Shown: positions 1 to 64,000 of the stretch, piece by piece
Layout: the number at the start of each line of letters is the position of its first letter
Position numbering within the stretch: the first letter of the stretch is position 1
Source of the DNA: Desulfovibrio sp. Huiquan2017
GTDB taxonomy: Bacteria > Desulfobacterota > Desulfovibrionia > Desulfovibrionales > Desulfovibrionaceae
Length of the DNA stretch: 64,000 nt
Assembly: GCF_017351175.1 (NCBI RefSeq)
Contig: NZ_JAFMPN010000017.1
Span: forward strand, 1-64,000
Direction: 5' to 3'
Program-made: the position numbers and the translations under genes
Notes under the pieces: model-generated
Told to the model about the DNA's origin: nothing
Databases searched by the model: none
The model's input: the letters and a program-made list of their open reading frames with translations, nothing else

Positions 1-32
1 TTGTTACCAGCAAAACTCGGGAGTGCCGACAT
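1..32 (-). CDS. possible 5' end of a leftward gene cut by the window edge
   Basis: An ATG on the minus strand at position 32 opens a frame (MSALPSFAGN...) that runs off the left edge. It lies 38 bases downstream of the stop of the leftward glycosyltransferase gene, as the next gene of an operon would. Only about ten codons are visible and no clear ribosome binding site precedes it, so no function can be given and the start itself is uncertain. Confidence 0.2.
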   Translation of the reverse strand, partial: MSALPSFAGN

Positions 33-70
33 GGTATTTTTCGTGTCGGCGGTCCTCGTGCCGGGGAGGC

Positions 71-1300
71 CTAGATGAACCGTTCGAGCTGTTCCCGGAC
101 GGCGGGATCGCGGGCGGTGCGGAGCAGGGCCCGGGCCTTTGCCTTCAGGGCGTCGCGGTCGGCCGCGGCCCGGACCAGGCCCCGGTGCATGGCGGCGTAG
201 TGCTCGGCCATGTCCGGGACGTCGCAGGCGCTGAGGATGCGCGCGCATTCCCGGTAGGCTTCGAGGCCGGGCAGGAGCAGGGAGCGGAGATAGGCCACGG
301 GCATGGCGTCCCGGATATGGCCGCGTGTTTCCAGGAGGGCGGCCAGCAGGGCGTAGCCTTGGTCCCACAGGGGTTCCTCGCGGATCAGAGCGTGGAGGTG
401 CCCGGCGTCGGGATCGGCGAGGAAGCGGGCCTCCAGGGCTCGGGCCCGGGGCTCGGGCAGGCGGGCGACGAGGTCGAGCCAGGGAGTCAGGCCCGGTTCG
501 AAGCCGTCTTCGCGGATCAGGGCGCAGAAGTCCTCGCGGGCGTCGCGGCAGCGGGTGCGGAGTAGGCGCAGGTTGGCCGATTCGTGGTCGAAGCGGCCTT
601 CGGTGCCATGGGTGTGGTGGTGGACCACGCTTTGCGGAATGACGGAGAAATGGCCGCCGCGCTGGGCGATGCGGCAACACAGGTCCACGTCTTCCATGCC
701 GTTGACGAACCCTTCGAAGAAGCCGCCCTCGGCGTGGAAGAGCGGGGCGGGCATGAGCAGGGCGGCGGCGGTGATGACGCTGAAACGCCGTTGCCGGGCC
801 ACGGCCGGGTGGGTCTGCGGGAAGTATTCGTGGAGGTGGCGGAAATTCGTGTCGTCGGTCACGGCGATGCCCAGGTGCTGGACCCGCCCGGCGCGCACGG
901 TGTCGTCGTCCGGGAAGAGGAGCAGGGGGCCGACGCCCGCCAGGCGGCGGTCGGCCTTCAAGCCGTCCATGAGTGGCGGCAACCAACCCGAAGTGACCGT
1001 GGTGTCGTTGTTGAGGAAGAAGAGGTTCGCGGCCGAGCTTGCCCGTGCGCCCGCGTTGCATCCCTTGGCGAAGCCGAGATTCTCGGGCAGCCGGAGGTGG
1101 ATGAAGCGGTCGCCGAACAGGGCGCGGCCGAGTGTCGGGGCGGTTTGCGGGGTCTCGTCGCCGGAGCCGTTGTCGGCCAGGACGACCTGAAAGTCGTCGC
1201 CCCCGGTGTGCGCCGCCAGGGAACGCAGGCAGGCTTCGGTCAGGTTCCAGCCGTTGAAGGCGGGGATGACGATGGATAGGCGGAACCGATTTTCTGCCAT
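71..1300 (-). CDS. family 2 glycosyltransferase
   Basis: A 409-residue glycosyltransferase of the GT2 (GT-A fold) family, expected to transfer a sugar from a nucleotide donor onto a surface glycan. The N-terminus has the usual beta strand and loop (IVIPAFNG, residues 10-17), then DNGSGD at 43-48, a metal/nucleotide-binding NND triplet at 97-99 and the acceptor-site GMEDVDLC at 201-208. The C-terminal 170 residues are alpha-helical, Leu/Arg-rich and not recognised. There is no signal peptide or membrane segment, so it is probably cytoplasmic. The gene starts 7 bases after the stop of the upstream methyltransferase, so the two are almost certainly co-transcribed. Donor and acceptor cannot be told from sequence. 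Confidence 0.9.
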   Translation of the reverse strand: MAENRFRLSIVIPAFNGWNLTEACLRSLAAHTGGDDFQVVLADNGSGDETPQTAPTLGRALFGDRFIHLRLPENLGFAKGCNAGARASSAANLFFLNNDTTVTSGWLPPLMDGLKADRRLAGVGPLLLFPDDDTVRAGRVQHLGIAVTDDTNFRHLHEYFPQTHPAVARQRRFSVITAAALLMPAPLFHAEGGFFEGFVNGMEDVDLCCRIAQRGGHFSVIPQSVVHHHTHGTEGRFDHESANLRLLRTRCRDAREDFCALIREDGFEPGLTPWLDLVARLPEPRARALEARFLADPDAGHLHALIREEPLWDQGYALLAALLETRGHIRDAMPVAYLRSLLLPGLEAYRECARILSACDVPDMAEHYAAMHRGLVRAAADRDALKAKARALLRTARDPAVREQLERFI

Positions 1301-1307
1301 GGCGCGG

Positions 1308-2045
1308 CTAGCCCATTTCCGGCTCGGTCTTCCAGGCGAAGAGGGGGGTGAGCGGCTTCATGTTGGTGAAGTCCACGCGCACGGCCACGAACGCGCCCAG
1401 GGCCGGTGGCAGTATGTGGGCGTTGAGCTGGTTGGCCAGGCCCGTGGGCTTCCAGGTCTTCATGGGCCCGGGCAGGACCGAGCGGGCCAGGGTGGGGCGC
1501 AGGCCCGTGACCTTGTGGACGAGGTCCTGCATCTCGCACCAGGTGAACCAGTGGGCTTGGGCCATGGAGGACCCGGAGCCCCGTATGTTCATGTAGTAAT
1601 ACAGGGAGTTCTTATTCAGATAGCCGATGAGCATGCCTTTCTCGGCCACGCGCGCGGCCTCGGTCAGCATGCCCTCGGGGTCGTCGGCGAATTCGAGCAC
1701 GGACCAGAGCAGGGCATAGTCGAACTCGTTGTCCGAGAAGGGCGTGTTCTCACCGTGGCCCACGTGCAGTTCGGCCCGGTTGCCGAACCGCTTTCGGGCG
1801 GCCGCGAGCATTTCGGGCGAACGGTCCATGCCGGTGACGTCCAGGCCCATCTGATAGAGGGTTTCCATGAACAGGCCGGTTCCGCAGCCGATTTCGAGGA
1901 TCTTGCGCTTGCGTCTCGGCCACCCCGCCAGGACCTCCTGCAGGAGGAGCACCTCGCGGTCCAGGGCGTAGCGCCCCTCGGGGGTGTCGAACCAGGCTTC
2001 GTAATTTTCGGGATCCCACATGGCGGCGTCCTCAGGCGGTTTCAT
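1308..2045 (-). CDS. class I SAM-dependent methyltransferase
   Basis: A 245-residue Methyltransf_11-type enzyme. The SAM-binding motif I is LEIGCGTG (residues 50-57), followed by the acidic motif II loop (GMDRSPEM) and the post-motif GHGENTPF before FDYALLWSVLEF. This is the standard Rossmann core with a variable C-terminal substrate part. It is the first gene of a two-gene leftward unit with the GT2 glycosyltransferase, which suggests methylation of a glycan or lipid intermediate, but the substrate is unknown. The ATG at 2045 gives the typical spacing of about 45 residues before motif I. Confidence 0.88.
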   Translation of the reverse strand: MKPPEDAAMWDPENYEAWFDTPEGRYALDREVLLLQEVLAGWPRRKRKILEIGCGTGLFMETLYQMGLDVTGMDRSPEMLAAARKRFGNRAELHVGHGENTPFSDNEFDYALLWSVLEFADDPEGMLTEAARVAEKGMLIGYLNKNSLYYYMNIRGSGSSMAQAHWFTWCEMQDLVHKVTGLRPTLARSVLPGPMKTWKPTGLANQLNAHILPPALGAFVAVRVDFTNMKPLTPLFAWKTEPEMG

Positions 2046-2143
2046 CTTCTCCCGAAAGTATGACCATCATACCCCCCTCTGTAAATAGGAGGCCGGGAAA
2101 AGTTGGGCGAAACCGTCTTGGGGACGCCGGGAGCCGCGCGGCG

Positions 2144-2692
2144 TTATCGGCCGCCGCGCCGTCCGCGTCCGAAGCCGTTGCCCGGGCCGCGTCCCTTGCC
2201 GCGCCCGCCGCCGGGGCCGCCGCATCCGCCCGGACCGAAGCCTCGCCCGCCGCCGGGTCCGCCGGTCATGGGGTCTTCGCGCAGGGAAGCGACGAGTTTG
2301 CCGAGGATGGTGCGCAATTGGCCGCGCTCGTCCTCATCCAGGCGGTCGAACGGACTGTCCGCGTCGGCCCCGTTGTCAGCCGGAGCCAGGGCGCGGGCCG
2401 CGTCCGTGGGGGAGATGATGAAACTGCGTCGGTCCGCCTCGTTGCGTTCCCGGAGGATGAGCCCCCGGTCTTCAAGCTTGCGCAAGAGTTCGCTCAGGGA
2501 TGAAGAGCGCACATCGAGGATTTCGAGCAGTTCGCCCTGGGGCATGGGGCCGTTTTCGAGGAGGATGGACAGGACCTGGTACTGGGCGTGGTGCGCATGG
2601 TCGCGGCGGTGGGAGGCGCGCGCCATGAGCCGGGAGGCCAGGCGGAAGAGCCCGGCCAACTCGGCATCGGTTGCGGGGGTGGCGGGCCTCAT
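2144..2692 (-). CDS. MarR-family regulator with Gly/Arg-rich tail
   Basis: A 182-residue winged-helix regulator. Residues 10-130 match the MarR core: HHAQYQVLSILLENG, then the recognition-helix region RSSSLSELLRKLEDRGLI and the wing with ERNEADRRS. The last 40 residues (GGPGGGRGFGPGG... to the C-terminus) are almost entirely Gly, Arg and Pro, which is unusual for MarR proteins. A longer upstream frame exists, but the ATG at 2692 lies just 2 bases past the stop of the preceding gene and begins the conserved part, so coupled translation is likely. The neighbour has the same Gly/Arg-rich composition. Probable autoregulation through the palindromes at 3193-3258 is inference. Confidence 0.85.
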   Translation of the reverse strand: MRPATPATDAELAGLFRLASRLMARASHRRDHAHHAQYQVLSILLENGPMPQGELLEILDVRSSSLSELLRKLEDRGLILRERNEADRRSFIISPTDAARALAPADNGADADSPFDRLDEDERGQLRTILGKLVASLREDPMTGGPGGGRGFGPGGCGGPGGGRGKGRGPGNGFGRGRRGGR

Positions 2693-2694
2693 GG

Positions 2695-3150
2695 TCAGCG
2701 CATCCTCGCGGCGTAGGCCTCTCCCTTGGGGCAGGAGGGGGCGTTCAGGGGGCAGTGCTGGTCGCACAGCGGGCAGAATCCGGCGTCCGGCGCGAGTCCG
2801 TCTGCGGGGTTTGGCCCCATGGCCGCCCGGAACGCGCCGCCGCGGCCCGGCTGGAACCGGTTCAGTCCCATGCCGCACGGCCCGCGTCCCATCCGGCCTT
2901 CACCTATCCCGGCGCATTGCCCCTGACCGAGGCCCTGGCCAAAGCCGCGTCCCTGTCCGTTGCCGAAGCCGCCGCCGTTGCCCCGGCCGCGTCCCTTGCC
3001 GGCCCTGCCCTGCCCCCGGCCCTGGCCGGGACCGTTGGTGAGCCCCTGTCCGCCGCCGTTGCCGAATCCGGCGCACCCGCGCCGTCCCTGTCCGCGATTG
3101 CCGCGTCCGAAGCCTTGGCCGTCATACCTATCGTTGTTCCAACCGAACAT
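2695..3150 (-). CDS. Gly/Arg-rich protein with C-terminal Cys cluster
   Basis: A 151-residue protein made mostly of GQGRG/GNGGG-type repeats (roughly residues 8-100), ending in a compact Cys/His block (CPLCDQHCPLNAPSC) that could bind a metal. I do not recognise a named family. The start at 3150 is chosen because an AAAGGAG site sits 6 bases before it (MFGWNND...); the longer frame to 3306 would include the promoter. It is the first gene after a near-consensus promoter and is followed after 2 bases by the MarR gene, so it is probably the regulated product or a partner of that regulator. A metal-sensing or metal-storage role is only a guess. Confidence 0.75.
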   Translation of the reverse strand: MFGWNNDRYDGQGFGRGNRGQGRRGCAGFGNGGGQGLTNGPGQGRGQGRAGKGRGRGNGGGFGNGQGRGFGQGLGQGQCAGIGEGRMGRGPCGMGLNRFQPGRGGAFRAAMGPNPADGLAPDAGFCPLCDQHCPLNAPSCPKGEAYAARMR

Positions 3151-3192
3151 GTCGTACTCCTTTGGTTGCATGGTGTGGGCACCCGATTGAGT

Positions 3193-3258
3193 AGGTACCT
3201 TCCTTTTCCTGTTGAATATAAGCCCTCGTTGGTCCCTGTCAAGATAAAAAGGTACCTT
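3193..3258 (-). promoter_or_regulatory. strong promoter between two GGTACC palindromes
   Basis: On the minus strand a perfect -35 (TTGACA, 3242-3237) is followed after 16 bases by a -10 (TATATT, 3220-3215). Upstream of the -35 lies AAGGTACCTT (3249-3258) and downstream of the expected start point lies AGGTACCT (3193-3200). Two copies of one palindrome bracketing a promoter is the pattern expected for a repressor; the MarR protein encoded by the second gene is the obvious candidate. The sites and spacing are seen; the regulator assignment is inference. Confidence 0.7.
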
Positions 3259-3369
3259 CGTATCTATCCCGTACTTTTTCCCGTCGTCAGGCCGTCTTCC
3301 CGGCAAAGGGCCTCGCCCTTTTCGGGGCCGCGCCCGGGCATTCGGCGGGAGAGAGTGTGGGCCGGGGGC

Positions 3370-4773
3370 CTAGTCCGTCTGGATGTTGTAGGCCTTGAGT
3401 TTGCGGTAGAGGGAGCTGCGTTCCAGGCCGATGGCCTTGGCGAGTTGGGAGATGTTGCCGTCGAATTCGCGGAGTTTGGCTTCGAGGAAGCGGGCCTCGA
3501 AGTCGGCGCGGGCCTGTTTGAGGTCGGTCGGGCCTTGGCCGATGAGGTCGTCCAGGGGGGCGCTTTCGGCGGTCGGGGGTGGAGTCGGTTCGGCGGCCCG
3601 GCGCACGGGCTTGTATTCCGGGGGCAGGCGGTCCGGGGTGACGGTGTCGCCCGCGTACATGATAAACATGCGCTCCACGAAATTCTTGAGTTCGCGCACA
3701 TTGCCGGGCCAGGCGTATTCCTTGAGCATGGCCAGGGCCTCGGGGGCGAATGCGATGGGCTTGAAACCGTGCTGGCGGACCAGGGTGTCGATGAAGTCGC
3801 TGATCAGCAGCGGGATGTCCTCCGCGCGATCGCGCAGGGGCGGCAGTTCCAGGGGGAAGACTTTGAGCCGGTAGTAGAGGTCCTCGCGGAAGTTGCCCGC
3901 CTCGATCTCCCGGGCCAGGTCCTTGTTGGTGGCGGCGATGACGCGTACGTCCACCTTGATGGTCTTGCGCCCGCCCACGTGCTCGAAGGCCTGCTCCTGG
4001 AGGATACGCAGGATCTTGGCCTGGGTCTTGAGGGACATGTCGCCGATCTCGTCCAGGAACAGGGTGGAGCCGTCGGCCAGCTCGAACTTGCCTTCCTGGG
4101 CCCTTTCCGCGCCGGTGAAGGCACCTTTCTCGTGGCCGAACAGTTCGGATTCGATGAGCTCCTCGGGGATGGCCGCGCAGTTGACCGCCACCAGCGGTCG
4201 GTCGGCGCGCGACGACTGGTTGTGGATGGATCGGGCCACGATCTCCTTGCCCGTACCGTTCTCGCCGGTGATCAGCACCCAGGATTCAGTGGGGGCGACC
4301 CGGCCGATGACCTCGCGCAGCTCGGCGATGGGCCGGGACTCGCCGGTCAGGGTGATGGGTTGTTCCGAGGAGATGCGCGTCTTCAAGGCCTGGTTTTCCT
4401 GGCGCAGGCGGGAGAATTCCAGCCCGTTGCGCGCCGAGACCACGACCTTTTCCAGGGAGAGCGGCTTTTCAATGAAGTCGAAGGCCCCCTTCTTGAGCGC
4501 CTTGACCGCGGTTTCGATGGTCCCGTGGCCGGAGATCATGATTACGGGCAGCCCCTCGAAGTCCCGGGAGAGGATTTCCAGGGCCTTGAGGCCATCCATG
4601 CCGGGCAGCCAGATGTCCAGGAAGATCAGGTCCGGGATGTCGGTGCCAAGCAGTTCGAAGCCCTCTTCGCCGGATTCGGCCTCGACTACGGACAACCCTT
4701 CGTCTTCGAGGATGCCGCGCAGGGAGAGACGGATGGATTCTTCGTCGTCGATGATCAGGATCTTTGCGGGCAT
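3370..4773 (-). CDS. sigma-54-dependent response regulator, NtrC/NtrX type
   Basis: A 467-residue three-domain activator. Receiver domain, residues 4-118, with the acidic pair at 10-11, phosphoacceptor Asp53 (FLDIW) and Lys103 (EKP). AAA+ domain, about 140-375: Walker A GENGTGKE (170-177), the sigma-54 contact loop GAFTGA (217-222), Walker B LFLDEIGD (238-245) and WPGNVREL (355-362). Fis-type helix-turn-helix at about 438-460 (NISQLAKAIGLERSSLYRK). All signature residues are intact, so it should drive RNA polymerase containing RpoN when phosphorylated. No histidine kinase is adjacent, so it is an orphan regulator with an unknown input. The gene follows the flavoprotein gene by 87 bases on the same strand. 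Confidence 0.93.
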   Translation of the reverse strand: MPAKILIIDDEESIRLSLRGILEDEGLSVVEAESGEEGFELLGTDIPDLIFLDIWLPGMDGLKALEILSRDFEGLPVIMISGHGTIETAVKALKKGAFDFIEKPLSLEKVVVSARNGLEFSRLRQENQALKTRISSEQPITLTGESRPIAELREVIGRVAPTESWVLITGENGTGKEIVARSIHNQSSRADRPLVAVNCAAIPEELIESELFGHEKGAFTGAERAQEGKFELADGSTLFLDEIGDMSLKTQAKILRILQEQAFEHVGGRKTIKVDVRVIAATNKDLAREIEAGNFREDLYYRLKVFPLELPPLRDRAEDIPLLISDFIDTLVRQHGFKPIAFAPEALAMLKEYAWPGNVRELKNFVERMFIMYAGDTVTPDRLPPEYKPVRRAAEPTPPPTAESAPLDDLIGQGPTDLKQARADFEARFLEAKLREFDGNISQLAKAIGLERSSLYRKLKAYNIQTD

Positions 4774-4860
4774 GAGTGCTCCCTTGCAAGGTCGTCCGGC
4801 GCGGTTGCGCCGTCCCTTCTTATAGATGACCCGGCGCGATGATTCAAGCCGCTCTCCGCG

Positions 4861-6024
4861 TTACTCGCCGGGTTGCGGGAATCTCCAGTCCTTTTTTTTC
4901 AGCCAATGGTAGGAGCGCTTGCCGTGGACCATGTCGCCGAGCGGTCCCGCGCCGAGTTTGACGAACCGGCGGATGGATCCGGGGCCGAACAATTTCATGA
5001 CCCGGAACAGGAACCAGCGCAGGGTATTGGAGCCGCGCAGCTCGGGCAGGATGGTGTGGTGCAGGTCGCGGAGGTATTCGGGGCCGGGGTCGATGCCGGT
5101 TGCCAGGGAGCGGGCTACGGCGCGGCCCGCGTACATGCCCGTGCTCAGGGCGTAGAAGATGCCCTCGCCGAAAAGCGGCTCCACGTAGCCGCCCGCGTCC
5201 CCGGCGAGCAGGGCGTTGCCGTGCACCGGGTCGTGCAGGAAGCTGCCGTAGGGCAGGGGATGGCCGCGTTGGTAGGAGAGCACGGCCGGGTCCACGCCAA
5301 GCACGTCGAGATAGGTCCGGAACAGCTTGGCGAAGTGGGTGTCCCGGCGGCGCAGGCCGCAGATGCCGATGAGGACGTGGTCTCCGTTGGGGAAGACCCA
5401 GCCGTAGCCCGCCTCCATGAAGCCGACGTACAGGATCGGCCGGTCCACCGGCTCGGGGAAATCGCCTGCCAGGATTTTGACCTCGATGGTCGCGGCCGTG
5501 AGCCGCCGCATGGCATTGAGATTCACCTCGGGAAAGGCGGCGCGCACCGTGGAGTGGGCTCCATCCGCGCCGATGATGTATCGGGCCCGGAGGGCCCGGC
5601 CGTCCTTGAGGATCACCTCGCCGCTGTCCGGGTCGCAACCGCTCACCTCTTCCCCCTCCCGGACCCGGGCTCCGGCCCGGCGCACGTGGTAGAGCAGCCG
5701 GTTGTCCAATTCGGCTCGATCGGTGAAGTGGAACGGGTAGGACAGCGAGCCCTCGGCCAGGGTGGCGGTGAAGCTGCGGATGGCGTAGCGGTCCGAGACA
5801 TAGCGGATGATCCCTTCCCGCCTCAGGGTTTCGGGCGTCTCGCCGAAGAGGGCGTTCAGGATCTGTATGGTTTTCCAGGTGAGCAGGCCGCCGCAGAGTT
5901 TGCTGCGCGGGAATTCTGCCTTGTCCAGGACGAGCACGGAGGCTCCCTGTCGGGCCAGGGTCACGGCCGCCGCGCTGCCCGCAAGGGAACCGCCGCAGAC
6001 GATGGTGTCGAAGATATCGTTCAT
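4861..6024 (-). CDS. FAD-dependent oxidoreductase, geranylgeranyl-reductase type
   Basis: A 387-residue flavoprotein. The dinucleotide-binding motif lies right at the N-terminus (VCGGSLAGSAAA, about residues 8-19), followed by the family's KLCGG segment and, in the middle, the second FAD-binding motif (IIGADGAHS) and the GDAGG motif near the FAD ribityl site (LLAGDAGGYVEPLFGEG). This family saturates isoprenoid chains of lipids or quinones, or hydroxylates aromatic compounds; which one applies cannot be read from sequence. The ATG at 6024 is preferred over an in-frame GTG at 6051 that overlaps the upstream stop, because it places the FAD motif at the usual distance; neither has a strong ribosome site. 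It follows the small membrane protein gene directly. Confidence 0.85.
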   Translation of the reverse strand: MNDIFDTIVCGGSLAGSAAAVTLARQGASVLVLDKAEFPRSKLCGGLLTWKTIQILNALFGETPETLRREGIIRYVSDRYAIRSFTATLAEGSLSYPFHFTDRAELDNRLLYHVRRAGARVREGEEVSGCDPDSGEVILKDGRALRARYIIGADGAHSTVRAAFPEVNLNAMRRLTAATIEVKILAGDFPEPVDRPILYVGFMEAGYGWVFPNGDHVLIGICGLRRRDTHFAKLFRTYLDVLGVDPAVLSYQRGHPLPYGSFLHDPVHGNALLAGDAGGYVEPLFGEGIFYALSTGMYAGRAVARSLATGIDPGPEYLRDLHHTILPELRGSNTLRWFLFRVMKLFGPGSIRRFVKLGAGPLGDMVHGKRSYHWLKKKDWRFPQPGE

Positions 6025-6047
6025 GTCGCTTACCCGTCCGGGGTCGG

Positions 6048-6533
6048 TCACATGGTGTTGATCATGGACGAGGGATTGCGACCTTCCTTTTTGAGTTGCC
6101 GGTAAGTACGCACGTCCTTGTCCAGCTTGCGCAATAGGGAGACCACCAGATCGCGTCGCGGCGTGCGGCGGGCCGGGGTGGTGAAGGTGAATCCGTCGGT
6201 CATGATGACGTGGAGTTCGAAGATGATGGCCGAGTCCGGGCCGACCGCGCCATAGCTGTCCTGGGTGGAGGCGTCCACCTTGACTTCCTGGAAGAGATCG
6301 TTGCGCGCCTTGATGTAGTTCAGGATGCGCTCGATCTCCCGGTCGGTGTAATCCCTCGGGCTCAGGGTGCCGGAAAACTGGAGCTTCTTGGAGGCGGAGT
6401 TGGAAAACACGGACTCGCCCTTGCGCACCAGGTCCAGGTTGAAAAAGATATAAATGACGGCGCCCGCGACCAGGATCAAAAAAATGTTCCTGGCTATTTC
6501 CGTCTTTTTCTGTCGGTGTTTCCTGCCGTTCAT
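6048..6533 (-). CDS. single-pass membrane protein of unknown function
   Basis: A 161-residue protein with a basic N-terminus (MNGRKHRQKKTE), one hydrophobic helix at about residues 16-36 and a soluble C-terminal part of about 120 residues, presumably outside the cytoplasmic membrane. The soluble part has mixed alpha/beta character (ERILNYIKARNDLF, DSAIIFELHVIM) and ends in a basic helix. I do not recognise a family. The ATG at 6533 has a GGAG site 6 bases upstream, whereas the longer frame from 6590 has none. Its stop overlaps the possible GTG start of the flavoprotein, so the two genes are likely one transcript. Confidence 0.7.
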   Translation of the reverse strand: MNGRKHRQKKTEIARNIFLILVAGAVIYIFFNLDLVRKGESVFSNSASKKLQFSGTLSPRDYTDREIERILNYIKARNDLFQEVKVDASTQDSYGAVGPDSAIIFELHVIMTDGFTFTTPARRTPRRDLVVSLLRKLDKDVRTYRQLKKEGRNPSSMINTM

Positions 6534-6589
6534 GCCCGCTCCGCTGAACTGATCGTGTGTGCCGGGCCTACATACTATGAATCCCGGCA

Positions 6590-6622
6590 AGAAAAAAGGG
6601 GCTGCTTTCCTTGGCGAAGCCC
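6590..6622 (-). terminator. possible terminator after nadE
   Basis: On the minus strand a GGGCT...AGCCC stem (short, with mismatches) is followed by a run of six T. It sits 14 bases past the nadE stop. The stem is weak, so confidence is moderate. Confidence 0.45.
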
Positions 6623-6635
6623 GGACCGAAAGGGT

Positions 6636-8288
6636 CTATATCTCGCGGCGGCAGGCCAGGGGCATGCGCCAGCCTGTGCCGAAGGATCGCGGGGTCAGCT
6701 TGATGCCCGGCGCGGCCTGTCGGCGTTTGAACTCGGCGAAACGCACCAGATCCAGAACCCGGTTCACCGTGGCTTCGTCGAAACCGGCCCTCACGATGTC
6801 TCCCCGCGACTGGTGGCGTTCCACGTGCCGTTCCAGGATGGCGTCCAGGACCTCGTAGGGCGGCAGGGAGTCCTGGTCCTTCTGGTCCGGCCGCAGCTCC
6901 GCGGACGGGGGTTTGCTGATGATCGCCGCGGGGATGCCCGGGCGCACGTTCTCGTTGTACCAGCGGGCCACCTTGAAGACCCCGGTTTTGTCCACGTCCG
7001 AGATGACCGCGTAGCCGCCGGACATGTCTCCGTAGATGGTACAGTAGCCCACGGCCAGTTCAGACTTGTTGCCCGTGGTCAGGAGCAGGGAACCGTATTT
7101 GTTGGACAGGGCCATGAGCAGGTTGCCCCGGATGCGCGACTGGATGTTCTCCTCGGTGGTGTCCGGGGCGTGCCCGGCAAAGGGGACGGCCAGGGTGGTC
7201 TCGAAAGCGCGCATGATCGGCTCGATGGGCAGGGTCAGGGTCTTGATCCCGAGGTTTTTGGCCAGCTCCAGGGAATCGTCGATGGACCCCCGGCTCGAAT
7301 AAGGCGAGGGCATGAGCACGCAGGTCACGTTCTCCGGGCCGAGGGCCTCGGCGGCCACGGCTGCGGTCACCGCCGAATCGATACCCCCGGACAGCCCGAC
7401 CAGGGCCGAGGAAAAACGGCTCTTGCGCACGTAGTCTCGGGTGCCCAGGACCAGGGCGTGCCAAGTCTCCGCCGGGCGGGAAAAGTCGTCTTCGGCGATG
7501 GAACCGCGCTCGTCGGTGTCCACGATGAGCACCTGTTCCTCGAACCCCCGGGCTCGGGCGATGAGCGTTCCGTCGGGGCCGAAGGCGCAGGACCGGCCGT
7601 CAAAGATCAGGTCGTCGTTGCCGCCCACCTGATTGGCGTAGACCAATGGCGTGGCGTACTTGCGGACCACGGCGCCGAGCATGTTTTCGCGCAGCGCCTG
7701 CTTGCCCAGGAAGAGGGGGGAGGCGGACAGGTTCAGGATCAGGTCCGGCTTGTGCCCGGCGATCTCCTCCAGGGGATCGCGGGCGTAGCTCCGGGTGTCC
7801 CAATAGTCCTTGTCGTTCCAGGCGTCCTCGCAGATGGTCACGGCCAGGGTCTTGCCCCGGTGGCGGATGATGTTCGCCTCGGGATCGCCTTCGGGGGCGG
7901 GCTCGAAATAGCGGGCTTCGTCGAAGACGTCGTAGGTGGGCAACAGGGTCTTGCGCACGGACTTGACGACGGCGCCGCCTTCGCACCAGAGGGCGCAGTT
8001 GAAGATGGATTTGCCGGGGCCCTTGCGGTTGGGCTCCACCGAGCCGAGCAACAGCGGCGGGCCGTCGGCCAGTTCGCGCGCCAGCTCCTGGGCCACTTCG
8101 TCCGCGCGCCGGATGAAGCCGTCGTACAAGAGCAGGTCCCGGGGGGGGTACCCGGTCAGGGCCATCTCCGGCGTCAGACAGAGGTCCGCGCCCATGTCGG
8201 CGGCCCGCCGCGCCGCCGCCACGATCCGGGCTCGGTTGCCGTCCAGGTCGCCGACCATCTGATTGAGTTGCAACACGCCGATTCTCAT
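6636..8288 (-). CDS. nadE: glutamine-dependent NAD+ synthetase
   Basis: A 550-residue two-domain enzyme that makes NAD+ from nicotinic acid adenine dinucleotide, ATP and glutamine. The N-terminal nitrilase-type glutaminase domain (about 1-260) carries the triad Glu41 (TPEMALTGYP), Lys113 (RKTLLPTYDVFDE) and Cys153 (TICEDAW). The C-terminal synthetase domain (about 270-550) has the P-loop SGGIDS at 300-305 and the GNKSE and YGDMSGG motifs. Two in-frame ATGs lie 6 bases apart (8294 and 8288); I choose 8288 because a promoter ends 7 bases before it and no ribosome binding site is visible for either. Length is normal for the family. Confidence 0.95.
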   Translation of the reverse strand: MRIGVLQLNQMVGDLDGNRARIVAAARRAADMGADLCLTPEMALTGYPPRDLLLYDGFIRRADEVAQELARELADGPPLLLGSVEPNRKGPGKSIFNCALWCEGGAVVKSVRKTLLPTYDVFDEARYFEPAPEGDPEANIIRHRGKTLAVTICEDAWNDKDYWDTRSYARDPLEEIAGHKPDLILNLSASPLFLGKQALRENMLGAVVRKYATPLVYANQVGGNDDLIFDGRSCAFGPDGTLIARARGFEEQVLIVDTDERGSIAEDDFSRPAETWHALVLGTRDYVRKSRFSSALVGLSGGIDSAVTAAVAAEALGPENVTCVLMPSPYSSRGSIDDSLELAKNLGIKTLTLPIEPIMRAFETTLAVPFAGHAPDTTEENIQSRIRGNLLMALSNKYGSLLLTTGNKSELAVGYCTIYGDMSGGYAVISDVDKTGVFKVARWYNENVRPGIPAAIISKPPSAELRPDQKDQDSLPPYEVLDAILERHVERHQSRGDIVRAGFDEATVNRVLDLVRFAEFKRRQAAPGIKLTPRSFGTGWRMPLACRREI

Positions 8289-8295
8289 GGGCATC

Positions 8296-8324
8296 TAGAT
8301 ACGTCAAAGTGGAGCCGGGGGCAA
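8296..8324 (-). promoter_or_regulatory. candidate nadE promoter abutting the start codon
   Basis: Minus strand: TTGCCC (8324-8319), 17-base spacer, TATCTA (8301-8296), then 7 bases to the ATG at 8288. The predicted transcript would begin at or next to the start codon, and no Shine-Dalgarno sequence is present. Predicted by eye only. Confidence 0.45.
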
Positions 8325-8434
8325 CAGATGGAGGAGCGGGATAACTCCCGGGGGACGGGGGCGGTGTTTCCGGCTTCGGGTGGCCGGAGGGACCTGTCGG
8401 GCAAGGTTTTCCGGCATGCTAATTGCTTTCCTTG

Positions 8435-8463
8435 TTGAACGATTCGCCGTTCGCGGCTACTAT
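8435..8463 (+). promoter_or_regulatory. candidate promoter for the glycosyltransferase at 8632
   Basis: TTGAAC (8435-8440), a 17-base spacer and TACTAT (8458-8463) make a good sigma-70 type promoter reading into the gene at 8632. The leader would be about 160 bases long. The rest of the 337-base gap between nadE and this gene shows no other coding potential. Confidence 0.5.
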
Positions 8464-8631
8464 GTTTTCAGTGCCAATTATTTCATATGCTTATTGTGTG
8501 TCTGGGGAGTCAAGTTTCTGCGGCGCGAGCGGGAAGGCGGACAAAAAGGCCGGTCCTGCGGGGCGGCGCCGGTTTTCCGTGCGCAGCCCGGCATGCGCTC
8601 GGCCATGACGACAAGGATGTTGCAAGGACCC

Positions 8632-9675
8632 ATGTCTGCTGAACCCATCATCGCCTGGATCGGCGGGGGATATTTCAACGAGCCGTTCGGGAAGCTCGGG
8701 TTTGACGTCCGGCGCATCCCGTTTTTCACGCCCAGGGTTCTCGATTGGGAGACGGTGTGCGCGGAGGCGGGAGGCAGGCCCGACATCGTCCTCTACGCCG
8801 ACGCCAGCGTGCCCCCGCCCCTGGTCGGTCTGGAACGGTTTCCCTGCCTGACCGTTTTTTACTGCGTGGATTCGCACATCCACGAATGGTACCCGCTGTA
8901 TGCCCAGGCGTTCGATCTCTGCGCGGTCAGCCTGCGGGATCACCTGCCGCGGATGCGGCTGCGTCTGGACGGGGAGCGGGTCTTTTGGCTGCCTCCCTTC
9001 CCCATTCGCGGGGAGCGTCCTCCGGCATCCCCGCCGGAACGGATTTGGGATGTCCTGTTCGTGGGCCGGACGAATCCTGAGACCACGCCGTTGCGTCTGT
9101 GGTTCCTTGCGGAGATGGCCCGGCGCGTAAGCGGGCTGGAGGTCCGCGAGGGGGCCTTCGACACCCTTTTCCCTCAGGCCCGGATAGTCCTGAACATCGC
9201 CGAGATGGGGGATTTGAACTTTCGCGTTTTTGAGGCGCTGGCCACCGGGGCCTGCCTGCTGACCCCCAGGGTGGGACACGGGCAGGACCGTCTTTTTCAG
9301 GACGGCCTGCATCTGTTCACCTACGAGTTGAACAACCCGCAGGACGCCGCCGACAAAGCCGCATTCCTGCTGGAGCACCCCGAGCTGTGCGAACGCGCCC
9401 GGGAGGCCGGGCGGGCCGAGATCGATGCGCGGCATCGCCGCCGCCACAGGGTGGCGACCCTGGCCGACCGGATCGCGGGGCTGGATCGGGAGTCGGCCGT
9501 CCGGGAACGGTTGGCGGCTGCGGAGTATATCCGCGAAAAGTATCTGCGCCTGCTGTTTCTGCACTGGGCTTCGGAAATGGACGATCCCGGCACGCAGCGG
9601 ATGTACCTGGACGCGGCGCGCGGCAAAGACGCCGTGTGCCCGCATGACGATCTCCTGGGGAAAAAATCGATATGA
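8632..9675 (+). CDS. CgeB/GT4-like glycosyltransferase
   Basis: A 347-residue protein resembling the Glyco_trans_1_2/CgeB type. The middle has the usual WDVLFVGRTNPE segment that begins the C-terminal Rossmann domain; after it come LNIAEMGDLNFRVFEALATG and a GHGQDRLFQDG stretch, the nucleotide-sugar site of this group (the E...R.FE.LATG pattern). The C-terminus is a charged helical region with RRHRVATLADRI. The start at 8632 is chosen for the AAGGA site in front of it; the open frame continues upstream to 8380 but that part has no family features. It opens the glycan island and is followed after 303 bases by the large fusion gene on the same strand. Confidence 0.8.
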   Translation: MSAEPIIAWIGGGYFNEPFGKLGFDVRRIPFFTPRVLDWETVCAEAGGRPDIVLYADASVPPPLVGLERFPCLTVFYCVDSHIHEWYPLYAQAFDLCAVSLRDHLPRMRLRLDGERVFWLPPFPIRGERPPASPPERIWDVLFVGRTNPETTPLRLWFLAEMARRVSGLEVREGAFDTLFPQARIVLNIAEMGDLNFRVFEALATGACLLTPRVGHGQDRLFQDGLHLFTYELNNPQDAADKAAFLLEHPELCERAREAGRAEIDARHRRRHRVATLADRIAGLDRESAVRERLAAAEYIREKYLRLLFLHWASEMDDPGTQRMYLDAARGKDAVCPHDDLLGKKSI

Positions 9676-9978
9676 CCCGCTGTTGCCGCCCATGTAACGC
9701 GCCCTTGGCCGCTTCCGCCTGATCCAGCCGCGCTCCCCGCATGGGGAAGGAGCCGGGGCGTTCGCTCCGTTGCGCGATGGCCGGAATTGCCAAAGGGCAT
9801 ACGACGCGATACTGGCTTGACGGACGGCTGACGGCCGCTTGCCGAGGACGGAGCGAGGTTGGCCCCGAGGATTTCGCGCCAGGCTCGCAGGGCCATCTTC
9901 GGTAACGGCGAATACGGGCTTCCCCCGGGGATTCCCGCGGTTTAAGGCGGCAATACACAACTCGGTCGGGAGACATGC
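9676..9978. other. 303-base intergenic stretch without recognisable gene
   Basis: No supported gene, terminator or promoter was found between the glycosyltransferase and the four-module fusion. The only open frames are overlaps with the flanking genes or GC-rich shadows. A GGGAGA ribosome site precedes the ATG at 9979. Confidence 0.5.
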
Positions 9979-12837
9979 ATGCAGGACACCCCCATGGATA
10001 AACGGATCGCCGCCGACCCCGCGTTGTTTGCCGAGTTGATGCGCACGCTGGTCGGAGGGGTGACGCTTGAGGAAGCGTCGGCCTTGCGCCGGTATGCCGC
10101 GCTGGCCGGTGCAGGCTGCATCGTGGAGATCGGCTCGTATCAGGGGAAAAGCGCGGTGGCTCTGGCCATGGGCGTCTTGGACCGGGGGGCCCAGCCCCGG
10201 CCGATGATCTACTGCGTCGATCCCCACAGGGAGTACACGGGATTTTACGGGGGGCGGTTCGGCCCGGAGGACAGGGGCCGGTATTATCAGACGATGCTGT
10301 CCACCGGGGCCTACAGGCACGTCGGCCTGATCAACTTGCCCAGCGAGGATGTGGCGTCGTCCTGGAAGGAGCCGGTCGGCATGTTGTTCATTGACGGCAA
10401 CCATCACTATGAGGGCGTCAGGGCGGACGCGGACAATTGGATGCCGCACGTCCCGGTCGGCGGATACGTCGCTTTCGACGATGCCGCCGATGAACAGTGC
10501 GGGCCTCACCGCGTGATCGAAGAATTGTCGGCGACGGGGAGGTTCAGGCGCTTGGAGCAGGTGGGAAAAGTCGTCTTTCTGGAGAAAATCGAGGCGTTGC
10601 CGGAGGAGCCGGTCTACTCGTCGTCGGGCCGGAAGATCCTCGTGGCCTGCGAACGGGTGGCCAACACCGGCGGGCTGTGGCGGTTCGACCGGATTGCCGC
10701 GAGCCTGCGGGCAAAAGGGGATGAACTGTGCTACCTGGCGTTGGACCCGTCGGGAAATCTCCGGGAGACCGATGTCCCCGTGCTTTCCCCCGAGGAAGCG
10801 GCCTGGCGGCGATGGGACTGCACCATGCTTCCGGGCGCGGCGTTTTCCCGGCGCTCTCTCGAACGGTTCGATTGTTTCCAGGATTCCCGGTTCGGGGTCC
10901 GGGTTCAGCACGTCCTGAACGATCAGAGCCGGAAAAAGGAATTCCTGGCCGTCAACGCGGCCTTCAAGCCGCATGTGGTGATTTTCAACAATGACGCTTG
11001 GCCGGAGGGCTCCTACACGGAATTCCAGGCCCACCGGTTCCACCGGCTCATCGGCGCGGTCGATGCCGAGCGCTTCGCCCCCGGCGGGGAGAGGCGTTTC
11101 CCCCTGCGCGAAGGGCGGTTCGTGGTGGGCGGCCAGGCGAGCAAGAATCCCGGGCCGCTTCTGGATGCGGTCGGATCGTTGCCGGACGGTGTCGTGGTGA
11201 AGTTGTTCGGCGACGTCGGGCCGGAATGGGTGGAGAAGTACGCCGAGATGGCGGCGGCCGGACGCCTGGAGTGGGTCGGCCCGCTGGGTCCGGGGCAGCT
11301 TGAGACTTTTTACCAGAGCGTTGACTGCGTCGTCCATACCGAGCTCTTTGCCGGGTGGGCGAATCTGGTGGCCGAGGCCATGGCGAGCGGCGTGCCGGTG
11401 ATCTGCTCCGGGCACGGCACCTCGGCGTTGGCCAAGGACCGGAGCAGTGCGCTCGTGCTGGACCGGGTCTCGGCCGGGGAGATAGCCGACAGGGTCGGCC
11501 TGCTGATGCGCGACGCGGACCTGTGCCGACGCCTGGCCCGCGAGGGCCGCCGCATTGCGGAGCGATTCCCGTGGGAAGATTATACGGACAAGCTCCTTGC
11601 GCTCTGCCGCGACGACGGGCGCGGCCACTACATCCGTGATGAGGCGTTGGGATTATACGGGAAATGGCCCAAAGCATGGCGTCTTGCCGGCCTGGAGCCG
11701 CTCTTTGACGCGGCGGCGGGCAAAACCGTCCTGGACCTCGGCTCGGCCGAAGGGGTTATCGCTCATGAGTTTCAGCGGCGCGGGGCGTCGGCGGTCCACG
11801 GCTTCGAGGCCGATTCGGCGCGGGTCGAATTCTCGGCGGGGCTGTGCGATCCCTCGGTCTGCCGGTTCCGGGCCGCCGATTTCTCGGACCGGGACGCCTT
11901 TCTGGCGGCGCATGGCGAGTCCCTGCTGCCCGATTACGGAATCGTCCTGTTCCTCGGGGTCTATCATCACCTGCCGCAGTTTCCCGAGGGGGACTCGCCG
12001 CGCCGGACCTTCCTGGAGGAAGCGTTGCGGCGGGCAGCGGATTATTTCGCGATCAGGACGCCGGGCCCCGACATGTTGGATGCGGAACAGGTCATAAACC
12101 GCGCGGGGTTCGAACTCGTGTCCGGCAACGACGAGCGGAAGGGCGACAATCTGGGCGGCCTGCGCATCTACAGGCGGCGGGCGCCGATCCCCTTCGTGTC
12201 CTTTCCCAAGTCGGGGCGCTCCTGGGTCCGCTATATCCTGACGGAACTCGGCCTGGCCGACGCGTATCATTTCGGCCACGACGGGTTCGAGTTCAACGAC
12301 GGCTCCCTGCCGGAGCACGATTTCTCGGTGGAGAAACGCCTGGAACGGTTTGCGCAGTGTGAGAAGGTCGTCCTGCTGCGCCGCAACCCGTACGACGTCA
12401 TCGTCAGTCTCTACCATCAGGTCACCGGCCGGTTTAAGGACTTTTTCCGGTATGAGGGAACCCTTTCCGACTTCATCCGGGACCCGTATTTCGGCGCGGC
12501 CGTTTTGCGGGACCATTTCGCCATGTGGGAGGAGATCCGAAGGAACCGGGACGTGTTCGTCCTCACATACGAGGACCTGCACGCCGATACCTTCACGGCG
12601 ATGCGGAAACTGCTGCGTTACTGCGGCGTCGAGGTCGATGACGCCGCGTTGCGGGAGGCCGTGGAAAAGGGGGACTTCGCCAATATGAAGCGCCTGGAGA
12701 AGAGCGGGCGGTTCCCGGCTCCCTGGCTTCGGCTGCGCAACGGCGCGCCCAAGGTCAGGAAGGGAAAGGTCAACGGCTACCGCGAAGAGATGGACGCCGG
12801 GGATATAGCCTACTTGGACGGCGTGTTCGGCGGCTAG
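9979..12837 (+). CDS. four-module protein: methyltransferase, glycosyltransferase, methyltransferase, sulfotransferase
   Basis: A 952-residue protein in which four enzymes can be read in order. Residues about 45-205: class I methyltransferase with VEIGSYQGKSA (49-59), YCVDPH and LFIDGNHHYEGV (136-147). Residues about 218-545: GT4-type glycosyltransferase with VANTGGLWRF near the start, FVVGGQASKNPGPLL and an ELFAGWANLVAEAMASGVPV segment (455-474). Residues about 555-733: second methyltransferase with VLDLGSAEGVIA (584-595) and LFLGVYHHLPQF. Residues about 737-950: sulfotransferase with the PAPS 5'-phosphosulfate loop FPKSGRSW (742-749), the 3'-phosphate site RRNPYDVIVSLYHQ (801-814) and the C-terminal RKGKVNGYREEM (927-938). 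All signature residues look intact. It probably builds and caps a methylated, sulfated surface glycan; substrates are unknown. It converges with the second sulfotransferase gene. Confidence 0.85.
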   Translation: MQDTPMDKRIAADPALFAELMRTLVGGVTLEEASALRRYAALAGAGCIVEIGSYQGKSAVALAMGVLDRGAQPRPMIYCVDPHREYTGFYGGRFGPEDRGRYYQTMLSTGAYRHVGLINLPSEDVASSWKEPVGMLFIDGNHHYEGVRADADNWMPHVPVGGYVAFDDAADEQCGPHRVIEELSATGRFRRLEQVGKVVFLEKIEALPEEPVYSSSGRKILVACERVANTGGLWRFDRIAASLRAKGDELCYLALDPSGNLRETDVPVLSPEEAAWRRWDCTMLPGAAFSRRSLERFDCFQDSRFGVRVQHVLNDQSRKKEFLAVNAAFKPHVVIFNNDAWPEGSYTEFQAHRFHRLIGAVDAERFAPGGERRFPLREGRFVVGGQASKNPGPLLDAVGSLPDGVVVKLFGDVGPEWVEKYAEMAAAGRLEWVGPLGPGQLETFYQSVDCVVHTELFAGWANLVAEAMASGVPVICSGHGTSALAKDRSSALVLDRVSAGEIADRVGLLMRDADLCRRLAREGRRIAERFPWEDYTDKLLALCRDDGRGHYIRDEALGLYGKWPKAWRLAGLEPLFDAAAGKTVLDLGSAEGVIAHEFQRRGASAVHGFEADSARVEFSAGLCDPSVCRFRAADFSDRDAFLAAHGESLLPDYGIVLFLGVYHHLPQFPEGDSPRRTFLEEALRRAADYFAIRTPGPDMLDAEQVINRAGFELVSGNDERKGDNLGGLRIYRRRAPIPFVSFPKSGRSWVRYILTELGLADAYHFGHDGFEFNDGSLPEHDFSVEKRLERFAQCEKVVLLRRNPYDVIVSLYHQVTGRFKDFFRYEGTLSDFIRDPYFGAAVLRDHFAMWEEIRRNRDVFVLTYEDLHADTFTAMRKLLRYCGVEVDDAALREAVEKGDFANMKRLEKSGRFPAPWLRLRNGAPKVRKGKVNGYREEMDAGDIAYLDGVFGG

Positions 12838-12876
12838 CCGGAACCTCTGCGGTACCGGACTGCGCGGCCTGGTGCA

Positions 12877-13749
12877 TCAGACGGCGCGGCCGGGCAGGCA
12901 GCCGAGCTGGAACGCGGCCTTTCCCCGGTGGTTCTCCGCGTCCACCGTTTGCGCCAGCGTTGCCGCATCCTCCGGCCCGATGAACCCGGCGTGGCCGAAG
13001 TCGGCCAAAGCCCGGTACAGGCCGTCCACCTCCGGGCAATCCTCGCAGGCCGCCCGCAGAGCGTCCCCCGAATGGGTGTAGTGTTTCAGGCCGGGGCTGA
13101 GAAATCCGTCCGCGAATTCCTCCGCCTGCGCGTCTTTCGCCAGGCCCAGAAACGTCCCGGCCGCGTCCAGCGTGCCGTGCGGATCGGACAGGGTGTCCTC
13201 GAAGAAAAGCAGGAAAATGCCGTGGGCCGACAGGTTGCACAGCAACGCGAGGTTGTGGGCGAACCACAGCCTGAGGCCGACCCGGATGGGGACCTGGTGG
13301 ATGGTGTGCAGCGATTCCGCGACCTCCAGGGGATTGCGGATGGAGGCGATCACCCTGGGGGCCGGGCCGAGGGCCCGAAACGCGTTTTCCCAAAAGGGAT
13401 AGGTGAGGCAGAAACGGGGGTCCTTGCAGCCCGCGACGCCCTGTTCCACGAATTTTTCCCGCACCACGTTCCCGCAATGCCTGGCGGCGTATTCCAGGGC
13501 CGGTTCGGGGGCGAGCCCCCGTTCCCCGACCCTGCCGAAAGCCGAGTCCCCGGTCAGCGCCTCCAGGATGGCCCGGTTGTGGTCCACAATGGTCATGTCC
13601 TCGAAGTACCCCTTGGGATTGTCGGGGCCTTTTTCCATGAGATCGGCACCGAAGTCCACGCCCAGCGACATGACGGCCTTGGCCGCGACACTGGTGCCGG
13701 AGCGGTGCATTCCGGTGACGATTACCCGCGGGGTCGCGTTCGGGGTCAT
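12877..13749 (-). CDS. sulfotransferase family protein
   Basis: A 290-residue protein with the PAPS-binding loop near the N-terminus (TGMHRSGTSVAAKA, about residues 10-23) and the 3'-phosphate site ASIRNPLEVAESL in the middle, as in bacterial sulfotransferases that modify glycans or other small acceptors. The ATG at 13749 overlaps the stop of the preceding gene by the ATGA pattern and begins the conserved fold; a longer frame upstream is only a shadow. It is the last gene of a five-gene leftward operon with two GT2 enzymes, a CMP-sugar synthetase and an unknown protein, so sulfation of a surface glycan is the likely role. Confidence 0.82.
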   Translation of the reverse strand: MTPNATPRVIVTGMHRSGTSVAAKAVMSLGVDFGADLMEKGPDNPKGYFEDMTIVDHNRAILEALTGDSAFGRVGERGLAPEPALEYAARHCGNVVREKFVEQGVAGCKDPRFCLTYPFWENAFRALGPAPRVIASIRNPLEVAESLHTIHQVPIRVGLRLWFAHNLALLCNLSAHGIFLLFFEDTLSDPHGTLDAAGTFLGLAKDAQAEEFADGFLSPGLKHYTHSGDALRAACEDCPEVDGLYRALADFGHAGFIGPEDAATLAQTVDAENHRGKAAFQLGCLPGRAV

Positions 13750-14519
13750 GGTTTCAGTCTCGCTTCGCGAGCCAGTCCGGCCGCGCTTTCGATGTTCATG
13801 GGGCTGTCCGCGTCCATGTCGAAGATCGGCAGGCGGAAGAACGGGGGCAGTTCGTCCAGGTAGTCCCGCCCGGAAGTGAACAGAACGGCTTCCTCGTTCG
13901 CGGCCTCTGCTGAGCCGCCGGAAACGGCGCACAGCGCCCCATCGTCGTGGAACAGGTCCGTCAGGTGTTGCGACCCTTCGGGCCTGTCCTTGTCCAATTC
14001 CGGGATCGGCCCGTAGATATCCGCATCCACGCGCTCCCTGTCGCCGACGGTATGGTCGATTCGTATGGCTGTCCCGCTGGTCCAGGTGCGGGGCACGGCC
14101 CGGCACTGCCAGAGGGGGTGGGTCAGGGAGGAGAACGGGATCACGGACAGGACCGTGCGGTGCGCTGTCGGATCGAGCCCTGCCAGCCCCTTGCAGAAAA
14201 GGTGTAGTCTGCGCAGGGAAACACGGCCCCGGAGCGGGCGGAGGATGACATGCCATGTCCCCGGCCGGGCGGGCGGCGCGCAGAGGACGGCCTGTTCGGC
14301 CGCGGGGTCGCTAGCCGAAAGAAGACGCAGTCCCGGCGCATTTGCCTCCGTCAGAAAGGGGTATGCCCGGTCCGCGAGGACTGTCTCGGCCTTGGGCAGG
14401 GACCCGTCCCGGAAGAGCGACCGGGCGTAGGCCAGGGCGAACCCGCCGATGTCGTCCGACCGAAGGAGCGCCCGTTCGCGGGCGGTGGTCGGCGTGAAGG
14501 AGATGGCGGTGGTCAGCAT
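13746..14519 (-). CDS. unknown protein of the glycan island
   Basis: A 257-residue protein I do not recognise. It is soluble, with no signal peptide or membrane helix. Notable stretches are WHVILRPLRGRVSLRRLHLF and an acidic segment DVDADIYGP-like region near residue 160. Its start overlaps the end of the CMP-sugar synthetase gene (7 bases) and its end overlaps the sulfotransferase start (ATGA), so it is translated as a coupled set with them. That tight coupling argues for a direct role in the same pathway, for example as an accessory or an unrecognised transferase, but nothing in the sequence fixes it. Confidence 0.7.
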   Translation of the reverse strand: MLTTAISFTPTTARERALLRSDDIGGFALAYARSLFRDGSLPKAETVLADRAYPFLTEANAPGLRLLSASDPAAEQAVLCAPPARPGTWHVILRPLRGRVSLRRLHLFCKGLAGLDPTAHRTVLSVIPFSSLTHPLWQCRAVPRTWTSGTAIRIDHTVGDRERVDADIYGPIPELDKDRPEGSQHLTDLFHDDGALCAVSGGSAEAANEEAVLFTSGRDYLDELPPFFRLPIFDMDADSPMNIESAAGLAREARLKP

Positions 14520-15280
14520 GGCAGGTCCACGCCGAAGTCGTAGAGGTTTGCCGCGAGGACGGTCTCGGCCAGCCGCCAGTCGGCCTCGGTGTCGATGTCG
14601 ATGAGCTCGATGGGGTCGAGGATGGCCTCGTGGTGCCGCCAGCGCCGTTTGGCCGCGTCCAGGGCGTAGCCGAGAAAGGAGCCGGTCGCCTTGTAAAAGA
14701 CCTGGCCGTCGGCGTAGCCCAGGGGCAGGGGGGTGGCCCGCCCCGGGGCGTATGCCCGACGCGGGGGAGCGGGGATGCGGTTGACCGCCACGCAGGTGCC
14801 GGCCTCGCGGATCTTGTCCAGGTAACCTCTAATGGTACCTGCGTTCCGGAAGGGGGAGGTCGGGTACATCTCGACCCAGTAGCCCACGGGGTAGCCGTCC
14901 GCCAACAGCTTCCGGGCCGCATAGTACGACGCCAGTCCGGGGGACACCGTCTCCCGCGCCAGTTCCTCGGGGCGGACGAAGGGGCACTCGGCCCCCAGGC
15001 TTTCGCCCAGGCGGCAATATTCCTCGCTGTCCGTGTTCAGGATGACCCGGTCCGCGCCCAGGGCCTGGGCGACGAGGATGGTGTAGCCGATCAGGGGAAT
15101 TCCGTTGAGCTTGCGGACGTTTTTGTCCCTGATGCGGGTGGACCCGGCTCGGGCGCCGATATGCACCACCAGTTTGTCGTGGGCGGTGCCGTCCGCGAAA
15201 TTTTCTGCGTAGTCCACGGGCGTGCCCGGAAAGAAGCGGTCCCTGACGTCCGCGAAGGTGGTCATGTGTTGCGCACTCAT
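14513..15280 (-). CDS. acylneuraminate cytidylyltransferase-like enzyme
   Basis: A 255-residue nucleotidyltransferase of the CMP-sugar synthetase family. The signature loop is GARAGSTRIRDKNVRKL, the family form of the A-R-x-G-S-K-x-I-x-x-K-N motif, followed by GIPLIGYTI; later come TDSEEY and the EMYPTSPFRNAGTI segment that holds the substrate. It should activate a nonulosonic acid (sialic, legionaminic or pseudaminic type) or a related keto acid with CTP. Lys in the GSK position is replaced by Thr-Arg, so the exact sugar is uncertain. Start at 15280 overlaps the upstream GT2 stop (ATGA). No synthase for the sugar itself is seen in this window. Confidence 0.78.
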   Translation of the reverse strand: MSAQHMTTFADVRDRFFPGTPVDYAENFADGTAHDKLVVHIGARAGSTRIRDKNVRKLNGIPLIGYTILVAQALGADRVILNTDSEEYCRLGESLGAECPFVRPEELARETVSPGLASYYAARKLLADGYPVGYWVEMYPTSPFRNAGTIRGYLDKIREAGTCVAVNRIPAPPRRAYAPGRATPLPLGYADGQVFYKATGSFLGYALDAAKRRWRHHEAILDPIELIDIDTEADWRLAETVLAANLYDFGVDLPC

Positions 15281-16470
15281 GGCCGCATGCCCTCCGGGGG
15301 CGTTCCCCGCCGGGCGGACGGGCTCCCTTCGTTCCGGCTGCGGACCATGTCCAGCAAGGCGGCCTCCAGGTCGTCGAAGTCCGCCGGGGAGAGGACGGCC
15401 TGGTAGGCTTCCGGCCGGGGTTCGGGCCAGGCCGGGGCCGGCCAGAGCACATTCAGGGCCTCGGGTTTCGGGATATACCGGGTCCGGCCCGGGATCACCA
15501 GCACGACGTCCGCGTTCCCTTCGTCCCTGTCCCAGTCCGCCACGGCGTGGATGCGCACCCGGTGGCCCCGGCGGCAAAGATCGGCGGCCAGGGCTTCGGC
15601 CCGCAGGGTCGAGGATGGCGGGTCCGCCCGTTTGTCCACGGTCGGAATCTTGATCGCGACGGACAGCGGCGAAGCGGATTCAAGACGGGCGGATTCGGGG
15701 AAGGCGTAGTTGAAATCATCCTGTTCAAGCCGGGTTCCCCATCGCGCGATGGTCCGGTCGGTGTTGGCCCGGCAGTGGTCCATGCGCCCCTCGGACTGGC
15801 TTTCGAGGTGCGTGACCACGCTGTCGGGGCGGTAGATCACCGCCTTTCCGGCTTCGCCGTAGCGTAGGCAGAGGTCCACGTCTTCATGGCCGTTGACGTA
15901 GCCTTCGTCAAACCCGCCGAGTTCGAGAAATTCGTTTGCCCGGACGGCCATGCACGCCCCGGTGACCATGGCGAAGGATCGCCGCTCACTGACCCGGGAA
16001 TCGTCCGGGGAGACGCCGAGAAAGATGTGATAGGGAATGTTCCAGCGGTTGACGCACACCCCGGCATGCTGGACCCGGCCGTCCGGGTAGAGGAGCTTGC
16101 ATCCCGCCACGCCGGTCTCGGGGTGGTCGGCGAGTTCGTCGAGCAGGGGGGGCAGCCAGTTGTCCCGGACCACGGTGTCGTTGTTCAAAAAGACGAGCAC
16201 ATCGCCGCGCGCCGCGCGGGCCCCCTGGTTGCACGCCTTGGCGAACCCCTCGTTTTGCCCGTTGCGCAGCGCGGTCACGCCAGGCGTTCCCGCCAATGAT
16301 TCGAGAAAGCCGGTGGTCGCGTCGCCGGAGCCGTTGTCGATGAATACCACCTCGTGTCCGGCGAGCCCGGCTTCGCGGAGGGATCTCCAGCACCCCGCAG
16401 TCAGTTCGACGCGGTTGAACAGGGGGATGATGATACTGGCCGCCGGGCGGCGGGGAAGGGATGTGCTCAT
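15277..16470 (-). CDS. family 2 glycosyltransferase with C-terminal extension
   Basis: A 397-residue GT2 enzyme. The N-terminal 250 residues hold the fold: SIIIPLFNRVELT, DNGSGD, FLNNDTVVRDNW and NGHEDVDLCLRYGE. The last 140 residues form an extra Rossmann-like part (VAIKIPTV, RVRIHAVADWDRDEG, VVLVIPGRTRYI) that resembles the first half of a GT4 domain and is of unknown function. Its end overlaps the CMP-sugar synthetase start by the ATGA pattern and it follows the other GT2 gene by 11 bases, so it is the second gene of the operon. It is similar in layout to the GT2 protein at 71-1300. Confidence 0.88.
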   Translation of the reverse strand: MSTSLPRRPAASIIIPLFNRVELTAGCWRSLREAGLAGHEVVFIDNGSGDATTGFLESLAGTPGVTALRNGQNEGFAKACNQGARAARGDVLVFLNNDTVVRDNWLPPLLDELADHPETGVAGCKLLYPDGRVQHAGVCVNRWNIPYHIFLGVSPDDSRVSERRSFAMVTGACMAVRANEFLELGGFDEGYVNGHEDVDLCLRYGEAGKAVIYRPDSVVTHLESQSEGRMDHCRANTDRTIARWGTRLEQDDFNYAFPESARLESASPLSVAIKIPTVDKRADPPSSTLRAEALAADLCRRGHRVRIHAVADWDRDEGNADVVLVIPGRTRYIPKPEALNVLWPAPAWPEPRPEAYQAVLSPADFDDLEAALLDMVRSRNEGSPSARRGTPPEGMRP

Positions 16471-16481
16471 GGTTTTACTGA

Positions 16482-17336
16482 TTATTCACCATGTGAATGA
16501 TTTTGTAAAACAGGACCGCCGACCGCCGCCTCCTGGCCGTTCCGGGATTCCGCAAGCCATTTTCTGGCTTTCAGCGTCAGCTCCCGGGACGCTTCGAGCA
16601 GGGCGTTGAAGCGGTCCGGCTCGTGCAGGCCCTCGGCCCGCCCCTGATGGTCGCGCACGCTGTAGAGCGTCTTGGGAACGTGCATGAACCGCGCGCCGTT
16701 CATGGCGAACCTGAGGTAGCATTCATGGTCGTCCGCCTTGGATGTTTCATCGTAATAGCCGAACCGCTCGTGCAGTTCCCGGCGGTACAGGGTGGCGACC
16801 CCGCACAGGTACCAACGGCAGAAGCTGGCCTCGAAATCGTAGTCCGGGAGCCGGAATTCGCGAAGGATGCGCATGGCGTCGTCCACGATGAACATGTCGG
16901 CGTAGGCGAAGTCGGCCAGGCCTTCCGCCAGGGGGGCCGCCAGGGTGGAAAAGAGCTGAGGGTGGCAGATGTCGTCCGAGACCACGAAGGAGCAGTATTC
17001 GCCCCGGGCGGCGCGGAAGCCCCGGTTGTAGGTCGCGGTCGAACCGATATTCCGTTTGTTGCGCAGGAAGACGATGTCCCGTTTTTTCCCGTATCGGGGA
17101 CATTCGGCGCGGATCAGCCGCCCGGTTTCGGCGTCCAGGTCCACGACATGGGATGTCTTGTCCGAGGCCACGCCCGCAAGCCACCGCTCGATGACCTCGG
17201 GGGACCCGTCGGTCGAGCAGTCGTCCACAATGATGATCTCCATGTTCCCGTAGTCCTGGAAGTAGACCGAATCCAGGCACGCCTCGATGTATCCGGCGTG
17301 GTTGTAGCTTGGAACGACGATGGAAATCTGATGCAT
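16482..17336 (-). CDS. family 2 glycosyltransferase
   Basis: A 284-residue GT2 enzyme, first gene of the leftward glycan operon. Motifs: SIVVPSYNHAGYIEAC at the N-terminus, IIIVDDCSTDGS (about 34-45), FVVSDDICHP for the metal-binding Asp pair, and DDHECYLRFA in the acceptor half. No membrane segments. The 235 bases upstream, shared with the divergent radical SAM gene, should hold its promoter, but no strong match is visible. Donor and acceptor are unknown. Confidence 0.9.
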   Translation of the reverse strand: MHQISIVVPSYNHAGYIEACLDSVYFQDYGNMEIIIVDDCSTDGSPEVIERWLAGVASDKTSHVVDLDAETGRLIRAECPRYGKKRDIVFLRNKRNIGSTATYNRGFRAARGEYCSFVVSDDICHPQLFSTLAAPLAEGLADFAYADMFIVDDAMRILREFRLPDYDFEASFCRWYLCGVATLYRRELHERFGYYDETSKADDHECYLRFAMNGARFMHVPKTLYSVRDHQGRAEGLHEPDRFNALLEASRELTLKARKWLAESRNGQEAAVGGPVLQNHSHGE

Positions 17337-17571
17337 GCTTCCGCCTCGGCAAAATCTGCTTGTTTATTGAGTGTGTGAATGGTCTGCAAAATGGGTGCCT
17401 GGGACGGGGGCGGACCGGGAGGCGGTGGCCGACATCCCTTCTCCCTGTCCTTCGGCCCGGGCGACGTCCTGTTTCTACCCGATTCTCCGCCGGTGATGCA
17501 CGTTTTTTTTGGGCCGGGGGCCTCCCCTTCGGGGCCGTGCAAATCCGCGCCGAAAAGGGTATCGTCCGGCC

Positions 17572-18591
17572 ATGCGTTTTGCCCATCCCGAACCCGCGCC
17601 CGCGTCCGCCCGCATCTGGCCGGTCTTCCTGCCCTTTGCCGGGTGCCCGCACCGTTGCGTATTTTGCGCCCAGGACAAGCAGACCGGGCGGGACGGCGCG
17701 GATCTGGCCGCAGTGCGACGGGAGTTGGAAAACGATCTGGAAGGCGCGCGAAGGCAGGGACGCGGTCCCTACGAACTGGCCTTTTACGGGGGCACGTTTA
17801 CGGCCTTGCCCGCGCCGTGGCCCGAGACCTTTCTCGCCCTGGCCGCCCGTTTCCGCGCGGCGGGTTTGATCACCCGGGTGCGCTGCTCCACACGGCCGGA
17901 CTGCGTGGCCCCGGACCTCCTGGCCCGCCTTTTGGACCAGGGGCTGGACATGGTCGAGCTGGGCATCCAATCTTTTGACGACACGGCCTTGCGCGCCTCG
18001 GGGCGGGGGTATGTGGGAGCGGCCGCCCTGGCTGCTTGCGACATGGTGCGCGCCGCCGGGCTCGCCCTGGGCGTCCAGCTTTTGCCCGGACTGCCCGGCG
18101 ATCGGCCCGGCCTGTTTCAGCGGGATGTGCGCACGGCCGCCATGCTCGGACCCGAGACGGCCCGGCTCTACCCCTGCATGGTCGTCCGGGGCACGCCCCT
18201 GGCCGAGTTGTGGGAGCGGGGCGGGTATGTTCCGTGGAGCACGGACCGCGCCGTGCGTGAACTGGCCGAGGCTCTGCCCGTGCTCTGGACCCAGGGCGTC
18301 CGGGTCATCCGCCTGGGTCTGGCCCCGGAACCGACCTTGGACGACAACGTCCTGGCCGGGCTGCGCCATCCGGCCCTGGGACAGTCCGCCCGCGCCCGGG
18401 CCCTGTTGGAGGTTGTCCGGACCAAGGTCCGGGAACTGGGCGTCCCGCCCCGATCCCTGGCTGTGCCGCGCCGGTACTCGGGTGAATTCTACGGCCACAT
18501 CCGGGAGCTGGCCGCTGATTATTTCGCGCTCGGCCTGCCCGAGGGCGCGGTTTCCTTCATCGACGGGCCGGAGTTTATTCTGGAGGGATGA
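17572..18591 (+). CDS. radical SAM protein, Elp3/HemN-like
   Basis: A 339-residue radical SAM enzyme with the 4Fe-4S motif CPHRCVFC (Cys25, 29, 32) near the N-terminus, followed by YGGTFTALP, CSTRPDC, ELGIQSFDD and LLPGLPGD, the order found in the Elp3-like / COG1243 group. No acetyltransferase domain follows, unlike true Elp3. The start at 17572 places the Cys motif 25 residues from the N-terminus; the longer frame back to 17509 is not needed. It stands alone between a divergent glycan operon and the amidohydrolase gene. Target of the radical chemistry is unknown. Confidence 0.82.
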   Translation: MRFAHPEPAPASARIWPVFLPFAGCPHRCVFCAQDKQTGRDGADLAAVRRELENDLEGARRQGRGPYELAFYGGTFTALPAPWPETFLALAARFRAAGLITRVRCSTRPDCVAPDLLARLLDQGLDMVELGIQSFDDTALRASGRGYVGAAALAACDMVRAAGLALGVQLLPGLPGDRPGLFQRDVRTAAMLGPETARLYPCMVVRGTPLAELWERGGYVPWSTDRAVRELAEALPVLWTQGVRVIRLGLAPEPTLDDNVLAGLRHPALGQSARARALLEVVRTKVRELGVPPRSLAVPRRYSGEFYGHIRELAADYFALGLPEGAVSFIDGPEFILEG

Positions 18592-18717
18592 CCCCTTTCC
18601 GGATGCCTATTCTTTGCTTTACCCCGGCTGTAAAACATACTACGAAATATTCTCAGCCCGTGCGCGGGCACTTCACCGAAGACATCGAACCGAAAGAAGG
18701 GGAGGCGAATTAACCGA

Positions 18718-19848
18718 ATGGTTGAACTCGTTCGCGCGGCCAGAGCCGCGACCATGGTACCTGGTGCGCCCGTCATCAACGATGCGGCCATCCTCGTCGA
18801 TCAGGGAGTTATCAAGGAGGTCGGCACCTTCACCGCCCTTTCCGGAGCCCATTCCGGCCACATTCACGACCTTGGGGACATCCTCCTCTGCCCCGGCCTG
18901 GTCAATGCCCATTCCCATCTCGAATTGGCGCATCTCAAGGGCAAGTGCCCGTCCGGCCAGGGCTTCGTCGCCTGGGTGGAAGATCTGATGGGCCAGCCCA
19001 TTTTCGACCTTGAACCGGACCAACTCGACAGCGCCGTGCGGGAACTTAAACAGACCGGCACCGTCATGGTCGGGGATATCGCCACCCGCTTCGCCAAGGA
19101 AATGGCCGGAATGCTCGAAGCATCCGGCCTTTTTTTCGCGGTCTTCTGCGAGGCCATCGGCGAGACCGTGCCCAAGAAGACCTTTATTCCGTCCGGCGAG
19201 TTCGAATCGGGCTTTATGTCCGTGGCCGGGCACGCCCTGTACACCACCCACCGGGACGTGCTCCGGGCGGCCAAGGCCGAGACCCGCGACAAGGGGTTGC
19301 CCTTTTCCCTGCACCTGGCCGAGCACGACGAAGAGGTGGCCATCATGATGTCCGCGCCGAGCCGGTTCCTGGATCTGCTCCAGGCGCGCGGACGGCTGCT
19401 CGATTTCGAGCCGCCGGGCAAGAGCCCGGTGCGGCAGGCCGCGGACCTGGGGTTGCTCGACGAGACCACCCTGGCCGTGCACTGCGTCAAGGTCGGGGAC
19501 GACGACATCCAAACCGTGCGCGCCTCGGGGGCCACGGTCTGCCTGTGCCCGCGTTCCAACGAGTTTATCGGCGTGGGCCGCGCCCCGTGGGAAAAATGGT
19601 TCGCCTCGGGGACACCGCTCTGCCTGGGCACGGACTCCCTGGCCTCGAACACCGATCTCGACCTGTGGAACGAGGCCCTGTACCTCAAGGAAAATTTCAA
19701 CGGCGAGCTGGCGCTCATGGACCTGCTCGCCATGGTGACCCGCAACCCGGCGCGCATCCTGGGCGCGGGTGAAATCCTCGGCACGCTGGAGCCGGGCAAG
19801 GCCGCGGCCTTCGCCCAGGTTCCCGAGTCCCTTCAAGCGCTATTTTAG
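18718..19848 (+). CDS. amidohydrolase of the deaminase type
   Basis: A 376-residue TIM-barrel amidohydrolase. The first metal site is NAHSHLE (His65, His67), then HLAEHDEE, VHCVKV and the catalytic LGTDSLASN. This pattern fits the cytosine / 5'-methylthioadenosine / aminodeoxyfutalosine deaminase group rather than dihydroorotase. The stop is 21 bases before pyrB, so it is probably co-transcribed with pyrBC; a pyrimidine-salvage role or the futalosine step of menaquinone synthesis are both possible. Upstream 126 bases contain only a weak promoter-like stretch (TTGCTT ... CATACT). Confidence 0.82.
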   Translation: MVELVRAARAATMVPGAPVINDAAILVDQGVIKEVGTFTALSGAHSGHIHDLGDILLCPGLVNAHSHLELAHLKGKCPSGQGFVAWVEDLMGQPIFDLEPDQLDSAVRELKQTGTVMVGDIATRFAKEMAGMLEASGLFFAVFCEAIGETVPKKTFIPSGEFESGFMSVAGHALYTTHRDVLRAAKAETRDKGLPFSLHLAEHDEEVAIMMSAPSRFLDLLQARGRLLDFEPPGKSPVRQAADLGLLDETTLAVHCVKVGDDDIQTVRASGATVCLCPRSNEFIGVGRAPWEKWFASGTPLCLGTDSLASNTDLDLWNEALYLKENFNGELALMDLLAMVTRNPARILGAGEILGTLEPGKAAAFAQVPESLQALF

Positions 19849-19869
19849 GATGGCGGAGGCAGAAACGAC

Positions 19870-20799
19870 ATGAAATGGTTACACAAGGACCTGTTGGATG
19901 TGTCCCAGCTTTCTCCGGCGGAGGTCATGGCGATCTTCGAGACAGCGGGACGATTCCAGGAATTGCAGGAGCGGCCGGTCAAGAAAGTGCCGACCCTCAA
20001 AGGCCGCAGCGTGGTGCTGTTCTTCGCCGAGCCGAGCACGCGCACCAAGACGAGTTTCGACGTGGCCGGGAAACGGCTGTCCGCCGATACTTTTTCCCTG
20101 GCCAAGAGCTCGTCCAGCCTGACCAAGGGTGAATCCCTCAAGGACACCGCCCTGACTCTTCAGGCCATGGCACCGGACGCCATCGTCATTCGTCATTGGA
20201 GCTCCGGCGCGGCCCGGTTTCTGGCCGACAGGCTGGACTGTTCGGTCATCAATGCGGGCGACGGGCGCCACGCCCACCCCACTCAGGCCTTGCTCGACGC
20301 CTTCACCCTGTACCAGGAGTGGGGCGGGGTGGCCGGCAAGACCATCCTTATCCTCGGCGATATCGCCCATAGCCGCGTGGCCCGGTCCAACGTCATCCTG
20401 TTGACCCGGCTCGGGGCCAAGGTTCGCCTGTGCGGCCCGCGCACCCTGCTGCCTCCGGCGCTCAAGACCTGGCCGGTCACGGTCCACTCCGACCTGAACG
20501 AGGCGGTCAAGGGCGTGGACGCGGTCATGTGTCTGCGCCTCCAGCTCGAACGCCAGAAGGACGGGCTGCTGCCCGATCTGCGCGAATACTCCCGAACCTA
20601 CGGCATGGGCATGAAGCAGGTGGATCTGGCCAACCCGGACGTGCGCATCCTTCACCCCGGCCCGCTCAACCGGGGCGTGGAGATCAGCTCCGAGCTGGCC
20701 GATGCCGACAACTCTCTGATCCTCGACCAGGTCGCCAGCGGCGTGGTCGTGCGCATGGCCCTGTTGTTCCTGTACATGACCAGGAAGGGAGAGGAATAG
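19870..20799 (+). CDS. pyrB: aspartate carbamoyltransferase catalytic chain
   Basis: A 309-residue enzyme that condenses carbamoyl phosphate with aspartate in pyrimidine synthesis. The carbamoyl-phosphate loop is [10 protein letters not shown] (54-63), with the 80s-loop region SSSLTKGES and the HPTQALLD motif; [11 protein letters not shown] matches the aspartate domain. Length is normal for the catalytic subunit. No pyrI regulatory chain is adjacent. Together with the amidohydrolase and pyrC it forms a rightward unit, although a hairpin repeat separates it from pyrC. Confidence 0.95.
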
Positions 20800-20936
20800 G
20801 GGAAGCCGCCTGCGGCGGCGAGGTCGGGTGACTTTGCCTCCGGCGGCCAAAGGGGCGGCCCCCCTTTGGAATCCCTGTGTCGCCTTCGGCGAAGTGGTTC
20901 ATTTGAGAAGCGAGACCTTCGCGGACGACGAACTCC

Positions 20937-21019
20937 GCGAAGCGGCGATAAAAAGTTTTGGAGATTCTCAAGAACCTTTTGGAAAAGGTTCTTAAGCCCC
21001 CGGCGGGGCCGCCGGAGGC
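20937..21019 (+). repeat. intergenic hairpin repeat, family 1, copy A
   Basis: Shares AAAGTTTTGGAGA-TC, then a palindrome (AAGAACCTTTT / AAAAGGTTCTT, 20970-20993), then GCCGCCGGAGGC with copies at 37525-37615 and 61103-61172. Here it fills much of the 237 bases between pyrB and pyrC and ends a few bases before the pyrC ribosome site. The other two copies lie between convergent genes. Confidence 0.75.
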
Positions 21020-21036
21020 ACACAAGGAGTACCATC

Positions 21037-22320
21037 ATGGCCAAGATCGATTTGATAGTCAGGCGCGCCGGACTGGACGGAAGGGAAGTGGACGTGTTCG
21101 TGTCCGAGGGGAAGATCGTCGAGGTCACGGCCGCGACCGAATCGCCGGACGCGGGCGACGCCCTGGTGGAGGATGCCCGTGGGCTGACGCTCATGCCGTC
21201 CCTGACCGATGTACATGTACACTTGCGTGAGCCGGGTTTCGAATACAAGGAGGACATCGAGTCCGGGCTGCGGGCCGCGGCCCTGGGCGGGTTTTCGAAC
21301 ATCATGTGCATGGCCAACACCAATCCGGTCAACGACAACGGCTCGGTGACCGAATTCATGCTTGAAAAGGCCCGCCGGCACTGGCCCAACGGTCCGAGAT
21401 TGTTCCCCATCGGCGCGCTGACCAAGGGGTTGCAGGGCAAGGAGCTGGCACCCATGGCCGAGCTGGCCCGGGCGGGGTGCGCGGCGTTCTCCAACGACGG
21501 CGTGCCGGTGGAGTCCACGAAGATTTTTCGCCTGGCCGTGGAATACGCCTCGGACTGGGACCGCGTGGTCATCGATCATTGCGAGGACCCGTATCTGGGC
21601 GTGGGCGCGGGCATCAACGAGGGCGAGGTGTCGAGCCGCCTCGGGCTGCCCGGCCAGCCCGACGTGGCCGAGGCGTTGCAGGTGGCCCGCGACGTTCTGC
21701 TGGCCGAGTACCTGGACCTGCCGATTCATCTGGCGCACATTTCCTGCCGCAAGTCCGTGGACCTCATCCGTTTCGCCAAGGCGCGCGGGGTGAAGATCAC
21801 GGCCGAGACCACGCCGCATTACCTGACCATGACCGAGGCCGTTTTGGAAGCCGAAGGCACGGAATACGACACCGCGGCCAAGGTCAATCCACCACTTCGT
21901 CCCGAGGCGGACCGGCTGGCGGTGATCGAGGCCCTGAACGACGGGACCATTGACTGCCTGGCCACGGACCATGCGCCCCATGCGGGTCATGAGAAGGAAA
22001 CCGAGTTCGACGTGGCTCCGTGCGGCATATCCGGTTTGGACACGGCCCTGTCTGTGACCTGGGGGCTGGTGCGCGACGGCGTGCTCTCCCGGGAGGCCTT
22101 CCTGCGCGCCTGGACCACGGCCCCATGCGGTATATTCAACCTGCCGGTGAATACCTTCGCGCCCGGCGATCCGGCGGACTTTTTCCTGTTCGACGAGGCC
22201 GAGGAATGGGTTGTCGGGCCTCGGACCCTGCAATCCAAGGGCAAAAATACGCCGCTCATGGGTTCCACGCTGAAAGGGCGGGTAAAAACCCATTTCATTG
22301 CGGGCAAAAAAATTGTATAA
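21037..22320 (+). CDS. pyrC: dihydroorotase
   Basis: A 427-residue type I dihydroorotase. The first metal site DVHVHLREPG is followed by ANTNPV, the HCED and HLAHIS segments and the catalytic-region ATDHAPH; the Lys that is carbamylated in the family lies in the central part. The ATG at 21037 has a perfect AAGGAG 7 bases upstream and begins the family-typical MAKIDLIVRRA; the longer frame from 20866 runs through the repeat. It closes the ring of carbamoyl-aspartate made by pyrB, the preceding gene. Confidence 0.95.
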   Translation: MAKIDLIVRRAGLDGREVDVFVSEGKIVEVTAATESPDAGDALVEDARGLTLMPSLTDVHVHLREPGFEYKEDIESGLRAAALGGFSNIMCMANTNPVNDNGSVTEFMLEKARRHWPNGPRLFPIGALTKGLQGKELAPMAELARAGCAAFSNDGVPVESTKIFRLAVEYASDWDRVVIDHCEDPYLGVGAGINEGEVSSRLGLPGQPDVAEALQVARDVLLAEYLDLPIHLAHISCRKSVDLIRFAKARGVKITAETTPHYLTMTEAVLEAEGTEYDTAAKVNPPLRPEADRLAVIEALNDGTIDCLATDHAPHAGHEKETEFDVAPCGISGLDTALSVTWGLVRDGVLSREAFLRAWTTAPCGIFNLPVNTFAPGDPADFFLFDEAEEWVVGPRTLQSKGKNTPLMGSTLKGRVKTHFIAGKKIV

Positions 22321-22455
22321 TAGGGATTCCCGTCAGCCGACCATGGGCGCGGGAATCGCGTCGGGACGCATTCGTCCCCGGGGCGCAACCATGCAACGAT
22401 TCAATAGTCGGGCCGTTCGTCACCGATCCATGCGGGCGGCCGAGAGAGGAGAGAT

Positions 22456-23790
22456 ATGAGTCAGCCTTTCAAAGATGCTGTCGGCTTTTGCAAAACCATC
22501 ATGCGCAACGGGTTTGACGCCTACATCATCAACGTCCGGCTCCAGGCGCTCACCCTGGACGAAATAGGCAGCGAACAGGAACTGGACATCTGCACCGATG
22601 CCCCGTTCGACGAACTGAAGAAGTATTTCCCCAACATGGAGGAAGCCGGCGACAAGGGCACCCTCGGCACTCTGGCCGAAGGGGGGACGACCTACTTCTT
22701 CTATCCCGCCTGCACCGAAGAGTCCGCCTACACCGACGAGACGATCGCCACCATGACTCCCCGGCTGCTGAAGCGGCTGGAACGGCGTGGCGACATCCCG
22801 TTGTCGGCCGTCTGCCCGTTCATCCCCAAGGCCAAAGAGACTTACGCGGACTTCGCGGACTTCGCCGAGGGCCAGATCCGCTTCAAGGGCATTCCGGACC
22901 AGGCCCTGAAGAAGGATTATTCCCTGGCCTACCGGGCCATGCGCTTCGCCGCCAACTTCGACAAGGAGATCGAGGCCAACTCCTGGGCGGCCATCGTGCG
23001 CAGCTCCCGCCGCGTGCTCGATTACGTGCCCATGGCCGATTTCCTGGACGAGTGGCGCAAGGTCGAAGCCGAGGCCATGCACAAGTTTTTCAGCCTGCTC
23101 TTCGATTCCATGCTGCTGCACGGGCTCATTCCCGAGATCGCGGCCCTGTCCCGCGTCTCTCAGATCAAAAATCCCGAGGAAGGGACCGAGGAGACCGTCC
23201 TGGCGCACACCCTGGACGTCATGAAGGCCTACCCCGAGGAATTGCCCTACGACTGGTTCGGCACCGTGGCCTGCCTGTTCCACGACATCGGCAAGCTCTA
23301 CACCGCCGAGTACTACGACGGCCGCTGGAATTTCCTTCAGCACCATCGCGTGGGCGCGAAGGTCGCCCGCAAGGTCCTGAAACGGCTTCGTTTCGAGGAG
23401 CAGGATATCGACCTGATCTGCGATCTCGTCCAGAACCACATGCGCCCGCACTTCATGCTCACCGACAAGGGCATCCGGCGTCTGCGCGCCCTGGACGAAT
23501 ACCCGCGCATCATGGAGATGGTCCGGGCCGACATCAAGGCCCGCAACGGTTCCTGGCGCGAGTTCAACCACAATCTCAAGATGGCCGAACGCGCCGACAT
23601 ACCGGACCTGGAGCTCGAACCGCTGCTCGACGGCAACCGGATCATGGAGCTGGCCAAGCTCAAGCCCGGTCCGGCCATCGGCAAGATTCGCGACCAGCTG
23701 CTTGAGGCTCAGGTCCGCGACGATGTCTCGACCATCGAAGAGGCCGAGGATTTCGTCCTCGATTACGTCGAAGAACACCGCCTGTACTAA
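22456..23790 (+). CDS. CCA-enzyme-like HD domain protein with altered nucleotidyltransferase motifs
   Basis: A 444-residue protein laid out like the tRNA CCA-adding / poly(A) polymerase family followed by an HD domain. The C-terminal half has the HD motif (His251; CLFHDIGK with His276-Asp277; QHHRVG) and looks competent for metal-dependent phosphohydrolysis. The N-terminal half matches the family in RFKGIPDQALKKDYSLAYRAMRFAA, but the catalytic features are changed: the GG-x-x-RD loop reads INVRLQAL, the DxD pair reads ELD (ICTD follows) and the RRDxxxNA motif reads RRGDIPLSAV. A GGAGAGAT ribosome site precedes the ATG. It may therefore act only as an HD phosphohydrolase or RNA-binding protein; function not proven. 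Confidence 0.8.
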   Translation: MSQPFKDAVGFCKTIMRNGFDAYIINVRLQALTLDEIGSEQELDICTDAPFDELKKYFPNMEEAGDKGTLGTLAEGGTTYFFYPACTEESAYTDETIATMTPRLLKRLERRGDIPLSAVCPFIPKAKETYADFADFAEGQIRFKGIPDQALKKDYSLAYRAMRFAANFDKEIEANSWAAIVRSSRRVLDYVPMADFLDEWRKVEAEAMHKFFSLLFDSMLLHGLIPEIAALSRVSQIKNPEEGTEETVLAHTLDVMKAYPEELPYDWFGTVACLFHDIGKLYTAEYYDGRWNFLQHHRVGAKVARKVLKRLRFEEQDIDLICDLVQNHMRPHFMLTDKGIRRLRALDEYPRIMEMVRADIKARNGSWREFNHNLKMAERADIPDLELEPLLDGNRIMELAKLKPGPAIGKIRDQLLEAQVRDDVSTIEEAEDFVLDYVEEHRLY

Positions 23791-23810
23791 AAGGCGACAG
23801 CACACTGAGA

Positions 23811-23846
23811 AAACGCCCGGTTCGGTATTCCGAACCGGGCGTTTTT
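23811..23846. terminator. bidirectional rho-independent terminator
   Basis: A perfect stem ACGCCCGGTTCGG / CCGAACCGGGCGT with a TATT loop, preceded by A residues and followed by TTTT. It ends the rightward HD gene and can also act leftward. Confidence 0.88.
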
Positions 23847-23863
23847 GCCTGCCGGAAGACATG

Positions 23864-23892
23864 AAAAAAGCCGATTCGCGGGGGAATCGGCT
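23864..23892 (-). terminator. terminator of the leftward gene at 23916
   Basis: Minus strand: AGCCGATTC / GAATCGGCT stem followed by TTTTTT, 24 bases beyond the stop of the unknown 287-residue gene. Confidence 0.78.
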
Positions 23893-23915
23893 GCGTCGGT
23901 TCGACCGGATGGGGC

Positions 23916-24779
23916 CTAGACCGTCATGCTCGTGAGCTGCGGGGAGGTGTCGCCCGGTACGGCCTGGTAGGCGTCGAGGGCCTGGTCCATGTTCGTCTTG
24001 GCGGGATCGAACTGTTCTTCGAGTTGGCTGGTCAGGTCCTGGAGCTGGGCGGTGTTGTCCAACTCGTTCTTGAGCTGGGCCAGGACGTCGTTGAGCGGAG
24101 CCAGGGGGTCGGCATCCTCCGAGCCCCGGGCAACCTGTGCGTAGAGCCCGGCGCTCGCGTTCTGGGTGGCCGAAGCGTTCCCGGAGGATTCGGCTACGTG
24201 GAAGATTTCGTTCTGGCCATTGTCGAAGAATTCGTTCAGGGCCGTGTTGATGCCCGAATTGAACTTCGTCATGGTCGCGTCGCCCGCGTTGGTGCCGAAG
24301 TTTCGGTCAATGAACTTGAGGGCGTTGAGCAATCCATCGCCCAAGGTGTCCTCGTTCACGCCCGAGGAGGTGCTCTGCACGATCATCCCGGCGGCCGCGG
24401 CGGCGGTCTCGTCGCCGAATCGTTCGCGCAGCCAGTCCATGGTCGAGGCCAGTTGGTCGCGCAGGGCCCCGGTGTCCTTGATCTCGCCGTTCTCATCCGT
24501 GATCTCGCTCATGCGGCGGGCGATCTCGTTGGCGAAGGTCTCGCCCAGCGTCTGGTCGCTGGCTGAGGATTTCCCGGCCTGTCCCGGCGCGTTGGCCAGG
24601 GCCGAGGCCGCCGGGGTCAGCCCGTCCTTGGCCGGGTTGGCCACCGCCACCTGGCCCAGGCGCAAACCCGGCGCCTTTTCCAGCAACGAAGACGCGGCTC
24701 CCCGGTCTTCGCCCTGGTCCCGCCGGGTCTTGAGCTGTTGCATGAACCCGTAGTTCATATGTGCGCCAGAGATGATCAT
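23916..24779 (-). CDS. unknown soluble protein
   Basis: A 287-residue Ala-, Asp- and Gln-rich acidic protein without membrane segments or signal peptide. It is largely helical by composition, with a disordered N-terminal 80 residues and a C-terminal stretch rich in Gln, Leu and Asp (LKNELDNTAQLQDLTSQLEEQF) that could form a coiled coil. I recognise no family. An AAGAG site stands before the ATG at 24779; a second ATG (24758) is possible. It is a single-gene unit with its own terminator. Confidence 0.7.
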   Translation of the reverse strand: MIISGAHMNYGFMQQLKTRRDQGEDRGAASSLLEKAPGLRLGQVAVANPAKDGLTPAASALANAPGQAGKSSASDQTLGETFANEIARRMSEITDENGEIKDTGALRDQLASTMDWLRERFGDETAAAAAGMIVQSTSSGVNEDTLGDGLLNALKFIDRNFGTNAGDATMTKFNSGINTALNEFFDNGQNEIFHVAESSGNASATQNASAGLYAQVARGSEDADPLAPLNDVLAQLKNELDNTAQLQDLTSQLEEQFDPAKTNMDQALDAYQAVPGDTSPQLTSMTV

Positions 24780-24892
24780 GTTGCTCTTATCGGCGGTTGT
24801 GAATATTTCTTTATGTCCTTAAGCGAAAAAGATGAATCCGGCGTTGCTCGATTGGCAACGTGCGCTATGAAGCGGATTTAACCATTACGCCC

Positions 24893-25093
24893 ATGGTCAG
24901 ATTGGAGGCCTCGGCTTCCCTGCTTATGTTTTCGAGGAAGTTAGAGACCGACTGGTGGATGCTGAACGAGTGCAAGGTCAAGGCGGGCAAGCTGTATCTC
25001 GGCGCACACAAGGGGACGGCCCGGGTCAAACGGCAGGAGTTCAAAAGGAGCCCTTTGCCAACCCTTCCCGCGAAGCGGCCCCAAACGATTTAG
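24893..25093 (+). CDS. doubtful small ORF
   Basis: An open frame of 66 codons (from the ATG at 24893) in the 403-base gap between the unknown protein gene and folD. The product (MVRLEASASLLMF...) has a basic C-terminus and no recognised features. There is no ribosome binding site, so it may be a relic or chance ORF. The rest of the gap holds only the folD terminator. Confidence 0.25.
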   Translation: MVRLEASASLLMFSRKLETDWWMLNECKVKAGKLYLGAHKGTARVKRQEFKRSPLPTLPAKRPQTI

Positions 25094-25123
25094 GAAAGGA
25101 GAGAGGAAGGGGAAACGGGGGGC

Positions 25124-25160
25124 AAAAAAGCCCGGTACGGCGCGGGCCGTATCGGGCTTT
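25124..25160 (-). terminator. terminator after folD
   Basis: Minus strand: GCCCGATACGG / CCGTACCGGGC stem (one mismatch pair) followed by TTTTTT, 23 bases after the folD stop. Confidence 0.82.
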
Positions 25161-25182
25161 CATTTTTACGTTGCGCGGCGGG

Positions 25183-26043
25183 CTATTCGGCGCCCACGTG
25201 CATCTTGAAGGCCTGGAGGGTGTTGACCATGAGTTGGGCGATGGTCATGGGGCCGACGCCGCCGGGAACCGGGGTGATGGCGTGGACCTTGTCCTTGAGC
25301 CCCTCGAAATCGCAGTCTCCGGCCAACCCCTCGTCCGTGCGGTTGATGCCCACATCCACCACCACCGCGCCTTCCTTGACCATGTCGGCCGTGACGAACT
25401 TGGGCTTGCCTATGGCCGCGAAGATGTAGTCCGCTTCCAGGCATTCCGCCTTGAGGTCCGGGGTGCGCGAGTGGCACAGGGTCACGGTGGCGTTGGCGCA
25501 GGGGCCGCTCTGGGCGAGCATCATGGCCAGGGGCTTGCCCACGATGTTGGACCGGCCGATGACCACGGCCTTCTTGCAGGCCGGGTCCAGGCCGTAGCGC
25601 TTGAGCAGGTTGATGACGCCCGCCGGAGTACACGGCTTGAAGCCGGGCAGGCCCAGCGACATCTTGCCCACGTTGACCGGGTGGAAGCCGTCCACATCCT
25701 TGTCCGGGTCGATCAGGTCGAGAATTTTCTGGGAGTCGAGCCCCTTGGGCAGGGGCAACTGGACCAGGATGCCGTCTACGGACACGTCGCGGTTGAGTTC
25801 GTGGATGAGTCCTTCCAGTTCAAGCTGGCTGGCGGTTTCGAGCCGGTGGGGGATGGAGCGGATGGAGCAGTCCTCGCAGGCGCGCTCCTTGTTGCGCACG
25901 TAGACCTGGCTGGCCGGGTCCTCGCCCACCAGCACCACGGCCAGTCCGGGCTTGCGTCCGTACTTGGCTTTGAGCTTGTCCACCTCTTCCCTGATTTCGG
26001 CGCGAATGGTCGCGGCCGTTTCCTTTCCGTCTAGCAGGATCAT
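25183..26043 (-). CDS. folD: methylenetetrahydrofolate dehydrogenase / cyclohydrolase
   Basis: A 286-residue bifunctional one-carbon enzyme interconverting methylene-, methenyl- and formyl-tetrahydrofolate. Seen: [23 protein letters not shown] (broken here by residues 35-57 of the family), [15 protein letters not shown], the DGFHPVNVG signature, [14 protein letters not shown] of the nucleotide site and [15 protein letters not shown] near the C-terminus. The Lys of the YVRNK segment is the catalytic one in the family. It lies 176 bases after eno on the same strand, with a weak hairpin between them. Confidence 0.96.
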
Positions 26044-26176
26044 GTCTCACTCCGCGTTTGAAATATGGGGTTGCCGTACAAGTGCTGGCCGCTACGTAGA
26101 GAAAAAGGCGCCGGTTGGCAAGCCGGGGGCCGCTTGCCGGATTTTCGCCGCGCGCCGCGCCGGACGGCCGAAAGGA

Positions 26177-26209
26177 GAAGGGGAGGGCCGCGCTCGGCCC
26201 TCCCCCTTT
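26177..26209 (-). terminator. GC-rich hairpin between eno and folD
   Basis: Stem GGGGAGGGCCG / CGGCCCTCCCC with a short loop, 10 bases past the eno stop. The T tract is poor (CTTCTCCTTTC), so it may only partly terminate. Confidence 0.45.
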
Positions 26210-26219
26210 CCGGTGTGTG

Positions 26220-27539
<1,320 letters not shown>

Positions 27540-27560
27540 TCAAACAACGAAACCGGGCGG

Positions 27561-27589
27561 ATTCTAGAGGATTTCCACCCAATGCTCAA
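27561..27589 (-). promoter_or_regulatory. eno promoter
   Basis: Minus strand: TTGAGC (27589-27584), 17-base spacer, TAGAAT (27566-27561). A leader of about 50 bases then leads to the eno ribosome site. Good match to the sigma-70 consensus. Confidence 0.65.
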
Positions 27590-27675
27590 TTCCTTACTAC
27601 GGATGCGCGAAAATGGGCAGTCCTTTTTAAAACGATGCGGCAAAGATATTCGTCCGGCGTCCGCCGGGGGCAGGC

Positions 27676-28278
27676 CTATCGCCTTTGGCCGAGCATGAAG
27701 ATGCCGAAGGTGGCGAAGAGGTTGGGCAGGAAGGTGATGACCTTGCCCTGTTCGTCGTGGTGGTGGGTGGAAATGGCCATCTCCTTGACGATGGGCACGC
27801 CGAGGTGTTTGCAGAAACGGCGGAAGTCGATGATGGGAATGACCCGGATGTTGGGGGTGTTGTACCACTCGTAGGGGAGCTCCTTGGACATGGGCGCGCG
27901 TCCGGTGAAGAGCATCTGGAGCCGGTTTCTGTAGTGGGTGAAATTGGGGAAGGAAACGATGCCGAGCCGTCCCACGCGGAGCATTTCGCGGATAAGGGTT
28001 TCGGGGTCCAGGACCTGCATGAGGGCCTGGGAGAGGATGACGTAGTCGAAGGCGTTGTCCGGATAGTCCTCGATTTCCTCGTAGATGTCGCCGTGGATGA
28101 CGGAGAGGCCCTTGGCGATGGCCCGGCCCGCGGCCTCTTCGTCGATCTCGACGCCGGTGCCGATGATGGATTTTTCTTTGGTCAGGTGGGCCAGGAGCGA
28201 GCCGGTGCGGCAGCCGAGGTCGAGGACGCGGCTGCCGGGTTCGATCCAGGAGGCGAGGACTTGGAGGTCGAATCTCAT
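27676..28278 (-). CDS. metW: methionine biosynthesis protein MetW
   Basis: A 200-residue class I methyltransferase-fold protein of the MetW family. SAM-type motif VLDLGCRTGSLLAHL near residue 19, then VEIDEEAAGRAIAKG, and the family-typical DYVILSQALMQVLDPE and SFPNFTHYRNRLQMLFTGRAP. It overlaps the end of metX by ATGA, the usual arrangement, and is known to be paired with MetX in homoserine acylation. Its exact chemistry is unsettled in the family. Confidence 0.94.
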   Translation of the reverse strand: MRFDLQVLASWIEPGSRVLDLGCRTGSLLAHLTKEKSIIGTGVEIDEEAAGRAIAKGLSVIHGDIYEEIEDYPDNAFDYVILSQALMQVLDPETLIREMLRVGRLGIVSFPNFTHYRNRLQMLFTGRAPMSKELPYEWYNTPNIRVIPIIDFRRFCKHLGVPIVKEMAISTHHHDEQGKVITFLPNLFATFGIFMLGQRR

Positions 28279-29456
28279 TGGGCGGCTCCGATGCGGCAGT
28301 GTTGGCAGACCTTGTTGAGGAAGCCGGAGAGCAGGTCGCAGAGGCGGGTGTTGGGCAACAGGAAGGCGTCGTGTCCCCAGGGGGCCTCGATTTCACAGAA
28401 AGAGACGTCCAGGCTGTTCTTTTTCATGGCCTTGACCATGGTCTTGGACTGGTAGGTGGGGTAGAGCCAGTCCGAGGTGAAGGATACGACCAGATAGCGG
28501 CAGGAGGCGCGGGAGAACGCGGCCACCAGGGAGCCGTCGCCGTAGTGGTTTTCGAGATTGAAATAGTCGGCTGCCTTGGTCAGGTAGAGGAAGGAGTTGG
28601 CGTCGAAACGGTCCACGAACTTGTTGCCCTGGTAGCGCAGGTAGGACTCCACCTGGAAGTCGGCCTCGAAGTCGAAGGAGAGTTCCACGCGGTCCTGGAG
28701 GCGGCGGTCGAACTTGTGGCGCATGGATTCGTCGGACAGATAGGTGATGTGCCCGACCATGCGGGCCACGGCCAGGCCGTGCTCGGGCTTGTCCGCGTCG
28801 TAGTAGTCGCCCCGGTTCCAGTTGGGGTCGGCCATGATCGCCTGGCGGGCGACCTCGTTGAAGGCGATGGCCTGGGCCGAGTGCTTGACGGTGGTGGCCA
28901 GGGGAATGGCGGCGTGGACGCGGTCGGGGTAGCGCACGGACCATTCCAGGACCTGCATCCCGCCCACGGACCCGCCGATCACGGCCAGCAGGGTGTCGAT
29001 GCCGAGGGAGTCCACGAGGCGGCGCTGGGCGCGGACCATGTCGCCGATGGTCACCACCGGAAAGGCGGCACCGTAGGGGCGTCCGGTCTCGGGGTTCTCG
29101 GAGGCGGGGCCGGTGGAGCCCATGCAGCCGCCGATGACATTGGAGCAGATGACGAAATACTTGTCCGTGTCGATGGGCTTGCCGGGGCCGACCATGAGGT
29201 CCCACCAGCCGGGTTTGGGCTCGTCCTCGGCGTAGAACCCGGCCACGTGCGAGTCCCCGGTCAAGGCGTGGCAGACCAGGATGGCGTTGGTTCTGTCCGC
29301 GTTGAGGGTGCCACAGGTCTCGTAGGCCAGGGTGACGGGCCCGAGCCTGCGCCCGGATTCGAGTTCCATGGGCTCGTCCGCGCCGAAGGTGAAAAATTTC
29401 TTCTCCACCAGCCCCACGGACTCGCCGGTCTCGATCTGGTCGATATATTCACTCAT
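28275..29456 (-). CDS. metX: homoserine O-acetyltransferase
   Basis: A 393-residue alpha/beta hydrolase-fold enzyme of the MetX family that acylates homoserine at the start of methionine synthesis. Motifs: LAYETCGTLNADR, NAILVCHALTGDSHV, the nucleophile elbow GGSVGGMQ and, near the end, SDWLYPTYQS and GHDAFLL with the catalytic Asp and His. Whether acetyl- or succinyl-CoA is used cannot be decided by eye. I use the ATG at 29456 because the family N-terminus begins here; it has no ribosome site but a promoter ends 7 bases before it. Confidence 0.94.
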   Translation of the reverse strand: MSEYIDQIETGESVGLVEKKFFTFGADEPMELESGRRLGPVTLAYETCGTLNADRTNAILVCHALTGDSHVAGFYAEDEPKPGWWDLMVGPGKPIDTDKYFVICSNVIGGCMGSTGPASENPETGRPYGAAFPVVTIGDMVRAQRRLVDSLGIDTLLAVIGGSVGGMQVLEWSVRYPDRVHAAIPLATTVKHSAQAIAFNEVARQAIMADPNWNRGDYYDADKPEHGLAVARMVGHITYLSDESMRHKFDRRLQDRVELSFDFEADFQVESYLRYQGNKFVDRFDANSFLYLTKAADYFNLENHYGDGSLVAAFSRASCRYLVVSFTSDWLYPTYQSKTMVKAMKKNSLDVSFCEIEAPWGHDAFLLPNTRLCDLLSGFLNKVCQHCRIGAAQ

Positions 29457-29463
29457 GCCGGAG

Positions 29464-29492
29464 AAAATAAGGCAGGCGGAGGCCGCGGTCAA
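29464..29492 (-). promoter_or_regulatory. candidate metX promoter abutting the start codon
   Basis: Minus strand: TTGACC (29492-29487), 17-base spacer, TATTTT (29469-29464), then 7 bases to the ATG. This has the same geometry as the nadE promoter and would give a leaderless message. Confidence 0.5.
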
Positions 29493-29541
29493 TGGCGCAC
29501 CCATTGCGATGCGTGATGGACGCCATGGCGCGGTCGCGGGC

Positions 29542-29952
29542 CTAGAACTGTCCGTTCATGCTGGTCAGGCAGCGCAGCAGGGCCTCGCGGTCCTCGGGCG
29601 GGCAGGCCGAGACCAGGTCCTCGGTCAGGCGCAGGTGCAACCGGTCGTGCTCCTCGAAGAGCTCACGCCCCGCGTCGCTCAGCTCCACGTTGATGGACCG
29701 CCGGTCCGTGTCGTGGGGCACGCGGCGGACGCAGCCCTTGTCCTCCAGGCGGTCCACCAGCACGGTCAGAGTGCCGGTGGTGATGCCCATGGCCTCGGCC
29801 AATTCCTTCATGCGCATGGAACCCCGGATGCCGAGCACCTCCAGGGTGTGCATCTGCGGCAGGGTCATGCCCTTTTCGCGGACCACGTCGTGCTCCCAGG
29901 ACGAGAGCTTCTCGAAAAACTCCACGATGGCGTGGTTGATTTTGCCTACCAT
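29542..29952 (-). CDS. MarR-family transcriptional regulator
   Basis: A 136-residue winged-helix regulator: LPQMHTLEVLGIRGSMRMKELAEAMGITTGTLTVLVDRL holds the helix-turn-helix, and VRRVPHDTDRRSINVELSDAG forms the wing. An AAGGAGG site lies 7 bases before the ATG. It is the second gene after the NicO-type transporter (16-base gap) and the promoter in front of that gene carries two palindromes, so it probably represses the pair. Ligand unknown; a metal or a small phenolic compound are both possible. Confidence 0.9.
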   Translation of the reverse strand: MVGKINHAIVEFFEKLSSWEHDVVREKGMTLPQMHTLEVLGIRGSMRMKELAEAMGITTGTLTVLVDRLEDKGCVRRVPHDTDRRSINVELSDAGRELFEEHDRLHLRLTEDLVSACPPEDREALLRCLTSMNGQF

Positions 29953-29968
29953 GACATCCTCCTTCCCT

Positions 29969-30733
29969 CTAAACGGATGTATACAGGCTGTAGGCCCCGA
30001 AGGCTATGGTCATGACCCCGGCGGCGCGCATGACCACGGGTTCGATCCAGTCGCTGGTCAAGGTGCGCATGAGCCCGGCGGCCTTGTAGATGGCGAAGAT
30101 GACCGCGGCGAGCGTCAGCCCGGTGGACACGGCGTAGACCCCGAAGACCGCCGTGCCCTTGAACACGCTGCCCGAGTCGAGGGCATAGGTGTACATGAGC
30201 GCCACCGTGGGGCAGGGCACGATCATGTTCACGAACCCGATGGCGAACAGCCCCCAGACGGTTATGGACCGGGTGGCCGTCCTGCGGTCAAAGACCGGGC
30301 AGGCGGCGCCGTGATGGTGGGCGTGGTCCGGGTGGTGATGATCGTGATCATGGCCATGTCCGTGGTGATCATCGTGGTCGTGCGCATGATCGTGGTCGTG
30401 GTCGTGATCATGACTGTGCAGCAGATGCGGGCGGACGATCAGGATCAAGCCCAGGACGAGCAGCACCGCGAAGGTCGCCCAGTCCACGTACCAGGTGAAG
30501 GATTCGGGGATGGCCAGGGAGATCGAGCCGAGGGTCAGGCCGATGAGCAGGCAGGCCAGGGTGGTCCCGGCGACGAACGACAGGGTCAGGGCCAGGACAC
30601 GCGTTCCGCGCTTCTCGCCGTAGACGAAGGGGGCCAGGACCAGCCAGGAGTGGCCGCAGGGATTGACCCCGTGCACCAGCCCGAGCAGGGCACTCGACTG
30701 TAGCGCCACCCAGAATATGGAATCGAATTGCAT
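29969..30733 (-). CDS. NicO/RcnA-type metal transporter with His-rich loop
   Basis: A 254-residue membrane protein with about six transmembrane helices. The N-terminal half contains LGLVHGVNPCGHSW (18-31); a loop of about 35 residues (106-141) is nearly all His and Asp, and the second half has NMIVPCPTVALMY. These paired loops resemble the nickel/cobalt exporter or UreH-like group, where the His-rich loop binds divalent metal. It is first in an operon with a MarR regulator. The substrate is inferred from the His loop only; a sulfur or cytochrome-related role of a related fold (CcdA/TauE-like) cannot be excluded. Confidence 0.8.
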   Translation of the reverse strand: MQFDSIFWVALQSSALLGLVHGVNPCGHSWLVLAPFVYGEKRGTRVLALTLSFVAGTTLACLLIGLTLGSISLAIPESFTWYVDWATFAVLLVLGLILIVRPHLLHSHDHDHDHDHAHDHDDHHGHGHDHDHHHPDHAHHHGAACPVFDRRTATRSITVWGLFAIGFVNMIVPCPTVALMYTYALDSGSVFKGTAVFGVYAVSTGLTLAAVIFAIYKAAGLMRTLTSDWIEPVVMRAAGVMTIAFGAYSLYTSV

Positions 30734-30763
30734 AGTCCGTCCGTGTTGTTTGAAAGTTGTATT

Positions 30764-30812
30764 GTTTGGCTGTCAAACTTTCTACGGACGATGTAGTTTG
30801 ATTGTCAAGCTA
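30764..30812 (-). promoter_or_regulatory. promoter and MarR-type palindromes of the transporter operon
   Basis: A near-perfect palindrome TAGCTTGACAATCAAACTA (minus strand, 30812-30794) covers a TTGACA -35; a -10-like TAGAAA follows after 18 bases. A second related palindrome, GTTTG acagc CAAAC (30778-30764), is centred about 32 bases (three helix turns) away. The TTTGA-n-TCAAA style fits MarR operators; binding by the co-transcribed MarR protein is inference. Confidence 0.65.
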
Positions 30813-30894
30813 AAATAGAGGACCTCGGCAACGGACTTGAATACAAGGGCAAATGGCTCCCGTCTCGCCGCCCTTGTCGGGTAAGCTGAAAAGC

Positions 30895-30968
30895 CGCGCC
30901 GTAGGCGCAAAAGGGGGATGCAAGGGCGCGAGTCCTTGCCCGCCGCAGAGCGGCTTCAACGTCTGATT
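30895..30968 (-). repeat. intergenic repeat, family 2, shortened copy on the minus strand
   Basis: The reverse complement contains GGGCAAGGACTCGCGCCC, then TTGCATCCC and a GCGCC-n-GGCGC hairpin, matching the second part of the copies at 37234 and 53740, but it lacks the middle ATCAAAATGATTTCGCCTCC piece. It fills much of the 271-base gap between the metal transporter and the rhodanese gene; the rest of the gap holds the operators above. Confidence 0.6.
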
Positions 30969-31004
30969 TCCCTTTTCGGAGCGTCACGGAGACAGGCCCC
31001 GAAT

Positions 31005-31406
31005 TCATTCCTCGGAGAGTGTCTCGCCGCCCGCGAGTTTCCAGGCGGACATGCCCCAGGTGAGGTTCTTGACGTCGCCGAAACCATTGCGTTGCAGTTG
31101 CTGTACGGCCGGGGGGGAGCGGTGGCCGGTCATGCAGACCACGACCACGGGCTGTTCCCGGTTATCCAGGGTGGCGGTCAGGTCCTCGTCGGTGAACGGA
31201 TAGGGCAGGTTGATGGCGTCGGGGATGTGGAAGAGCCGGTATTCCGCCGGGGTACGCACATCCAGCACGGTGGGAGGCGTCTCCCGGCGCAGGGCGCGGC
31301 GCAGCCCCCAGGGGGACAGCGGGCGCACGCCCTTGAGCAGCCACCAGGCCGCGTCCCACAGGACCAGGACGGCGAGGACGGCCAGGGCGGCGATCAATAT
31401 GCGCAT
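31005..31406 (-). CDS. membrane-anchored rhodanese domain protein
   Basis: A 133-residue protein with an N-terminal hydrophobic helix (about 2-24) and a single rhodanese domain: VLDVRTPAEYRLFHIPDAINLPY and the active-site loop CMTGHRS with Cys91. Such proteins move sulfane sulfur or act as sulfur sensors. The helix suggests it is tethered to the cytoplasmic membrane with the domain outside or inside (orientation not clear). It follows the mechanosensitive channel gene by 3 bases, so they are one transcript. Confidence 0.88.
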   Translation of the reverse strand: MRILIAALAVLAVLVLWDAAWWLLKGVRPLSPWGLRRALRRETPPTVLDVRTPAEYRLFHIPDAINLPYPFTDEDLTATLDNREQPVVVVCMTGHRSPPAVQQLQRNGFGDVKNLTWGMSAWKLAGGETLSEE

Positions 31407-31409
31407 GGG

Positions 31410-32771
31410 TTATTCCTCCTGCCCGGCGGGATCTTGGCCGGGGTTGTCGATCGTATTCCCGCTCACGGTCACGGCCAGGGCGGAGCCGGGCTTGAGGAGC
31501 ACGTCCCGTTGCGGGAACGGGAACTCGATGCCGTTTTCGTGGAAGGAATTCCAGATGCGCAAAAGGATTTCGCTCTTGATGTTGGACACGCCGTCATTGG
31601 CGTCCGCGATCCAGGCGCGCAACTCCAGATTGACCGAGCTGTCGCCGAACTCCATGAGCAGGGCGCGCGGCTCGGGCGAGGTCAGGATGCGGGAAAGCCC
31701 CCGGGTGGACGCCTCCATGAGGCGCATGGCCTTGTCCACGTCCGAGTCGTAGGCGATGCCCACCGGGATGCGCAGGCGCACGTCCGTGTCCGAGTAGGTC
31801 CAGTTGATGACCTCATTGGTCACGAAGTGCTCGTTGGGGATGAGATATTCCTTGCCGTCGCGGGTCTTGACCGAGGAGAACCGGCCGTAGACCCCGCCGA
31901 CCACGCCGAACACCCCGCCCACCTCGATGGTGTCGCCCGGCTTGATGGACCGGTCCATGAGCAGGATGACCCCGGCCACATAGTTGGAAATGATCGTCTG
32001 CAACCCGAAGCCGATGCCCACGCCGAGGGCGCTGGAGAAGATGGCCAGGCTGGTCAGGTTGATGCCCACCCCGGACAGGGCCAGCAGGATGGCCATGGTG
32101 AACAGCACGACCTTGACCGTCTTGCCGAGCAGGACCTTCACCGAGGGCGAGACCTCGCGCATGGCGGCGATGCGCCCGGCGGCGAAGCCGGAGAGCATGG
32201 CGGCGGCCTGGAGCAGGATCACGGCCAGGATCAGGCCCTTGAGCGCGCCCAGGGCGGTGAACGTGCTGTTGCCCATGGTGAAGGACATCCTTTCCAGGAA
32301 GTTGGTCAGGGGCGTGAGCAGACCGAGAATCTGGAGGGAGACGAAGACCCAGACCACGGTGGCCGTGCTTCGCGCCAGGACTTTGTTGGGCATGATGTAG
32401 GACAGTAGGCGCAGGGCGATTCCGGCCACGGTCAACTGGCTGACGGCGTCCAGGACCCAGGGCGAGTAGCCCATGGACTCGAAGACCGCGCCGCAGGCCT
32501 GGGCCAGGCCGATGAACAGGATCAGCCCGCCCGTGCCGCACAGTCCGGTGATCGCGGCGCGGCCTACCGCGCTGCGCACCTGGGCGTCACGCCAGCGGGC
32601 CAGCCTCGGCCGGATGAGCCGCCACAGGGCCAGGGCCGCGAGCAGCGCCAGCAGGGCCGCCGCCCATTGGGCCGCGGTCCGCCACGTCAGGACATGCGAG
32701 TTCAGCCATCCCTCAAGGAATTGAAGAATCTCCGTGATCTTGGCCAGTGCCGGTTCGAGTTGTTCCTGCAT
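31410..32771 (-). CDS. MscS-family mechanosensitive channel
   Basis: A 453-residue membrane protein. The N-terminal 150 residues hold extra helices; the MscS pore and beta domain are seen in GFGLQTIISNYVAGVILLMDRSIKPGD, then IEVGGVFGVVGGVYGRFSSVKTRDG and the LIPNEHFVTNEVINWTYSD segment. It should open on membrane tension and protect against hypo-osmotic shock. It is larger than E. coli MscS because of the additional N-terminal helices. It lies between the rhodanese and UbiA genes, all leftward with short gaps. Confidence 0.93.
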   Translation of the reverse strand: MQEQLEPALAKITEILQFLEGWLNSHVLTWRTAAQWAAALLALLAALALWRLIRPRLARWRDAQVRSAVGRAAITGLCGTGGLILFIGLAQACGAVFESMGYSPWVLDAVSQLTVAGIALRLLSYIMPNKVLARSTATVVWVFVSLQILGLLTPLTNFLERMSFTMGNSTFTALGALKGLILAVILLQAAAMLSGFAAGRIAAMREVSPSVKVLLGKTVKVVLFTMAILLALSGVGINLTSLAIFSSALGVGIGFGLQTIISNYVAGVILLMDRSIKPGDTIEVGGVFGVVGGVYGRFSSVKTRDGKEYLIPNEHFVTNEVINWTYSDTDVRLRIPVGIAYDSDVDKAMRLMEASTRGLSRILTSPEPRALLMEFGDSSVNLELRAWIADANDGVSNIKSEILLRIWNSFHENGIEFPFPQRDVLLKPGSALAVTVSGNTIDNPGQDPAGQEE

Positions 32772-32794
32772 ACGGCGCTCCTGTCCCGGACGTA

Positions 32795-33658
32795 TCAGCC
32801 CCGGACCGCCAGATCAACCACCGTGGCCGCAAACAGGACCACGGCGATGACGCCGTTCATGGTGAAGAAGGCCACGTTCACCCGGCTCATGTCGTCCGGT
32901 TTGACCAGCAGGTGCTCGGCCATGAGGATTACGGCTATGAGGCCCGCCACCGTGAAATAGACACCGCCGAGGTTTGCGGCCCAGCCGGCCAGCAGGAAGA
33001 AGGCGGCGGCCACCGCGTGGCTCAGGCTGGAGATGGTGAGTGCCGCCGGGATGCCCAGCCGTGCCGGGATGGAATAGAGCCCGCGTTCGCGGTCGAAGTC
33101 CGCGTCTTGGCTGGCATAGAGCAGGTCGAACCCGGCCACCCACAGGGTGACGCCGCAGAACAGCATGACCGAGGGCAGGGAAATGGCGGGGTCCACGCAG
33201 ATCCAGCCTGCCACCGGGGCCAGCCCCAGGACCGAGCCGAGCATGTAGTGGCACCAGGGCGTGAACCGCTTGCAGAAGCTGTAGGAGGCGGCCATGGCCA
33301 GGGCCACGGGCGAAAGCAGCAGGCACAGCGGGTTCATCAGTGCGCAGGCGGCCACGAAGACCACGGCCATCCCCACGATGAAGGCCAGGGTGAATCGGGT
33401 GGACAGCTCGCCCGTGACCAGGGCGCGCTGTTGGGTGCGCGGGTTTTCGCGGTCGATGTCCAGGTCGGCGTAGCGGTTGAAGGCCATGGCGAAGGAACGC
33501 ACGGCGACCATGGCCACGGTCAGCACGATCATGTTGTACAGCCCGGGCCACCCCCGGGCGGCCAGAAACGCACCCATGTAGGCGAAGGGCAGGGCGAAGA
33601 CCGAATGTTCGATCTTGATCATCCGGCATACGGTGGCCAGATCCTTGGTAATGCTCAT
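32795..33658 (-). CDS. UbiA-family prenyltransferase
   Basis: A 287-residue integral membrane protein with about eight or nine helices. The first Asp-rich site is AFNRYADLDIDRENPRT and the second is SQDADFDRERGLYS, the Mg-prenyl diphosphate motifs of UbiA enzymes. It should attach a polyprenyl chain to an aromatic quinone precursor: 4-hydroxybenzoate in the ubiquinone route or a futalosine-pathway product (MqnP) in menaquinone makers. The latter suits a presumed anaerobe, but the substrate is not decided by sequence. It is co-oriented with the neighbouring channel and transporter genes. Confidence 0.88.
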   Translation of the reverse strand: MSITKDLATVCRMIKIEHSVFALPFAYMGAFLAARGWPGLYNMIVLTVAMVAVRSFAMAFNRYADLDIDRENPRTQQRALVTGELSTRFTLAFIVGMAVVFVAACALMNPLCLLLSPVALAMAASYSFCKRFTPWCHYMLGSVLGLAPVAGWICVDPAISLPSVMLFCGVTLWVAGFDLLYASQDADFDRERGLYSIPARLGIPAALTISSLSHAVAAAFFLLAGWAANLGGVYFTVAGLIAVILMAEHLLVKPDDMSRVNVAFFTMNGVIAVVLFAATVVDLAVRG

Positions 33659-33671
33659 TGTTCTCTCTCGA

Positions 33672-34115
33672 TTAGTATTTGTTGACCAGCACGGCCCCGG
33701 CCAGGAGCAGGCACACCCCCGCGATGCGGGGCCAGGACACCGTATGCACTTGATAACTGACCAGGCCGTAGTGGTCCAGCACCAGGGCGGCCATGAGTTG
33801 GCCCGCCAACAGCCAGGCCATCATGGTCGTGGCTCCGAGCTGCCCCGCCAGGACGATGGTCGCCAGGACGAAAAAGGCCCCCAGCGCTCCGCCGGTCCAG
33901 GCCCAGCCCGGGGCCGTGGAGGCCATGCCGAGCGAGGGCGCGGGCGTGCGCGTGACCAGCAGGTAGGTCAGCAGGGCCAGGGTGCCCACACCGAAGGAGA
34001 CCGCCGCCGCCCAGACCGGGTCGCCCAGCGACCCGCGCAACCGCAGGTTGATCCCGGCCTGAACCGGCATCAGCGCACCGGCCACCAGGGCGAACAAAAC
34101 ATATATCCACTTCAT
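33672..34115 (-). CDS. YdcZ/DUF606-type membrane transporter
   Basis: A 147-residue protein with about five transmembrane helices and little else (MKWIYVLFALVAGALMPVQAGIN at the N-terminus, LAGQLMAALVLDHYGLV in the middle). It matches the small DMT-superfamily group of YdcZ (DUF606). The substrate is unknown. It begins the leftward block, 215 bases from the divergent DksA-like gene. Confidence 0.78.
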   Translation of the reverse strand: MKWIYVLFALVAGALMPVQAGINLRLRGSLGDPVWAAAVSFGVGTLALLTYLLVTRTPAPSLGMASTAPGWAWTGGALGAFFVLATIVLAGQLGATTMMAWLLAGQLMAALVLDHYGLVSYQVHTVSWPRIAGVCLLLAGAVLVNKY

Positions 34116-34330
34116 CGGCTTGCCGCTCCTTATGTCTAGAGTTTTTCAAGAGATGTGCGGAAGGGACCGCGCACCCGTCCGCAATGGTATCGGCCTTTGC
34201 CCGTGGAGTCCACGATTTCACATCTTTGGATTGCACGTAAATGTCGAAAGCCCGTCACCAAAGCGCCACCCATGGAAACGGCGAAGGGACTAGGAAGGAG
34301 CAACTCACACTCCAACCGGACGGAGGAATC

Positions 34331-34690
34331 ATGACCAGGAATCAGCTCAGGGACATCAGATCCCACCTCATGCAGGGACTGCACGCCATGAACGGCCAAC
34401 TGACCAGCGGCGTCATCGCCCTTGAAAACTGCCCCGACGACACCGACTTCGCCGCCCAGCTCGCGCAGCACGGCCTGTCCGTGGCCATGCAGCGCCGCCG
34501 CGTGGCCCGCATCCGCGAATTCGAGGCCGCCCTCAAGCGGCTGTCCCACACCGATTACGGCGTTTGCGAGGAATGCGGCGAGGAAATCGGCGTGGCCCGG
34601 CTCAAGGCCAACCCTTCGGCCCGCCTGTGCGTGCACTGCCAGGCCGCCGAGGAAGAGGGCGTCCAGAACCACGCCCGCCGTTGCGCCTAG
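34331..34690 (+). CDS. DksA/TraR-type zinc-finger protein
   Basis: A 119-residue protein with a helical N-terminal half (coiled-coil-like, RRVARIREFEAALKRL) and a four-Cys zinc finger CEECGEEIG ... CVHC, as in DksA/TraR-type RNA polymerase secondary-channel factors. The DksA acidic tip (DxxDxA) is not obvious, so it may be a TraR-like or YocK-like variant. The start at 34331 has a GGAGGAATC site; the longer frame from 34241 is not supported. Upstream 215 bases shared with the YdcZ gene hold no clear promoter match. Confidence 0.82.
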   Translation: MTRNQLRDIRSHLMQGLHAMNGQLTSGVIALENCPDDTDFAAQLAQHGLSVAMQRRRVARIREFEAALKRLSHTDYGVCEECGEEIGVARLKANPSARLCVHCQAAEEEGVQNHARRCA

Positions 34691-34738
34691 GCCGCCGAAC
34701 GCTTTACCAGGCGGCCCCGGGCCGCAACGGAGACTCCC

Positions 34739-37168
34739 ATGGCTGACCCTCTCTTCAAGGTGGACATGCACGTCCATTCACGGTTCTCCACGCGCCCGTC
34801 GCAGTGGATCCTGCAGAAGATCGGCTGCCCCGAAAGCTTCACCGAGCCGCGCCGCCTCTACGACATCGCGCTCAAGCGGGGCATGGACATGGTCACCATC
34901 ACCGACCACAACACCATCGCCGGGGCCCTGGAAATCGCCCACCTGCCGAACACCTTCGTCAGCGAAGAGATCACCACCTACTTTCCCGAGGACCGCTGCA
35001 AGCTCCATGTGCTCGCCTACGACATCACCGAGGCCCAGCACGAGGACATCCAGCGCTGCCGGGACAACGTCTTCGACCTCGTGCCCTATCTCCGCGAACA
35101 GCGCATTACCCACGTCCTGGCCCACCCGCTCTTCGCGGTCAACGACCGTCTGACCCCGGCCCATTTCGAGCAGGCCCTGCTTCTGTTTAACACGCTGGAG
35201 GAAAACGGCACCCGCGATGCCCGCCAGAACAAGACCCTGCGCGACATCGTCGCCCGGCTGACGCCGCTCGACATCGACAGGCTGGCCAACACCCACGGCA
35301 TTGAACCCTACGGCGACGAACCGTGGGAAAAGGGCATCACCGGCGGGTCCGACGACCATTCCTCCCTGAACATCGCCCGCATGCACACCGTGTTTCCGGG
35401 TCGTCCCTCCCTGCAAAACATCCTGGCCGCCCTGGCCGGGCGCACGGCCAGACCCGCCGGGGTTCCGGCCACGCCCCGGACCATGGCCCACAACCTCTAC
35501 GGCATCGCCTACCAGTTCTACCGCTCCCGCGCGGGCTCCCTGTCCCCTGAAGTCTCCGAGCACATTTGCTTTCGCTTCATCAAATCCGCCCTCAATCCCG
35601 GGGCCGAGCCCAAACCGTCGCTCTCCTCCCTGCTGCAACGCATCATCGGCCGGGGAAAGGCGACCCTGCACCGCGAATACGGTCCGTCCGACTCGGTCCA
35701 GGACATGCTTCTCAAGGAGGCCGCCGACATCATCGCCCACGATCCGACCCTCATGCGCATCGCGCGCGGCCAGGTGGACGACGTGGTCGTCTTGGAACGC
35801 GAGTGGGCCCGCTTCGTCTCCCTGGCCGCCAACCGTGTCCTCGCCCAGTTCGCGGACCGGACCCTTCACTCCGTGCTCGGGGCCAACCTGTTCGACGTCT
35901 TTCATTCCATCGGCTCCGCGGGCTCCCTCTACGCCCTGCTCGCTCCCTACTTCGTGGGCTACGATCTCTTTTCCACCGAACGGGCTTTTTCCAACGCCTG
36001 CCTCGACCGCTTCCGCAAAAAGAACGCCCGGACCAGCGACGACCTCAAGATCGCGCACTTCACCGACACCTTCGACGAGATCAACGGCGTGGCCCGGACC
36101 ATCCGTCAACAGCTCGAAATGGTCGCCCGGCACGGCAAGGACATGACCGTCATCACCTGCGGGGCCAGGGCCGACGTGCCCGGTGCGGTCTCCTTCGAGC
36201 CCGTGGGCCGTTTCGACATCCCGGAATATCCCGAACTCTCCCTGGCCTACCCGCCGTTTCTCGATATGCTCACCCATTGCTTCGAGCAGGAATACGACTG
36301 CATCCTGGCCGCTACTCCCGGGCCTGTCGGGCTCGCCGCCCTGGCCATCGCCAAGATCCTGAAACTTCCCTTTCACGGCACCTACCACACCGCCTTCCCC
36401 GAATACGTCGGCAGCTTCACCGAGGACGCGGGCCTGGAAGACGGCTGCTGGCGCTACATGTCCTGGTTCTACAATCAGATGCAGGTCATCTACGCGCCCT
36501 CGGAGGCCACCCGGTTCGAGCTCGTCGAACGGGGCATCGACCCCGGCAAGATCGTCACCTACCCGCGCGGCGTGGACACCGAACGGTTCCACCCCGCCAA
36601 GCGCAACGGCTTCTTCAACAAGTTCGACGTCGGCGGTGGCGTCAAGCTCCTCTACGTCGGACGCGTGTCCAGGGAAAAAGGCCTCGATACCCTCACCGAA
36701 GCCTTCCGCAAGGTCGCCCGCATGCGCGACGCCATCCAACTCGTCGTGGTCGGCGACGGTCCCTATCTTCCGGAAATGCAGCGCGCTTTGCGCACCGCCC
36801 CCGTCATCTTCACCGGCGTGCTCAAGGGCGAAGCCCTGGCCCAGGCCTATGCCAGCGCCGATCTCTTCGTCTTTCCCTCGGCCACCGACACCTTCGGCAA
36901 CGTGGTCCTCGAAGCCCAGGCTTCGGGACTGCCCGTGATCGTCACCGACAAGGGCGGGCCCGCCGAGAACATCCTGCCCAACGAAACCGGCCTCATCGTC
37001 CCGGCGAACGATCCCGATTCCCTGCTTCGCGCCATCCTGCATATGGTCGATGCCCCCGAACGCATCGCCTACATGCGCCGCAAGGCCCGCTCCCACGTGG
37101 AAAACCGCACCTTTGACGCCACCTTTCTGAAAACCTGGGAAATCTTCGGCGACCACGTGGCTGCTTGA
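34739..37168 (+). CDS. PHP domain fused to a GT4 glycosyltransferase
   Basis: An 809-residue fusion. Residues about 5-240 form a PHP-type metallohydrolase domain: DMHVHSRF (His11, His13), TDHNT, LAHPLF and GGSDDHS carry the metal ligands. A helical linker of about 190 residues follows. Residues about 425-805 are a GT4 glycosyltransferase: IAHFTDTFDEINGVARTI, the LLYVGRVSREKGLDTL donor-domain start, and the E-x7-E region ATDTFGNVVLEAQASGLPV. It may remove a phosphate or pyrophosphate and transfer a sugar in one pathway, probably for envelope lipids or glycans. Such fusions occur in this bacterial group. It follows the DksA-like gene by 48 bases. Confidence 0.9.
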   Translation: MADPLFKVDMHVHSRFSTRPSQWILQKIGCPESFTEPRRLYDIALKRGMDMVTITDHNTIAGALEIAHLPNTFVSEEITTYFPEDRCKLHVLAYDITEAQHEDIQRCRDNVFDLVPYLREQRITHVLAHPLFAVNDRLTPAHFEQALLLFNTLEENGTRDARQNKTLRDIVARLTPLDIDRLANTHGIEPYGDEPWEKGITGGSDDHSSLNIARMHTVFPGRPSLQNILAALAGRTARPAGVPATPRTMAHNLYGIAYQFYRSRAGSLSPEVSEHICFRFIKSALNPGAEPKPSLSSLLQRIIGRGKATLHREYGPSDSVQDMLLKEAADIIAHDPTLMRIARGQVDDVVVLEREWARFVSLAANRVLAQFADRTLHSVLGANLFDVFHSIGSAGSLYALLAPYFVGYDLFSTERAFSNACLDRFRKKNARTSDDLKIAHFTDTFDEINGVARTIRQQLEMVARHGKDMTVITCGARADVPGAVSFEPVGRFDIPEYPELSLAYPPFLDMLTHCFEQEYDCILAATPGPVGLAALAIAKILKLPFHGTYHTAFPEYVGSFTEDAGLEDGCWRYMSWFYNQMQVIYAPSEATRFELVERGIDPGKIVTYPRGVDTERFHPAKRNGFFNKFDVGGGVKLLYVGRVSREKGLDTLTEAFRKVARMRDAIQLVVVGDGPYLPEMQRALRTAPVIFTGVLKGEALAQAYASADLFVFPSATDTFGNVVLEAQASGLPVIVTDKGGPAENILPNETGLIVPANDPDSLLRAILHMVDAPERIAYMRRKARSHVENRTFDATFLKTWEIFGDHVAA

Positions 37169-37233
37169 ACGTCCTTGGCGATTAGAAACGCAGCCCGCGC
37201 TGCCCCAGACCCCGCCAGGGGAGCGTTTGAAAA

Positions 37234-37364
37234 GGGAACTAGCTCCTTAATTCCCTGGGAAAAATCAGGCGTTGAAAGCCGCTTCGCGGCGAAGGTCAAA
37301 ATGATTTCGCCTCCGGCGGGCCAGGACTCGCGCCCTTGCCTCCCGTTTTTGCGCCTCCGGCGCG
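37234..37364 (+). repeat. intergenic repeat, family 2, copy 1
   Basis: About 130 bases nearly identical in order to 53740-53870: GGGAACTA, CCTTAA, TCCC-GGGAAAAA, CAGGCG-TGAAAGCCGCTTCGCGGCGAA (read in pieces), ATGATTTCGCCTCCGGCGGG, GGACTCGCGCCC and a GCGCC-n-GGCGC end. It lies in the 463-base convergent gap before the GT4 gene, which otherwise holds a terminator and a family 1 repeat. Confidence 0.7.
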
Positions 37365-37428
37365 GGCTTGCGGGCGCGGGGAGTAAGGACCGGGGGGCGT
37401 GGGAAAAAACAAAACCCGCGGTTTCGAA

Positions 37429-37473
37429 TAAAAAAAGCGGCATGCTTCCTTACGCAAGGAAGCTCGCCGTTTC
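37429..37473. terminator. terminator-like hairpin in the convergent gap
   Basis: A-run, then GCGGCATGCTTCC / GGAAGCTCGCCG with a short loop, then TTTCGTTT. Close in sequence to the hairpin at 60987-61032, which also stands some 60-90 bases before a family 1 repeat, so it seems part of one composite element. Confidence 0.6.
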
Positions 37474-37524
37474 GTTTGTTTTCCCGTTAAAAATAGCTCA
37501 CCGGCCCTTCGCCGACCGCCTTTC

Positions 37525-37615
37525 GCGAAGCGACACAAAAAGTTTTGGAGAGTCCAGAGAACCTTTTCAAAAGGTTCTCTGGCGGGTCCGGGGCAGCGCC
37601 CCGGCCGCCGGAGGC
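37525..37615 (+). repeat. intergenic hairpin repeat, family 1, copy B
   Basis: AAAAGTTTTGGAGAGTC, then a perfect 14-base stem CCAGAGAACCTTTT / AAAAGGTTCTCTGG (37554-37582), then a second hairpin CCGGGGC-n-GCCCCGG and GCCGCCGGAGGC. It ends 17 bases before the stop of the leftward GT4 gene, between convergent genes. Confidence 0.75.
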
Positions 37616-37631
37616 GTTCCCTGTCCGTCGG

Positions 37632-38903
37632 CTACTCGCCGCAGGGCACGCCGTGGGATTTGTAGATTTCGCCCAATTCTCGGATGAGTTTCTTGTTGTT
37701 GAAGACTTGGTGCGCCCGTTCCACGGCGGCGGGGATGAGGGTGCGCCGCAGGGCGTCGTCGGTCACGGCGCGGTGGATGATCTCGGCCAGCCCTTCGGGG
37801 TCGTTGGACGGGCAGAGCAGCCCGGTCCGTTCGTGGGTGACGAGTTCGGGCACGCCGGAGACATCGGTGGCCGCCACGGGCACGCCGGTGGCCATGGCTT
37901 CGGCGACCACGTTGGGGATGCCGTCGCGGTCCCCGTCCTTGGCCTCGCGGCAGCCCAGGGTGAAGCAGTCGGTGTCGCCCAGGAGCTTGATGACCTCGTC
38001 GTGGGTGATGGTCCCGGTCAGGGTGGTCACGTCGTCCAGGCCGAGGGAGTGGACGAGGTGTTTGATTTTGCGGTTGAATTTGGCCTTACCCTCGCCGACC
38101 AGGGTGTAGCGGAAGTCGAGCCCCCGGGCACGCAACCGGGCCAGGGCTTCGAGCACGGTGTCGAGGCCCTTTTTTTCTACGAACCGGGCCACGGTGAGGA
38201 TGTGATAGGGCGGCTTCGCTTCGGGCGGGCGGCCGTTGGGGGAGAAAAGGTCGAGATTGATGCCGTGGTAGACGCAGTGGATGGGTTTGCCGTCCGCCAC
38301 GTGTTCGCGGAGGTATTTTTCGTTGTAGCGGGTACAGGTGACCACGAACTTGGCGCGTTGGACCTTGTCCGCGATGCGGCGCGGGTCCTGGGTGTAGATG
38401 TCTTTGGCGTGGGCGGTGAAGGAAAAGGGGACGCCGGCCAGGAAGGCTGCGTACATGGTCACTGTCGTCGGGGTATGGGCGAAGTGCCCGTGCAGATGGC
38501 CGAGGTCCACGCCGTCGTCGAGCATGGATTTCTGCACGATGTAGCCCGCCTGGAGCATGTGCTTGACCCAGGTGTGCTTCTTGGGAGCCAGGCGGAAGCG
38601 CTTTTTCATGATCTTGAGGCAATCCAGGTAGCGGCCGGGCATGCGCAGGAAGAGGCGGGCGTTGTGGTAGAGCAGCCGGGGCAGCCCCCAGATCATGGAC
38701 TCGGGCAGGTAGGTGACCCGGGCCTTGATCCGCTTGATGGACTCATGGGAGAAATTCTCGCGCGGGGCGCGCATGGAATAGATGTGGATCTTGAAGCCCA
38801 TCTCTTCGAGCAGACGGATCTCGTTGGAGATGAAAGTCTCGGAAATGCGCGGATATCCCTTGAGCACCATGCCCAGGGTTTTTTGTTTGGACGGGGCGGA
38901 CAT
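37632..38903 (-). CDS. GT4 family glycosyltransferase
   Basis: A 423-residue GT4 enzyme. N-terminal LGMVLKGYPRISETFISNE is typical of WaaG/EPS-type transferases; GHFAHTPTTVTMYAAFLAGVPFSFTAHAKD lies in the middle; ILTVARFVEKKGLDTVLEALA begins the donor domain; and EAKDGDRDGIPNVVAEAMATGVPVAATDVSGVPE (in parts) holds the E-x7-E motif. The ATG at 38903 overlaps the stop of the preceding gene (TGATG), so both are coupled. It probably adds a sugar to a surface polysaccharide or lipid. Confidence 0.92.
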   Translation of the reverse strand: MSAPSKQKTLGMVLKGYPRISETFISNEIRLLEEMGFKIHIYSMRAPRENFSHESIKRIKARVTYLPESMIWGLPRLLYHNARLFLRMPGRYLDCLKIMKKRFRLAPKKHTWVKHMLQAGYIVQKSMLDDGVDLGHLHGHFAHTPTTVTMYAAFLAGVPFSFTAHAKDIYTQDPRRIADKVQRAKFVVTCTRYNEKYLREHVADGKPIHCVYHGINLDLFSPNGRPPEAKPPYHILTVARFVEKKGLDTVLEALARLRARGLDFRYTLVGEGKAKFNRKIKHLVHSLGLDDVTTLTGTITHDEVIKLLGDTDCFTLGCREAKDGDRDGIPNVVAEAMATGVPVAATDVSGVPELVTHERTGLLCPSNDPEGLAEIIHRAVTDDALRRTLIPAAVERAHQVFNNKKLIRELGEIYKSHGVPCGE

Positions 38904-40066
38904 CAGCAGTTTTCGCGGAAGAATTGGAGACGTTCGCGCATGACGTCGAGCCCGGTCATGGCGAAAGTGTCCAGGGCCGTAGTGTAGGGCGAGGGATCGT
39001 CGAGCAGGGCGTTGATCTTTTCGCGCATGGTTTCGGGCGAGATCTCGTCCCAAGGGATGTACTCGCACAATCCCCGTTCCTTGAAGACCCTGGCGCGGAT
39101 GAGCTGTTCCTGGCGCGGGTTGTCGCGCGGGATGATCAGGGAGGGCTTTTTCAGGGAGAGTATTTCGCACATGGTGTTGTAGCCGCCCATGGAGACCACG
39201 AGGTCGGATTTGGCCATGCGTTTTTCCATGTTGCGCACGAAGGGCTTGATCTGGACCTTGAGGGCGCGGGCACGGTCGGCCAGTTCGTCGAGGCGTTCCA
39301 GCGAGAGGAACGGACCGGTGATCATCAGGGTCTTGAAATCCACGGTGCCGTTGGTCTCGAGCATCTTGAGATAGGTGTCGAGGACCACGTAGCCGTCGCC
39401 GCCGCCGCCGATGGTGACGATGACCTGCTTGTGCTTGCGCTTGGTCTTGCGGGTGCGCGGGATGAAGCGCGGAATGTAGCCGGTGAACACGGTCTTGGCC
39501 GCGATGTCGTCCGGGAAGGCGTATTCGGTAATGGGGTCGTACATGGTCTTGGAGCCGTAGACCCAGATTTCGGAGTAGAGGTCGCGCAGGACCTCGGGAA
39601 ATTTCTTGCGTTTCCAGTCGTTGCGGGTGGACTCCGCGTCGTCGAGGATGTCGCGTAGCCCCAGGACCACGCGGGAGCAGGGCAGGTGTTTGCGCATCCA
39701 CTTGAGGGTCGGCAGGACCTCGCTCTTGAGGCCGGTGGGCACTTTGTCCACGATGAGCAGGTCGGGCTTGAAGCTCTTGGCCGTGGCGGAGATGATCTGG
39801 GTGCGGATGGAAATGGCGATTTTGGGATCGACTTTGATGGAGTGCGGCACATAGACCACGTTGGTCTTCTTGATCATGCCGGGGATGCGCACGAAGTCGA
39901 TGCCTCGCGGCATGGTGTACCGGCCGACGATGGGTGAGCCGGTGACGATGAGGATGTTGACCTCCGGCCCCACCAGGTTCCTGGCGATGGCCATCGTGCG
40001 GCGAATGTGTCCCAGACCATAGGTGTCGTGGGAATACATCAGGATGTTGTACGCTTTCGATTCCAT
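38903..40066 (-). CDS. MurG-like (COG4671) glycosyltransferase
   Basis: A 387-residue protein with a GT-B fold of the MurG / COG4671 type: ILMYSHDTYGLGHIRRTMAIARNL at the N-terminus, LLIVDKVPTGL, GGGGDGYVVLDTYLKML and the C-terminal MGGYNTMCEILSLKKPSLIIPRDNPRQEQ, the UDP-sugar site pattern of this group. The start at 40066 (MESKAYN) has a GGAAA site and begins the conserved fold. It is translationally coupled to the GT4 gene and separated from the radical SAM gene by a terminator, so it starts its own transcript. Confidence 0.85.
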   Translation of the reverse strand: MESKAYNILMYSHDTYGLGHIRRTMAIARNLVGPEVNILIVTGSPIVGRYTMPRGIDFVRIPGMIKKTNVVYVPHSIKVDPKIAISIRTQIISATAKSFKPDLLIVDKVPTGLKSEVLPTLKWMRKHLPCSRVVLGLRDILDDAESTRNDWKRKKFPEVLRDLYSEIWVYGSKTMYDPITEYAFPDDIAAKTVFTGYIPRFIPRTRKTKRKHKQVIVTIGGGGDGYVVLDTYLKMLETNGTVDFKTLMITGPFLSLERLDELADRARALKVQIKPFVRNMEKRMAKSDLVVSMGGYNTMCEILSLKKPSLIIPRDNPRQEQLIRARVFKERGLCEYIPWDEISPETMREKINALLDDPSPYTTALDTFAMTGLDVMRERLQFFRENC

Positions 40067-40084
40067 CAAGTTTCCGCGTGTCAC

Positions 40085-40117
40085 AAAAAGAGCCGGACAG
40101 TCCATCTACTCCGGCTC
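40085..40117 (-). terminator. terminator of the radical SAM/TPR gene
   Basis: Minus strand: GAGCCGGA / TCCGGCTC stem with a 12-base loop followed by TTTTTGTG. It lies between the radical SAM gene and the MurG-like gene, both leftward. Confidence 0.72.
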
Positions 40118-40188
40118 GTGCTTACAATATAGGCTTGTGGGGGTTCTGTCCAGAACCGGCGGGGGACAATGTGGAATTTATCCGCGCA

Positions 40189-41301
40189 TTACCGGGGAAC
40201 GGCGTCGCCGTTGACATCCAGGCAGATGCCGGGATCGAAATCCGGGGCGCCGGTCCGGGCGCCGTCGAGGTTTGCGGCATAGAGTTCGTTGTCCGGCCGC
40301 GTCGCCAGGGCGCGCTCGAAACGGCGTACGGCTTCATCCGCATCGCCGCGCCGCCAGGCCAGCACGCCGAGATTGTTCTCACCGCAGGGGTGTCCGGGCG
40401 AAGCGGCCATGGCTCGTTCGAAGGCCGAGAGTGAGGCCCCGTTTTCAGCCACCACCGCGAACTGGACGCCCTCCACCAGGGCGGCCTGGGCGTCGGTCAG
40501 CCGCACGTGGTCCAGCCCTCGGCAGGGGCAGCGGCTCTTGGTGCAGGGGGGGTGTCCCTCGTACAGGCGGACCTCTTGCATGACGTTGCCGAGCACGGTC
40601 TTGTCGCCGGGACAGCGGAAGATCGTGCCGTCGGGCTCCATGCGCAGCAGGGTGCGGCCCGCGGAGCAGGGCAGTCCCTTGAAGTTGAAAGCCACCTTCC
40701 GGCCCTGTTCCGGGTGGTCGGCGAAGATCGCCCGTGCGCGGTCGCCATAGGCCTCGGGATAACGCCGTCCTTCGAATTCACCCCGGAAAGGCCGCGGGGT
40801 GATGGTGATGCCGTGCCCGGCGAAGAAGGCCACGTCGTCGTGGAAGCGCGCCTCCAGCGTGGGGTGGACCACGTAGTTGACGATGATCTCGAATCCCTTG
40901 TCCATGAGCAGGCGGGCGTTGGCGATGAAGGCGTCCACGCCTTTGACCCGTTCGCGTTCCTCGATGTGCAGCGCCACGTAGAGATTATGGACCCGGGCCG
41001 GATCAATGCGTTCGGCGAACTCGCGGATCTTCGAGGATGCGGACAGGTTGGTGTCGATGCCGATGACGTGGCTCTCGGTCAGGGTTGCGCAGATATCGAC
41101 GATGCCCGGATAGATGAACGGTTCGCCGCCGGTCAGGCCGACTTTCCAGGTCTCGCCCGTGCTGTCGAGGAAGGCCTTGATGCGGGTCGCCTCCAGGGTC
41201 TCGGTCACGGCGCTGTTGTCGTGGGGAAAGTAGCAGTATTCACAACGGAAATTACATTTCCGCGTCATATTCCAGATCAGGATGTTGCCGGGGACGTTCA
41301 T
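40189..41301 (-). CDS. radical SAM protein with C-terminal Cys block and TPR
   Basis: A 370-residue protein. The radical SAM motif is CNFRCEYC (Cys16, 20, 23), with LTGGEPFIYPG and IDTNLS following. After about residue 230 comes a Cys-rich region (CSAGRTLL, FRCPGDKTVLGN, CTKSRCPCRGLD) of SPASM type that may bind extra iron-sulfur clusters. The last 90 residues form tetratricopeptide-like helices (NNLGVLAWRRGDADEAVRRFERAL). The start at 41301 is favoured by a GGAGG-like site upstream. The neighbour is a divergent deacetylase-like gene. Substrate, perhaps a peptide or sugar, is unknown. Confidence 0.82.
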   Translation of the reverse strand: MNVPGNILIWNMTRKCNFRCEYCYFPHDNSAVTETLEATRIKAFLDSTGETWKVGLTGGEPFIYPGIVDICATLTESHVIGIDTNLSASSKIREFAERIDPARVHNLYVALHIEERERVKGVDAFIANARLLMDKGFEIIVNYVVHPTLEARFHDDVAFFAGHGITITPRPFRGEFEGRRYPEAYGDRARAIFADHPEQGRKVAFNFKGLPCSAGRTLLRMEPDGTIFRCPGDKTVLGNVMQEVRLYEGHPPCTKSRCPCRGLDHVRLTDAQAALVEGVQFAVVAENGASLSAFERAMAASPGHPCGENNLGVLAWRRGDADEAVRRFERALATRPDNELYAANLDGARTGAPDFDPGICLDVNGDAVPR

Positions 41302-41400
41302 GCTGGTGTGGCCTCCGTGCATGGTCCTGCCACATTGTCCATGAAAATGCCAGTGGCGGCAGTGGCTTTTATTGCCAAGCTTTGTTACTATCTGCGTCCC

Positions 41401-42180
41401 ATGACTGCTCACGCCATGAATAATTTACTGCGCGAACTGGACGCCTGGAAGGACGCGGACGCCACCGCCGAATTCTGGTGGCGCGACGACGACGCGGCCG
41501 AACCGGCCGTGGAACTCGACCGGCTCATTCGGTTGAGCGACGGCTTTGTCGTGCCGTGCGGCCTGGCCACGGTCCCGGCCAAGGCGGGCGAACCGCTGCG
41601 CAAAACCTTGTCCCACGCCCACCACGTCTGGGTGCTCCAGCACGGCTACGCCCACAAGAACCACGCTCCGTCGGGCGCCGGGGCCTGGGAATTGGGCAAT
41701 CACCGACCCAAGTCCGTGGTCCTGGACGAACTCCGGCAGGGCATGGGCAAGCTGGTCCAGTTGTTCAAGGGCCGGTTCGTGCCCGTCCTGGTGCCGCCGT
41801 GGAACCGCATCGACCCGGAGCTTCTGGCCTATCTTCCGGTCATGGGCTACCGGGGATTGTCCGGCAGCTACAAGAAGCACCGTCCCGCACCGCCCGCCGA
41901 CCTGCGCGTGGCCGACGCCCACTGCGACGTGCTCTACTGGAAGGACAAACCCCATGTGCGTTTCGCCGGTACGGAAAAGTGCCTGAACCTGCTCACGGAT
42001 CACCTGCGCGACAAGCGCACGGGCGAGGCCCGCGCCGATGAGCCCACCTGCCTGCTGACCCACCATCTGGCCATGGACGCCGAGGCCTGGGCCTTCGTGG
42101 AGGCGCTTTTCGCGGCGACCACGGCCCATCCTGCGGCGGTATGGGTTTCCCCGGCCTCTATCTGGCCCGCCAAGGGCTGA
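41401..42180 (+). CDS. polysaccharide deacetylase-like protein
   Basis: A 259-residue protein of the NodB-like fold: FWWRDDDAAEP supplies the metal-binding Asp pair, QHGYAHKNHAP the His motif, and LVPPWNRIDPELLAYL with GYRGLSG follow as in this family. It may remove an acyl group from a glycan. The ATG at 41401 is used; it has no ribosome site, but a -10-like TACTAT (41386-41391) ends 9 bases before it. An alternative ATG lies at 41416. It diverges from the radical SAM gene. Confidence 0.75.
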   Translation: MTAHAMNNLLRELDAWKDADATAEFWWRDDDAAEPAVELDRLIRLSDGFVVPCGLATVPAKAGEPLRKTLSHAHHVWVLQHGYAHKNHAPSGAGAWELGNHRPKSVVLDELRQGMGKLVQLFKGRFVPVLVPPWNRIDPELLAYLPVMGYRGLSGSYKKHRPAPPADLRVADAHCDVLYWKDKPHVRFAGTEKCLNLLTDHLRDKRTGEARADEPTCLLTHHLAMDAEAWAFVEALFAATTAHPAAVWVSPASIWPAKG

Positions 42181-42211
42181 TTCCCGGCCGAAAAATACCC
42201 GTTTCGAACAG

Positions 42212-42227
42212 TTGACACCTGTCAGGT
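42212..42227 (+). promoter_or_regulatory. TTGACA with an overlapping ACCTGTCAGGT palindrome
   Basis: In the 116 bases before the GNAT gene, a perfect TTGACA (42212-42217) overlaps an 11-base palindrome (42217-42227). No good -10 follows at the usual distance, so the assignment is weak; it could be an operator. Confidence 0.3.
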
Positions 42228-42296
42228 AGGTTTCTGCTTGCACACAACCGACGAACGATCTACCGTCCCTTTCGAACCATTTCCCAGAGGATTGCC

Positions 42297-43154
42297 ATGA
42301 CCGCCACACTGCGCCGAATGAAGCCTGCGGACATCGAGGCCGTCTGTTCGCTTCTGCACGAGAATATGAATCCGAATTTCACCGCGAAGCGTTGGAAGGC
42401 GCTGTTCGCCCCGAATTGGTGCGGATCCGACCACGACATGGGCATCGTGGCCGAGGCCGACGGCCGCATCGTGGGCGTGCACGGCCATGTTTGTTCGTAC
42501 CGGGTCATCGACGGCCACCGCGAGCGATTCCGGAATTTTTCCTCCTGGTATATCCTCAAGGAATACCGCAAGCACGGACTCGGTTCGGCCATGGTCGAGA
42601 TGGCCATCGACGATCCCGAAATCACCTGCACGGTCTTTTCCTTGTCCCCCAAGCGTATCGACTTCTTCAAGACGCTCGGCATGAGCGTGCTCGAAGAGGA
42701 ACGGCTGCTGTGGCGCCGCACCGGCAAGAAGTACGACAATCTCGAACTGGTCTCGGACCCGGTCAAAATCCGGCAATGGTGCGACCAGGGCGACATCCGC
42801 GTCTTCGACGACCACCACGACCTGCCGGTCATTCCGGTCCTGGTCATGACCCGCTGCACCCAGTGTCTGCTCTTTCTGTCCCGGGCCGTCAAACACGGCG
42901 GCACGGTCTACTACGACGTGCTCTACCGTTCCAATCCGGCACTGTTCACCGCCCGCGTCCAGGACATCGCCGAGGCCCTGTTGCCGGACGAGGATTGCGT
43001 GCTGGCCGCGGACCGGCGGTTCACGGATCACGACGCCGGGGGAGAGGTGGAGGTCATCAAGTCGCCGCGGTTCTTCAAGTCCGCGCGGGTCGAGCCCCGG
43101 GACATCGACCTGGCCTACTCCGAAATATCCCTGCTTGGGCTCAAGCTGGATTAG
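42297..43154 (+). CDS. GNAT-like acetyltransferase
   Basis: A 285-residue protein. The N-terminal 150 residues look like a GNAT domain: RRMKPADIEAVCSLLHENM, ADGRIVGVHGHVCSYRVI, then the acetyl-CoA region YRKHGLGSAMVEMAI and a second half with FFKTLGMSVLEEERLLWRR. The C-terminal 130 residues are a variable beta-rich extension. The acceptor is unknown; the surrounding glycan and metabolite genes give no decisive clue. The start follows a GAGG-like site. Confidence 0.78.
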   Translation: MTATLRRMKPADIEAVCSLLHENMNPNFTAKRWKALFAPNWCGSDHDMGIVAEADGRIVGVHGHVCSYRVIDGHRERFRNFSSWYILKEYRKHGLGSAMVEMAIDDPEITCTVFSLSPKRIDFFKTLGMSVLEEERLLWRRTGKKYDNLELVSDPVKIRQWCDQGDIRVFDDHHDLPVIPVLVMTRCTQCLLFLSRAVKHGGTVYYDVLYRSNPALFTARVQDIAEALLPDEDCVLAADRRFTDHDAGGEVEVIKSPRFFKSARVEPRDIDLAYSEISLLGLKLD

Positions 43155-43197
43155 GCCCCCCTTGCCCAAAGTCCCCTGGCAGGATAGGGAGCAAGGC

Positions 43198-43776
43198 ATG
43201 AGCGAAGAAAAAACTCCTTTCACGGCCTTGGAAGCGCCTGCGGGTGACGTCACTTCCCTGACCCTCAGCCTGGTGGGCAAGTTGCTTGCCCAGTCCCGGC
43301 AGAGCCCGCGCAAACGCATGCTCCAGAAGCTGCACAAAACGCATGAGGCCACGGCGCACCGCATGTTCAACGCCATGCAGCCCGGCACCTACATCACGCC
43401 CCACAGGCACCTTGATCCGCCCAAGGACGAGACCCTTCTGGTCATGGCCGGGGCCATGCTTTTCATCCGTTTCACGGACGAGGGCGAAATCGCCGAGCAG
43501 CTTCTCCTCCAACCCGGTACCGAGACCTTCGGGGTGGACGTGGCCCCGCACGTCTACCACACCTACGTGCCGCTCAAGCAGGACACCCTGGTCTTCGAGT
43601 GCAAGACCGGGCCGTATGACCGGGAGTCGGACAAGGACATCCCGGATTGGGCCCCGCGCGAGGGCTCGCCCGAAGCCGAGGCGTACCTTCTCGAACTGCT
43701 CAAGACCCTGGCCGCCAAGGCCACTGCCGAGGCCGAGGCCGTCAAGGCCGCACGCGGCGACGAGCCCGACCAATAG
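43198..43776 (+). CDS. WbuC-family cupin protein
   Basis: A 192-residue cupin of the WbuC type. KRMLQKLHKTHEATAHRMFNAM opens the fold, then GTYITPHRHLDPPKDETLLVMAG supplies the HxH and Glu metal ligands, and DVAPHVYHTYVPL the second His motif. WbuC genes are usually found in O-antigen clusters and their function is unproven. The ATG at 43198 has an AGGGAGC site. The C-terminal 25 residues are Ala/Glu-rich and probably flexible. Confidence 0.86.
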   Translation: MSEEKTPFTALEAPAGDVTSLTLSLVGKLLAQSRQSPRKRMLQKLHKTHEATAHRMFNAMQPGTYITPHRHLDPPKDETLLVMAGAMLFIRFTDEGEIAEQLLLQPGTETFGVDVAPHVYHTYVPLKQDTLVFECKTGPYDRESDKDIPDWAPREGSPEAEAYLLELLKTLAAKATAEAEAVKAARGDEPDQ

Positions 43777-43848
43777 GCGCAAAGCGGCCTTGCCGCCCGG
43801 CGGCGAATACAGTACACGGGATAAGTTTTTCCCTAAGGAGACCAGCCC

Positions 43849-44760
43849 GTGAACACCCGCACTCTTCGCGCCGACGTCTTGCTTTTCCTCACCGCCGCCA
43901 TCTGGGGCCTGGCCTTCGTGGCTCAGCGCGTGGGCATGGAGCACGTCGGTCCCCTGACCTTCAACGGCATCCGTTTCGCCCTTGGGGCGCTGGCTTTGGT
44001 CCCGCTTACCCTGGTTCTGGAGAAACGGCGGGCGTCCGGCCTCATCGGCGTGGACCGCAGGCGCACGATCGTCGGCGGCGGACTGCTTGGCCTGGCCTTG
44101 TTCATCGGGGCTTCCCTGCAGCAGATCGGCCTGGCCGGTCCGCAATTGGCCGGGTTTGGCCTGGAGGCGTCCACCGCCGGGAAGGCCGGGTTCATCACCG
44201 GACTGTACGTGGTCCTGGTGCCCCTCTTCGGCCTGTTCCTGGCCCAGCGCCCGGGCTGGGGAACCTGGGTCGGCGCGGCCCTGGCCGTGACCGGCATGTA
44301 CCTGCTCTCCGTGACCTCGGGCCTGGCCATCTCCTTCGGCGACCTGCTGGTGTTCATCGGCGCATTCTTCTGGGCGGGCCACGTTCTGCTCGTGGGCAAA
44401 CTTTCGCCCGGCCTGGACGCGGTGGACGCCGTCAAGTTGTCCGCCATCCAGTTTGCGGTCTGCGCGGTCCTTTCGCTCGTCGGTGCGGCCGCCACCGAGG
44501 AGGCCACCCTGGCCGGCATCGCCGGAGCGGGTCCGGCCATCCTCTACGGCGGCCTCATGTCCGTGGGCGTGGCCTACACCCTCCAGATCATCGCCCAGCG
44601 CGACGCCCAGCCCGCCCACGCGGCCATCATCCTCAGCCTGGAGTCGGTCTTCGCCGCCATCGGCGGGTGGCTCATGCTCGGCGAGGTCCTGACCGCCCGG
44701 GGCCTGACGGGGTGCGCCCTGATGCTGGCGGGCATGCTGCTCAGTCAGTTGAAGCCGTAA
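43849..44760 (+). CDS. EamA-type DMT transporter
   Basis: A 303-residue membrane protein with ten predicted helices in two EamA repeats (FLTAAIWGLAFVAQRVGMEH at the start of the first, AFFWAGHVLLVGKLSPGLDAVD at the start of the second). It probably exports a metabolite such as an amino acid or nucleotide-sugar precursor; the substrate is not predictable. It starts with GTG at 43849 behind a TAAGGAG site. The last bases before selD hold no clear terminator. Confidence 0.88.
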   Translation: MNTRTLRADVLLFLTAAIWGLAFVAQRVGMEHVGPLTFNGIRFALGALALVPLTLVLEKRRASGLIGVDRRRTIVGGGLLGLALFIGASLQQIGLAGPQLAGFGLEASTAGKAGFITGLYVVLVPLFGLFLAQRPGWGTWVGAALAVTGMYLLSVTSGLAISFGDLLVFIGAFFWAGHVLLVGKLSPGLDAVDAVKLSAIQFAVCAVLSLVGAAATEEATLAGIAGAGPAILYGGLMSVGVAYTLQIIAQRDAQPAHAAIILSLESVFAAIGGWLMLGEVLTARGLTGCALMLAGMLLSQLKP

Positions 44761-44864
44761 CCCCCCCCCGGTCCTTTCAGGGGCGCTTCACGCGGAAAAG
44801 ACTGCCGTCCCGTGGCCCTTTCCCTTCCTTCCCGGCTCTGGTAGGAGATTCTCAAGGAGAAGCC

Positions 44865-45914
44865 ATGGAAAAGTTGAAACTGGTCCAGATGGTCAAAGCC
44901 GCGGGCTGAGCGGCTAAGATCACTCCAGGGGACCTGGAGATCGCACTTTCGGGCCTGGGGGTCCGACCTGATGACCGCGTGCTCGCCGGAGGTCCCGGCG
45001 ATAACGAGGACGCCGCTATTTTGTCTTTTCCTCCGGGTAAGGCTCTGGTCCAGACCGTGGATTTCTTCACCCCCGTGGTCAACGATCCCTACAAGTTCGG
45101 GCGTATAGCCGCGGCCAACGCCCTGTCCGACGTCTATGCCATGGGCGGCGAGCCGTGGGCGGCCATGAACATCGTCTGTTTCCCGGCGGACAAGCTGCCC
45201 ATGTCGGTGCTGGCCGAGGTGCTGCGCGGCGGCAAGGATACCGTGGAGGAGGCGGGCGCGGTGCCCAGCGGCGGGCACAGCGTGGACGATCCGGAGATCA
45301 AGTACGGCCTGGCCGTATCCGGGGCCGTGGACCCGGACCGCTTCGCCTCGAACCGGGGCGTCCGGCCCGGCGACGTACTGATCCTGACCAAGCCCATCGG
45401 CACGGGCGTGCTGGCCACGGCGGTCAAGGGCGAGATGCCCGGCTGCGATGCCATGGAGGACCTGCTTTTCGAGACCTGCGGCAGATTGAACAAAACCGGC
45501 GGCGCAATCATCCGCGAACTCGGCCTGACCGGGGCCACGGACATTACGGGCTTCGGCCTGGGCGGGCACATGATCGAGCTGGCCGAGGCCAGCCGCGTGG
45601 TGCTGGAGCTGCGCATGCGCGACGTGCCGCTCCTGCCCGGCGCCCTGGACATGGCCTCCATGGGACTTTTGCCCGCCGGATCCATCTGCAATCGCCGCCA
45701 CTACCTGCCCAGGGTCAAGGTCGCCTCCGGGCTCGATCCCGTGCATTTCGACATGATGTTCGACGCCCAGACCTCGGGCGGCCTGCTCCTGGCCGTACCG
45801 CCGAAGCTCGTGGACCGGGCCGTGGCCATGCTCGAAGCTGCCGGGGAACCCGCCGCCTTGGTGGGCCGGGCGCTGTCCGCCGGTCCGGGGGACCCGCCCC
45901 TGGCCATCGTTTAA
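44865..45914 (+). CDS. selD: selenide, water dikinase, selenocysteine-containing
   Basis: A 349-residue enzyme that makes selenophosphate, the selenium donor for selenocysteine and selenouridine, from selenide and ATP. The frame contains an in-frame UGA at codon 15 (44907-44909) between MVKAAG and AAKIT, exactly where other SelD proteins have Cys or selenocysteine before the catalytic Lys. Downstream the family features are clear: GGPGDNEDAA, the TVDFFTPVV and GRIAAANALSDVYAMGG metal/ATP segments and SGGHSVDD. The start ATG lies 8 bases after AAGGAGA. Read without UGA recoding, the gene would appear to start at 44979 and lack its active-site residue. Selenocysteine decoding needs selA, selB and selC elsewhere in the genome. 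Confidence 0.93.
44918..44942 (+). promoter_or_regulatory. bacterial SECIS-like hairpin in selD
   Basis: Directly downstream of the UGA, a 7-base perfect stem CTCCAGG / CCTGGAG with a GGA apical loop (44923-44939), extended by GAT/ATC, stands about 20 bases from the UGA to the loop. Position, compactness and a G-rich loop fit a bacterial SECIS element bound by SelB. Confidence 0.75.
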
Positions 45915-48900
45915 GATCGGAGTTCGTCGAGGACCCGCTCGATTTCCTGCTGCAGGGTGTCGATCTCGAACGGCTTGGATACGTACCCGTTCATACCCGC
46001 CTTGATGAAACGGTCGCGATCGCCCTGCATGGCGTGGGCGGTCAGGGCGATGACCGGGATACCCAGCTTCAGGTCGTTGCGCAGGACCTTGGTGGTGGCC
46101 ACGCCGTCCAGGCCGGGCATCTGGATGTCCGACAGGAAGAGGTCGAAGGACCGTTCCCGCAATACCCGCAGGGCCTCCTCGCCGCTGCTCACGCACTCGG
46201 CCCGGTGGCCGAGCTTTTCCAGAATGCGCTGGATGACCACTCGGTTGACCCGCTCGTCTTCGGCCACCAGGATGGACAGGCCGCCGTTTCCCGAAGCCGC
46301 CGCCGGAACGAGGCCCGGGCAGTCCGGCGGTTCGGCGGTTCGGGCGTTGATGGTGAAGAAGATGCTGGTTCCTTCCCCTTCCTCGGTGTCCACGCTGATG
46401 GAACCGCCCATGAGCGCGACCAGCCGCCGGACGATGCCCAACCCCAGGCCGGTGCCCTGGTATTTGCGGGTGGAGGAGCCGTCCACCTGGGTGAAGGGGT
46501 CGAAGATGCTGTCCACCTTGTCCCGGGGAATGCCGATGCCCGTGTCCGTGACTTGGAAGAGCAGGCGGACCGAACCGTCCTCGGCCACGGGGGAGAGCGG
46601 ATAGGCGCGGACTTCGATGGAGCCGGTCTCGGTGAATTTGACCGCGTTGCCCACCAGGTTGAACAGAATCTGCCGCAGCCGCCCTTTGTCGGCCACGAAA
46701 TGCCGGGGCAGGGACGCGTCGATCTTCCACGTCATGGCCACGCCGTGCTCCTTCGCCGGATGGCGGAAGGTGGCGACCACCTGGTCCAGGACCTCGCCCA
46801 GTTCGAAGGGGATCGCCTCCAGCTCCAGCTTGCCCGATTCCACCTTGGACAGGTCCAGGATGTCGTTGAGCACCTGAAGCAGGCTTCGTCCCGAATTCAG
46901 GGCCGTCTCCAGATAATCCCGCTGGATGGGCGCCAACTCGCTCATCTGCATGAGCTGGAGCATGCCGAGCAGTCCGTTGAGGGGAGTGCGGATTTCGTGG
47001 CTCATGTTGGCCAGGAATTCGTTTTTGGCCAGGCTGGCCGCCTCGGCCTTGGTCATGGCCTGCTCCAACTCGGCCGCCAAGGTCTTGAGTTCGGTGATGT
47101 CCGCGGCCATGTGCATGTGCACCAGGCGTCCCTCCAGCCAGCGGATGGCCCGGTCGTGATTGAGATGCCAGCGCCCGAATTTCTCATTGTAGCGCTCCGA
47201 GACCAGGGTGCCCACGGGTTCGCCGTCCTCGCCCACCAGGCTGGACTTGGAACAGCCCTGGCTGGTCGCGTCCTCCTCCGCCGCGCCGTAATGGTCGCGC
47301 ATGCTGGCGTTCATGAATAGAATTTCGTTGGTCTCAAGGTCGCTCACGTAAATTTCCGCGCTGATTCCGTCCAGGATGTTCACCAGCCTTTCGTGGGCTT
47401 GCTTGACTTCGGTGATGTCCGCGATCATGGCGAACGCCCCGAGCAGTCTGCCGTCCTCGGCCATGAGCGGGGTGGAGGAGACCATACCCCAAATCTCGGA
47501 TCCGTCTCGGCGCACGAAACGGCATTCGTACCGTTCGCGCAGGCCGACCTTGCGTTCCTTCATGCGCCGCAGGTTGTCCTCCCGGTCGGCCGGGGCCACG
47601 AAGTCGAACAGGCTTCTGCCGATGATCCGCTCCACCCGGCAGCCGAAGAAGTCGGCTACGATCTTGTTGGCGTAGGTGATGACCTGGTTGGCGTCCAGGC
47701 CGAGGATACCTTCGTTGGCCGTCTCCACGATGAGCCGGTATTGTTCCTGGGTTTTCTTGCGCGCTTCCTCGGCGAAGCGGGCCTCGGTCACGTCCCGGCC
47801 GTACACGGCGATGGCCGTGGTTTTCTCGCCGTCCAGCACCGGATAGATGACCCCGTTGAGAATCTTCCCGGACCAGACCGTCTGTTCGGTCTGGGGAACG
47901 CCCGCTTCCATTGCCCGGCGGAAGGTGTCGCGGACCGTGGCGTGCATGTTTTCCGGCACGAAATCGAAGACGTTCCGCCCGATGGCCTCTTCGCTGGGCC
48001 GCCCCAGGAAACGGGCCATGTTCCGGTTCATGGCCAGGACCGTGCCATCCACTTTGAACAGCCCCACCGCATCCTCGGTGGCGTTGATCATGGCCTGGAG
48101 GAAATGTTCGCTGGTGCGCAGCCGCTCCTCGATGAGCTTGCGTTCCGAGATGTCCCGCGTGGTCCCGATGAAGCCCACGGGATTGCCGTCCCCGTCCAGC
48201 AGGCGTCGAGCCATGGATTCGCCCCAGACCAGGGAGCCGTCCTTTTTCCGGAGCTGCATTTCCAGCCGGATGCAGGGGGCGGAGTCGCCGTTGGCCTTCG
48301 CCTCGGCGCTGCGTTTTTTCCACGCGTCCCAGTTCGCGGCCAGGGATTCCGGGGGGATGCCCTCCTTGAAACGCATGCCGAGCATTTCCTCGGGCTTGAA
48401 CCCCCGGAAGCGCTCCACGGACGGGCTGACGTAGGTGTAGCGGTGGTTGTTGTCCATGGTCCAGATGACGTCGGTCGCGTTCTCGGCCAGGAACCGGTAT
48501 TTTTCCAAGTTGTCGCGGGCCCGATTCTCGGCGGAACGCCGGTCGGTGATGTCGCGGAAGATGCCCCACAGGGACACTGGGTCACCCGACTTGTCGTGCT
48601 GAAGTCGGCAACTGACCTGGATCAGCAATTCCCGGCCGTCGGCGGTGAGCAGGCCCTTTTCCTTTTCGTGGGAGGACTTGCCGGATTCAATCAGGAGGCG
48701 GATGGACTCGCGCTCGCTTTCGCGTTCGCGCTCGGGCGTGAAATCGAGCACGCTTTTGCCGATCACGTCCTTCCGGGCATGGCCGACCATGTCGCAGAAG
48801 GTCGTGTTGGCCTCAAGGATGATCCCCGTGATGTCGGCCTTGACCACGCCGTCGCCCAAGGCCTCGCATAATTCCTTGAAACAGGCGGGATCAATGAAGG

Positions 48901-48985
48901 ATTCACCCCAACCTGGCTGGGGCGATTGATCGGGCGCCTCTTCGGCTTGTGCGTTGACGCTAGGCTCGTTTATAAATTTTTTCAT
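45911..48985 (-). CDS. hybrid sensor histidine kinase with five PAS domains
   Basis: A 1024-residue soluble kinase with no membrane segment. PAS-type repeats end at the [10 protein letters not shown] (141-150), [10 protein letters not shown] (271-280), [12 protein letters not shown] (391-402) and [11 protein letters not shown] (518-528) boundaries, with a fifth to about 632. His[17 protein letters not shown] with His663. HATPase: [20 protein letters not shown] and GTGLGLGI. C-terminal receiver: Asp953 ([11 protein letters not shown]) and Lys1004 (SKPFE). It should sense a cytoplasmic redox, gas or ligand signal and phosphorelay to a partner; no response regulator gene is adjacent. Its stop codon overlaps that of selD. 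Confidence 0.93.
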
Positions 48986-49173
48986 ATGGCGATACCTGAC
49001 TTTTACTGGATCCCACAGGTTTTTTCCACTTAAAACACTATAGCGGTTTTACCTCGGGTAGCACCCGGAGTCGACGGCAAGCAGGCTGGCGGCGTCGCGT
49101 CCCGCGTGGCCGTGCCCAGCCTCCGGCCGACCGGCTGTTGTATGGTCGCGCCGGTCCATCGCGTGGCGGCGAA

Positions 49174-49749
49174 TCAAGCGGGGTTTTTCCCCAGCGTCCG
49201 GGCCAGGCGCAAGAGCCATGCGGTCCAGCGGCGGCATTCGGGGGCGTCGTGGTTCGCGGACAGAGGGTTCATGAAGCCGTGGCCCGCACGGGCCTGGCGG
49301 CAGGTGACCAGGGGGAGGGCCGCGAGATCGGCGGCCAGGGCGGCCACGTCGAAGCGGGGTTCGAAGGCGGGAAAGATCAGGTCCACGGGCGCGCGCGGAA
49401 TCAGGCCGGTCATGGTCCGGATGGCCGAGCCGTAGAAGCAGCAGGCGTGGAGTATGGGGATGTTTTCGGCGCAGGCGGCCCAGGCGGCTGCGGCTCCGGC
49501 GCTGAAGCCCGCCAGCAGGACCGGATCGGCACCCTTTGCCGCCAGCTCGGTCACCCGGTGGGCGTAGGGGGCAAGGCCGCCTTGTTTCCGGTAGGCGACA
49601 TAGGCCGTGCCCTCGTCGGGGAAGCGCGGGTCGCGGCCGTCGTAGGGATCGGCCACGGTCACCCGGCGGGCGTGGGGGCGCAGTTGGGCCGCGAGTTCGT
49701 CCACATGCGGGGTGCGCCCCCAGATTTCGGTGGCCAGAATGATGTCCAC
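49174..49749 (-). CDS. dienelactone-hydrolase-like alpha/beta hydrolase
   Basis: A 191-residue hydrolase of the DLH type: VLLAGFSAGAAAAWAACA supplies the nucleophile elbow (here G-F-S-A-G; the Ser replaces the more usual Cys or Ser), with an Asp in the APVDLIFPAFEP region and a His in RAGHGFMNP. It starts with GTG at 49749 behind a perfect AAAGGAG site; the upstream part of the open frame is not coding. Substrate unknown. The 188 bases between the kinase gene and this one hold nothing recognised. Confidence 0.75.
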   Translation of the reverse strand: MDIILATEIWGRTPHVDELAAQLRPHARRVTVADPYDGRDPRFPDEGTAYVAYRKQGGLAPYAHRVTELAAKGADPVLLAGFSAGAAAAWAACAENIPILHACCFYGSAIRTMTGLIPRAPVDLIFPAFEPRFDVAALAADLAALPLVTCRQARAGHGFMNPLSANHDAPECRRWTAWLLRLARTLGKNPA

Positions 49750-49809
49750 GAGGGCTCCTTTGCGGTTGCGGGAACAGCGTACATAGGCCGTGCGGCTCGG
49801 GCCCGCAAC

Positions 49810-49846
49810 AAAAACGGCGCCCCCGCCGGACAATCCGGCGGGGGCG
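49810..49846 (-). terminator. strong terminator of the peroxiredoxin gene
   Basis: A perfect 13-base stem CGCCCCCGCCGGA / TCCGGCGGGGGCG with loop CAA, followed on the minus strand by TTTTT. It lies 41 bases after the peroxiredoxin stop. Confidence 0.88.
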
Positions 49847-49886
49847 GGGTATGCAACAGGTCAGCGAGAGTGTGAGATCGCTGCCG

Positions 49887-50525
49887 CTAGTCGATGGGGT
49901 TGAGGGCTTCGTAGACCTTGCCGACCATCCCGTCGTTGGGGGTCAGAGTCTTTTCGCCGGGGGTCCACTTGGCCGGGCAGACCTCGGCCGGGTGCTCGAT
50001 GAGGTAGGTGTTGGCCTCCACCTTGCGGACCAGTTCGTCGGCGTTGCGGCCCACGTTGTAGAAGTTGATCTCGGAGGAGACAAGCACGCCTTCGGGGTTG
50101 ATGACGAAGGTGCCGCGCAGGGCCAGGCCGGTGTCGTAGTCCCAGACGTCGAAGAATCGGGAGACCTCGCCGGTCGGGTCGGAACCCATCTTGAAGCGGA
50201 CGTTTTCCAGCAGCCGCTCGGAGGTCTTCCAGGCCATGTGCGAGTACTTGGTGTCCGTGGACACGGAGATGACTTCGGCTCCGAGCTTTTGCAGATCCTC
50301 GTAGCGGGTGGCCAGGTCGGCCAGCTCGGTGGGGCAGACAAAGGTGAAGTCGGCCGGGTAGAAGAACAGGATGGCCCATTTGCCTTCCTTGCGCAGCGCG
50401 CCCAGGTTCACGTCAACGAAGCCGCCCTCGGTGGGGTCGAAGGCTTCCAGGGTAAATTCGGGTACGGGCTGGCCCACTTTGGCGAAATCAGGCATGGTGT
50501 CGTTGGTATCGAATTCTTCGCTCAT
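49887..50525 (-). CDS. typical 2-Cys peroxiredoxin, AhpC type
   Basis: A 212-residue peroxiredoxin reducing peroxides with an outside thiol system. The peroxidatic Cys64 is in FVCPTEL and the resolving Cys183 in EVCPAKW, the arrangement of AhpC / Prx1-like proteins. The start at 50525 has an AAGGGGAA site; the upstream leader contains a TATAAA-like element but no clear promoter spacing. Alone in its transcript, ended by a strong terminator. It fits a defence role against oxygen in an anaerobe. Confidence 0.93.
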   Translation of the reverse strand: MSEEFDTNDTMPDFAKVGQPVPEFTLEAFDPTEGGFVDVNLGALRKEGKWAILFFYPADFTFVCPTELADLATRYEDLQKLGAEVISVSTDTKYSHMAWKTSERLLENVRFKMGSDPTGEVSRFFDVWDYDTGLALRGTFVINPEGVLVSSEINFYNVGRNADELVRKVEANTYLIEHPAEVCPAKWTPGEKTLTPNDGMVGKVYEALNPID

Positions 50526-50739
50526 ATTAATTCCCCTTTCTTTTGGAGATGTTGAAATTTTTATAGGAATGATTACCGTTTTCAAGACACTAAGGGCGAG
50601 CGGGCCCGTCGTCAAGTGTTTTTTGCTGTTTTCTCCACTTTGCCCAGCGGGGCGTGGTGGTGTATATACGATGTTTCCCGCCGGGCGGCCCGCGCGTTGC
50701 CCGGCTTTCGCCACGATACAAATATAAAAGAGAGCGTTT

Positions 50740-53646
50740 ATGACTTTCGGCTTTACCAAGATACGGGAAATGGAAATCGCGGAGCTGGCCAGCACCGCCG
50801 TGGTCTACCGCCACGACAAGACCGGGGCGCGCCTGCTGTCCATGATCAACGACGACGAAAACAAGGTCTTCGGCATATCTTTCCGCACTCCGCCCGAGGA
50901 TTCCACGGGCGTGGCCCACATCCTGGAGCACTCGGTGCTCTGCGGCTCGGACAAGTACCCTGTGAAGGAGCCGTTCGTGGAACTGCTCAAGGGATCGCTT
51001 CAGACATTTCTCAACGCCCTGACCTTTCCGGACAAGACCTGCTATCCCGTGGCTTCGGCCAACGTGCAGGATTTCTACAATCTCATCGACGTCTACCTCG
51101 ACGCGGTTTTTCATCCCCGGCTGACCGAAAACACCCTCAGGCAGGAAGGCTGGCACTACGAGATGGAAGCGCCCGACCGCGACATGACCTACCGGGGCGT
51201 GGTCTTCAACGAGATGAAGGGCGTATACTCCTCGCCCGATTCCCTGCTCTTCGAGCTGTCGCAGCATTCGCTGTTCCCGGAGACCACCTACGGCTTGGAT
51301 TCGGGCGGTGATCCGGCGGTCATCCCGGACCTTACCTTCGACAAGTTCATGGCCTTTCACCGCGACCATTACCATCCGTCCAACGGCTACGCCTTCTTCT
51401 ACGGCGACGACGACCCGGAAAAGCGGCTGGAGATCCTGGACAAGGTCTTCTCGCAATACGAGCCCATCGACGTGGAGCGGACCCGCGTGCCGCTGCAACC
51501 GCGCTTCGACGAGGCCAAGACCCTGCGCAGGGGCTACCCGGCCTCGGACCGGCTGGCCAAGGGCATGTTCACGGTCAACTGGCTGCTGGCCGAGACCGCC
51601 GACGCCAATCTGAACCTGGCCCTGCACATCCTGGAGCACATCCTCATCGGGCTGCCCGGCTCGCCGCTGAAAAAGGCGCTGACCGACTCCGGCCTGGGTG
51701 ACGATCTGGCGGGCGTGGGCCTGGAAGCCGACATGCGGCAGATGTTCTTTTCCGTGGGGCTCAAGGGCATGCACCCGGCCAACGCCGTCAAGGCGGAATC
51801 GGTCATCTTCCACACCATCAAGGACTTGGTCGAGAACGGCATCGACGCCCGGGACATCGAAGCGGCGGTCAATTCCGTGGAGTTTTCCCTGCGCGAAAAC
51901 AACACCGGTTCCTACCCGCGCGGGCTGTCCCTCATGTTCCAGGCCCTGTCCACCTGGCTCTACGACGACGAGAACGAGGGCGATCCCCTGGCCCTGCTGC
52001 CCTTTGAGCAGCCCCTCAAGAATATCAAGAATTGGCTCGAAAACGGCGACAAAATCTTCGAGGAACTGCTGGCCCGGCTCTTCCTGCACAATCCGCACAG
52101 GACGACCGTGCTCCTGGAACCGGACCACAAGCTGGCCCGCACCCAGGCCAAGGCCGAATCCGACCGGCTGAAGGCGGCCAAGGAGGCCATGACCCCGGAA
52201 CGAATTCAGGCGGTCATCGACGAGGCGGCCGAGCTCAAGCGCCTTCAGGCCGCGCCCGACGCGCCCGAGGCCCTCAGGTCCATCCCGCGCCTGTCCGTGG
52301 CCGACCTGCCCGCCGAGAACCGGCCCATCCCCAGCGAACTGCGTACGCTCAAGGGGAGGGAGCTGCTCTTCCATGACCTGCCCACCAATGGCATCGCCTA
52401 TCTGGACTTTGGCTTCGATCTGTCGGTCATTCCGGACGAACTGCTGCCCTACGCCGGGATCTTCGGCCGCGCTCTGACCGAGTCCGGCACCGCCAAGCGC
52501 GACTTCGTCGATCTGTCTCAGCGTATCGCCCGGACCTCGGGCGGCATCTGGGCCCAGCCCTTCGCCTCGCCCGTGCGCGATTCCGGGGACGCGGCGGCCC
52601 GGCTTTTCCTGCGCACCAAGGCCACGGGCGACAAGATCGCGCCCACCCTGGAGATCGTCACCGAAATCCTGACCTCGGCCAAGCTCGACAACAAGGAGCG
52701 CATCTCGCGCATCGTGGCCGAGGCCCGGGCCCGGGCCGAACAGCGCCTGGTCCCGTCCGGCCACATGATCGTGGCCACGCGTCTGCGCGCCCGGACCCAT
52801 GCGGCCCACGCCATGGACGAAGCCATGACCGGCCTGACCAATCTGTTCTTCCTGCGCGATCTGGAACGGCGCATCGAGGACGATTTCCGCAAGGTGGCGA
52901 AGGACCTGGAGCGGTTCCGCAAACTTTTGCTCAACCGCGGCACCCTGATCCTCAACGCCACCATGGACGCCGGCCTCTTCGCCCGGGCGGAATCCGAGCT
53001 TGGTGCGGTCGTCGAGGCCCTGCCCGGGGGCGACCCGGTTGCGGCCCCGCGCGTCATCCCGGCCTTGCCCGACCGCGAGGGGCTGGCCATCCCGGCCCAG
53101 GTCAATTACGTGGGCAAGGGATGCGGCCTGACCGAACACGGCATCGTCCTTACCGGCGCGGCCCAGGTGGTCAACAAGCTCGTCCGCACCGGCTATCTTT
53201 GGGAAAAGGTCCGCGTCCAGGGCGGGGCCTACGGCGCGTTCTGCATCATGGACCGCCTGGCCGGAGCCCTGGCCTTCGTCTCCTACCGCGATCCCAACGT
53301 GGCCGAGACCGTCAAGGCCTTCGACGGCCTGGCCGACTATCTTGAAACCGTGCGCGTCGACGGGGACGAACTGGAAAAATCCATCATCGGGGCCATCGGC
53401 GAGATCGACGCCTATCAACTGCCCGACGCCAAAGGCTTCACCGCCTTGGGCCGTTATCTGACCAACCAGGACGAAGGCTACCTGCAAGCCGTGCGCGAGC
53501 AGGCCCTGGCGGCCTCGGAGCAGGACTTCCGCGAACTGGCCCAGGCCGTGCGCGTGGTCGCCGAGAACGGTCATGTCTGCGTGCTCGGCGATTCCCTGGC
53601 CATGGAAAACAGCGGCCTGGACCTGGCCATTCAGCAGGTCTTGTAG
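50740..53646 (+). CDS. M16C metallopeptidase (presequence-protease-like)
   Basis: A 968-residue zinc protease of the insulinase/PreP group. The inverted zinc motif HILEH (His60-Glu63-His64) is followed by the distal Glu in VVFNEMKGVYSSPDS about 75 residues later. The second half carries the M16C-associated domain and a further inactive M16 unit (GYLWEKVRVQGGAYGAF). It would degrade peptides; no signal peptide is seen, so a cytoplasmic place is likely. A weak ribosome site precedes the ATG at 50740. It diverges from the peroxiredoxin gene. Confidence 0.93.
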   Translation: MTFGFTKIREMEIAELASTAVVYRHDKTGARLLSMINDDENKVFGISFRTPPEDSTGVAHILEHSVLCGSDKYPVKEPFVELLKGSLQTFLNALTFPDKTCYPVASANVQDFYNLIDVYLDAVFHPRLTENTLRQEGWHYEMEAPDRDMTYRGVVFNEMKGVYSSPDSLLFELSQHSLFPETTYGLDSGGDPAVIPDLTFDKFMAFHRDHYHPSNGYAFFYGDDDPEKRLEILDKVFSQYEPIDVERTRVPLQPRFDEAKTLRRGYPASDRLAKGMFTVNWLLAETADANLNLALHILEHILIGLPGSPLKKALTDSGLGDDLAGVGLEADMRQMFFSVGLKGMHPANAVKAESVIFHTIKDLVENGIDARDIEAAVNSVEFSLRENNTGSYPRGLSLMFQALSTWLYDDENEGDPLALLPFEQPLKNIKNWLENGDKIFEELLARLFLHNPHRTTVLLEPDHKLARTQAKAESDRLKAAKEAMTPERIQAVIDEAAELKRLQAAPDAPEALRSIPRLSVADLPAENRPIPSELRTLKGRELLFHDLPTNGIAYLDFGFDLSVIPDELLPYAGIFGRALTESGTAKRDFVDLSQRIARTSGGIWAQPFASPVRDSGDAAARLFLRTKATGDKIAPTLEIVTEILTSAKLDNKERISRIVAEARARAEQRLVPSGHMIVATRLRARTHAAHAMDEAMTGLTNLFFLRDLERRIEDDFRKVAKDLERFRKLLLNRGTLILNATMDAGLFARAESELGAVVEALPGGDPVAAPRVIPALPDREGLAIPAQVNYVGKGCGLTEHGIVLTGAAQVVNKLVRTGYLWEKVRVQGGAYGAFCIMDRLAGALAFVSYRDPNVAETVKAFDGLADYLETVRVDGDELEKSIIGAIGEIDAYQLPDAKGFTALGRYLTNQDEGYLQAVREQALAASEQDFRELAQAVRVVAENGHVCVLGDSLAMENSGLDLAIQQVL

Positions 53647-53739
53647 AGAAGAATGTCTTGGGCGGCCGGGGAAGGGAGGGAAACCCCTTTGAAACGGGGT
53701 GTTCCCTCCCTTCCCCCGGGCCCCCATTCCCAAAAAGTT

Positions 53740-53870
53740 GGGAACTATCCCCTTAACTCCCAGGGAAAAACCAGGCGCTGAAAGCCGCTTCGCGGCGAAA
53801 ATCAAAATGATTTCGCCTCCGGCGGGCAAGGACTCGCGCCCTTGCATCCCGTTTTTGCGCCTTCGGCGCG
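53740..53870 (+). repeat. intergenic repeat, family 2, copy 2
   Basis: About 130 bases that match copy 1 (37234-37364) piece for piece and in the same orientation. It lies in the 402-base convergent gap after the M16C gene, before the terminator of the bd-like operon. The rest of the gap shows no gene. Confidence 0.72.
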
Positions 53871-53995
53871 ATTTTTCCCCCACCACATGGCTTTTCGCCT
53901 GCAAAAAGGGCGTTAACTATATAAATCCCAAAAGGTTGGGGCAATCAAGCTGTGCCTCGTCTGCCGGAGGCATCCCATTCCGCCATGACAACCGC

Positions 53996-54026
53996 AAAAA
54001 AGGGCGCACCGTCACACGATGCGCCC
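53996..54026 (-). terminator. terminator of the bd-like operon
   Basis: Minus strand: GGGCGCA / TGCGCCC stem with an 11-base loop followed by TTTTTTGCGG, 22 bases past the stop of the eight-heme protein gene. Confidence 0.82.
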
Positions 54027-54048
54027 TGTCGTTCGAGGTGGTCGGGCC

Positions 54049-56559
54049 TTATTCCAGGCCCATGCCCGGGTGGTGGGCCGGATAGTCCATGGCCTCCTTG
54101 TGGCAGACCGTGCAGTTGCCGCCCGCGCCCAGGGGCTGCGCCTCGTCCATGTATTGCAGGGGCAACACGTTGTCGCGCGGCGTGGCCGGGTAGATGGCGT
54201 GGGGCGAGCCGTGGCATGCGCCGCAGTGCATGGCGTCCATCTCGTCGCGCCGGGCGGCGAACAGGGAGTCCGCGTCCTTGGTCCAGACGTTGAAGGCCGA
54301 ATCCGTCTCGGGGGGGGCGAAGTCCTTGTGGCAGGTCAGGCAGTCGGGCTCGTTGACCCATGGCCTACGTGGTTTGACGGCCTGCTTGTTGGACATGGTC
54401 CTGGGGGTTATCCGGGCCAGGATGCGGCCCGCGCCGGGCACGTTCCGGTCCATTTCCGCCTTGAGCAGGGAGATGGCCAGGTCTTCGATCATGCCGTGGC
54501 AGTCGGTGCAGGTGAAGCCCACGGCTTCGTGCTGTCCGCGCAGGGTCGATTGCGGATGGCACTTGAGGCAGGAGCTTTCGGCCCCGCGTCCGGCCATGTA
54601 GATGGCGTGCACGCCGTGGATGGCGGCGGACAGGTTGGGCTTGTCGGCGTTGCCCTCGGCGTTCTGGATGGGGTCGTCGTGGCAGGTGATGCATTCGACC
54701 ACGCCCTTGGTCTCGGCCAGGTGGGTGGAGTTCATGCGGTCGTGGGTGGCCAGGATGTTCTCCACCGTGGCCGAGGTCACGCCCGAGCCGTCCCGCTTCC
54801 ATTCGCCGCTGTGACAGTTGAAGCAGCCCATCTGGTCCGAGGTGGGCGCGGCGAGCCGGGCCGTGGCCAGGACCGCGCCGGAGGCGTCCCGGGCGGTCAG
54901 GGTAACGATGGGCAGGGGGTTGTATTCACCGTCCTTGGCATAGGGCGGGATGGCTACTTTGGCCTCGAAGCGGCCCGCGTCCGCGTTGGGTTCGAGGCTG
55001 CCGGTCAGGGTCTTGTCGTCCTGGTCGGGCTCGATGGCGTAGTCGATGGTCACATCGTCCATAACCCGCTCGGGCGAGGGATCGCGGCGCACGAGCTGGG
55101 CGCGGATGACGTTGGACGGCGGCAGCAGGGTCCATTTGTCGTTTTGGGAGAAGAAGCCCATGCCGCGCGAACACCAGGCCACCAGGGTGTATTCCGAGGT
55201 CTCGGGGTCGAAGGGCGCGGACGCGGGTTCGGCCTGTTCCGGGACCGGCGCGGCCTCCGCCGGGGCGTAGCCGTTCAGATCCTCGGCGACGTACCGGGCC
55301 AGGGCCATGCGTTCCTCGGAGGTGCCGATGAACGGGGGCATGTATTTGTTCAGTTTGCCCATGCCGGTCAGGAAGGCGTCCATGCCGTTCACATCGTACT
55401 GGACGGTGCGTTTGGTGATCTCGTTCATGGGGCCGTGTATCGAATGGCAGGCCGAGCATTCGAGCTGGAAGAGGAACGCGCCTGCGATCTTGACGTTGGC
55501 GTCGGTGATGCCCTGGGCCAGTTCGGGCGGGGCCCACTTGGCCGAGGCGATGGCCCCCTTCTGGTTGATGACCGGCACATGGGCCTTGAGGATGGAGGAG
55601 GAATAGACCGTATCCCAGATGAGGTACGGCTTGCGGCCCGCCTCGCGGATGAATTCGAAGGAGCCGAACAGCCCCTGACCGACCAGCAGGACCACCAGGG
55701 CCATGGTGAAGGACAGGGATTTGGGGGTCTTCAGGGCCAGGAGCAGGCCACCGATGAGGGTGGCCGTGCCGAAGATCCAGAAGTACTGCATGAAGTGGGC
55801 GACGCGGTTGGACTTGTAGACGATCATTTCGTACTGCTCGGGCGGCATGGCGGCCACGTACCACCAACCGGACAGGAACACGGCCAGTACGCCGAGCACG
55901 GTCCAGGCCGAGCAGACCCGGACGGTGCGCAGCCGGGTGGCCTCGTCCGGGATACGCGTGGCCGTGACGAAGCCGAACAGGCCCGCGCATACGGCCGAGA
56001 AAAAGGTGCGGAAGACCAGGGACGGCCAGAAGGACGGGTTGAAGAAGCCGTGCCAGAAGTCCTTGGTCTCCAGCCACTGGCCCGGAGTGAGCATGAAGCC
56101 GATGATCCCGTTGATCAGGAAGAGCGACAGCCAGCCGAACAGGAAGTAGAGCCAGCCCACGATCATGTGGTCGCGGCGGTCCATCTCGTTCCAGGCATAA
56201 TAGTAGATGATCAGGGCCAGGATTTCGCCCAGGAAGCAGACCCATTCGGCCGCCCATCCGAAGACGAACTGGTGGATGAGGGTGATGGTCGCCTCGGGCG
56301 CGAGCAGGGCCACGGTCAGCCAGATGGCCACGCCGGACACGCCGCCGAAGGCCATGGTCAGGAGCAGGAAGAAGCGGGTGTGCTTCCTGGCGTACTCAAG
56401 CAGGTGGATGTTGTTCGATTTGTAGGCCGCCCGTTCGGTCAGGACCAGGAACAGGCCGCCGCCCACGGCGAAGTGGGCCACGTAGACGTGCAGGGTGGCG
56501 ATGACGGCGATCCAGAATCCGCCGCCGAGAGTGGTCAGGTGCCAGATGGGATATTCCAT
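54049..56559 (-). CDS. cytochrome bd-superfamily protein fused to eight c-type heme sites
   Basis: An 836-residue protein. Residues 1-345 form about eight membrane helices with CydA-like features: His24/His29 in the TLHVYVAHF helix, and a GRKPY motif (308-312, in EAGRKPYLIWD) that corresponds to the GRQPW motif of quinol oxidases; the long Q-loop of true CydA is missing. From 368 a single c-type heme site (CSACH) sits in a small cytochrome domain, and from 579 onwards seven more CxxCH sites occur (579, 623, 664, 684, 740, 779, 816), making eight. The bd-superfamily is known to include such cytochrome c-linked oxygen-reductase branches (OR-C). It should move electrons between a quinone or cytochrome pool and oxygen or another acceptor; the direction is unknown. 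It is transcribed after the gene at 56563. Confidence 0.85.
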   Translation of the reverse strand: MEYPIWHLTTLGGGFWIAVIATLHVYVAHFAVGGGLFLVLTERAAYKSNNIHLLEYARKHTRFFLLLTMAFGGVSGVAIWLTVALLAPEATITLIHQFVFGWAAEWVCFLGEILALIIYYYAWNEMDRRDHMIVGWLYFLFGWLSLFLINGIIGFMLTPGQWLETKDFWHGFFNPSFWPSLVFRTFFSAVCAGLFGFVTATRIPDEATRLRTVRVCSAWTVLGVLAVFLSGWWYVAAMPPEQYEMIVYKSNRVAHFMQYFWIFGTATLIGGLLLALKTPKSLSFTMALVVLLVGQGLFGSFEFIREAGRKPYLIWDTVYSSSILKAHVPVINQKGAIASAKWAPPELAQGITDANVKIAGAFLFQLECSACHSIHGPMNEITKRTVQYDVNGMDAFLTGMGKLNKYMPPFIGTSEERMALARYVAEDLNGYAPAEAAPVPEQAEPASAPFDPETSEYTLVAWCSRGMGFFSQNDKWTLLPPSNVIRAQLVRRDPSPERVMDDVTIDYAIEPDQDDKTLTGSLEPNADAGRFEAKVAIPPYAKDGEYNPLPIVTLTARDASGAVLATARLAAPTSDQMGCFNCHSGEWKRDGSGVTSATVENILATHDRMNSTHLAETKGVVECITCHDDPIQNAEGNADKPNLSAAIHGVHAIYMAGRGAESSCLKCHPQSTLRGQHEAVGFTCTDCHGMIEDLAISLLKAEMDRNVPGAGRILARITPRTMSNKQAVKPRRPWVNEPDCLTCHKDFAPPETDSAFNVWTKDADSLFAARRDEMDAMHCGACHGSPHAIYPATPRDNVLPLQYMDEAQPLGAGGNCTVCHKEAMDYPAHHPGMGLE

Positions 56560-56562
56560 GAT

Positions 56563-57606
56563 CTACGCCCTCCCCTGCCGCGATTTGAAATAGAGTTTGA
56601 GCATGTAGGCCATGAGTCCTCCGCCCGCGACCACGAAGCCGAGGAAGAGATAGAAAGAGCCGTATTGGTTGGTCACCGGCACGGATTCAATTTTGAACCA
56701 AGGTGCCAGGTACAGGGTTCGCACCCAGTGCCGGGCGCAGGCCATGAAGAATACGGTGATGACCGCCCAGACGGCCGTCCGTCGAGGGTCGCCGTGGAAT
56801 CCCCGGTAGAGCATGACGCCCGCCGACAAAAGCGCGGCGGCGAGGGTCAGGCTGGCTGGCAGGTTTTTGCCCATGAAAGCCAGCAATACGCGGTCGGGCA
56901 GGGCCACGAGGAACCAGACGCCCACGGCCAGATTGACCACGGTCGCCCGAAAGAACCACGTCATGCCGGTCTCCACGAATCCGTCATTGCCCTGGTGCCG
57001 TCCGAGCAGGGCCACGAACAGGCCGCCCACGGCCAGGGCCCCGACCATCATGTGCAGGAACCGGGGGTACAGGGCCGGGTCGCGCCAGTTGAGGAATCCC
57101 GCGTAGCCGTCGAAATAAGAATGCCAGCCGCCGGGCTCGAGCATGAGGGTCATGTTGTTGGAGAACATGAACCCCACATAGACGATGCCGAGCACGGACG
57201 AGCCGAACAGGGCGAGCCGCATGCCCGCGCCCATGGTCTCGAATTTGAACTTGTACAGGTAGAAGCCGTAGTATGAATAAAGGAGCACGAAGACCACGGC
57301 CAGCCACCAGCCGCCCATGAGCACGGAGCTGACGTAGTCGAAATTGCCGTAGTTGACCTGAAGGAAGAGCAGCGGGGCGACACCCAGGTTGATGGTCAGG
57401 GCGAGCAGGGGGGGCAGCTTCATGCCCACTTCGCGGATGAGCCCGCTGCGGCCGCGCACCGCCTGGACCAGGCCGATGGCCGCGGACCCGAGCATGGCGT
57501 TCATGAACAACACATGAGCCGCAAAGGTGACGATGAGCAGAACATCGAACCAGGCCCAATGAATGGGTATGGGTTCGGCCATGGGAATCAGGGAAGCGGG
57601 ATTCAC
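56563..57606 (-). CDS. membrane partner subunit of the bd-like protein
   Basis: A 347-residue protein with about eight or nine transmembrane helices (HWAWFDVLLIVTFAAHVLFMNAM near the N-terminus; FLHMMVGALAVGGLFVALLG in the middle; a last helix before the C-terminus). Two His residues lie in helices (AAHVLF and FLHMMV) and could ligate heme. I recognise no formal family, but the coupling to the bd-like gene (3-base gap) suggests it is the second membrane subunit, in the place of CydB/CydA'. It starts with GTG at 57606 after an AAGGAG site. Confidence 0.78.
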   Translation of the reverse strand: MNPASLIPMAEPIPIHWAWFDVLLIVTFAAHVLFMNAMLGSAAIGLVQAVRGRSGLIREVGMKLPPLLALTINLGVAPLLFLQVNYGNFDYVSSVLMGGWWLAVVFVLLYSYYGFYLYKFKFETMGAGMRLALFGSSVLGIVYVGFMFSNNMTLMLEPGGWHSYFDGYAGFLNWRDPALYPRFLHMMVGALAVGGLFVALLGRHQGNDGFVETGMTWFFRATVVNLAVGVWFLVALPDRVLLAFMGKNLPASLTLAAALLSAGVMLYRGFHGDPRRTAVWAVITVFFMACARHWVRTLYLAPWFKIESVPVTNQYGSFYLFLGFVVAGGGLMAYMLKLYFKSRQGRA

Positions 57607-57793
57607 GGCGACACTCCTTATGGCAATGCTGATACAATATAGACCCTATAGGCGATTTCCCGGATAGGCACAACCAAGCCTCGCATTTTGCGTCGGTGCG
57701 CGGTATTGATTTTCTCTCTGATTATAATTGATTGCAACCTTGTGCTTGTTACCTTTTTTTTGAACTCAACTATCGAAGCAGAGGGGGAATTTC

Positions 57794-59989
57794 ATGAAGA
57801 TAGGACCCAAGCTGACCCTTCTCGGCACCGCCTTGGTAGGCACCACGGCAGCCGGAATCCTCGCCATTCTTTTGTGGCAGAGCTCCAAAGTTTCCGAAAC
57901 CCTGACAACCCATTTCGACCTTCAGGCCCAGGCCGAGATGACTCTGGCCGTGGGCGACGCCCGCAACCTGCTTGATACCCAACACGCCACTCTGGGAAAA
58001 CAGCTCGAAAGCGACATGCGCGTAGTCTTGGATATGGAGCGGCGCGGCGGCGGGCTGGACCTGTTGCCCGAGACCGTGGAATGGCAGGCGATCAACCAGA
58101 TCAGCAAGGCCTCTTCCTCCGTGACCCTGCCCCGGATGGCTCTGGGGGCCACCTGGCTCGGCCGGAACAGCGATCCGAACACGCCCACTCCCCTGGTGGA
58201 CGAGATCATGAAGCTGACAGGGACCACCTGCACGGTCTTCCAGACCATGAACGAGAACGGCGACCTGTTGCGCGTGGCCACCAATATTCTCAAGACCGAC
58301 GGCAAACGGGCCGTGGGCACCTTCATCCCCGGCTCTTCGCCCGTGGCCCGGACCGTCAAATCCGGCGAGACCTACCGGGGCACGGCCTTCGTGGTCAACG
58401 CCTGGTATCTGACCCAGTACCGGCCCATCAGGGATGCGTCCGGCAAGATCATCGGCTGCCTGTACGTGGGCATCCTCCAGGAGGGCGTGGAGCAGTTGCG
58501 CCAGGCCTTCAAGAACGTGCGGCTTGGCCGCACGGGCTTTTTGACCGTGTTCGGCGGCTCCGGTTCGTCCGAGGGTGTGATCAAGATGCACAGGGACGAC
58601 AAGGCCGAGGGCGGCAACATCCTGACCGAGACCGACGCTTCGGGCGGGCCCGTGTACAAGAATCTTGCGGCCAAGGCCAAGGAAGCGGGCGGTGAGGTGG
58701 TCACCATCGAGACCGAGCTGGCCTCGCCCCAGGGGCCCCGCCCGACCATCCTCAGCGCCGTATACTTCAAGCCCTGGGATTGGGTTATCCTCGGCACCGG
58801 CTATCTCGATGAATTCATGGAGGGCGAGCGGGCCACCTCGCGCGCGCTCGACGCCACCAATTGGTGGACCGTGGGCATCGGCGGAGTCATGCTCCTGCTG
58901 GGCATGTTCGCCTTTATCGTCTTTGCCCGCAAACTGAGCGGGACCATCGGCGCGACCGTAACGGTCATGGGCGCCATCAACCAGGGCGACCTGGACGTGC
59001 CCCGGCTTCCCGCGCGTACGGGCCGCATGCGCGACGAGATGGACGAGCTCGGCGAAGCGGTCAACGCCATGGGCGAAAAGTTGCGTGAGGTGGTCTCCCA
59101 GGTCCAGGCGGCGGCCCAGTCCGTGACCCTGGGCAGCGGCGAACTGACCGGTACCTCCCAGGCCCTGGCCGAAGGCGCGGCCAACCAGGCCAGCGCCGTG
59201 GAGGAGGTCTCCGCCTCCATGGAAGAGATGACCTCCAACATCGAACAGAACACGGACCACGCCCGGGAAACCGAGGAGATCGCCCGCCAGGCCGCGAGCG
59301 ACGCCGAAGAGGGCGGCCAGTCCGTGAACCAGACCATGGAGGCCATGCGGCAGATCGCGGACAAGATCGCCATCATCGAGGAGATCGCGCGCCAGACCAA
59401 CCTCCTTGCCCTCAATGCGGCCATCGAGGCCGCCCGGGCGGGTGAACACGGCAAGGGCTTTGCCGTGGTCGCCGCCGAGGTGCGCAAGCTGGCCGAGCGC
59501 AGCGGCGTGGCCGCGGCCGAGATCAGCGAACTGTCCGCCCATTCCGTGAGCATCGCCGAACAGGCCGGAGCCATGCTCGACAAGATGGTCCCGGACATCA
59601 CCCGTACCGCCGAGCTCATTCGCGAGATATCCCAGAGTTCCGACGAGCAGAACGCGGGAGCCACCCAGATCAAGGACGCGGTCCTCGAATTGGATCGTGT
59701 GGTCCAGCAGAACGCCGCCGAGTCCGAACACGTGGCCGCCGCTTCCCAGACCCTGTCCTCATATGCCCTGCAACTGCAACGGATTATCGGCTACTTCCGC
59801 CTGGCAGCCGCGTCCGCCGTTGCGCCCCGGGCCGAGGTCTCGGTCAAGCGGCCCAAGGCCAAACCCCTGTCCGCGCATTCTGCTCCGTCCGATGCGCCCA
59901 AGGCCGTTCCCCCGGCTTCCCCTTCCGCGCCTCAAGACGCGGGCGGGATGGATCTGGACATGGACGGCGACGAGTTCGAGAAATTCTAA
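57794..59989 (+). CDS. methyl-accepting chemotaxis protein with Cache sensor
   Basis: A 731-residue receptor. First membrane helix at about 7-27, a periplasmic Cache-type sensor (about 30-350, with the paired-domain pattern [21 protein letters not shown] and [23 protein letters not shown]), second helix at about 357-377, a HAMP region, then a cytoplasmic signalling coiled coil with the tip [24 protein letters not shown] at about 530 and a disordered C-terminal tail. It should bind a small ligand outside and control CheA. The start follows an AGAGGGGGAA site. Ligand unknown. Confidence 0.93.
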
Positions 59990-60005
59990 CGGCCCTTCCG
60001 GCCCG

Positions 60006-60046
60006 AGGCCCGCGTCCTCCCTCCTAGGCGCGGGCCTTGTTTTTTG
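60006..60046 (+). terminator. terminator of the chemoreceptor gene
   Basis: AGGCCCGCG / CGCGGGCCT stem with a 14-base loop, then TTGTTTTTT. It lies just after the chemoreceptor stop and ahead of coaX. Confidence 0.82.
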
Positions 60047-60084
60047 CCCAAAAAAGGTTAGAACCTCCCCGAAAGGAGATATCT

Positions 60085-60855
60085 ATGGGTAAGACGCTGC
60101 TGTTCGACGCGGGCAACACCAACACCAAACTCTGCCTGGCCGACGACCAGGGACTCAACGAGAGTTACACCCTTCCCACCCGCCCGGCCAACACCGACGA
60201 CGACTGGGGCCTCAAGATCGAATCCATCCTTCTGCGCGAAGGCGTGGACCCCACGGACATCGAGGCATGCGTCATCTCCTCCGTGGTCCCCCCGCTGGAC
60301 CCGCTCATCCGCAGCATGGCCGCCCGGTTCCTGGAATGTGACTGCCTGTTCGCGGGCCGCGACCTCCCCCTGGACATAGACAACGAATACGTCCATCCCG
60401 AACAGGTGGGCGCGGACGTGCTTGTGGGCTGCTATTCCGCGCGCATGACCTACGACGAGAAAAACATCATCGTCGTGGATTTCGGCACGGCCACCACCTG
60501 CGCCTGCATCCAGGGCAACGCCTTCAAGGGCGGCCTCATCTGCCCGGGGCTGCTTTCCTCGGCTTCGGTTCTGGCTTCGGGCACCGCCAAGCTCCCCAAG
60601 GTCGATCTCACGGTCAAAAGCAGCACCCTTCACTGGGGACAAAGTACGGCGGAGTGCCTTAATCAAGGGTTTGTTTTCGGCTTCGCGTCCATGATCGACG
60701 GCCTGGTCGAAAAACTCTCCGCACAGATCGAGGACCCCTTCGTGGTCGCCACCGGCGGCCTCGCCCCGACCATCGCCCAGCTCTCCGGGACCATCAGGGA
60801 ATTGCGCCCGGACCTCGTCATGGAAGGGCTGTGGATGGCCTATTACAACAGATAG
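60085..60855 (+). CDS. coaX: type III pantothenate kinase
   Basis: A 256-residue ASKHA-fold kinase that phosphorylates pantothenate at the start of coenzyme A synthesis. Motifs: LLFDAGNTNTKLCLAD at the N-terminus (phosphate loop 1), VVDFGTATTC in the middle (phosphate loop 2) and GGLAPTIAQL near the end. CoaX is used by bacteria without CoaA. The start at 60085 has an AAAGGAGATATCT site; an upstream ATG lies inside the terminator of the previous gene and is rejected. Confidence 0.94.
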   Translation: MGKTLLFDAGNTNTKLCLADDQGLNESYTLPTRPANTDDDWGLKIESILLREGVDPTDIEACVISSVVPPLDPLIRSMAARFLECDCLFAGRDLPLDIDNEYVHPEQVGADVLVGCYSARMTYDEKNIIVVDFGTATTCACIQGNAFKGGLICPGLLSSASVLASGTAKLPKVDLTVKSSTLHWGQSTAECLNQGFVFGFASMIDGLVEKLSAQIEDPFVVATGGLAPTIAQLSGTIRELRPDLVMEGLWMAYYNR

Positions 60856-60986
60856 CCGGGTTCCTCCGGCGGCAGGGGCGCTGTCCTGAATGGGTTGCGC
60901 CGGTTGCCCCACGTTGTTCAGCGGCGTTTCAAGCCCGAGGGAACCGGACTTCTTTTCTTAAAAGAGTAAGACTCGCCATGTGAGAC

Positions 60987-61032
60987 AAAAAAAACGGCGT
61001 GCTCCCTTTCGCAGGGAAGCACGCCGTTTTTT
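60987..61032. terminator. terminator-like hairpin after coaX
   Basis: A-run, then ACGGCGTGCT and an imperfect extension paired with AGCACGCCGT, then TTTTTT; it can act on either strand. It is nearly the same as the hairpin at 37429 and stands some 70 bases before a family 1 repeat. Confidence 0.8.
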
Positions 61033-61102
61033 CTGTCTGAAATCATCCGCAGACACGGCGGAAGGCGTTTCCGGTAGAGCCTCCCGTCGTCGCACGCCCC
61101 TC

Positions 61103-61172
61103 GCGGAGCGACCCAAGAAGTTTTGGAGATTCTTAAGAACCTTTTTCAAAAGGTTCTTAAGCCGCCGGAGGC
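61103..61172 (+). repeat. intergenic hairpin repeat, family 1, copy C
   Basis: AAGTTTTGGAGATTC, then a perfect 14-base stem CTTAAGAACCTTTT / AAAAGGTTCTTAAG (61132-61161), then GCCGCCGGAGGC. Between the convergent coaX and heptose-phosphate adenylyltransferase genes; the remaining part of the 330-base gap holds the terminator above. Confidence 0.78.
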
Positions 61173-61185
61173 ATTCGTCCGTCCG

Positions 61186-61668
61186 CTAGCTCCGTACTTT
61201 TTCCAGGAAGGCCGTGGTGGAATAGCCTTCGAGCAGGGGCAGGCTGAGGACCCGTCCGCCCGCCTTGGCGACGACGTCGTTGCCGACGATCTGGTCCACG
61301 GGCCAGTCGCCTCCTTTGACGAGGATTTGCGGGCGGCAGGCCTTGATGAGTTCAAGCGGGGTGGATTCGTGAAAGATGACGATGAAATCCACGCAGGCGA
61401 GTCCCGCGAGGACGAAGGCGCGCTCCTCGGCGGTGTTGAGGGGCCGGTCGTCGCCTTTGCCGAGCATCTTGACCGACTCGTCGGAGTTCAGCCCGAGGAT
61501 GAGCGCGTCGCCCAGGGCACGGGCGCGTTGCAGCAGATCCACATGCCCGGGGTGGAGGACGTCGAAGCAGCCGTTGGTGAAGACGAGCCGGTGTCCGGGC
61601 GCGAAGTCCGCCTTCCGTTTGAGGAAGGTGCGGATGGACATCAACTTGGGATTGTCGGGCAGGGCCAT
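61186..61668 (-). CDS. rfaE2: heptose-phosphate adenylyltransferase
   Basis: A 160-residue nucleotidyltransferase that makes ADP-D-glycero-beta-D-manno-heptose for the lipopolysaccharide core. VFTNGCFDVLHPGHVDLLQRARALG has the T-x-G and HxGH motifs, then GLNSDESVKMLG and the GYSTTAFL end. It is the stand-alone C-terminal half of HldE, so the kinase (RfaE1/HldA type) must be elsewhere. It begins 1 base after the YkgJ-type gene stop, so the two are one operon. Confidence 0.92.
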   Translation of the reverse strand: MALPDNPKLMSIRTFLKRKADFAPGHRLVFTNGCFDVLHPGHVDLLQRARALGDALILGLNSDESVKMLGKGDDRPLNTAEERAFVLAGLACVDFIVIFHESTPLELIKACRPQILVKGGDWPVDQIVGNDVVAKAGGRVLSLPLLEGYSTTAFLEKVRS

Positions 61669-61669
61669 G

Positions 61670-62476
61670 TTACATTCCTTCGGGCCGGACGCCTTTGCGG
61701 CGCAGGGGCACGTTTTTGGGTTTGAGTTTGGCGGTGTCCTGGAAGAGCACGAGTTCGAACCAGTCCATGGCGAAGGACAGGGCCACGTTTTCGTTGGTCA
61801 GGATGGCTTGCTGCCGTTTTTCGTCCACCTCGACGCGTTCGAAGAGCCGCATCTTCTGGATGAACTCCTGAAACTCGTCGATCTTGTAGAAGGCGAGAAT
61901 GGCCATCTGGCTGAGCTTGTCGGAGATGGGCCGGCCGAGCTGGCGGGTGCGCGAGAGGATGTTCATGTATCGGTCGTTGAAGGCGGTGTAGTCCTTGAAG
62001 CCCTGATCTTCCTTCCAGGCCTCGCCGGTCCATTCGTCCTTTTCGAGAAAGCCTTTGCAGTGGTCTTCCTTGACGATGAAAAACTGTTCGAGCACGCCAC
62101 CCTTGCCGTCGGGGCGGGTGGCTCGGCCGAGCGGATACATGCGGCACGCGCCGGGCCGGTCGGCGTAGATACGGCATCCCTCGTGGGAGACGAAGGCGCA
62201 GGAACGCCGGGCGTCGTCGAGCATCTTGAACTTGAACACCGGGAAGTTGGTGTCCGGCGTGTGGAAGCTCTGGGTGTGAACGCGCAGAAAGTCGAGAGAG
62301 GACATGCCCAGGGCGGCGCGCATGCGCAGGATGTCGTAGGGGGTCAGAACCATGTCCAGGTCCGAGCAGCAGGCGTTGAAGCACTCGATGCCGGGGTAGC
62401 ATTTGAAACAGTATGTCTTGCCCGCTTCCAGTTCCGGAAGCGAATCCAGAAATTCCTTGGTCTCGTCTTCTTGCAT
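61670..62476 (-). CDS. YkgJ-family Cys-cluster protein
   Basis: A 268-residue protein. The N-terminal half has the Cys cluster of this family: CFKCYPGIECFNACCSDLD, then CAFVSHEGCRIYADRPGACRMYPLG, which likely binds iron-sulfur or zinc. The C-terminal half is helical (KLSQMAILAFYKIDEFQEF). Function is not known for the family. The ATG at 62476 has a GGAGAAACACC site; the longer frame upstream has no support. Coupled to rfaE2. Confidence 0.85.
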   Translation of the reverse strand: MQEDETKEFLDSLPELEAGKTYCFKCYPGIECFNACCSDLDMVLTPYDILRMRAALGMSSLDFLRVHTQSFHTPDTNFPVFKFKMLDDARRSCAFVSHEGCRIYADRPGACRMYPLGRATRPDGKGGVLEQFFIVKEDHCKGFLEKDEWTGEAWKEDQGFKDYTAFNDRYMNILSRTRQLGRPISDKLSQMAILAFYKIDEFQEFIQKMRLFERVEVDEKRQQAILTNENVALSFAMDWFELVLFQDTAKLKPKNVPLRRKGVRPEGM

Positions 62477-62695
62477 GGTGTTTCTCCGGGGTATTCTTCC
62501 CTTTTTGCCCGCTGGTGGGCGGCGAGCGTGAGTCCTCCTATCACTTGAGGGGGGGAAAGGCAAAGGCTGGCGCGGCACCGGGGTTCGGCGGCCGTCACGC
62601 GATTGTCGCCCGGCCGTGATGGAAACGACGGGCGCGCTAGCGGAGAGTGGGGTAGAAAATCTTCAGCCAGCACGGAATTGAAATTCCTTCCTCCA

Positions 62696-62734
62696 CTGCG
62701 GGGCGGGCCTTCCCCATGTCCGCCCGCCCCGCAG
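62696..62734 (+). other. strong leader hairpin before the glycosyltransferase
   Basis: A 13-base stem CTGCGGGGCGGGC / GCCCGCCCCGCAG with a 13-base loop, 46 bases before the ATG at 62781. No T tract follows, so it does not look like a normal terminator; a regulatory or stabilising leader element is possible. The rest of the 304-base gap between the YkgJ gene and this one shows no other feature. Confidence 0.5.
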
Positions 62735-62780
62735 CCTCTCCTTGCCAAACATGACGGTTTGTGGTTCACAGGAAACAACC

Positions 62781-63767
62781 ATGAAAACTTACATCTTCCT
62801 GCCGCCGGTCTCCAAGCCGACCGGGGGCGTCACCGTGCTTCGACAGTTGGCCGATATCCTGCATCAATCCGGGCGCGAGGCCTTTTTGGTGGCCCGGGAA
62901 AAGGGCGGATGGCGGCCCGAAGGGCTGGCCGACGCCGCTCCGGTGCTGGAGTGGCAGAAGCTGAAGCTGACCGAATCGGACGTCTGGGTGGTTCCCGAGG
63001 GGTGGATCAACGCTCTGGCCCCGGGGCTGTATGCCAATGCCCACTGCTTCAGCTATGTCCAGAATTGGGCCTATCTTTTCTCCTCCATGCCCGAGGGCGT
63101 GAACTGGCACAGTCTGCCCGTGGAATTTTTGGCCGTGTCCGATCCGGTTTCGCAATTCATCAAGGAAACCACCTGCAAGGACGCCCCGATCCTGCGCCCG
63201 GGCATCGACCGGACCATCTATTGCGCGCCCGAGTCAAAGCCGGGCGGGCGGGTGAACGTGGCCTTCATGCCGCGCAAGAACAAGGCCCTGGTGGAGCAAA
63301 TCAGGGCCATTCACGAGCATCGTTGCGGGGCGCATCAGGTCAACTGGATGCCCATTGACGGCCTGGACGCCCACGGCGTGGCCGAGGCCCTGCGCGCGGC
63401 GCATATCTTTCTGGCCACGGGTTTTCCCGAAGGCTGTCCCCTGCCGCCGCTGGAGGCCATGGCCTGCGGCTGCCTGCCCGTGGGGTTCGCTGGATTCGGC
63501 GGCTGGGACTACATGCGCCAGTTGCAGGCCAAGCCGCACTACAAGCCGTGGATTCCCCTGCGCAAGGTCCCGTGGAAGGGCAACGGGCTGTGGTGCGCGG
63601 ACAGCGACGTGCTCGACGCGGCTCTCGGCCTGGGCGAGGCCGTGCGCCTGTTCCAGGACAAGGACCCGGCCTTGATGGCCGCCCTGACTGCGGGCCAGAA
63701 GACCGCCAACGCCTATTCCCTCGAAGCGCAGAAAGCGGCCGTCCTCGGCCTGTGGGAACAACTGTGA
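62781..63767 (+). CDS. GT4-like glycosyltransferase
   Basis: A 328-residue protein with a GT-B fold. N-terminal IFLPPVSKPTGGVTVLRQLADIL holds the GG loop of the first Rossmann domain; AFMPRKNKALVEQI begins the second; and ATGFPEGCPLPPLEAMACGCLPVG carries the donor-site E-x7-E. It is shorter than most GT4 proteins. The ATG at 62781 has an AGGAAA site. It is followed closely by the tatD gene. Confidence 0.85.
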   Translation: MKTYIFLPPVSKPTGGVTVLRQLADILHQSGREAFLVAREKGGWRPEGLADAAPVLEWQKLKLTESDVWVVPEGWINALAPGLYANAHCFSYVQNWAYLFSSMPEGVNWHSLPVEFLAVSDPVSQFIKETTCKDAPILRPGIDRTIYCAPESKPGGRVNVAFMPRKNKALVEQIRAIHEHRCGAHQVNWMPIDGLDAHGVAEALRAAHIFLATGFPEGCPLPPLEAMACGCLPVGFAGFGGWDYMRQLQAKPHYKPWIPLRKVPWKGNGLWCADSDVLDAALGLGEAVRLFQDKDPALMAALTAGQKTANAYSLEAQKAAVLGLWEQL

Positions 63768-63777
63768 GAACGCGCTA

Positions 63778-64000
63778 ATGTCCAAGACCAAACGCCCCGA
63801 ACCCGAATCCCTGGAGCTGCCCCTGGTGGGGGTGGACTCCCACGCGCACCTGGACCTTGAGGATTTCGACGAGGACCGCGAGGAGATCATCGCCCGGGCT
63901 CACGCCTCGGGCGTGAGCCGCATCGTCAATGTATTCCTGGGGCCCGACGCCTATGAGCGCGGGCGCGGCCTGTTCGACGCGCATCCGGAGATCGATTTTC
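63778..64000 (+). CDS. TatD-family nuclease, cut by the window end
   Basis: The first 74 codons of a TatD-type metal-dependent DNase. The metal-binding motif DSHAHLDLEDF lies near residue 20, with REEIIARAHASGVSRIVNV following as in this family. The gene starts 10 bases after the glycosyltransferase stop and continues beyond 64000. The N-terminus is slightly longer than usual (about 17 residues before the strand). Confidence 0.85.
   Translation, partial: MSKTKRPEPESLELPLVGVDSHAHLDLEDFDEDREEIIARAHASGVSRIVNVFLGPDAYERGRGLFDAHPEIDF

What the first reader, a model, noticed from the sequence alone, without database searches (positions are those of the whole stretch)
54049..57606. Bd-like oxidase branch with eight c-type hemes and a novel partner
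The larger protein joins a CydA-like membrane half (GRKPY in place of GRQPW; no Q-loop) to eight CxxCH sites, which is a rare combination. The partner has no clear family. This may be an alternative oxygen or electron-transfer complex that links the membrane to a periplasmic multiheme wire, and it stands near oxygen-defence genes.
Basis: partly seen in the sequence, partly recalled or inferred. Interest (0 to 1): 0.78.

Follow-up and report, generated by a model that had tools for sequence, protein, structure and literature searches.

The report
Oxidase-like pair with eight-heme wire
Two neighbouring genes in a sulphate-reducer-type bacterium encode what looks like an oxygen-consuming membrane enzyme of the cytochrome bd kind that takes its electrons from a built-in chain of eight haems instead of from quinol, and the same gene pair is common in related anaerobes.

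Summary
Window 54049-56559 (-) encodes 836 aa: a CydA-like membrane half plus eight CxxCH; 56563-57606 (-) encodes a 347-aa membrane partner. The CydA relation is supported by Pfam, profile comparison and a predicted structure (Z about 32 over 315 residues). Residues matching the high-spin haem/O2 site of E. coli CydA (H19, E99, E107, E445, R448) are kept almost without exception in 148 non-redundant rows; the b558 ligand H186 and the Q-loop are missing. The partner is not unrelated: it has the bd fold, is a paralogue of the big protein's membrane half, and keeps H19- and H186-like histidines in all three clades. The combination is not rare: the pair is common in Desulfobacterota, usually adjacent, and co-occurs even where unlinked. 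In some genomes the seven-haem part is a separate downstream gene. Oxygen-defence genes lie beside 17 of 129 loci and 0 of 36 control regions, a query set chosen after looking. Best reading: a bd-type O2 reductase fed by periplasmic cytochromes, probably for oxygen defence; it fits the OR-C family as recalled, which I could not test. Catalysis, haem content and electron direction are inferred.

The parts
56563..57606 (-). Partner: 347 aa, nine long helices in the model, CydA-like paralogue; keeps H31 (=H19), H185 (=H186), M288, R182, R292
54049..56559 (-). Large protein: 836 aa, CydA-like membrane half fused to c-haem domains
55588..56559 (-). CydA-like membrane half, residues 1-324; H24, E105, E112, E306, R309 = E. 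coli H19, E99, E107, E445, R448; the H186 position is F183
55624..55638 (-). GRKPY motif (residues 308-312), counterpart of GRQPW
55276..55506 (-). Mono-haem cytochrome c domain, residues 352-428 (C368-xx-CH; M407 conserved)
   Evidence: below Pfam cut-off; Z about 6
54835..55197 (-). Beta-strand domain, residues 455-575, no firm relative (Z about 6)
54052..54825 (-). Seven-haem domain, residues 579-836; a separate gene in some relatives
54001..54027 (-). Terminator-like hairpin with T-run just after the large gene's stop
   Evidence: consensus match only

Best explanation
A two-subunit, bd-type oxygen reductase that oxidises periplasmic c-type cytochromes instead of quinol. Electrons enter the seven-haem periplasmic domain, pass through the mono-haem cytochrome c domain to the two high-spin haems in the membrane half of the large protein, and reduce O2 with protons taken up from the cytoplasm past the E99/E107 counterparts. 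The partner, a second CydA-like subunit, stands where CydB or CydA' would stand and probably holds a low-spin b haem. The likely role is O2 removal in anaerobes that meet oxygen. Shown: sequence anatomy, homology, predicted folds, ligand conservation, linkage and co-occurrence, split and fused versions, oxygen-defence neighbours in part of the family. Inferred: haem binding, complex formation, O2 as substrate, electron direction, donor, physiological role.
For: bd fold of residues 6-324 at Z 30-32, rmsd 2.8-3.1 A, against CydA-type chains. H24 in 130 of 131 main-clade rows (one gap), E105 and E112 in 131 of 131, E306 in 129 of 131 (two gaps), R309 in 130 of 131 (one gap); all kept in 10 of 10 distant and 7 of 7 C13-type rows (one of the 148 rows is the window's own copy). 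The residue at the H186 position is never His in these rows. The partner is a paralogue of the membrane half (hhalign E 4.5e-11 local, 2.4e-14 global) and keeps H185 in 137/137, 10/10 and 7/7 rows. The two genes are side by side within 150 bases in 101 of the 103 loci that hold both, and the large protein was found elsewhere in the genome in 5 of 5 unlinked cases searched. The fused C-terminal part equals the separate seven-haem protein of split loci (L138: 40%, E 4.5e-100). Seven non-motif histidines are conserved in 82-83 of 83 rows, enough for His/His ligation of all seven haems. Neighbours from the oxygen-defence set in 12 of 113 main, 5 of 9 distant, 0 of 7 C13-type loci and 0 of 36 control regions (Fisher 0.025 for 17/129). 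Three draft genomes (G205, G206, G210) carry the pair and show no canonical CydB.
Against: No biochemical data and no spectra. 101 of 113 main-clade loci show no oxygen-defence neighbour, and 4 of the 12 that do hold the partner alone. The neighbour families were chosen after seeing L107, L201 and L203, and loci are related to one another, so the p-values are too good; flavodiiron neighbours alone give p 0.07. In the C13 type no such neighbour was seen. The commonest recurrent upstream neighbours in Desulfovibrionaceae look like housekeeping genes (enolase and pantothenate kinase by recalled motifs). The genome also has canonical CydAB. A long periplasmic wire could also carry electrons outward.
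Confidence: 0.58

Rival explanations
1. Electron exit: the partner's b haem oxidises menaquinol and the chain passes electrons outward through the multihaem part to periplasmic or extracellular acceptors; O2 is not the substrate.
For: Partner keeps a b558-like histidine; the seven-haem part matches MtrC/MtrF-type and, below cut-off, DmsE-type profiles; relatives carry names such as Desulfuromonas, Desulfuromusa and Desulfobulbus.
Against: The O2-site residues are conserved; the distant and C13-type clades carry a single haem on the CydA-like protein; oxygen-defence neighbours in part of the family.
Confidence: 0.16
2. A quinol-fed O2 reductase: quinol is oxidised at the partner's b haem, and the multihaem part is an additional entry or exit branch.
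For: Partner H185 aligns with E. coli H186, and R182, M288, R292 are kept.
Against: The large protein lacks the Q-loop and the 347-aa partner has no long loop between its helices; 76 of 93 complete loci keep exactly eight c-haem motifs.
Confidence: 0.12
3. The same machine, but acting on NO or peroxide instead of O2.
For: Flavodiiron proteins, peroxiredoxin and superoxide reductase lie beside some copies.
Against: No feature points to NO or peroxide in particular; the conserved set is that of the O2 site of CydA.
Confidence: 0.08

Closest known systems
OR-C family of the cytochrome bd superfamily (Murali et al. 2021, ISME J; paper not held, recalled; the class is named in passages of PMC10839748, PMC13189123, PMC11707229)
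   Same: CydA-like, no quinol site; c-haem as I recall the family
   Different: Could not be compared; whether the eight-haem fusion and the partner are described there is unknown to me
OR-N type CydAA' of nitrite oxidisers (passages in PMC10839748 and PMC12342949)
   Same: Two CydA-like subunits proposed to form one complex; cytochrome c proposed as donor
   Different: No fused multihaem domain is mentioned in the passages I saw; not aligned here
Canonical cytochrome bd (CydAB; E. coli, Geobacillus, mycobacteria)
   Same: Fold and the residues of the high-spin haem pair
   Different: Large protein lacks H186 and the Q-loop; the second subunit is CydA-like by descent; c-haems added
Second cluster of the same genome (G000:C13, L044)
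   Same: CydA-like protein plus partner-like protein with the same conserved residues
   Different: One c-haem motif on the CydA-like protein, two on the partner-like one, and a separate two-haem cytochrome upstream

Membership tests
Cytochrome bd superfamily, CydA-like | Profile match to PF01654 over the curated cut-off | tested here: met
   35.3 bits v 26.2, residues 17-233
Cytochrome bd superfamily, CydA-like | CydA fold | tested here: met
   The ten best Foldseek hits are CydA-type chains; Z 30-32 over 306-316 residues; predicted model, pLDDT 84
Cytochrome bd superfamily, CydA-like | Residues of the two high-spin haems (H19, E99, E107, E445, R448; roles recalled) | tested here: met
qOR (quinol-oxidising bd) | Q-loop and b558 ligand H186 in the CydA subunit | tested here: not met
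   H186 position is F183 and never His in 148 rows; no counterpart of the Q-loop
qOR (quinol-oxidising bd) | CydB partner | tested here: inconclusive
   Partner v CydB profile E 0.0023, probability 13; v the large protein E 4.5e-11; the partner's best Foldseek hit is 9r2g_D, by its length probably a subunit II, while CydA chains lead by Z
OR-C | Placement in the OR-C clade or match to the published OR-C profile | not testable with these tools
   Paper and profiles not held
OR-C | No quinol site | tested here: met
   (large protein)
OR-C | Bound c-type haem (feature recalled) | tested here: met
   C368, C371 and M407 in 129 of 131 main rows, 10/10 and 7/7 in the other clades; motif only, attachment untested
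OR-N CydAA' | Placement with OR-N1/OR-N2 sequences | not tested
   No named OR-N sequence was fetched

The most novel reading that the evidence does not exclude
A bd-superfamily oxygen reductase in which two CydA paralogues have divided the haem ligands between them: the catalytic subunit keeps the O2-reducing haem pair and lost b558, the partner keeps the b558-type histidine without the conserved acids of helix 3, and an eight-haem wire fused to the catalytic subunit connects O2 reduction straight to the periplasmic or extracellular cytochrome pool of strict anaerobes.
Probability: 0.43. Interest if true: 0.72.

Novelty: new variant of a known kind. Interest (0 to 1): 0.55.

Why it matters
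Sulphate reducers and their relatives are called strict anaerobes, yet many consume oxygen. A widespread bd-type enzyme that takes electrons from periplasmic cytochromes would give them an O2 sink that bypasses the quinone pool and could draw on hydrogenases or even extracellular donors. It would also be a good case for how the bd superfamily evolved: duplication of CydA, division of haem sites, and repeated splitting or fusion of a multihaem cytochrome.

Tried and rejected
Literature: the defining OR-C paper was asked for by DOI twice and is not held. Eight full-text searches showed no paper that, from titles, starts of abstracts or passages seen, describes a CydA-like protein with eight c-haems or this partner. 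This is no proof of absence: listings were capped (for example 20 of 116 and 15 of 409 papers), the library lacks most subscription papers, and supplementary files were not open.

Partner as CydB by descent: profile comparison gives only E 0.0023 (probability 13), against 0.0077 (5) for CydA and 4.5e-11 for the large protein's membrane half; kept open as a structural role. PF11466 (Doppel) on the partner is a 14-residue match under the cut-off, taken as chance.

Conserved operon partners other than the two genes: clustering of neighbours in 114 loci gave, besides the pair and frames antisense to it, at most 38 loci; those looked at more closely are synteny with enolase- and pantothenate-kinase-like genes or antisense to the partner. 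The window's chemoreceptor has a relative in 6 of 120 loci, all named Pseudodesulfovibrio; the protease in none.

A global setting of the profile aligner put the last helix of the large protein on another stretch of E. coli CydA. I kept the local alignment because the structural match runs to E. coli residues 462-463.

Four control regions (L254-L257) were fetched but dropped before the count because they lie on the same contigs close to a target.

Fold rows for residues 455-575 (P19/FetP and others) and 352-428 (cd1 nitrite reductase), all at Z about 6, are too weak to name a family. After the bd chains come alternative complex III and polysulphide reductase, at Z 17-19 for the large protein and 15-17 for the partner.

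Full report
WHAT IS THERE. The two genes lie on the minus strand at 56563-57606 (347 aa, GTG start) and 54049-56559 (836 aa, ATG start), three bases apart. A terminator-like hairpin with a T-run lies at 54027-54001, just after the second stop (consensus match only, 10 such sites in the region v 3.6 in shuffles). Eight CxxCH motifs are present; 20,000 shuffled copies of the protein never gave more than two.

THE LARGE PROTEIN. Pfam finds CydA (residues 17-233, over the cut-off) and, in the C-terminal half, MtrC/MtrF-type, cytochrome c3 and c7 families over their cut-offs. The structure model (pLDDT 84) matches CydA-type chains over residues 6-324 with Z 30-32 and rmsd 2.8-3.1 A; the next families, alternative complex III and polysulphide reductase, reach Z 17-19. 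The local profile alignment to canonical CydA (probability 95, E 3.9e-8) puts H24 on E. coli H19, E105 on E99, E112 on E107, E306 on E445 and R309 on R448; a global setting misplaces the last helix, but the structural match runs to E. coli residue 462-463, in agreement with the local one. Which residue serves which haem in E. coli is recalled; titles in the reference list of PMC8951039 name E99, E107 and E445. The b558 ligand H186 falls on F183, next to a nearly invariant Arg, and the E. coli Q-loop stretch has no counterpart.

CONSERVATION. After making 162 rows non-redundant, 148 remained, one of them the window's own copy. In 131 main-clade rows H24 is kept in 130 (one gap), E105 and E112 in 131, E302, R305 and E306 in 129 (two gaps), R309 in 130 (one gap); C368 and C371 in 129 (two gaps) and M407 in 129. 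All are kept in 10 of 10 rows of a distant clade (label; one of them, L193, joins the third clade's side of the tree) and 7 of 7 rows of a third clade that includes a second cluster of the window's own genome.

THE PERIPLASMIC PART. After the eighth helix come a mono-haem cytochrome c domain, a beta domain without firm kin, and seven further haem motifs. I aligned 83 sequences: the window, 78 relatives picked for having at least eight motifs, and four separate seven-haem proteins. The seven C-terminal motifs are complete in all 83, partly by that choice. Independent of the choice, H606, H648, H651, H677, H787, H829 and H830 are kept in 82 or 83. Seven such histidines would suffice for His/His ligation of all seven haems, as in a wire with no open site; that is inference. 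An eighth, H694, is present in 79 of 83 but is Leu in the window.

SPLIT AND FUSED FORMS. In L034, L035, L036, L039, L055, L056, L094, L110 and L138 the CydA-like protein ends after the mono-haem domain and a separate multihaem cytochrome lies directly downstream; the L094 copy runs off the contig. Six complete ones, with 7 to 10 motifs, align with the C-terminal part of the window protein at 33-41% identity, E 1.4e-56 to 4.5e-100. For L147 no such gene was found. On the tree the 7 mono-haem main-clade rows are nested among eight-haem rows and need at least three changes; 11 rows cut by locus ends or broken were left unclear. So splitting probably happened more than once; the direction of each event was not tested. 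Of 93 loci with both genes and no edge, 76 have exactly eight motifs, 4 have seven, 12 one, 1 none. L057, L085 and L120 look like broken frames, since matches to the seven-haem part continue in another frame.

THE PARTNER. It passes no family cut-off and has no PDB match by sequence up to E 10. Its model (pLDDT 90.8, nine long helices) matches CydA-type chains at Z 25-27 over 322-332 residues. By Foldseek its best hit is 9r2g_D (E 1.5e-4), by its length probably a subunit II, followed by 9r2g_A and other bd chains of both subunits, so the fold alone does not separate CydA from CydB. By profile it is a paralogue of the large protein's membrane half (E 4.5e-11 local, 2.4e-14 global), while its direct match to canonical CydA (0.0077, probability 5) and CydB (0.0023, probability 13) is weak. 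The matches H31=H19 and H185=H186 are seen in the weak direct alignment and, in agreement, through the large protein (H31 on H24, H185 on F183). H31, H185, M288, R182 and R292 are kept in 136-137 of 137 main rows, 10 of 10 distant and 7 of 7 third-clade rows. In helix 3, where CydA has E99 and E107, the partner has no invariant acid: column 119, at the helix end, is acidic in 67 of 138 main rows and 4 of 7 third-clade rows, and column 116 in 7 of 7 third-clade rows. The position matching E445 is mixed in the main clade (D 66, H 32, A 20, E 9 and others of 138), Glu in 9 of 10 distant rows and Gln in 7 of 7 third-clade rows, which fits descent from a CydA-like ancestor.

LINKAGE. Of 121 loci examined, the window among them, 103 hold both genes by my thresholds; in 101 the gap is within 150 bases, in two it is 163 and 223. 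Seven are third-clade loci whose partner falls under the score threshold. Eleven show the partner without a scored large gene: four end at a contig edge (L083, L121, L130, L145), one has only the start of the large gene (L079), and six are orphans (L104, L107, L123, L140, L146, L148). Five of the six orphan genomes were searched (not that of L146); 5 of 5 have the large protein elsewhere, in open frames of 884-903 aa. So the two co-occur even when unlinked.

SPREAD. Partner relatives: 139 of 199 genomes of the class, 15 of them only at E above 1e-20; 73 of 395 in a phylum sample that includes family members and the weaker type; 431 loci in the named collection by one pattern, of which the best 80 were kept, mostly named as Desulfobacterota or Deltaproteobacteria. 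The window's nearest named relatives are Pseudodesulfovibrio.

NEIGHBOURS. Rubrerythrin, superoxide reductase, ferritin, flavodiiron protein, peroxiredoxin or canonical CydAB occur in 12 of 113 main loci (4 of these 12 are orphan-partner loci), 5 of 9 distant loci, 0 of 7 third-type loci and 0 of 36 control regions of 468 kb in total. Pfam confirmed families in L107, L201 and L203. The set was chosen after seeing those loci. Fisher gives 0.025 for 17 of 129 v 0 of 36, 0.0001 for the distant clade alone, and 0.07 for flavodiiron proteins alone; choice after looking and relatedness make these values optimistic. In the window itself there is one peroxiredoxin some 3.4 kb away, and its neighbourhood is not conserved.

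MECHANISM. The most likely reading is electron entry from periplasmic cytochromes, passage through the wire and the mono-haem domain, O2 reduction at the haem pair of the membrane half, with the partner as second subunit that probably holds a b haem. The genome has canonical CydAB as well, so the pair would add a quinone-independent route. Three draft genomes with the pair (G205, G206, G210; 94-98% complete) show no canonical CydB, and their PF01654 matches are all weak; G227 and others have both.

AGAINST WHAT IS KNOWN. Passages in PMC10839748, PMC13189123 and PMC11707229 give the division into qOR, OR-C and OR-N, and PMC10839748 says that OR-N enzymes probably use cytochrome c and may pair two CydA-like subunits. 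Membership in OR-C is likely from recall, but untested. A review notes that bd oxidase scavenges O2 in Desulfovibrio vulgaris (PMC8951039, passage). Hence 'new variant of a known kind'; if the original OR-C paper already shows this architecture, it drops to a known one.

Noticed in passing
G000:C13, locus L044 3718-7513 (-): Second divergent cluster in the same genome: two-haem cytochrome, CydA-like protein with one c-haem motif, partner-like protein with two; same conserved residues.
   Followed up: partly
window 57794-59986 (+): Cache-domain chemoreceptor gene divergent from the pair; a close relative lies beside the pair in 6 of 120 loci, all named Pseudodesulfovibrio.
   Followed up: partly
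window 54478-54480, residue 694 of the large protein: A histidine conserved in 79 of 83 aligned sequences is Leu here; one haem may be ligated differently.
   Followed up: no
L107, L123, L140, L148: Orphan partner genes lie downstream of a flavodiiron gene, with a cytochrome c3-type gene and a HEAT-repeat gene recurring nearby.
   Followed up: partly
L207, L208, L211, L213, L214, L215: Long CydA-like proteins (about 580-630 aa) followed by genes for two-haem cytochromes; they may be the OR-N kind of nitrite oxidisers (recalled resemblance).
   Followed up: no
L120 (Desulfosarcina widdelii), L085 (Salidesulfovibrio brasiliensis): The large gene looks frame-broken in these deposited genomes; not resolved whether real or sequencing error.
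   Followed up: no
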